From NCBI GenBank assembly GCA_027603945.1, contig JADIIU010000137.1:1-33187 (forward strand): a stretch of DNA of 33,187 nt, given 5' to 3'. Every line of letters begins with the position of its first letter. The first letter of the stretch is position 1. A program made the position numbers and the translations under genes. Shown in pieces: positions 1 through 33,187 of the stretch. This DNA is from Terramyces sp. JEL0728. Its lineage: Eukaryota; Chytridiomycota; Chytridiomycetes; Rhizophydiales; Terramycetaceae. Under the pieces are notes generated by a model. The model made no database searches and was not told the DNA's origin. It saw only the letters and a program-made list of their open reading frames with translations.

Positions 1-125
1 GCATACGATAGTGCTGGAAATAAAGTGAATGAAGGTGCGCAAAACCTCAAAGACAGTGCTCATTCTGCAAAAGGTAATCTCATCTTAATTTAGAAACTGC
101 TTCTGACAAGTATAATGGCAAATAA
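1..125 (+). CDS. 3' end of a helical, LEA-like repeat protein (5' partial)
   Basis: Frame 1 is open from the window edge to an intron at 74..93 (20 nt, GT..AG, ending TTAATTTAG) and then to TAA at 123..125. The visible tail contains AYDSAGNKVNEG, LKDSAHSAKE and a C-terminal DKYNGK. It is rich in A, K, D, E and S with no hydrophobic core, like the amphipathic 11-residue repeats of LEA-type or other stress proteins. That family link is inferred from composition only. The gene converges on the next one, with 32 bp between stops. An AATAAA lies shortly after the stop, near 134. Confidence 0.5.
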
Positions 126-157
126 TATTTCCCTAAATAAAACTTGCCCTGAAAAAT

Positions 158-2335
158 TTATTTTAAGGAAGGTGTAATCAATATTTGTCCCTTGTATTCA
201 ACTTCTTTACCTGCAGTGCTTTCAAGGGCACGAGTGACTCTGATGGGATCGCACAACAAGCAAGTAAACTGCGGCTCTTCTTGTTCCACCAGCCGTTGAT
301 ATTCTTTTTCAGTCAGCTCATCATCGCACCCAACATGGACCCATCTAGATTAGGGTTGTTTACCTGTCGCAAGAATCACAACATACCATTGCTAAATCAT
401 CAGCATCCCTGCTGTAGACTTTAAGACAGATTGGACAGAATCTATCTTGTTGGAAATCATGGTAGCAACTCGGACAAAATGTTGCCAAGAATTGTCCAAT
501 ATCTCCTTTTTGTGGGATTACAACATGTCTCCATTCAGTCGGTCCAGGTTTAGTAGTTTTGCAAGATTGACATTCAGCGCACAGTTTACATAACCAGGCC
601 CCTAAATTAATACGGAATACCTTCAGGCAATCGTTGCATTGGAGGGTCGCTACAATAAGTGTGCAGCCCTCGATCACAAACATCGCAGAACAAAAGTTTG
701 TCGTCATTATCGGCATTATGGCACTTTGTACAAGTCTTACAGTTACTGCACAACCATGGGTAAGTGAAGCATTTTGAAATAAGCACCGGGTCTTCAAATT
801 CCATACAACTTGGGTGGTGATTGGTTTTGCAATTGTCGCAAGTAATCATCAATGTGCCAGGCACACCTTTGAGTGTAGCTGCACTAGATAATTCGTGGCA
901 ATGAGCACAAGCTTCTTCGTCCCCCGATTGATCAAATTTAACTTTTCTCGGTCTACCCTTTTTGCGAACAGAGAGAATTTGTGGTGGTTGAGAAGCCATT
1001 ATAAATGGCTGAACACCATAGAGATTAGGTGGCTGATCATACTGCCTTATCCTCTTTTCATTAATATTTTCATTGTTATGGTAAGGAGAATCAGTCTCGC
1101 TGAATCTGTTTTGATATCTAATGTTAAAATTTCGTACAATGGAACAGCATCCTGATGTTGATCTTTCATAATTGCAAGTGGATATCGCGAAGGTTCGAAA
1201 CTGTTACTCACTACTTTCCACTGAGCGTGTGGTTCATATGGCATACAATTGACTTCTTTTTCAATCTTGATTTCATCTCCGTTATAATCGACATTGGTTT
1301 CAACCAATACACGGATTGGCTGAGTGATTTTAGGGATTTGTTCAATATTAGTATGCAAATCAAGGAATGAGGTTGGTCTTGTTTTGTTTAATCTTTGGTT
1401 GAAATCTGCTGCTGACAAAGCACACTTGAGCATCCACTGATCTTGTTCCAATTCTGCTGGAATGGCTAAAGGCTCAAACTGTTCAACTTCGTGTTTAGAT
1501 TTCAAAAATCCAGCAATAGAGAAATCATGTCTTCTGAACGGCCCTCTGTCACCACCAGACGTTTTACTGTAATCGTATATACCTGCGGTTAATTAAAAGT
1601 ACCGTAAGATTGTTCATCTTCATCCATCTTGGTATCGTCTTCTGCAACTTCTTGTTGATCTCCAACATAATAGTCATCCTTGATTGGTCTTCCTCTTCTC
1701 ACTACTTTGTGTCCAAACACTTTAAACAAGTTTCTTGCTCTAATTAATGTAATTGGTCTGTTTCGTAACTGTGACGGAAGAATATCCAATTTACGTAAAT
1801 GCTCTCGATCTTCTTCAGTCCCACTAACTCTCTTTACATTAGTATTGCGCAAAAAGAAAATATAAGTGTCTCTAAAGCCTAATAATTTTGATGCTTCCAG
1901 CGAATAGAGGTATAAACGAGTTGGATGTCTTGGCAATGTGAATGTTGGGAATCTGTATTCTCTTCCGCCCTGTAAATACCCGTCTTTGTCAATCTTTGTT
2001 TCTCCAATTGGGTCGCTTTCTTCATCGTCGTCTTCATCGGCATCAGGTTCATCATCTGGTGGAGGTGATGAAGTCTTTGGCTTTGGTGGTCTACCTTTCT
2101 TTTTTGGAATTGGAGGCCTCCCACGTTTTCGTTTAGGTTGATCTTGAGGTTCAGGCTCTGGCTGTTCTTCTTCATCAGCTTCTTCCTGTGATCCTTCATC
2201 TTCAAATTCTGGATCAACTTCCATGTCTTCTTCCATCTTTTTTCTACCTCTCTTTGGCGGTTCTTGTTCAATTTCTTCTTCGTATTCGTCATCATCCTCG
2301 TCCTTCTTTTTAGGACTGCGTTTTCGATCACCCAT
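158..2335 (-). CDS. RSC7: Rsc7/Swp82-type chromatin-remodeller subunit fused to PHD fingers
   Basis: 699 aa after removing four introns: 1583..1602 and 1118..1137 (20 nt), 602..620 and 345..363 (19 nt). The order is an acidic/basic N-terminus with AT-hook-like motifs (KRGRPP, KKGRPPKPK), then an Rsc7/Swp82 (CRC_subunit) domain from about residue 115 (DGYLQGGREYRFPTF, RDTYIFFLRN, FGHKVVRRGRPIKDDYYV, YDYSKTSGGDRGPFRRHDF, ending NLYGVQPFIM near 430). A further AT hook (KKGRPRKVKF) precedes a tandem PHD pair (CAHCHE.., then CTKC..LLFCDVCDRGLHTYC..PPMQRLPEGAWLC) and a third PHD-like finger (FCPICLKVYS..CCDSCDRWVHVGCD..CLLCDP). The known family role is a structural subunit of SWI/SNF or RSC; PHD fingers read histone tails. 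The start is the first Met before the basic tail. The TAA stop lies inside AATAAA (157..162, minus strand). The PHD fusion is the odd point. Confidence 0.8.
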
Positions 2336-2509
2336 AATTTTTCAAGATTTTTCAATTTGAAATTTCAGTGTTCCTCAATAGAGTTGCACTTTGTATTTCA
2401 CACTACTTTCGCAATGAAAATAACCTTTGGGGAGCAAGTCTTGGTTCTGCGTAATTGAGGTTGAGAAATTAGTTCTGTCATCCATGTACTACAATTATGG
2501 TGAATTCTA

Positions 2510-3758
2510 ATGCGCCTTAGAGAATGTATGGTAGCGCTCATTTCCGCAATAAAACAGCTGAAATTTTCTTGGATGATTGGACCTAATCCAGAAATTGAAA
2601 TCCTTTTGCAAACACCAGTCCAAGACAAAGAATTACTACAATACCAGCAAGAGTTTTTGGAATTTGCACAAATGGAAGAAGAGCAGCTAACTCAAGATTC
2701 GCAGCAGTCGGTGGAGAAACCTATGATGGATATGGTTCATGAAATATACAGCACTCCCGAACAGGAGATGGATCTGGAGGAAGAAATTCCCTTGAAAAAG
2801 AGAAAGGTTAACAGTACGGGTAATAGTCCGGAAAGAGCAATGCCAGGCTCTGGAAACAATCAATATACCATAATTGCTGACCAACAAGACGACGAGCCGA
2901 TGGAATTACCAATGGGACTGAACAACCAACTAAATTCAGCTGGAGGAGATGAAACCAAGATTAACGTCAATGATAAACAGTCGGCGATCAAAGCGCTCCA
3001 GTTCTACTCATCAGATAGTGCTAAAGATAGCCTGCAGCTGGACGCATCTCAGCTACCGGATGAAGATTTAGTGTTTGATTTTGACAGCCAATTTGTCCGA
3101 TTCAATGAAGAGCTGTTTAACAGTGCGATTGCTGGATTTATTTGGTCTGAAACGCTTATTACAAGCAATTCGTCGCACAAAGACAAGTTTGTAAAGTTAT
3201 CCATGAAAAATTGCCAGCATCTGTCTCCAAAGGAAAATATTAATGTGTTGCTTCACGAAATGATTCATTGCTACTTGACTGACATTTGCAAAAAACCGAG
3301 AGAGCACTGTGGAGATTTTGACCGAATGATGGAAAACATTAATAGAAAATTGAACAGCGAAATCACGCATGCGCACGAGTCTCCGGCAAAACCAGATGCC
3401 CCTTATATTTGGAGATGTGAAGGTACTAATTAACTAACAAGGCAATTGCTCGGCCTGGGATCCTTACCGAGGGGTTGTAAAAAGATATAATAACACCAAA
3501 CCCGGTCCAAGCGACAAGTGGTTCCACAAACATGCAACAGAATGCGGAGGAAAGTTTCGACAGATAAAACCCCCTCCACCTAGAGCAGCCAAGTTAGCGG
3601 GACAGAAAAAGATTGATGCGATAGATTGGTCATCGGAGAATGATAAGCGGATCATTGTGGCACATAAAATCGTTGTATCGAGTTGCTGTGGGTTGAATAT
3701 GCTTGAAAACCATTTAAAATTACATCAAAAATGCTGTAAAAGTTATAATAAAGGTTGA
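2510..3758 (+). CDS. SPRTN: SPRTN-like DNA-protein crosslink protease (SprT domain)
   Basis: 409 aa with one 19-nt intron (3423..3441). The N-terminal half is acidic and probably disordered and includes a candidate nuclear localisation signal, PLKKRKV. The SprT domain starts near DLVFDFDSQFVRFNEELF. It carries the zinc-metalloprotease motif HEMIH (HExxH) in VLLHEMIHCYL, a third histidine in the CGDF stretch, and the zinc-binding YIWRCEGNCSAW..TECGGKF region, whose second half appears only after splicing. Family members cut proteins crosslinked to DNA during replication. The tail GLNMLENHLKLHQKC may be a degenerate ubiquitin-binding zinc finger. The start is uncertain: the first in-frame Met is used, but a Met near 2573 or an unresolved upstream exon is possible. 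AATAAA overlaps the last codons before TGA. Confidence 0.8.
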
Positions 3759-3825
3759 ATTGTACAAGTTCAGGACGGAGCGACTGTCCAGTAAATATTT
3801 TTGTCCGAAATTGCGTTTATCAAAA

Positions 3826-6800
3826 ATGGAGTGGTCATCTGTTGAATTTAACGGTATTCACAACGCAGGACCAACATTCTGCCAGCTATCCGGTGACGGA
3901 AGGTACAATCTGATTAATCAGTAAAATAATAACGGCAGGATCGGATAAACTCTCGTCAAATTCAACCTCGCTCTTACAAGATGGGTTTGCAGATCGAAAT
4001 TCTGGCCATGCCCACAATCAATCAGTATCATGCTTGTCTCTATCTGAGAATTTCATTGTATTCGGCAGTGAAATGAGCGTCAGCTTGTTTAAATCACGGC
4101 CACTGAAATTCATAAAGACAGTAGCAAAAACTGGCGGTGTTGTTCATTGCGTTGTAATCAACAGTGGGGGCTATATAGCCATCGGATCAGAGTACATCCT
4201 TCTAATTTAGCGAGCCAAACATCTATATATACAATGTACAGATTCTCGACTATAAGGACACCTTAAACCATGGCAATGCCGTTACTAGTGTTGACTTTCA
4301 CAACAATACACTGATCAGTTGCGGAAGGAATGTAAAGATTTGGAAAAAGGAACATACAGCTTGGAAGAATATTGGAACTTTGGATGAAGGAGAATTGGCT
4401 AGGTGGCATCCTAATGGTGAATATTTCAGCGTCGCAAAGGACAAGAAAGGTAGTTTGTTGTTAATCTAGTCTCTATTTATAATTCAAAGTCACTTGAATG
4501 CACTTATAGCTTTGATCACAAAGATACGATCTCAAGTTTGCAGTATTCGCCAAATGGATTGTATTTGGCATGTAGTAGCGGCCCGGCGTTGTATGTCTGG
4601 CACCCTCAACAAAGTATAACTGATCCAGTCAAAAAGTACGCTCTTTTAACGTAGGGAAAGCAATTTGGCAAAAATATCAAGCGTAGCTTTCCATCCATCT
4701 GCAAATGACCTGATCTTTGTAATATAATATTAACTTGGGCTGATTATGAAGGGAATGTTGGATATTGGAAAGATTTTCTGCCATCAGATTTACCTCATAC
4801 ATCAAAAACTCCAGATGAAATACCCGAAAGCGAATTATTTGGTATGGAAGATGAAATATTTGATGATGTGTTGATAGACAATCAAGCCGTAGAAGATAAT
4901 GGCACACAAGAGATGGATTTAGATGATGATGGGGTCGATGACTTTGTTGTTGACGATGATGGCGGCGGTTATGCAGAAGAATTTAGAACCGAAAGAGATG
5001 TCCTTCGTTATCAAGAACGCGAAGGAAAGAAAGCGCTCAAAGCACTACGTCGTGAATACAAGATGGACCCAGCAGTGGCAGATGCACCGGTTTATCCAAC
5101 TCATGATATTCAAGAGCCATTCCAACCAAACTCTTGCCCAGCTAAACAAAACAGACAATACCTGGTGTTTGATGGTGTCGGCACCGTTTGTGCGATTGAA
5201 TCTGGTACTCAATTCACAATGGATGTTGAATTCCACGATACTTCAATCAGACCATTCCATTTCACTGACTATAATAATTACTCTCTTAGTAGTATTGGGC
5301 CATCTGGCGTAGTTTTTGCATCTCAATCTACAACTACTTTGAATTCCCTAGTGTACTATCGTCCATTTGATAATTGGGCCAACAAGAATGATTGGACGTT
5401 TAGTTTGCCAAAAGATGAAACCGCTCAAGTAGTAGCGTGTACAATGTCCAGAGTCGTGGTGGCCAGTAACCAGCAATACCTCAGAATATTCAGTACTAGT
5501 GGTATTCAGGTTGGAATTAGATCTCTGAGTGGTCCAGTTGTTAGTATGTGTGGCGGAAACGATTTACTCTTTTGCGTATATCATCTTGCAGGGGTATATC
5601 ATGGAAATCAGAACCTGGGTTATATGCTATTAGATATGAACACAAGTCAAGTTGTCGCCCAAGATTTGTTACCAGTCTCTCCTTGTTCTAAACTCACTTG
5701 GGTCGGATTTTCTACCCTTGGATACCCATGTACATTCGATTCTGAAGGTATTCTACGGGGGTTGTTTATGAACAGCGGGAATATGTGGACTCCATTATTT
5801 GACTCAAAGATTTTCAAAAAGGAAAGAGCTGAAGAATACTGGCCAGTTGGAGTTGCAGACTCTGACTTCCTGTGCGTAGTGTTGAAAGGCAACACTCATC
5901 CAAATTTCCCTAAACCAATCATCAATGATTTGCCGCTCAACATCCCTCTTCTTGAACTTGAAAATGACACTGTGAAATTAGAGCAGCAGATCATTCAATC
6001 TAGATTGATATACAAGGAAACCAGTATTGGAGAAGAAGCAAAGATTGATAAGCTTACTCTTCAATTGCTAGCAGTAAGATTATTTTTGATTTAGAATGCA
6101 TGCAAGAACGAACAAACACAAAGAGCACTTGATTTGTGCGATATGCTGTACTTGATTAGTAGTATTGATGGCGCAATCAAAATTGCCGTATTTTATCAGC
6201 AGCCTGCGCTTGGAGAGCGTATGAATCATATAAAGCAGGTACAAAGCAATTAACATAGAAACGTGCTAATGAAGAAAAAGAAGAGGCGCCTGTATACACC
6301 AGACCGTCTAGATTTGAAAGCACATTGGTGGATGACGACTTTGAGTCTCCCAGTCACAAGAAAACTAGAATTGAAGCTCCAAAATACCAGTTCTTTGACC
6401 AAAAAGACACCGAAGACGACTTGCAACCTTCTTTACCATTCGCTGAACCAGCTGAAATGGAAATATCAAAACCATTTATCCCAAAATCCAAGCCGATTCC
6501 TATTCCTAATGCTAAACCAACGGTCAAAGTAAAATCTGTCGCTGAAGAGCCGAAATTGAAACCAATTAATCCATTTGGATTGGATAAAGCCAAGAAGCCA
6601 TTGAATCCTTTTGGCAGAGCACCTGTTGCTGAAAAAGTTGACGCAGAACCAAAGAAACGCAAACAGATCACTTTGGAAGGCTTTGTAAAGAAACCAGAAG
6701 AACCCAAGATTCGAAAAATAGAAGACGAGCCAAACAAGATTCGCAAGATTGACTTGGCTGAGAGCAGTGCAGCTCCAAAAGACAGTGCAGATATGATGGA

Positions 6801-7014
6801 GAAATTTGCCAAAAAGTCTGCCGAAATAGAAGATAGGGAAAAGTGCTTAGAAGTGGAAAAGATGTTTGACGATGAAAAGGAGAATGCTGGTAATGAAAAT
6901 GATGGCAATGAAAACATTGTAAAAGAAAAACTAGCGGAAATGACAGACCGTCCTAAAGGCAAAGGTGTTGCTCCTTCTCATGCCGGTCTGGCTCAATTTT
7001 TGTATCAGAAATAA
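3826..7014 (+). CDS. CTF4: Ctf4/WDHD1 replisome adaptor (WD40 plus SepB domain)
   Basis: 1016 aa after seven introns: 3903..3921, 4192..4210, 4450..4469, 4636..4654, 4719..4738, 6074..6094, 6239..6258 (19-21 nt). N-terminal WD40 repeats are visible (GDGSKIITAGSDKL, GNAVTSVDFHNNTLISCG, KIWKKE, DTISSLQYSPNGLYLACSS, FHPSANDLIFADYEGNVGYW). An acidic linker follows, then the SepB/Mcl1 middle domain (RQYLVFDGVGTVCAIESG.. RPFHFTDYNNYSLSSIGPSG). The C-terminus is Lys/Pro-rich and holds a degenerate PIP-box-like segment, KRKQITLEGFVKK. Ctf4 is a trimeric hub linking CMG helicase, polymerase alpha and other clients at the fork. The fifth intron appears to end in GG instead of AG, but the spliced CDS length is divisible by three only with it removed. 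The stop overlaps AATAAA (7010..7015). Confidence 0.85.
4719..4738 (+). other. 20-nt intron with apparent GT..GG boundaries in Ctf4
   Basis: The interval reads gtaatataatattaacttgg. It holds an in-frame TAA, and its exact removal joins DLIF to ADYEGNVGYW, the expected end of a WD40 blade. It has the usual donor, A+T-rich body and TTAAC branch-like motif, but the acceptor is TGG where TAG is expected. The next AG downstream gives the wrong frame. It is either a tolerated non-canonical acceptor, an A-to-G change or a base error. Confidence 0.6.
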
Positions 7015-7063
7015 AGTCTGCAACTTCATTTTTTCTTTGGGGAATTTTCCCTATAAATAATAA

Positions 7064-8759
7064 ATGAGACCAAGAAATACCTGCGTTCCATGCACGAAAA
7101 AAGTAAATCTTACTAATAGATAGAAACAAAAAGTAGTGAAATTCTAATCCAGTGCGATCAAGCAAAACCAAAATGCTCTAGATGTGTAAGTGCTAAAATC
7201 GATTGTTCATACGACAGCTTCCGACAGCTGCCAACAATAAAATCCCATGTAGAAAAACAGTTGGAAGCCAGACTATTGAAATTGGAAGCAGTCTTGGCCG
7301 CTGGTACGTCAAACTCACTTCCATTTGAAATTGTGGAACACATACCAAAAGCAGAAAACACACCTAGGGTAACGGAACTGAATCCAAATATCAATAATGC
7401 GAGATTGATTCAGTTGGTAGTGGAGGACGTCTCTCGATATTCGTTTATTGATCAAGGATATATGAAGGGGTTGCTCAACAATAGTCAGTTTTTACAATTT
7501 GTATTTTCAGGACATGGGTGTTTTTTGAATAATACAGATATAGGGAGTATGGAAGATCGTATTGCACTGTGCAATCGATATCTTTCCAGCTGTACCCCTT
7601 TAATTCCGAACGCAATTTCAGATTCGTCAATGGCAAACATCCTGGGTCTGACTCAGCTCTCATTTTTATATTTCAGTAATTGATCTTTTATCTAGGAATG
7701 ACTAAGCCCGCGGAAGCGTTTGCTTATTTTAATGCGTCGCTTTCAATGGCAAAGAGTTTGGCAATTAACAGCGAAGTAGGTATCCAACTACTTACTGATT
7801 CTGAATATGAAAAAGAGAATATAAGGGCTGTTTGGTGGCTCATGTATTCCTTTGATACGTTTTTCATATTTCAAAACAAATCTAATATCAAGGACGAAGA
7901 CAATGGGATATTTCTACCTGGATGCTCAGCGGATGCAAACCCAATCAACCAAAAGACTCATTTGAGTCTCCAAATAATGTCCAGCACAGAATGGTTCACT
8001 CCAAGCTTGCCAAATTTGTCCATTCACGCTTCAAAAGTGCTCTTGATGAGATTATTTGGAAAGTCGCTTAAATTCAATTACATGTATCAGTTTCACAACC
8101 AGAAAATTGATCCGCTGTATATAATGGCAACACTAGAAGGCTCATTGCAGATTTGGTGGAACAATTTGCCTCCAATATTTCTATCACATATCGAGTATTT
8201 GACAAACCCTGGGTCGTTTACTGTTACAGAGCCTGAAATTACCTGGTCTGTCTTTGATACAATACTGCAATTCTATCATGTTCAAATTATGGTATATAAT
8301 CCGATAATGCTGTCACAAATTGTGGAAAGCCCGCAGGAAGCCATCAATTCCCATTGTTTTAACCAATCCCTGCTGGTTGCTCATCATAATGCCAGATTAC
8401 TTAACGAGTACTTGAACAGCAACAGCAGGATGGTATATGCACACTCCATTATTTGTCTATACATTTTTCATACTGCGATCCCTCTAATTTGCGCCAGAAA
8501 AATGAATCTGGCTCCTTCCGAGATTGCGAAAGCCGAAGAATCCCTTGCGATTTACTCCCAAACGCTTGCAATAGCAATAAAGGCGTTCTACCGCGACCCG
8601 ATACTGAAAGAAACGCTGGATTATTTAATTTCTTTGGAAGAGCCAAGTGCAATTGCGCTCTACTACACAAAATTCATTTCCCTCGATACAAAAAAACGAA
8701 GAACACTCACCCAATTCGCAGACAATTTCATAGGGAACCAGTTGTTTCCAGAATTTTAA
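7064..8759 (+). CDS. Zn2Cys6 transcription factor 1 of the tandem trio
   Basis: 544 aa with introns at 7103..7123 (21 nt), 7133..7152 (20 nt) and 7676..7695 (20 nt). Splicing builds a perfect binuclear cluster across two introns and a 9-nt exon: CVPCTKK|KQK|CDQAKPKCSRCVSAKIDC (C-x2-C-x6-C-x6-C-x2-C-x6-C). A short leucine-rich linker follows (LEARLLKLEAVLAAG), then a fungal-type middle domain with RAVWWLMYSFDTFF and the trio-specific IMSSTEWFTPSLPN. Such proteins bind CGG-type DNA half-sites; the targets are unknown. Unlike factors 2 and 3 it has no Ser/Pro/Gln-rich tail. The start was chosen because it aligns with MRKNNTC of the other two. The stop overlaps AATAAA (8758..8763). Ctf4 lies 49 bp upstream. 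Confidence 0.85.
7124..7132 (+). other. 9-nt microexon (KQK) in Zn2Cys6 factor 1
   Basis: The nine bases AAACAAAAA lie between a 21-nt and a 20-nt intron. They encode KQK, exactly the three residues needed to give the C-x6-C spacing of the zinc cluster. Both paralogues have KQK at the same place (RKKQKC), so the exon is supported by comparison within the window. Skipping it would leave the frame open but destroy the zinc-cluster spacing. Confidence 0.75.
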
Positions 8760-8874
8760 TAAATTGGAGTATAGCCATTTCTTTTAGATGGTTGAGCATC
8801 CAAATTGGGAAAATACTCGGGTGTCGGCTTGTGGCTTGGCGGCTAAGCAACTTTCCACCCTAATTAACAGTTCA

Positions 8875-10743
8875 ATGAGAAAGAACAACACATGCACGAA
8901 TTGTATACGAAAGAAACAGAAATGTGACAGGTTAAAACCAAAGTGTTCGGGCTGCCAAAAGTACGGATTAATATGTGCATACCCAGAAAAGGGGACGACG
9001 ATGGGAAGACCAGCAGTTACTGAAAAAGAAATCATACTGGAAGAGAAGCTGAAGCAGCTAGAAGCGATTATATTAACTTCGGCAACGAATCCCATCGGAT
9101 ATAGCGGCGACTTTAATCAAATGGGCAGTAAATTTGATATATACGAAAATGTTAACAATCCGTCGAATAACACTTGGACCATTGATTCCACCAGGAGAGA
9201 TTTGTTTGATTTGTTTATTTCAGTAAGAATTCACGATTTTGTAAGCGACCCTACAATGTTTTCTTGGCACAATAATGTCCCGATGCTAAGGTATTTGCTA
9301 CTTGATCAGATTTGCAATTTATGCTTTCGCTTCATTGATTGCACCTCCAGAAATGGTGCCTGCGCAATTTGGTAACAGATTCTCAATGGCAACTGCATAT
9401 TTGGAAAAAAGCCATGCGTGTTTATCAGGGGCTATTATGAAGCCTAACATTTCTCACGTAATGGCAATGTATATCCTGGTTCCTTGCTTTGCGAGACTTG
9501 ATAGGGCTGCTGATGGGTACAAGTATTTCCAATTGGCCGTTAATGCAGCCAAAGAAATAGGACTGAATGACGAAGCCAAAATTACAAAGTTGGTTACAAA
9601 TGCAATAGATCAAGAGTTTCACAGATTGCTGTGGTGGAGACTATACGTGATAGACATCTGGATGGGAATGAAATTTGAATATTTGATTGATGACAAGGAC
9701 AATCGCATATATCTTCCTGGGTCGTATCTTGGATTTGGGCAAATTGACCAAAAAGAAGAATTGGGGCTGGAAATTATGACATCTGAAGATTGGTTCACCC
9801 CAGGCATACCAGACCAAGGGGTTGACTCTCAAATGGTGCTATTAACGAGGATATTCAAAAAAGCGTACAAATTCAACAAAAACTATAAAACCAAATGTGA
9901 AATGAATCCATTTTACATCATGTCTGCTTTGGAAGGTTCGTTGAACTTGTGGTGGAATAATCTTCCTGGCGATATCCACCAAAAGATTGTCGCACTTCAC
10001 AATTTTGCACCAATTACTGACGAATTATACACTGCAAAAATTCTTTTGATGCTGATGTTTTATAATTACATCAATGTCCTTATTTACAGTCCATTCATGA
10101 TGAAAAATATTATAGAAAGCCCAGAAAGAGCTGTGAACGGACACTCGTTTAAACAGTCTTTAAAAGCTGCTCGGAATAATTCCAAAGTCATCTCGTACTT
10201 TTTACACATTGTAAAAAACTTTCAATTGCTGCCGGCAGTAATCGTGCTGTTGATCTTCCATACTGCAATTCCGCTTGTAGTAGCTATGCAGCTTCCCATT
10301 TCTCAGACAGAAAAGAGCTCAATAATCAAAGATCTCAACACCGTGGTTACGTTTCTTTTCGATCACAAAAACTATTATCTCAAAGTACCGCCATTTATGG
10401 AGGTTTTAGATTATCTAATGCAAATATCGAACCCGGTTCAGGTAACTTTTGACTGACGTAGATTGTCATGGACTATGTTCATATCAAGAATTTAGGCGAA
10501 GAGCAAACTCAAGAATACACCTCCTCTTTTACTCTTCCAGCTAGCTCTGACAGCCCACAACATAGCGGTGTCGCTTCGCCTCAATACACAGCAATCGCCT
10601 CTCCACAGTTCACAAAAATAAGCTCTCCACAATTTACCTCATCCGATGTTACCCAGTCGATTTCTGCATCAATCGACTCTATCCAATTAACTAGCTCTAT
10701 GGCCGCTAGTACGTTTACCTTTGAATCATTTTTAAACCAATAA
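8875..10743 (+). CDS. Zn2Cys6 transcription factor 2 of the tandem trio
   Basis: 609 aa with introns at 9291..9309 (19 nt) and 10442..10461 (20 nt). The N-terminal cluster, CTNCIRKKQKC..CSGCQKYGLIC, is encoded without an intron. A charged helical linker follows (EKEIILEEKLKQLEAIIL), then a middle domain with LLWWRLYVIDIWMG and IMTSEDWFTPGIPD. The last exon gives a Ser/Thr/Pro/Gln tail with near-repeats (ASPQYT, ASPQFT, SSPQFT), a plausible activation region. An in-frame Met at 8788 exists, but 8875 matches the start of both paralogues. The stop overlaps AATAAA (10739..10744). It lies 115 bp after factor 1 and 83 bp before factor 3, all on the same strand. Confidence 0.85.
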
Positions 10744-10826
10744 ACATCTTCATCCCAATGTTTCAGGTTCACGGTTCGTCCGCTTGATTGTACGGCCAGT
10801 TACTGCGGCCAAACTTGAATTTTTTG

Positions 10827-12690
10827 ATGAGGAAAAATAACACCTGTGATTCATGCATTCGCAAAGTAAATACAGCTAACCCAGAAGCAAAAGTGCGATC
10901 GAGCAAGGCCAAAATGCAGCGCTTGCATTGCCTCTGAATTGGTGTGCCATTACAGCGAAAAGAGGCCATCTTTCAAGCATCCAGTAACTGAAAAGGAAAA
11001 GTTATTAGAAAGAAGATTAATTCAGCTAGAGGCGGCGATATCTGCTGCGCGAAACAACTCACTTGGTCTACTGCCACAAAATTCGTTCTATGCTGCTCAG
11101 GTACCAACAGGAGATTCCCCACTTGGACTACCTCCTTCGCCAAATGTAGAAAGGAACGATTTGTTTGAATTGGCAATTCGCAGCCTACACCATTTGATAT
11201 TTATTCATGCAGATTTTATAAGATCTTGGTCCGATATATCTCCAATGCTAAAATTCGCTTTGCAAGCCCATGGTGCTTTACTAGCAGATGCCGAAGCTCT
11301 GAAGGATTCGGACCGTAACACGCTTGCTACCTATTTCTTGGATAAGTCCACCGCACACTTTACAAAAGCCGTTGCTTCACCCACAGTTGCATGCGTAATG
11401 GCCATGCTGATGAACTCGCTTTCCTATATCCGTCTAGATAGAGGTGCTTTTAGATTTAATTGTAGCAAACGAGGGCTTCCAGTACTTTAACTTTACTGTT
11501 TCGATAGCTAAAAATCTCGGAATCAATTCTGAATTAAAACTGCTCGCCCTTGCCGGTACCGAAACTGAAAGAGAATACCTTCGCTCTATTTGGTGGTGGA
11601 TATACAAGTGGGACAGATTTTTGATATACAAGAACAAGCACAATCTCTGCGATAAAGATTGTAACATTAGCTTGCCTGGAAGCTCAATGAATGCAGAGGA
11701 TGTCGACAAACAAGCGGTGCTCGGGATGGAAATCATGGCGATGGACGAATGGTTCACTCCTGGTTTACCAAACCAAACGTTGCCTGCTTACAGAGTACTC
11801 CTTTGGAGAATCATGGGTAAGGTATTGCAATTCTCTTATTTGTATCAGAAACAAGAGTCTCACAATCCGTTGTATATCATGTCTACTTTGGACAGTGCAA
11901 TGCAAGTTTGGAAATCAAATCTGCCTGATTATTTGTCGTTCCACTTGTCGCTAATTTATCAAGATCAGCCTGTTCAGAATCCCCACGAGACTTGGGTAGT
12001 GCTAGATACATTTATAACGTACAACTATGTCCGCGTCCTGCTGTTTAGCCATCTCATTATGAGCCGGATTATAGAGGATAAAGACAAAGTGGTAAAAAGC
12101 TATATATTCCAACAATCTCTCAACACTGCCATTGAAAATGCAAAAATACTTGCGTTTTTGCTCAGACATGATGCCAACTTTGAATATGGCACGGGAATAC
12201 TAGGATTCTTTGCCTTTTACACTTCATTCCCATTGCTAATTGGTAAATTGCTGAATCTCCCTGAACAGGAAAAGATTTTTGTAAACGCAGCCCTAGAAAC
12301 CCACCTGTCGTTCATAAAGGTAGCCGATTTCTTATTTAGCATCACGCCCAAATATTCCAGCGGGTTCCCCCATTTGCGGATGCTCTTGAATATCTAATGG
12401 CCATCACTGATCCATTTAAAGTGATATTTGACTTTGTGCATATTCACACACTTGGGCAAGATCCTACGATGGAATATACAAGTCCGTTCCCTATGCCTGA
12501 AATGTACGCTAGTCCAACTACTTTGGAAAGCATGCTCTCTCCAGCAACAAACACTTTGGAAAGCATGTTGTCTCCCCCCAATTCTACCATCTTCCAAGAA
12601 ATCGCCAGTGAATTTGCCGAACACAAGATCCAAGACCCTGTCAACTCAAGCTCTCACTATCCTATCAATCCTATTTTTAAAATCGAATAA
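10827..12690 (+). CDS. Zn2Cys6 transcription factor 3 of the tandem trio
   Basis: 600 aa with introns at 10866..10884 (19 nt), 11444..11465 (22 nt) and 12320..12339 (20 nt). The cluster is CDSCIRK|KQKC..CSACIASELVC, split by an intron at the same codon position as the first intron of factor 1. The middle domain has SIWWWIYKWDRFLIY and IMAMDEWFTPGLPN. The C-terminus (FDFVHIHTLGQDPTMEYTSPF..) matches factor 2 and carries a short internal repeat, TLESMLSP, twice. The third intron is supported because its removal restores FADALEYLMAITDP, which aligns with factor 2 EVLDYLMQISNP. The stop overlaps AATAAA (12686..12691). The DNA target is unknown. Confidence 0.85.
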
Positions 12691-12738
12691 ATCTGTATTT
12701 TGTAAGAGACGCGTCACAATGAGTTTTCTATTTGCAGA

Positions 12739-14632
12739 ATGGACAGTGATGCAGACTTGAGTCCTGATGAAGAAGACCCACTTCCAATGGATACAGCGCA
12801 AGAGGATGTACCCAGTGAAAAGAAAGACAAGAAGAAAAAGAAAAAGAAAAAGAAGAAGAAGGGGAAAAGGATTAAGCTGCCAAAGGATATGGTTATGAAT
12901 GACAGGGGCGAAATAGTTACGGTCAAAGAATATGTGCTGGAAAAGACGTATTTTCAATTTTACTTGTAGTTTGAATGCAACGACAAAATCCCTCAACAGC
13001 TGCCAAGGGAGGTTAGAGCAACTGTAGGTTATTTCTAAGACATAGCGCATCGACAAATGAAACCCTGCAAGAAAATTTAATTTCGCAAGAAAAGGATGCA
13101 GTAATCCGAATCTAAGATTAGTTGCAAGTAATTGCTGCTTTGCATAAAGAATCAGAGAAAAAAGATAGTCAGATTAAAGACCTGCTGATAAATGCAAAGA
13201 GAGTAGAAGAAAATGCAGAGAAAGCTCGAGAAACTGTCATGCAGGAATACACGCAAAAGGTCGAAGGTTGGTGTTTTTGACAGTAGATATGGCAGCAATT
13301 TTGAATGAAAAGGAAGCCGCATTCAAGATTATGCAGCAAGAATTTACAGTAATTAAAGATTTCAGAGTACCTGCATCGTAATTTAGCGTAAACGGCATGA
13401 TTTGCTCAAAGAGTTGGAAGAATCAAAAGCAGAGCTGTTGGATACAGAAAGAAGACACCAGGAGATTATTACCAGACTGGAAAAGAAGTTTTTCGAAGAG
13501 AAAATTAGGTTACAGAAGGAGGCAAATGAAAAAATTAGTGAATTGGCAACAAAGGCTCACAAGGAAGCTGTAAGCAACCTAAAACATACCACAAAGGATG
13601 TCTACAAAGAAAATATAAGGATATCAGAAGCATTGCTGTACCACGTACAAGATGGACAAGAACTTGGCAGAATTAATACCGACCTTGAAACTCAAAACAA
13701 GCAGCTGCTCCAAGAGAAGGAGCTGCACTCTGTTATTGTTAAAGAAAAGATTATCCATTCTAGAAACCAAGAATTAGAAGTAATTCTAATTAATGTAGCT
13801 TAAACAACTAAAACAAAAAATTCAAAATATGGAGCATGCGCTAACACATGTTGTTACTGAATTCGAGCAGGAAAGGCAGTTAATTGGGCAGTTGGCCAAG
13901 AAGGAACTGGAAGAAGTGAAAAAAGTAGTGTCCGATTTGACAAATCGACTCACTACAAAGGCGGTTGAAATGAAGCATATCAAGGTATTCCATTCTAAAC
14001 AAAAGAGGTTGGCACAGCACATTTTAGATCAGAGGACCGAGTTGGAAGTGTTCTTTATGGAATCTTTGGAAACTGTCAAGGACGAGCAAAGAAAACTCAA
14101 AGTAGAAGAAATGAAACGAAATCAAGACAAGTACAAGCAGAATATGCGAGATGTAATTTCTAATTTATAATAGGTCTTGAAAAATACAATCATTCCTCCC
14201 CTAAAACCGCTGAAACCAATTCCAGGCTCAGAGATCCACCAGACATTGAAGCTTGGCGCTAATAAGGAATTCGAACCAGCACCAAAGCCTAAAGTAGATA
14301 TCAAAGAGCTGAGTTGGGAAGACAAAGAAAAGATTCTTCGTATATTGTTTGCAAAAATGAATGGAATCAGCTTGGCAAATGAACAGGAAAAGAAAGCAAG
14401 TGGTGTTGACAGAGATCTGGATAAAGCGTCTAAACACCGTACAGGATTTTTAGAAACTGAGGCTAAATACACTCGCAATTTGTTAAATTCGGCAGGAGAC
14501 TCCCAATTCCACGCTACTAGTTCATTTTTTACCGAAGAAGGTATTTGGCTGGCTAACATAGATCGAACTACACCGAGGCCAAATACAAACACGTACCTTC
14601 CAACTGTTTCTGAAAACTCAGTCATTGTATAA
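12739..14632 (+). CDS. BBOF1: Basal body-orientation factor (BBOF1/CCDC176)-like coiled-coil protein
   Basis: 582 aa over eight exons. Introns: 12948..12969, 13024..13045 (22 nt), 13101..13121 (21), 13267..13286, 13367..13386 (20), 13780..13798 (19), 14153..14173 (21). A poly-lysine N-terminus (about 12 K around residue 35) is followed by almost continuous coiled coil. The most family-like part is RKRHDLLKELEESKAEL, LEKKFFEEKIRLQKEANEK, HKEAVSNLK and VYKENIRISEALLYH. In animals BBOF1 is a centriole or axoneme-associated protein of motile cilia, so this supports a flagellated life stage. The second intron could end 6 nt earlier (16 nt, AAG) in the same frame; 22 nt fits the local rule better. 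Other ciliary coiled-coil families cannot be fully excluded. Confidence 0.7.
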
Positions 14633-14734
14633 TTGAAATATATCTGTTTTTAAACTTGCCAATGTGGTCGGCAGTCTCAATCGTTGTATGGATTGAAAAT
14701 TCCATAATATTTTTATATTTAAATCAAAATCATT

Positions 14735-16963
14735 TTAATTTGAGGTTGGTGGTTCCCATCTAGTTTCTTGTGTTTGAAAATGAAAGTAATACGGCATTTG
14801 GCCGTCCCCTCTATCTACTTTACGCCAATTGGAGAATCCTTCTACGATTTCTAATTGCAGGTCATCGTCGGATTCAGGTGGAGCCTGTTCCGGAGTAGGA
14901 ATTTCAATAGCCTTCACTTCACTTGCACTAATAATTACAAAATCGGTAGGCAGCTTCCACATTGACTCTTTAGTATTCATATTGCTATGTTAGATATTGA
15001 TTACTAGTAGTAGAATGCACCTGTTGCCGACAAGGCTCGTTTATGAGCTTCGCCGTTTATTTTTACAAATTCTGGTTCAGTGATATCCTGGATATTGAGA
15101 GAGTCCATATGACTTTTTCTTGATGCGACCTAGATTAAATCTATCTACTTTTCGCATTGCAACGCTGCTTAGTCCTGATTTTGCGGCTTTGGCTTTGTTG
15201 AGAGTTGTCCGTCCAAAGCTTAGTATATCAGGCTGGTTTGAGCTGCGATCTACTTGTTTTATTTGCGTGTCCATGCTGCGTACAGCTGCTCTGTGCTCTT
15301 CAGTTATATCTTTAAATGCAACATGGAAAGCCTCAACCCACTTTGGAAAATCATCTGGATTGGCAGTTGCCAATAGAAGTGAATCCTTTTCTTCAGATAT
15401 AATGTTAAATGTAAGGATGTTAGATCCTTTGAAGCCCTTAATGGTTTCTGATTAGCAATAGCGTACCTTTTCCAGAATTCACAAATATCAGTTCGGCCAA
15501 AGAGTATCCACTTTCCAATTCGTATCTTGGTGGTCCACGTACTGCCTGTGGAATCGGTTTACAGATCAAGATCAAATCAGTGAAAAGAATAATGTATCTA
15601 TCTTTTGGCTTGCCATTTGCGATTCTGAGCATCATTCCATCGCGTAAATGCACCTTATCTTCCAACTCTAGCGGCTAAATTAAAAATAAATACAGTTGGC
15701 GAGTCGATTGTACTGCCAATATTCAAAATACGCTGTTTCTCTTCAGCCGCTCTGGTAGCTTCATTAACTTTAGTGACAACGGCTTCTATTTTTTCTGCAG
15801 CACCCCTGAGCAACTCTTTATCTTTTAATTTGCCGGCTCGTTCAGAGTATTTTTCCAATTCTCTGATCAATAGAGGGTATTTGCATATTCTTTGCACTGG
15901 TTTGATCAAGAATGATTCAAGGGACAAGCCTCTGCCTTCTGGCGCGGCCATCCACTTGTGTAGTATGTCTTTAATGTCTGGTTTGCTTTGGTAGCCATAA
16001 ATCAGTTTCATTGCTACTGGATAATTTGCAGCATAAATACTGTACACATTAAATGACTCTGCAGAATCGGCAATCAGATCACCTGGTGTTATTTTTAATT
16101 ACCAACATGTTCAATAAACAAATTCTCGTCCCTCCTCGCGATTAGTTTGTTCATCAATTGTTGATTGGCGCTCAGCAATTGGTCAATGTTAGAGAAAATC
16201 AATTCCATTTCCCTTTCAGGAATCAATTTACACTCCTTCATTTGGACTTTATGAAACTAGATTAGTATAAATTACAGAAAGCATAGTATTTAAATCTTTT
16301 ACATAGTCGATTTCCGTTTCAATCAGCTCGTAAACCGCCGATAGCCGCATCAGCTCTGGTTTTTCCAGTTGTGCTTCTGCAATTTGTTTTGGCAATTTGG
16401 CAAATAGTTTAGGAGCGCTTTGCGGTTGAGCTACGGAAGCTCGTTTGTTATCGACCATTGATTTACGCAACGAATCCAGGTATTGTTTAGGTTTAATTTC
16501 ATTCTTTAAATTCTCTAAATTTTGCAGCTCACTTTTCAACCTGTCAAAATCGCGTAGAAACACATTAATCTGACTGTTGAAATTGACGACAGAGTTTTTC
16601 ATTCCAGTCTCGTAAGGATCCACCTGGTTATCCAACAAAAACGTCGATATTTTAGTCTATATTAACAAATAATACAATATCCTCATTGATTTTCGTAATA
16701 TCCGAATGAATGCTGTTCGAATCTGAATGCAATGCAGTCATTTTTGAAGATAAAAGCGTATACAACTGGACAAGCTGAGTAAACAGGTTTTCGGATGAGA
16801 GTCCAGTTTCCTGTTCCAATTCTTCAGTGTTTTCCAATACTTCAGGTTCCGGTGAAGCAGAATCTGGCTGCGAATCCTGTTGCGAATTCGGATTCTGAAA
16901 CACTACACTTTTACTATTTTTTATCCTAGGTTTTTCTGGTAATTGGGGTTCCACAGTGCTCAT
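14735..16963 (-). CDS. RhoGEF (DH-PH) protein with two C-terminal WW domains
   Basis: 697 aa. Introns: 16657..16675, 16257..16275, 15675..15693, 15448..15466, 15130..15148 (19 nt) and 16083..16102, 14985..15004 (20 nt). An acidic, coiled-coil-prone N-terminus leads into a DH domain at about 200-400 (ELIETEIDYVKDLNTMLS.. SFLIKPVQRICKYPLLIREL, the hallmark third conserved region). A PH domain follows at about 410-545 (DRYIILFTDLILICK.. TFNIISEEKDSLLLATANP.. WVEAF). WW1 is near 605-628 (SATGAFYYYNMNTKESMWKLP); it lacks the first Trp and is split by the last intron. WW2 is at the end (NWRKVDRGDGQMPYYFHF.. RWEPP). Such proteins exchange GDP for GTP on Rho GTPases; WW domains bind proline motifs. 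The start is the first ATG in the open frame. Confidence 0.85.
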
Positions 16964-16982
16964 CAAAAGTGAAAGATTGTTT

Positions 16983-16990
16983 TGACGTCA
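16983..16990. promoter_or_regulatory. CRE-type palindrome TGACGTCA upstream of the RhoGEF gene
   Basis: A perfect 8-bp TGACGTCA lies 20 bp upstream of the RhoGEF start codon (gene on the minus strand). This is the classical ATF/CREB bZIP site. The match is seen directly; its use here is inferred. The rest of the 227-bp gap to the BABAM2-like stop shows no other clear element. Confidence 0.4.
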
Positions 16991-17190
16991 CCCTGTCAAC
17001 ACAATGAAATTTCTTGACAAGCAACATTAGTACGTTGGACTGGCCAATGTGAAGCTGCCAGCGTGTTAATTGGAGTGTAAAGTTTCGAGAGGGCACAGGT
17101 TTAAAGATCTTGATTCTGGTCTAGTATTACTGTAACTATAATTCTTAATTCAAAAGAAAGCGAAATCCGGTGTTACTCGATATTATTGGT

Positions 17191-18247
17191 TTATTGAGAC
17201 AAGAAAGCATGAAACTCGACGATTTGTCCCAGAATACTAGTCCTACCATCAAAATCATTTACTTTAATGTTTCTACCAGCTGCTCAACAGGCATTTCCTT
17301 GTACTTGTACTTTAATTCAGTTGATTTCGGTTTATAATCGGTTTCAAAGTAAATTGAGGAAGTGAGTATAACCACAGGTGCAATCTTTGGAAAGTTTGGT
17401 CCAACCTATGTTAATCTTCTGTACCTATTATCAATGCATTCAGATACCTAATTGTAAGCGCATCTCAATACCTATAGATTAGCCTGATCCTACATGTATA
17501 TTAACGACAGATGATGCCAACACCTGGTTATTTATCGGCATATGGATAAAAAAAGAGACAAAGGATTCATCATACTCCAACAGATACTCCTTGAATACGG
17601 CCACCAATTGCTTAATAAATTCCTTTTTTTGGATAGTATTCTGATTCTTTTTCTTTACAAATTCATTAACTTGAGACAAGTAATCAAATATTGAGCTTTG
17701 GTTGTATTTTACCGGTTGTTTAGATCTGCATTCAATTTGTATTTCTGGGTCAATTGTAAAGTTGAAGATGAGGTTTTCATCAATTTGTTTGCTTCCTGGT
17801 ATTATTTGTAATGTACCTTTGTTATAACAGCTGTACCTTTAGGTTAGGGATGATGACCTAAAATAAGAGCTGATTAACCTAATTTCAACATCATTTACCT
17901 TCATAAGTAGTGTACGGTACAGATATATTAACTTTGATTCCTTCATCACTCTTGAAATATGCAACTTGCTTCTTTTCCAGTACATTCAATTCAAAATTGA
18001 TCCGTTCAATCCCCAACTCTTTCAATTCCTTGATTTCCTTGTTATTAAATCCGTTCTTTATCTCTTGCACAATCTCATTGATCGGCAACTCTAAATTTAT
18101 CCTGAATGGTAAGATGTAATCATTTGTTGACTCCAAGTAGTAAAATTCAAATTGTTTTTCTAGCTGGATAAACGAAAGTTGCTGCAAATCTTCATTTGGG
18201 CCAAAACTATTCTTTTTAACATCAAAGTGGTTCTTTAACACCTGCAT
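17191..18247 (-). CDS. BABAM2: BABAM2/BRE-like subunit with two intron arrays
   Basis: 281 aa after removing a 103-nt interruption (17796..17898), an 88-nt interruption (17406..17493) and a 20-nt intron (17243..17262). The resemblance to BRE/BABAM2 is strongest in KKEFIKQLVAVFKEYLLEYD, VVNIH|VGPNFPKIAPVVIL (the family's ..FLVHIDLP.FFP..QPTL.F stretch, with the array exactly inside it) and the final VEQLVETLKTSILGQIVEF. The middle LPFRINLELPINEI.. ERINFEL also fits. BABAM2 is a scaffold of the BRISC and BRCA1-A K63-deubiquitinase complexes. The protein starts near human residue 100, so the first UEV-like domain is absent or not recognised. TAA overlaps AATAAA (17190..17195, minus strand). The start codon is 23 bp from that of the divergent DCAF5-like gene. 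The family call is by pattern only. Confidence 0.62.
17406..17493 (-). other. Tandem array of four ultrashort intron units (88 nt)
   Basis: Read on the minus strand, the interval divides with no bases left over into four GT..AG units: 17472..17493 (22 nt), 17448..17471 (24), 17425..17447 (23) and 17406..17424 (19). Each ends in a TAG: CTATAG, AATTAG, AATAG, ACATAG. Units 1 and 2 each bring an in-frame stop, units 3 and 4 each shift the frame, and 3+4 together bring a stop. Only removal of all four joins VVNIH to VGPNFPKIAP. Confidence 0.7.
17796..17898 (-). other. Tandem array of five ultrashort intron units (103 nt)
   Basis: On the minus strand the interval splits exactly into five GT..AG units: 17879..17898 (20 nt), 17858..17878 (21), 17837..17857 (21), 17817..17836 (20) and 17796..17816 (21). 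The four internal junctions are all AG|GT. Several units carry TAAY just before the acceptor (CTAACCTAAAG, ATAACAAAG, AATACCAG). Removing all five joins PYTTYE to GSKQIDENLIF in frame. Unit 5 alone is a multiple of three with no stop, so it could be retained as seven residues. Confidence 0.7.
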
Positions 18248-18270
18248 CCAGATTACTTTTTTTCCTGTAA
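18248..18270. promoter_or_regulatory. 23-bp divergent promoter between BABAM2-like and DCAF5-like starts
   Basis: Only 23 bp separate the two start codons, reading outward to both sides. The stretch holds a T-run and no TATA box. The core promoters and 5' leaders of the two genes must therefore overlap each other, or lie inside the opposite coding region, unless one annotated start is wrong. Confidence 0.55.
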
Positions 18271-19582
18271 ATGGAAATCACCGAGTTTAATTTTGATAAG
18301 CTGATGAAGAGGAAATGGTACAGCAAAACAATTAAAGATCATTCTGGGTGTGTTAATGCGTTGAATTACAAGAGCGGATTGCTTGCCACTGGTGGAGATG
18401 ACTTGGATGTGCTGGTTTATAAAATGAATGATTTGGACTGCGAATTGATCTTTAGGGGAAAAGGTAGTCTGCTTTAACATGGGTTTATATAGCAAATTAA
18501 ATTAGGTTAGTGCTTCTTATCTATAGGTATGCAACAGCTTAATCCTATTCAGGTACAAACACTCTGATTCTAGGCAAGAAATTGAATTAACTAAGGCCAC
18601 TCGTCCAATATATTTTCAATTGACTTTGCAAACGATTATGTACTCAGCTGCGGCAATGATGGCTTGGTTATTATTTACAATATAGAAACGGGGAAATCGG
18701 TAAAGAAACAGGCTCACTTGGATGCCTGCTTGAAGCTATCTTGTAGGGATAGCATATACTTGACTGCCGGCCAAGATTACACGATTAAACTCTGGGACGT
18801 TAGAACAAGGAAACCGCTGCATACAATTGCAAAACCAGGTAGAATCGGCTAATTGGAGGAAAGAGACAGAATTCCGTCCAGTTGAATCCAGTTAATCAAA
18901 ATCTGTTTATTTCAAGCGACGATAAAGGAGGTGTATATTTGTATGATATAAGAAATCTGAATGATTCGATTAGATTCAATACTAGACTACATACAAAAAC
19001 AAAATTCTCTTACCCTGGCGATGTAACTTGCGCTGTATGGAATGAATATGGTACTCAAATAGGAGCAAATATACAGAAATTCTATCCACTAATATACAAT
19101 ATCTATGACTCTCAGCCTATGCTAATGTGCTACGATGACAATTTCAGTTCAACTTGTACAATTAAAACCGGCAGCTTCCTAAAAGACTATTTCTTTATGG
19201 GAAGCGATGATTACAAATGCTATGGATTTAAACTATCCAACCCACTTGGCTCTGAGTATATGGTGGATGGAAAAGTAGTACCAATAGTCAAACCAACCAC
19301 AATTTTAAACGGTCATTATTCTATAGTCAATTCTTGCATAAATATTAATGACATGTATGTTGCAACTGCAGGTGTGGAAAGAGTAGTACGAGTGTTTGCG
19401 CCTTTTGATACGAGGGATAAATATGAAATGGATGACGATGAGTTTACGGTCAGATACTTCAAGTCGATGGTGACTATTTTATAACGTAGATTGATAAGGA
19501 ATTGGCAGAGTTGGAAGATAGTAGGTGGCAAAAGCTACTTGATAGTGATTCTGACAGCGACAGTTATATTAGCATTGATTAA
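18271..19582 (+). CDS. DCAF5: DCAF5/WDR22-like WD40 protein (CRL4 substrate receptor type)
   Basis: 379 aa after a 132-nt array (18464..18595) and introns 18839..18858 and 19470..19489 (20 nt each). WD40 blades run through the protein: DHSGCVNALNYKSGLLATGG, HSSNIFSIDFANDYVLSCGN, YLTAGQDYTIKLWDVR, NLFISSDDKGGVYLYDIRN, GDVTCAVWNEYGTQ, YFFMGSDDYKCYGF, LNGHYSIVNSCINI, TAGVERVVRVFAPF. The order and motifs (GCVNAL.., HSSNIF.., GHYSIVN.., GVER) match DCAF5. Family members present substrates to the CUL4-DDB1 ubiquitin ligase. The acidic tail DSDSDSDSYISID ends 25 bp from the convergent GPCR stop. The neighbouring BABAM2-like gene is also in the ubiquitin field. Confidence 0.75.
18464..18595 (+). other. 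Tandem array of six ultrashort intron units (132 nt)
   Basis: Removal of the whole interval joins LIFRGK to GHSSNIFSIDF, the expected DCAF5 sequence. It divides into 18464..18482 (19 nt, ends GG), 18483..18505 (23), 18506..18526 (21), 18527..18552 (26), 18553..18573 (21) and 18574..18595 (22, starts GC). Three of the five junctions are AG|GT; the others are GG|GT and AG|GC. Branch-like TAAY or TGAT motifs precede most acceptors (TTAACATGG, TTAACTAAG). The first two units could instead be one 42-nt unit. Confidence 0.65.
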
Positions 19583-19607
19583 ACTGCAATTAGTAAAAAA
19601 GTGTTTA

Positions 19608-20579
19608 TTAAAAATAATCAGAGACTCGAGTGGGAAGAGATTGAGATTCAACCTCACTCTTCTCGCTAGATTCTGTTGCAAAACTGATTGGGAGGTACCT
19701 GCTAATCTCTTTCTGATATTTGGGATTGGTATATATGATAATCAGTGGTGAACACAAACTGCCATCCAACACCAAAATAAAGTCGCCAACAAGCTCAAGT
19801 ACTTGCGGTGCATTTTGAATTGTAACGTATCTGTACGCGATAACAATAAAGATGGGAATGTACAGCAGACAGAAAGCGCCAGTGATGGTCAGACATCTAA
19901 TCAGCAATCTATTCTGGAATTCTTCAGTTTTGCTAATTATCCCTTGCGTTATTTTCGTGCTAAACATTGTCATCTTGTGTATCCGGTGTTTGACTTGCAA
20001 GTAAATCAATGTGTAAAGCACAACTACAATCAACAGGACGAAAATAAAATAAGCGAACGCGAGTATTCCAAAGATGGTTTCGTTCAACGGCGCAGTTGGG
20101 TACCAACACACAGTTCCATTTTCAACGGATTCAAATAGCCTTGGCGAAGTCAATTGACCAAAACTGACCATTACCAATATTCCTGCAAAGAACAGCAAAA
20201 TTGAATTGAATACCCAAGGTTTAAGTTCGTCTCTTTTTACCAAGACCATGTACCTATCTAAAGCTAGAATCAAGTGCCCTGCTAGCCCCATGCCACCAGT
20301 CATCAATTGTCCAATTGCTGATACTTGGCACAACAAAACTTGTTCCTGCAGCGTACTGTGCAATGCCAATTTAGTGACGGATACAGTTACATTTGTCAAC
20401 ATCCACAGAAAGAAACAAGTGATTAGCACAAAGATTGCAGAGTCGAATGTGGTGCGGCGGAGGGAGCGGGTGGTGATGAGTATGTAGAATAGGAATGCGT
20501 TTAGGAGCAGGCCGAGGCACTCTGGTATCAATGATAGGTATGTTGCTATTAGCGATTCATTTTTAGTTGCAGTCAACAT
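19608..20579 (-). CDS. Class-A (rhodopsin-like) seven-transmembrane receptor
   Basis: 323 aa, no intron. Seven hydrophobic segments are clear. Class-A hallmarks: Asn in TM1 (LLLNAFLFYIL), Cys at the start of TM3 (LLCQVSAIG) paired with Cys in loop 2 (NGTVCWYP), DRY at the end of TM3 (LILALDRYMVLV), Pro in TM6 (FCLLYIPIF) and SPLIIIYTNPKY in place of NPxxY, followed by a basic helix 8 (QKEISRYLP). TM7 has no lysine, so a retinal opsin is unlikely. The ligand is unknown. The frame is open upstream to a GTG codon, but the first ATG (20579) is used; it is followed by an NES glycosylation site. The stop overlaps AATAAA (19604..19609, minus strand). Confidence 0.75.
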   Translation of the reverse strand: MLTATKNESLIATYLSLIPECLGLLLNAFLFYILITTRSLRRTTFDSAIFVLITCFFLWMLTNVTVSVTKLALHSTLQEQVLLCQVSAIGQLMTGGMGLAGHLILALDRYMVLVKRDELKPWVFNSILLFFAGILVMVSFGQLTSPRLFESVENGTVCWYPTAPLNETIFGILAFAYFIFVLLIVVVLYTLIYLQVKHRIHKMTMFSTKITQGIISKTEEFQNRLLIRCLTITGAFCLLYIPIFIVIAYRYVTIQNAPQVLELVGDFILVLDGSLCSPLIIIYTNPKYQKEISRYLPISFATESSEKSEVESQSLPTRVSDYF

Positions 20580-20966
20580 TCCGCTTTTTTGCAAACTTGA
20601 TGTCTGCCAGATTTGGGGTGGCACTTTCGGAACTTTTTTCAGATAGCATATTCATTGACTTGCATTTCGAATGAAGTGATGCAGTTAATACAGTTGGTGT
20701 TTATTGAATGAAAGGCTACTCCGTAGGACTACAGCACTTGACTGCTTCCATTCCATTATCGAGTAAATAAAAAGGCTTCCAAGCTTGTTGCAAGGTACAC
20801 GTAGTCTCGTTGCTATCAGGTACCGTAGGGTCAATTTCAAATTAGCGGAAGGTAAAAGGAGGGCCTTAAAGGTTACCCCCGACAATTCTAAAGCAGCAAG
20901 CAAAATGACATTTACAATTTTAGAGCTGCAAGCATTTACAATTTCAGACAAAAAATTGCATCTACA
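20580..20966. other. Divergent intergenic region between the GPCR and the tail-anchored gene
   Basis: 387 bp without a convincing gene. The minus-strand frame at 20685..20951 has no recognisable domain and is not called. A short direct repeat, catttacaattt, occurs near 20909 and 20933, just upstream of the tail-anchored gene. The region presumably holds both promoters. No tRNA-like structure was seen. Confidence 0.4.
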
Positions 20967-22473
20967 ATGTCCGACTCCAGTCCATTCAACAATATTGATT
21001 CGCCACTCGCAGACAAATCGAAATCAATTGAAGATGATCTGACCAAACTCCCAATGACAGATGAATATTCAGTCTCAGAATGGACGATCAATTACACTCC
21101 TTCAAAAATATTGAAACTGGTTTCTGAAAAGCGTAGTGATGTTCCTATTCCACAGTTCAACTTGAACAGAAGGGAAAAGTCGATTTATAGCTTTATGGAT
21201 ACTGATTTGGAAGTTAGAGACAAGTATGGCGGCTTAGTTGGCAATAATGCTGATGAATTGGGAAAGAAACCTTTTGAAATTGATGGAGAGCAACCTCCTG
21301 ACTCTTTGCCAGATTTGATTTCAGATATGGATGAAGAGTCTGTTAAATCAGTCTCTCCTGCAAAATCAGTCGCTTCTGCAAAATCACAAGGGTCGCCAAG
21401 TAACTTTGTCAGCACAGTGTCATTCAAAAAAGACAGCAATGTATCTGCCCAGTATGGATCAACTACAATCGATGACATTTCAGATATAAATATTATCACA
21501 GAATCTTTGGAAGATATCGCAGAAGAGGATGAATCGGACAATGTTTTTGCAACTAATCCAAAAACTCCAGAGTCTATATTTGCACATAAACTAGCCGACG
21601 GAGAAAATCAAAACACACCTCCTCAATCAGACGAAAATCCAGAAAGTGAACATGATGACAGAATCGATTCAGATAATGAAAGCGTTGTGTTTGAAAGTAG
21701 GGCAGATGAACAAGTACTTCCAGATTACAACCCCTCTTTGAATTCAGTAATCAAGAAAAGTTTATCAGAGCGGAGATTGCAAATATCACCAAAATCTAGT
21801 CCGGTTTTGTCTAGAAAATCAAAGGCAGAAGTAGAAAAGATTGAATATCCAACAATTGCAGATGAAAATGAAGCCATTAATAAATTCTATGCCGAACTCT
21901 CTGCAAAAATAGCTGGAATGGAGCATGATCTATCCACTCAATCTCTCACTCCAAAAGAAAAACATTATGCTGCGCTGTTAATACTTTTGGGTGCAATTAA
22001 GAAAAAGGAACAAATCGACAACGCAAATGCCCGCAGGAATTTGTATTTGTTTGCTAATTTAGAACACAATCACTAGATGAAATGAATCGCATGCAAGAAA
22101 ATATCCAGAAATTAAAACAAGAAAATGAAATGCTGTCCAGGAAAGAGCTTGAAGTAGATAACCAAATAGAACTTGCCAGGAAAAAGATTGCTTCTTGTCA
22201 GCTCGATATCCAAAAAGCAGTTGGTGAAAATGCACACTACAAGAATGAAATCCAAGAAATCAAAACACACTCTACTGATATCCAAAGAATTCTTGAAAAA
22301 AAGGTAGCAGTGAGTTTACATAGAAACAAGAAATATTGGAAAAGGCAAAAGATGAGCTGCAAGCCAAGACTGTTGTACAGCAATTATACTACGAGTTCAA
22401 TCAAGCAAAGGAAAACGCGAGCTTGTTGGCTCTGGTCTTCATACTCACACTGGCACTGCAATATTTCATTTAA
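20967..22473 (+). CDS. Tail-anchored coiled-coil membrane protein, function unknown
   Basis: 488 aa with two 20-nt introns (22043..22062, 22304..22323). The first 280 residues are Ser/Asp/Glu-rich and probably disordered, with short repeats (SVSPAKS, SVASAKS). A helical region follows (AINKFYAELSAKIAGMEHDL), then a coiled coil created by splicing (NLTQSLDEMNRMQENIQKLK.. ELEVDNQIELARKKIASCQL). The last residues are one hydrophobic segment, LLALVFILTLALQYFI, directly before the stop: a tail anchor. The design resembles nuclear-envelope, ER or mitochondrial tethers, but no family is recognised. The stop is 12 bp from the convergent secreted-protein gene. Confidence 0.7.
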
Positions 22474-22485
22474 GGATTCTATAAT

Positions 22486-23193
22486 TTATTTAGAAACTTT
22501 GGCTAATAATTGTGTAGACAATAAAGTGATCCCTTGCTTCTTTTGCGGGTTATTAATGTTTGGCAAGTAATCAGAGTAATATCTATCAGTTCTGGTACCA
22601 TTTCCATAAACAATTCTAGTAAAGTTGTAAGTGCCGACGTAATGTTCAAAGAACGAAGATGGACGCAACCATAAATTTGGATCGGCGGTTCTAACAATTT
22701 CGAATTCGGCCAGCATGTCACCAATACTAACTTTTTGTCCAAGCAAGTAGTTTGGAGTGAATAAAGTTGGAGTAACGTGGATCTTGTCGTTTGTTACTTT
22801 TTTCAAGACGTAGGTCAATGCAAAAGTCCTGACACCATCGTAAAGTGCCTTTCCAGCAAAGTTTGGATCCCAGGACCAAATGTTTTCATCGTACACTCTG
22901 GCTGTCCATGTACCATCCGCATTGGCAACTGTCTTGGCAAAAGATAAACATTCATCAGCCAACGGATTTCCATTCATATACCAAATACCATGAAAATCAG
23001 ATAGCCCAGAAGGAACATTAGTTTCATCGCCAATAATCATATGCTTTTCAATTTCATTTGTTGGCACTTCATACAATGTAAAATCACGGCAATCTTGGTT
23101 GTTGTACAAGAAGCAAAAATCTCTTTTTGTTAATGGTTGAACTGGGGTTGAAAGGGCAGCAGAGAACAGCGAGAGAACAGTTAGAAATTGCAT
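22486..23193 (-). CDS. Secreted protein, possibly lipocalin-like
   Basis: 235 aa, no intron. A clean signal peptide (MQFLTVLSLFSAALS, likely cut before TPVQ) is followed by a KR dipeptide that could be a Kex2 site. The mature part contains FHGIWYMNG, a GxW start like that of lipocalins, then alternating strand-like segments (GTWTARVYDE, VRTFALTYVLKK, MLAEFEIVRT). Two NxT/NGT glycosylation sites lie near the end (YNFTRIVYGNGTR). Cysteines are few (CFLYNNQDC, DEC). The lipocalin idea is a low-confidence inference; extracellular location is well supported. The stop overlaps AATAAA (22485..22490, minus strand). Confidence 0.7.
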   Translation of the reverse strand: MQFLTVLSLFSAALSTPVQPLTKRDFCFLYNNQDCRDFTLYEVPTNEIEKHMIIGDETNVPSGLSDFHGIWYMNGNPLADECLSFAKTVANADGTWTARVYDENIWSWDPNFAGKALYDGVRTFALTYVLKKVTNDKIHVTPTLFTPNYLLGQKVSIGDMLAEFEIVRTADPNLWLRPSSFFEHYVGTYNFTRIVYGNGTRTDRYYSDYLPNINNPQKKQGITLLSTQLLAKVSK

Positions 23194-23869
23194 TTACTTT
23201 TTGAGAAGCTTGGCTGTATTTATACCCGGAAGGCTGCGGATTATTTTTGGGACTTGCTACTCTTGGGACTGAACAACGGGTTCCGGACCGCCCTCTATAT
23301 TCCTAGGGATTGGTGGAGCAATATTTAACTAGATATTGTCTTTGAAAGCTAGTTATTGTTAGAAGGCATCCGGATGTATTTTCAGGCTAATTCAACAACG
23401 TGTCAAAAAGGCAAGTGAAGCCTACCTCACTCGAGTCCCCACGCTTAAAATGTGCAGATAATAAAATCTAGCTGAGTGTCCTACAGTATTTTTGAACAAG
23501 CGAGTGAGTATTCTCGACTCTGAAAGATCAGTCACCATGGATTGAATTCAGATATATCTCGATTACTCGTTCTGAGTATTTTTCATGTGAAATGTTTGGC
23601 AACAATATCGGCCGCAGTACCCACAATGGTAAAGAAACAAAACGGTCGGCGGATAATCATCTAAATTGGGCACATGTGAAACTACATGTCCACAAAACAT
23701 TCCATTATGGCGAGCCGTCTATCCCGGTCCATGAATAAAATATAATAAATTAATTTGTTGGGTATGGTGGATGGTGGAGCGTGGATGGGAACATGAGAAC
23801 AAGAAAGTTACGCCCATTGTTTACACTGACAGGAATAAAACTCCACCTTTTCCTTCAAAATAAATCGAA
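23194..23869. other. Intergenic region upstream of secreted-protein and TPPP genes
   Basis: 676 bp, one of the longest gene-free stretches here. Apart from the TATA box of the minus-strand gene and GT/GGAT-rich runs near 23760-23790, nothing definite is seen: no open frame with a domain, no tRNA A/B boxes and no long repeat. It must hold both divergent promoters. Confidence 0.4.
23217..23224 (-). promoter_or_regulatory. TATA box of the secreted-protein gene
   Basis: On the minus strand the sequence reads TATAAATA within GGTATAAATACAG. It ends 23 bp before the start codon at 23193, so the transcription start must lie almost at the ATG. Confidence 0.5.
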
Positions 23870-24766
23870 ATGGCAGACACTGAAGCACTCTATCAACTCT
23901 TTGAATCCTTTTGCCAATTTGGCTCAAACAGAAACATTAACGGCTCTCTCCAAAACCTAAAAGGTCCGGAAATGGACAATGCCCATTTTGCAAAGTTTAC
24001 GCGCGACAGTAAATTGTTGGACAAGACAATTACCTCTACCGAATGTGATATCGTCTTCAACAAGATTAAAGCAAAAACCGAAAGAAAAATCAACTTTGAA
24101 CAATTCCAAAATTGTTTAAAACAAATTGCTGCAAAGAAATACAGCAACAAGTCTCCTACTGAAGCATATGTAACCGTGTGTCAAAATATCCTCAACTCTG
24201 GCCGCCAACCAACTGTCCAATCATCTGTCAACGTAAATGCTCTTTAATTTAGAATGCTGCTCAATTGGATGTCACTGCAAGATTGACCGACCCTTCCCAA
24301 TATACAGGAAGACACAAGGTCCAACATTCAGAAATGGAAAAATCCAAATCTACTAGCATTGGCAACTTGAGCGAATCTACCAGAAACAGCCAAACCAGCA
24401 TGCAAAAGAACTTTGGAAGCTCTTCCAAACTTAACCAACCAGCCAGTGGAAAGCGCGGCTACAATGCTACTTTGACTCCATCTGTTGAAAAATTAGGTAA
24501 GTGTTGCTGATGTAGACAATCTTGCAAACAAGCCAAAGAAGGGAGATTTCAAGCGCTCTTTGCCGAAATTGAACGAAGGGAAATCCAATGTCTACGATCG
24601 CTTGACTGATACAAAGGGATACACTGGCTCCCACAAACTTAGATTTGATGAATTTGGCCATGGTAAGGGGATGGGTGGAAGAGACTCTGCTCCAAAAGGA
24701 AGCGGTACTAACGGTGTATATCATGGTGGTAACGTCAATTCCCTTTCACAAATCTTGAGAAACTAA
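23870..24766 (+). CDS. TPPP: p25-alpha/TPPP (tubulin polymerization promoting) protein
   Basis: 285 aa with introns 24233..24252 (20 nt) and 24497..24515 (19 nt). The N-terminal p25-alpha core is clear: [54 protein letters not shown]. The diagnostic C-terminal motif occurs twice: [18 protein letters not shown] and, more complete, [20 protein letters not shown] followed by [10 protein letters not shown]. The Ser/Asn-rich spacer between them is probably disordered. p25-alpha proteins bind and bundle microtubules and in protists and fungi follow the presence of a flagellum, in line with the BBOF1-like gene. TAA overlaps AATAAA (24765..24770). Confidence 0.88.
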
Positions 24767-25667
24767 TAAATTGGTGATTTTTGCGAGTTCATTTAGTAAA
24801 TTAAATGGGGGTCTTGGGTTGTCTGTTGCCAATGCATTTTCGGGCGGCCGTCTAAATTACTTTTTTTTGTGATGCGAGTGCATTGAGATTCAATGCATAT
24901 TGCTGGTATAGTAACGAGATAGCAATAGTTAAAGATAATGCCAGCTAGTTGATTTCCGGTAGAATACAAGATCACCTGAAATACCACTTGATCAGGTGAT
25001 TGCTTCTTTGTTCATGTGGTGGTACCAGATTGGTCTTTGAAAAGAATGATTCAAGATGGAATTAATTTCGGGGTCTCATTTGTTCCTTTGAGGGCGAAAT
25101 TGACAATTCCATACTGGGTTGCTTATAGATCTACTTTGAGTGCCTGTTTGCGGATATTGAGTGAGTTACCGAATGGTCTAATCCGAGTATTTCCATCCTA
25201 GATTGCCGGATTGTTCTTAATGTTTAGGTTTTCAATTGGAGTGATTTGAGCTTGTTCAGCGTGAAAGCAGGCTTGAATGTAGAAAAGGATTTAGCTGCTA
25301 GTAGTTGGTTAACGGTATTTGGCGGGGCCCACCATTAGATTCCTTTTAATTTAAAATAGACTCATTGTTCAAAATGAGTAATACAATCCGGCTGGAATAG
25401 GCACTAGGGAAAATTTCAAATGCCATGAAACAAGAATGGAACAATGCTGCTAAATAACAGCTTCTTCAATTACAATGTCTTTTTCTAATTGTTTAATTAA
25501 ACCCTAATTGGGAAAGCCTCCGCCCTTTCAACCACTGATCATCGCAAATTATGTCTGTTTCCTGGCTTAGTTTATGCGCCGATCACACGATGCGAGCAAA
25601 CTTTTTGTCACAGTTGGTCACTCTGACAAACATAAAAACATTAGGAATTTTCCCCGGTTTATTCACA
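24767..25667. other. Long gene-poor region
   Basis: About 900 bp with no convincing gene. Short open frames (such as 25016..25201) lack codon or domain support. The region contains the inverted repeat at 24971..25000. If the PP1-subunit gene starts at the upstream Met 25551, the last 117 bp are coding. No tRNA, snRNA or rRNA signature was recognised. Confidence 0.4.
24971..25000. repeat. 8-bp inverted repeat (ATCACCTG / CAGGTGAT)
   Basis: ATCACCTG at 24971..24978 is mirrored by CAGGTGAT at 24993..25000 with a 14-bp loop. The core CACCTG/CAGGTG is an E-box-like hexamer. It could be a hairpin or paired binding sites; function unknown. Confidence 0.35.
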
Positions 25668-26659
25668 ATGGTGTCGAAAATCAATATTCTGTCGGTCTCG
25701 CCAGTGAAGGAGTGTCCTCTTGACCGTGGTCTATGCAGATCTAACAGCGTTAAACAGCGACTTTTACGAACCCCAAAAAAGTCTATTTTGAAAAAGGAAG
25801 ATTCCAATATCAAAAAAACCCTGTCGTTTGCAAACAGCATAGAAGTAATACGGCACTTTCAAAAAACAGAGAGCCCCAAAAATATTGCGAGTCTTGATCA
25901 GATATACGTACTAGATAACGGCGATGAGAACATGACATCCGCTTCGTCGCAATTTCTCATCCCTCCTTATTGGTGTATAGAGTCGAAAAGCCCCGTCTGT
26001 CACCTTTCACATCAATTTAACGTAATTTTGGATCAGTTGGATTTAAAAGACAACAAACTCAAAATCGGCATACTAGTAAGAAATCTGTCTTTTGAAAAGA
26101 AAGTTGCGGTTCGAATAACCTGGAGTGGTTGGAAAGCTTGGAAAGACTATCCCGGAGAATTCCAGTGTTCGGTAGTTGAAACCTGCAACGAATATATCGG
26201 TGTAGACAGATTCACAGCTCTGCTTAACCTTGACGAGCTGTTGGACGGAGATACTGCAGAGATGGAATTCGCCATCAAATATAATGTAAATAATGAGGAA
26301 TATTGGGACAACAATGGGACAAAAAATTATAGAGTAACAATTACTAATCATAGGTCAACTTTGAGCGTAGATCAAAACCTTCCCATCTGACATATTCAAC
26401 AAAACTTGAAAAGCCACCACTCCATCTGCTTCATACCAGTCTAGCTGGATTCAGCTTTCACACAGAGCAATCGTCGTCGCCTGAAGATGAGCTTCCGCTC
26501 CAAAAGTATCAGTTGCCTATATTCCTCAAGCAAATTCCTAGTGTGACGAGACAAGTTAATTTAAACAAAGAGCCGAATCTTTTATACCAGCCCAGAGAAG
26601 TGCTTTCCCAGTTACCGGAATCTGCAATAGGGATTTATTCTATTGTTGCCCAGGAATGA
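25668..26659 (+). CDS. PP1 glycogen-targeting regulatory subunit (RVxF motif plus CBM21)
   Basis: 323 aa with one 20-nt intron (26334..26353). A PP1-docking RVxF-type motif lies in KKTLSFANSIEVIRHFQK. The CBM21 carbohydrate-binding domain follows: FNVILDQLDLKDNKLKIGIL, VRNLSFEKKVAVRITWSGW, DRFTALLNLDELLDGDTAEM, EFAIKYNVNNEEYWDNNGT, ending KNYR|VNF across the intron. Homologues (Gac1, PPP1R3) bring protein phosphatase 1 to glycogen and promote glycogen synthesis. The C-terminal 100 residues are unassigned. Met 25668 has a good start context (cacaATGG) and a natural N-terminus; an in-frame Met at 25551 would add 39 residues that look non-coding. Confidence 0.8.
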
Positions 26660-26765
26660 CGTTTTAATACATAGTCTAATTACTTTTCGTTTTGTAACAG
26701 ATGCGTATCACATTGATTCATCAGAATTGACAGGTTACTGATGACTAACCCATTCGAAAGTGAAA

Positions 26766-26841
26766 TTCGCTAGAGACAGTTGATCTGTAACTGCGCTGCT
26801 TAATTTTCGCTAGAGACAGTTGATCTGTAACCGCGCTACTT
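26766..26841. repeat. Two direct 36-bp repeats, 40-bp period
   Basis: Copy 1 is 26766..26801 and copy 2 is 26806..26841; both begin ttcgctagagacagttgatc and differ at only two positions. A 4-bp spacer separates them. The position, upstream of NHP6, suggests duplicated regulatory sites. Confidence 0.8.
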
Positions 26842-27015
26842 GAAACCAACGCTGAAATTCAAAAAGAATAAAGATTCCTCCAGCCCCACCGTCAATAGCA
26901 GATAAACAAGAGATCAAGTATTTTCATTGATATCTTGCACAACTTTAATTTTAACGTGATCCTGCGCCACTCCCATACGTTTTCTTCTCCAGCAAGAATT
27001 CCCCTTCACAAAAAG

Positions 27016-27035
27016 GTTCGAAATACTAACACTAG
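27016..27035 (+). other. Probable 20-nt intron in the NHP6 5' leader
   Basis: The stretch gttcgaaatactaacactag has the donor, the CTAAC branch-like motif and the acceptor spacing of the coding introns. It ends one base before the ATG at 27037. No coding frame tests it, so support is by motif only. Confidence 0.5.
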
Positions 27036-27036
27036 G

Positions 27037-27405
27037 ATGCCTAAAGATACCTCCAAAGCTCCAAAATCTCCTACAGATGAAGGAAAGAAAAAGAAAACCA
27101 CCAAAGCAAAAAAAGATCCAAATGCTCCAAAGAAGGGATTATCGGCGTTCATGATTTACTCCCAAGAAAACCGTCCTAGAATCAAAGAAGAAAATCCAAA
27201 TGCCACTTTCGGTTTGTTTTATTAATCTTAGGCGAAATGGGCAAATTGTTGGGAAATGCTTGGAAGGAATTGAACGAGGAAGACAAGGCGGTAATTATTA
27301 TTTAATTGTAGGAATATACCGATAAGGCTGCTAAAGACAAGGAAAGATATGAATCGGAAATGGCTGAATATAAGGTACTGGCTGATCTAATCAAAGGAAA
27401 AATAA
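27037..27405 (+). CDS. NHP6: NHP6-type HMG-box protein
   Basis: 101 aa with introns 27212..27231 (20 nt), 27291..27311 (21) and 27375..27396 (22). A lysine-rich N-terminus ([18 protein letters not shown]) precedes one HMG box: [60 protein letters not shown]. The length and layout match yeast Nhp6, an abundant DNA-bending protein that assists FACT and transcription. The two internal introns split the box, and the flanking residues are exactly those expected (TFG|EMG, KA|EYT). The last intron leaves a two-codon final exon (EK, stop). AATAAA follows 5 nt after the stop. Confidence 0.93.
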
Positions 27406-27862
27406 GTCTTAATAAAACTCGCTTACTTTTTACTTTTTTTGGTTGGTTTCTTTGTTGTGTAAGTTTGATAAAGATTTGGTTTAGATGGACTATAACTGGG
27501 CTGATCTCTATATTACCTTGGAAAAACTGGTTTCTGCATGGTAGTTATGGTTGATGATTGACTAGGGTCTGCTCAATTGTACTAGCCGACACAAAGGTTA
27601 ATCAGCAGTGAATCCAGAAAGACAAATATCAACAGAGGCAAGGTTGAGTTGCACTTTTACGGGGAGTGGAAAATAATCCCTCTGGTGATTGCCAATATCA
27701 CCATAGCACTGGAATACATGCTAGTCGCAAATCAACTAGTCATCTACATACAATTGGATGGTATTGCTTGTATGCGACGGCCCCATCGATCTTTACTTCC
27801 AAATCGAGAAGAGTCGTGTCCTGTATAAAAAGCTACAAAAAGCATGAATACCAAACCTCTTA
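27406..27862. other. Intergenic region between NHP6 and the first SDR
   Basis: 457 bp. It starts with the NHP6 poly(A) signal and a T-rich run near 27425-27440. No open frame with domain support, tRNA or repeat was found. It presumably includes the promoter of the first SDR gene near its right end. Confidence 0.4.
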
Positions 27863-28862
27863 ATGACTTTAATCTCAGTAATCCGCCAAATGACCACCAA
27901 ACCAACTTTCAATCTGGAAACAGACATCCCTTCCTTGGATGGCAAAGTAGCAATTGTAACTGGTGCCTCATCAGGTAGAATTATCTTATACAGGCATTGG
28001 AAAAATAACTGCATTGGAATTAGCAAAGAAAGGCTGCCATGTATTCCTATTTGGTCGGTCTGCTGAAAAGACACTACCTGTCATTGAAGAAATCAAAAAG
28101 GAGTCAAAGAATGACAAAGTAGAATTCTTGGAGGCTGATTTAATGGATCTTGGTCAAGTTGAGCAAGCTGCAGATCAATTCTTGGCGAGAGGATTACCAC
28201 TGCACATCTTGATTAATAATGCCGGCATCATGTACCAACCATTTCATTTGACAGCAAATGGTATGGAGTCGCAGATCGCAACCAATCATTTTGCACATGC
28301 TGTATTGACAAACAAACTTTTAAGCGCCGTCGAGTCCTCATCTCCATCAAGGATAGTAAACATATCCTCACTATTACACCAAACTACGTACCTCAGTGGA
28401 ATCAACTACGATACTTGGTGCGATGAAAAAAAGTACAATGCTGAAATGCAATACGGTGTATCAAAATTATTGAATATCCACTTTACAAACGAATTACAAG
28501 AACGGTTAGATGAAAAATCAAAGAAAGAAGGCAAAGAATGCCAAGTTTACGTCAATACCGTTCATCCTGGAGTAGTCAAGTCGAATCTACTAAGAAACCA
28601 AGCTCATAAACTAAAGATTGTTGATATGTTATACAATTGGATGTGTATTCCTGCCGAACATGGTGCTATCACTCAATTGTACGTGGCTACTAGTCCAGAT
28701 ATACAAGAAAAGAAAATCAAGGGCAAGTACTTTGTACCATTCCACCAAATGACAAGGACTTCTGGCTCTGGTGCAGATGAAAATGGGTGGAAAAAGACTT
28801 GGGAGTGGACTGGAAAGGAGCTTGCTGCCAAGTATAGAGAAGATTGGAAATGGAATATTTAG
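27863..28862 (+). CDS. Short-chain dehydrogenase/reductase 1 (retinol dehydrogenase-like)
   Basis: 326 aa with one 19-nt intron (27975..27993). Rossmann motif VAIVTGASSG|IGK is split by the intron. NNAGIM is the structural NNAG motif, IVNISSLLH carries the catalytic Ser and YGVSK is the YxxxK catalytic pair. It belongs to the classical SDRs close to the RDH11-14/WWOX type, which use NADP(H) on lipid or retinoid-like substrates; the actual substrate is unknown. The start is fixed by alignment to SDR2, which has the same length (326 aa) and the same distance from Met to KPxFN. TAG is followed directly by AATAAA. A 216-bp block is identical to SDR2. Confidence 0.9.
28017..28232 (+). repeat. 216-bp block identical to the paralogue 1,200 bp downstream
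   Basis: Every base of 28017..28232 matches 29217..29432. The match starts just after the Rossmann glycine loop and stops right after NNAGIM. Sequence on both sides is clearly diverged, including at silent sites. This is the pattern of a gene-conversion tract. Confidence 0.9.
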
Positions 28863-29061
28863 AATAAAGAGATTGTTTTCAATATAACACGAGACAATCC
28901 GCGTTATAATCTGGACTTGCTCTCGCAATAGAGTCTAAAAGTCTAACGACAAGTGGATGAGTCTTGCAAAATTTATCCATTGAATCCATTGTATGCGGTG
29001 AAAACCAACAATGGCTGCCGCAAAAAGCTCTTTATAAAGCAGAGAAGCAAAAAAGCAAATA

Positions 29062-30062
29062 ATGGGAAACGATTCAGTACTCCGCCAAATATTCTCAAAA
29101 CCAAAGTTTAATCCTGAAAGCGACATTCCATCCTTGGAAGGAAAAGTATGCATAATCACTGGTGCGTCAGGAGGTAATCCACTGTAACTGTAGGTATAGG
29201 AAAAGCATGCGCAGTAGAATTAGCAAAGAAAGGCTGCCATGTATTCCTATTTGGTCGGTCTGCTGAAAAGACACTACCTGTCATTGAAGAAATCAAAAAG
29301 GAGTCAAAGAATGACAAAGTAGAATTCTTGGAGGCTGATTTAATGGATCTTGGTCAAGTTGAGCAAGCTGCAGATCAATTCTTGGCGAGAGGATTACCAC
29401 TGCACATCTTGATTAATAATGCCGGCATCATGCATCAACCATACAAGCTAACAACTAATAATATGGAGTCGCAGATCGGAACTAACCATTTCGCTCATGC
29501 AGTGCTTACAAACAAGTTACTACCAGTAATCGAAGCCTCTGCACCGTCAAGAATCGTCAATATTTCCTCAGTTCTACACGACAGCCCATACAAAGTCGGT
29601 GTCAACTACGATACCTGGTGTGACGAAAAAACTTACAATGCTGAAATGCAGTACGGCGCTTCAAAATTATTGAATATCCACTTTACTAGAAAATTACAAG
29701 AAAAATTGGATGCTAAAGCTCAAGCTGAAGGTAAAGAATGTAAAGTGTACATCAATTGCGTTCATCCAGGTGTAGTCAAATCAAACCTCCTTCGCAACCC
29801 TGCCAGCTACAGTTTCTTTTTCGACCTTTCATTCAAACTGATTGGAATTTCACCAGAACACGGTGCGATTACTCAATTATACGTTGCAACCAATCCAGCA
29901 ATTGAAAATGACAATATCAAGGCAAAGTACTTTACTCCTTACCATCAAATCGAACCAGTTTCCGCAATGGCTATGGATGAAAAGTTGATTAATAAGAGTT
30001 GGGAGTGGACTTTGGAGCAGTTGGTTGAAAAGTACCGGCCGGATTGGCAATGGGTGATTTAA
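29062..30062 (+). CDS. Short-chain dehydrogenase/reductase 2 (tandem paralogue)
   Basis: 326 aa with one 20-nt intron (29174..29193) at the same place as in SDR1 (VCIITGASGG|IGK). NNAGIM, IVNISSVLH and YGASK give the full classical SDR site. It lies 199 bp after SDR1 on the same strand. Differences cluster in the N-terminus, in the substrate-side regions (HQPYKLTTNN, HDSPYKVGVN, NPASYSFFFDLSF) and in the C-terminus, so the two enzymes may have different substrates while sharing the converted central part. The stop overlaps AATAAA (30061..30066). Confidence 0.9.
29217..29432 (+). repeat. 216-bp block identical to the upstream SDR paralogue
   Basis: Second copy of the identical tract (see 28017..28232). 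The offset is exactly 1,200 bp with no indel inside the block. Confidence 0.9.
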
Positions 30063-30140
30063 TAAACGCAGTTTTGATGTCGTCCGCTACTCGCTTATTC
30101 ATGTTGTATCCAATGCGAAAGAATTTCCTAATTACGCGTT

Positions 30141-30969
30141 ATGCCAAATTGGACCCCAGCTATCGAGGAAGCTGCCAAGAAGCAGTCAAAATATATCAAT
30201 CTAGACGACTATTCCTTGAAAGAAATACCCTCAGAGTTATGTAATCAAAAGTAATTCTAGTCGATATCAAGTCCCTACTAAAAATAAATCTTTCCAACAA
30301 CAAATTAACGAGCATATCTACAGATATTACCAGGTTGTCAAATGTGGAAATGATTAGCTTTTATTCGAATAAACTTACAGAACTACCAACGGCAATTAAC
30401 CAATTATCCAACCTTCTGCGACTAGTACTAAGGTTGAAATTCTCTAATGCAAGCAATAATGCAATAAAAGAATTACCGCCTGGATTCGGCACATTACCAA
30501 ACCTGGAATACCTGGACTTGAGCATCAACAGATTGACAAATATTTCACCCAACTTTGGATACCTGTTCACCCTGCGCGTATTGCATTTAGCTGACAATGA
30601 CCTTACAGTAAGTCGTATTTAACCAGGCCGTCCCTAAAGAATTTGGAAATTTAACTTCACTCGAAACATTGATTTTGCGAAATAACTTGCTGCAATCGCT
30701 ACCAGAGGAGATGGCGAAACTCAAACACCTGGTGTATCTGAATTTACAGGGAAACAAATTCAAAGCATTGCCTGTGTGTCTAAGTATTTCTTATTGACCT
30801 AGCAAAGACTAAACTCGATCAAAGGAACTCGCACTGCTTAGTGTACGGAAACCCGTTTATACCAGCTGTAAAGAATCTACTAAAGAATGGCGGGATCCAG
30901 CGCTTGTTTGCTGCAATGCGAGAATCAAGTTGGGAGAAAAGTATACAGGAAGAAATGTCAAAGAAATAA
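30141..30969 (+). CDS. RSU1: RSU1-like leucine-rich-repeat protein
   Basis: 249 aa with introns 30241..30260 (20 nt), 30433..30453 (21), 30608..30626 and 30784..30802 (19). Consecutive LRRs: LKINLSNNKLTSISTDITRL, VEMISFYSNKLTELPTAINQ, LVLSNNAIKELPPGFGTLPN, YLDLSINRLTNISPNFGYLF, LRVLHLADNDLTAVPKEFGN, LETLILRNNLLQSLPEEMAK, VYLNLQGNKFKALP. The phrasing PPGFGTLPNLEYLDL.. FTLRVLHLADND and the C-terminal cap (YGNPFIPAVKNLL..) resemble Ras suppressor protein 1, which in animals binds PINCH in the integrin-adhesion complex. The second intron is 21 nt with no stop, so its retention would add seven residues. The stop overlaps AATAAA (30965..30970). Confidence 0.72.
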
Positions 30970-30980
30970 ATCCAACATAT

Positions 30981-32039
30981 TTAATGCTTTTTTGCAAATG
31001 TTTCAGCTACTAATATTGGGAATATCAATGTTGCATCTGCGTATACTTTAACGCTTCTTGCGTCCATGCGAATCTTGCCCCAACTGACTGCTTCATCTGG
31101 TCGAGCACCAGCATCGCTTCCATCAAACTCTTGTCCGGTATTAATGTAAACAGCGTAATCAGCACCGTTCCGCATCAAATTTGCATTGCAGATATGGTGT
31201 TTAACGACACCACCACCCAAGATAATCATTCCTGTCTTTTTAGCATGGACTGCATGGTCGTTAATTGATCTGATATCACTGGCGATATCAATAATCAAGC
31301 CGGGGTTCTTGAAAGAGTGAAAGTAAATCATATCGCCTAATGAGCCATCTGTTAACGCTGGGCAATAGACAGGAATATTGTGCTTGTACGCCCAGTAATA
31401 AATACTGTCCGGATGATTAATTTCTTTTCCTAGCCTATGAATCATCTTTGAAGGTGTCCAAATTACCCCGTCATTCTTTTGCTCTTCCAGCATTTTATCA
31501 AGAATAGGCACAACCCAGTCTTCAAATTTACAGTAATTGTCATTAGGTACGAGTAGATTGCCGATTCTATTCAATCCTTTTTGACGAAGCGACTTGCCTT
31601 CCATCGAGAATTCTCCCAAATATGTTGGACCTAGACATTTTATGAAATCTTCTTCAATACCGCCTGCTGTTGCTACAAGCACACTGACCATTTGATTCTG
31701 CACCAAATATTTAATGATTTCTCTTAGTCCAGAAGAAACCAAGTTGGAAGTATACCCTAAAAATATCTTGCACTTGATATTTTTACGTTCCTGAACATCT
31801 TGAATCAAATCATCCGGCTGAATTGGTTCCTGCGAATAATCCCAGGATATCATTTGATTAATGATATCAACAGCTTCGCCAAAATGTGTTGCCTGATAAC
31901 CAGTGGTATAGTACGAAGCCATTAATTTTGAATAATCTGTACCATTGTTAAAGTCGTATCCCACTACTTTTGGAGTTTCGTCATCCAGCTTTACTGAAGA
32001 GACGAATACTGCATCTCTGGCTGTTGTGTCCTTTTCCAT
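30981..32039 (-). CDS. DHPS: Deoxyhypusine synthase
   Basis: 352 aa, no intron, close to the usual 350-370. It transfers the aminobutyl group of spermidine to one lysine of eIF5A (NAD-dependent), the first step of hypusine formation in the cytosol. Diagnostic parts: [80 protein letters not shown], and [20 protein letters not shown] followed by EAVSWGKI with the catalytic lysine. The gene converges on the RSU1-like gene with 11 bp between stops. It is one of the few long genes here with no intron. Confidence 0.97.
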
Positions 32040-32340
32040 AAAGAAAAAAAATTAAGCTCCTGAATTTTGATGCCATGTTGATGGCTTTGTCTGCAGATTT
32101 ATTGGAATTACTACTCGCATTTATCATGCAAAGCCTTTTACTTTGTCTGAATTCCAGTCTCTGACAATGCCATGCTGTCAACCCACATAATCACTAGAGG
32201 CAGTTTAACCATCTGTAGTCCTGTTTAACCATTTGTAGTCCTGCTTAACCGTTAGCTACAATTCTTGTTCAGCGTTTAATCCCAATTCTATCCCAGAAAG
32301 TTTGACTTTTTTAATTGCACTGTAGATTCTCAACCTTTAA
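32040..32340. other. Divergent promoter region between DHPS and PPTase
   Basis: 301 bp separating two divergent start codons. It contains the three-copy 20-nt tandem repeat at 32201..32260 and a ctagaggcagtt motif (32194..32205) that resembles the NHP6-upstream repeat. No gene seen. Confidence 0.45.
32201..32260. repeat. Three tandem 20-nt repeats
   Basis: Copies are 32201..32220, 32221..32240 and 32241..32260. The first two read cagtttaaccatctgtagtc and ctgtttaaccatttgtagtc; the third keeps ctgcttaacc and gttag and then diverges. The period equals the local intron length and each copy holds a TTAACC motif. Confidence 0.75.
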
Positions 32341-33067
32341 ATGCACCTCGTAGCAACCACAATCAAAAATGTGGTTAATTTTGAAGATTTACTGCCCTAT
32401 TTGAGTGCAGAAAACCACAATAAAGTTACTAGAATGTATAAACGGAATGACAAGATACTCCAATTGACTGGAATAATGCTCACGCACACCAATCTGTATA
32501 GAGAATTGCAATCCAAGGAATTGCAAGTCAAACGAACGGATAAAGGAAGACCATTCATCGAAAAGGCTGATTTCGACTTTAATTTATCACACCATGGGGA
32601 TTATGTAGCCTTCATTTGCGACAGGGAGAGAGTAGGAGTTGATGTTGCCAAGATTGATACCCCAGTTGAATTCTTTACTCATTTCGACACAGTATTTTCG
32701 CCAACAGAATGGAATTTCATTCAAGCACCAACAAGTAATTTTGAACAACAAAAAAGGTACTTTGTATTGATATAGATTCGCTTGTTTATGGGGATTAAAA
32801 GAAGCATATGTCAAGCATGTTGGTTGCGGTATCACTGTCGACTTGAACGTAATCTCGTTTCAGTTAACTCCTGGCGGAAATGATGTTGAAATACCAGAAA
32901 GGTATGCGGTGCGATTATTTGTCAAGGGAATCCTGCAAGAGTACAATTTCAAAGTTTGTCCGTTGGATGAGCTTCATATCATTGCTGTTTGTTCGAAAAA
33001 TCCAATCAATGAATTGAAGATGATTGACTGGAACGACCTTGCGAGTGATTTCAAACAAATGTGCTAA
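32341..33067 (+). CDS. 4'-phosphopantetheinyl transferase (Lys5/AASDHPPT type)
   Basis: 235 aa with one 19-nt intron (32757..32775). It attaches phosphopantetheine from CoA to acyl- or peptidyl-carrier proteins. Family motifs in order: RTDKGRPFIEKADFDFNLSH (KGKP-like plus NxSH), VGVDVAKI (GvDv, Mg binding) and FACLWGLKEAYVK (WxxKEAxxK). The last motif is restored exactly by splicing (QQKR|FACLW). Length and order match the stand-alone Sfp/AASDHPPT group, which serves lysine synthesis, fatty acid synthase and NRPS-type carriers. TAA overlaps AATAAA (33066..33071). Confidence 0.9.
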
Positions 33068-33118
33068 TAAATACTGGTTAGAAAAAAAATGGGAGTAGTA
33101 GTAGGATAGATAGCTGGA

Positions 33119-33187
33119 ATGTTTTCTTTGATGAAGAATAAATCCCTTGGTTTGGATACTGAGTTGAATAAGCTTCAGTGGTTGGGG
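33119..33187 (+). CDS. Possible 5' end of a further gene (3' partial)
   Basis: An ATG at 33119 opens 23 codons to the window edge (MFSLMKNKSLGLDTELNKL..). It has no internal stop, a reasonable hydrophilic make-up and a position just after the PPTase poly(A) signal. Too short to assign. An alternative start at 33090 would need an intron between. Confidence 0.35.
   Translation, partial: MFSLMKNKSLGLDTELNKLQWLG

Follow-up and report, generated by a model that had tools for sequence, protein, structure and literature searches.

In Drosophila, large introns contain ratcheting points and are removed in pieces, in order from the 5′ end (accessible part of PMC2773006). In fungi, interruptions made of more than one intron, the stwintrons, are cleared by consecutive standard splicing reactions, and these structures are nested, with an inner intron splitting the donor, the branch site or the acceptor of an outer one (accessible parts of PMC7138796 and PMC12403724). 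AGGT tandem duplications, including a 24-bp unit of fission yeast, give tandem copies bounded by AGGT, by which an exonic segment becomes an intron (accessible part of PMC4974935). Ultra-short introns are known from ciliates (about 25 nt; PMC5014332) and dicyemids (median 27 nt; PMC6543705), as given in the accessible parts of these reports.

The window analysed here, a stretch of 33,187 nt from the chytrid Terramyces sp. JEL0728, contains a DCAF5-like gene of which the first interruption reads as six very short introns set head to tail, and the divergent neighbour of this gene contains two more such arrays. The arrays share with the Drosophila system the acceptor joined directly to a donor (AG|GT), by which the exon again ends next to a donor once one unit has been removed; they differ from the ratcheting described in the accessible part of PMC2773006 in that the units are of about 21 nt, number up to eight and are in some cases tandem copies, and in that stepwise use is here a proposal. 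The very large intron typical of recursive splicing was not found, the window arrays being 88, 103 and 132 nt long and the largest decoded run having eight units. Clearance by consecutive standard reactions, as in the stwintrons of PMC7138796 and PMC12403724 (accessible parts), would be a further likeness, whereas the Terramyces units are complete and lie side by side, up to eight in number, with no inner intron interrupting a splice element of an outer one. Tandem copies bounded by AGGT are shared with the duplications of PMC4974935, but the unit duplicated in Terramyces is already a complete intron with its branch site and not the exonic segment described in the accessible part of that paper. 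The ciliate and dicyemid introns are similar to the Terramyces units in size, and end-to-end arrays are not described in the accessible parts of PMC5014332 and PMC6543705. No end-to-end array of ultra-short spliceosomal introns was found in the open-licence literature; most subscription papers lay outside this search, so the negative is weak evidence of novelty. The arrays join two open questions, the multiplication of introns and the evolution of recursive splicing, and provide nature's own test case for the smallest spliceosomal cycle and for successive rounds at one junction inside about 150 nt; the genomes of close relatives of this fungus (Boothiomyces) have been sequenced.

Arrays of the DCAF5-like gene and its divergent neighbour

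The preliminary description had divided the 132-nt interruption of the DCAF5-like gene into six units, and both the division and the junctions were found to be correct on recomputation (Table 1). The tiling cost of this array was 1.5, owing to one GG and one GC, and none of 4000 dinucleotide shuffles equalled it. With the 132 nt taken out the frame is open over 379 aa, and its product matches HDV01_001440, an annotated protein of Terramyces sp. JEL0728, with 100% identity. Human DCAF5 (8tl6_B) aligns across the array junction with an E value of 1.6e-33 and a one-residue gap beside the junction, and the alignment to the Boothiomyces JEL0838 protein P0002 is gapless at this point. Another annotated relative, P0003, retains 13 residues at the array site, and P0002 retains 7 at the next intron; the 13 retained residues suggest that the orthologous site in P0003 may be an intron of at least 39 nt. 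A search of the window against Rfam gave no match at the gathering threshold.

Table 1. Coordinates of genes, introns and intron units in the window.
Feature	Position	Strand	Size	Remarks
DCAF5-like gene	18271–19582	+	379 aa	exons 18271–18463, 18596–18838, 18859–19469, 19490–19582
DCAF5-like intron 1	18464–18595	+	19+23+21+26+21+22 = 132 nt	junctions GG|GT, AG|GT, AG|GT, AG|GT, AG|GC
Unit 1	18464–18482	+	19 nt	ends in GG, not AG; branch site TTTAAC, 4.68
Unit 2	18483–18505	+	23 nt	weak donor GTTTAT; branch site ATTAAA, 2.11, at threshold
Unit 3	18506–18526	+	21 nt	branch site TCTTAT, 2.29
Unit 4	18527–18552	+	26 nt	longest; fails branch-site test at normal distance
Unit 5	18553–18573	+	21 nt	branch site TCTGAT, 3.35
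Unit 6	18574–18595	+	22 nt	GC donor; branch site ATTAAC, 4.66
BRE (BABAM2)-like gene	17259–18247	-	265 aa	divergent to DCAF5-like gene
BRE-like intron 1	17796–17898	-	20+21+21+20+21 = 103 nt	five units; every junction AG|GT
BRE-like intron 2	17406–17493	-	22+24+23+19 = 88 nt	four units; every junction AG|GT
7-transmembrane receptor gene	19611–20579	-		
Predicted protein with cysteine cluster	7064–8756	+		
Predicted protein with cysteine cluster	10827–12687	+		

The donors of units 2 and 3 scored low, and in unit 4 a branch-like CTTAAT, recognised by eye, lies 7 nt upstream of the AG. Unit 5 occurs once in the genome, even with up to two mismatches allowed. The six units stand as units of sequence, and probably not all six work as separate units, given the GG end of unit 1. 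Because this unit has no AG, units 1 and 2 (or unit 1 and a later one) would probably leave together, as about 42 nt, unless the GG is used.

The start codons of the DCAF5-like and BRE-like genes are only 23 nt apart. The claim that all other introns were of 19–22 nt had overlooked the two minus-strand arrays of the BRE-like gene, which are the cleaner ones: both tile at a cost of 0, a value reached by 0/4000 shuffles for each. The residues flanking the 88-nt array (VVNIH|VGPNF) are identical in the Boothiomyces protein P0012, in which the 103-nt array is likewise closed, to YEG-KQI. Unit 5 of the 103-nt array could be read in frame as an exon (TLQIIPG), and this candidate was rejected; the unit was taken as intron because it is absent from the orthologue P0012 and from the model P0011, and the Pfam BRE score was found to be 32.2 bits without it as against 30.3 bits with it. 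In the three arrays of the window together, 12 of the 15 units passed the branch-site test described below.

Ordinary introns and the genome-wide census

The ordinary introns were characterised with a custom-written gene finder in a 233-kb sample made of the window and the first 10 kb of contigs 1–20. A sharp peak of length at 19–22 nt was present prior to the training of any splice-site model, when 66 of 168 calls were introns of 18–26 nt and many of the longer calls were false. Gene finding with a flat prior gave 257 introns, 197 of them of 19–24 nt, and many of the long calls that were inspected consisted of short introns and missed short exons. With the trained finder, 296 of 298 clean single introns were of 19–22 nt, a figure that inherits the bias of the finder. 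Their donors were GT in 294 and GC in four, and in 275 of the 298 a YTRAY branch site ended 2–3 nt before the AG. The threshold of the branch-site test was such that 90% of these introns passed, as did 21.5% of the same introns with shuffled interiors. Three long calls, of 132, 145 and 153 nt, remained; besides the DCAF5-like array, these were resolved into one mis-parsed intron of 73 nt and one false call. The 73-nt intron, parsed by eye at L010 2977–3636 (contig C9), is a rare long one outside any array, in a gene that we take to be RPL17-like, and its existence implies that the Terramyces spliceosome can remove longer introns in one step. An array-aware finder run on 200 kb outside the window gave 277 single introns and two doublets. 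It was also observed that COX1 (G000 C205:10911–13851) is split into four pieces and contains TAG codons in frame, reflecting mitochondrial introns and, probably, TAG read as sense.

A whole-genome search for triples of AG|GTA junctions spaced one unit apart gave 61 matches, which fall at 36 separate places on 32 contigs. The same triple at two other spacings of equal width gave three and one matches, and an AGGCA triple at unit spacing gave three, one of them inside an array. Read backwards, the pattern matched 26 times at unit spacing, and 15 and 21 times when the two alternative spacings were used; this control measures something else that repeats, and so the spacing and motif controls were relied on. 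At 35 of the 36 places a unit with a branch site was present, and the remaining place, on C104, looks like a coding repeat. As the pattern recovers only one of the three window arrays, the 35 places are a lower bound. Among the distinct units taken from the matches regardless of branch site, 63 of 85 passed the branch-site test, as against 15% after shuffling; thus the features of a U2-type unit, namely GT, a YTRAY-like branch site at a fixed distance and AG, are present in 63/85 units genome-wide and in 12/15 in the window. The 66 units from adjacent pairs that are unlike each other passed at 76%, indicating that the branch motif persists where the rest has diverged. A relaxed search with bare AGGT gave 252 matches, fewer than the 970 of its backwards control, and no count of arrays was drawn from it. 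Bare AGGT chains of at least three junctions were found three times in the 233-kb sample, each time in the window, and five shuffles gave 0 to 3; chains of four and five junctions were absent from all five shuffles. The census confirms that tandem intron arrays recur across the Terramyces genome.

Anatomy, copy number and exact removal of the arrays

For the anatomy of the arrays, 20 non-overlapping loci of 30 fetched were decoded along with one further stretch of contig C128 and the window; one copy of the C37/C56 pair was dropped and the DCAF5-like array was set by hand to six units. Of 19 target loci, 15 were resolved into arrays in a coding context, and decoding of the other four (L023, L038, L043 and L049) yielded no array flanked by coding exons. 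The resulting 23 arrays of 3–8 units contain 111 units and 88 junctions, of which 83 are AG|GT, four AG|GC and one GG|GT, the last being that of the DCAF5-like array itself. The acceptor is thus joined directly to the donor at 87 of 88 junctions overall and at 4 of 5 in the DCAF5-like array. A proteasome alpha-6-like gene has a four-unit array with three identical units, and a VPS34-like gene has an array of seven. In the HOOK-like gene of C128 there are three arrays, with seven, three and eight units; the eight-unit one includes five identical units, and the gene divergent to this HOOK-like gene has an eight-unit array as well. Non-last units passed the branch-site test about as often as last units (0.90 versus 0.91; MWU 0.75) and were no weaker, and the donor medians of non-first and first units were 0.71 and 1.43, a difference that was not significant (MWU 0.33). 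The set is biased in that the finder had learnt from normal splice sites, and it includes recent identical copies, in which splice sites persist without selection. Compared with 56 introns found without a splice model, array units were longer (MWU 1.3e-9) and had a greater branch-to-AG distance (2.0e-6), which may come in part from the spacing of the pattern and would not be predicted if the arrays were simple runs of ordinary introns.

Adjacent units are in some cases copies of each other. Nine of 61 adjacent pairs were identical and 19 of 61 were at least 0.8 alike, a level reached by 0.85% of random pairs of single introns; such pairs occurred at 12 of the 36 places, one of them the coding repeat on C104. 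Adjacent near-identical copies bounded by AGGT, as expected from tandem duplication, are therefore found genome-wide, and were not found in the three window arrays. In these, similarity between units did not exceed chance (best pairs 0.52–0.62, 95% chance level 0.71–0.74), so an origin by duplication is not visible in them, and the arrays may be either old or of another origin. A change in copy number was found between L035 (C37) and L046 (C56), whose 2985 aligned bases agree at 98.7% and whose arrays differ by one unit of 21 nt. Five further gaps between the two all lie in stretches that the finder leaves non-coding. The two copies are either alleles or the result of a recent duplication.

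Conserved proteins support the exact removal of the arrays. In the PSMA6 product (four units), 147 residues align to a solved chain with zero gaps, and for USP7 (four units) and VPS34 (seven units) the alignment is gapless at the array junction. The Pfam domain HOOK_N (53.8 bits) covers two array junctions. Exact removal of the BRE-like and DCAF5-like arrays also fits the relatives, less strictly than that of the PSMA6, USP7 and VPS34 arrays. A four-unit array was also decoded in a Tfb1-like gene (L022), but the 3′ end of this array is unconfirmed by relatives, because the annotated Tfb1 proteins of two Boothiomyces are missing 11 and 21 residues immediately past its junction. The annotated Boothiomyces proteins P0002, P0003, P0013 and P0014 were observed to differ from the Terramyces models by 7–21 residues at sites of ultra-short introns. 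These differences look like annotation errors; at array sites the annotated proteins of related species carry little weight as evidence, and protein models that retain or drop pieces there are a warning to annotators.

The arrays were found to lie near the starts of genes and near other arrays. The median distance to the gene start was 235 nt for 15 arrays and 481.5 nt for 212 single introns (p 0.0025). A divergent upstream neighbour was present for 17 of 25 arrays of at least three units, as against 38 of 100 single introns near gene starts (p 0.012), in a comparison where arrays that share a gene or belong to duplicate copies are not independent. The 55 kb around the targets contained eight further arrays of at least two units, where 0.55 were expected from the rate in the 200 kb. 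Both genes of a divergent pair often carry arrays, close to the two gene starts (L027, L032, L051, L052 and window 17406–18595).

Proposed growth and removal of the arrays

We consider it probable that these arrays are “intron minisatellites” that have grown by duplication of whole introns and are spliced mostly unit by unit. The 132-nt interruption of the DCAF5-like gene would then be one member of a genome-wide class in which introns of about 21 nt stand head to tail, separated by exons of zero length. Such arrays would grow when a whole intron is duplicated in tandem and shrink when one is lost, and their removal would take repeated cycles of ordinary two-step splicing, one unit in each and in no fixed order, with damaged junctions occasionally skipped in longer steps. 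Whichever unit or run of units is removed, the exon ends that face the remainder are unchanged, so that every order of removal gives the same mRNA. Any unit can thus go first with the product unchanged and no order is needed, and extra copies would be nearly neutral since the mRNA is the same. A tandem duplicate of a whole intron is automatically a legal substrate for splicing, by which the number of introns at a site can change as in a minisatellite while the protein is untouched. The build of the arrays, their recurrence, the branch sites of most units, the gain or loss of whole units and the need for complete removal to keep the protein frame are seen directly; removal unit by unit, the lack of order and the near-neutrality of extra copies are what we infer from the sequence. 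The array reading of the preliminary description is supported by the cleaner arrays of the neighbouring gene, by the genome-wide set with its equal unit length and branch sites in most units, by exact tandem copies of whole introns and by the one-unit difference between near-identical gene copies. Points against this reading include the 73-nt intron outside the arrays, the missing AG of DCAF5-like unit 1 and the displaced branch site of unit 4, as well as the unlike units of the window arrays, the four loci not decoded as arrays, the high backwards controls and the greater length and branch-to-AG distance of array units.

Alternatively, each array might leave as one intron of 60–180 nt, cut only at its outermost donor and acceptor, with the inner sites as leftovers of tandem duplication: the GG end of unit 1 would then be irrelevant, and a 73-nt intron outside the arrays is indeed present in this genome. 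Precedents are found in fission yeast, in which the tandem 24-bp exonic segment containing AGGT is removed across four or two duplicates (accessible part of PMC4974935), and in Lipomyces starkeyi and Xylariales, whose complex introns can be removed in one reaction (accessible parts of PMC7138796 and PMC12403724). However, inner sites free to drift should have eroded, and they are about as strong as the outer ones; inner branch sites persist in units that are unlike each other (76% versus 15% shuffled); and single introns are tightly sized, with 19–22 nt in 296 of 298, subject to the inherited bias of the finder. Since one-step removal would leave the inner sites open to decay, removal unit by unit is the likeliest reading, and we regard one-step removal as unlikely.

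Two further explanations were weighed. Repeated insertion of a mobile, introner-like intron into an existing AG|GT would re-make AG|GT every time, and the units of the window arrays are unlike each other, as such insertion would allow. A search of the whole genome for three array units, with up to two mismatches, found no dispersed copies; their places were five in C128, three in C37 and C56 together and one in the window, each unit being confined to its own array or a near-identical copy of it, and exact copies adjoin each other. Insertion in place of duplication is thus considered very improbable. Even less credence is given to a chance spacing of AG|GT within ordinary long introns or to an artefact of assembly. 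The bare AGGT chains of the 233-kb sample, which were not commoner than in shuffles, and the high backwards controls (26 versus 61 matches, and 970 versus 252 for bare AGGT) would fit such an explanation, but it is opposed by the 0/4000 shuffles for each of the three window introns, by the spacing and motif controls and the branch sites, and by conserved proteins that align exactly across the arrays.

A wider joint reading, put forward tentatively, is that a spliceosome tuned to lengths of about 20 nt would let long interruptions persist only as stacks of a whole number of units, with a copy number that varies between gene copies, with up to eight recursive rounds, in any order, at a single exon junction, and with the stacks concentrated toward the 5′ ends of genes that form divergent pairs.

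Elsewhere in the window, the minus-strand gene that lies just beyond the DCAF5-like gene was found to encode a rhodopsin-family receptor (PF00001, 43.1 bits), here in a chytrid, and the two plus-strand predicted proteins of Table 1 each start with a Zn2Cys6-like cysteine cluster, as recognised by eye.
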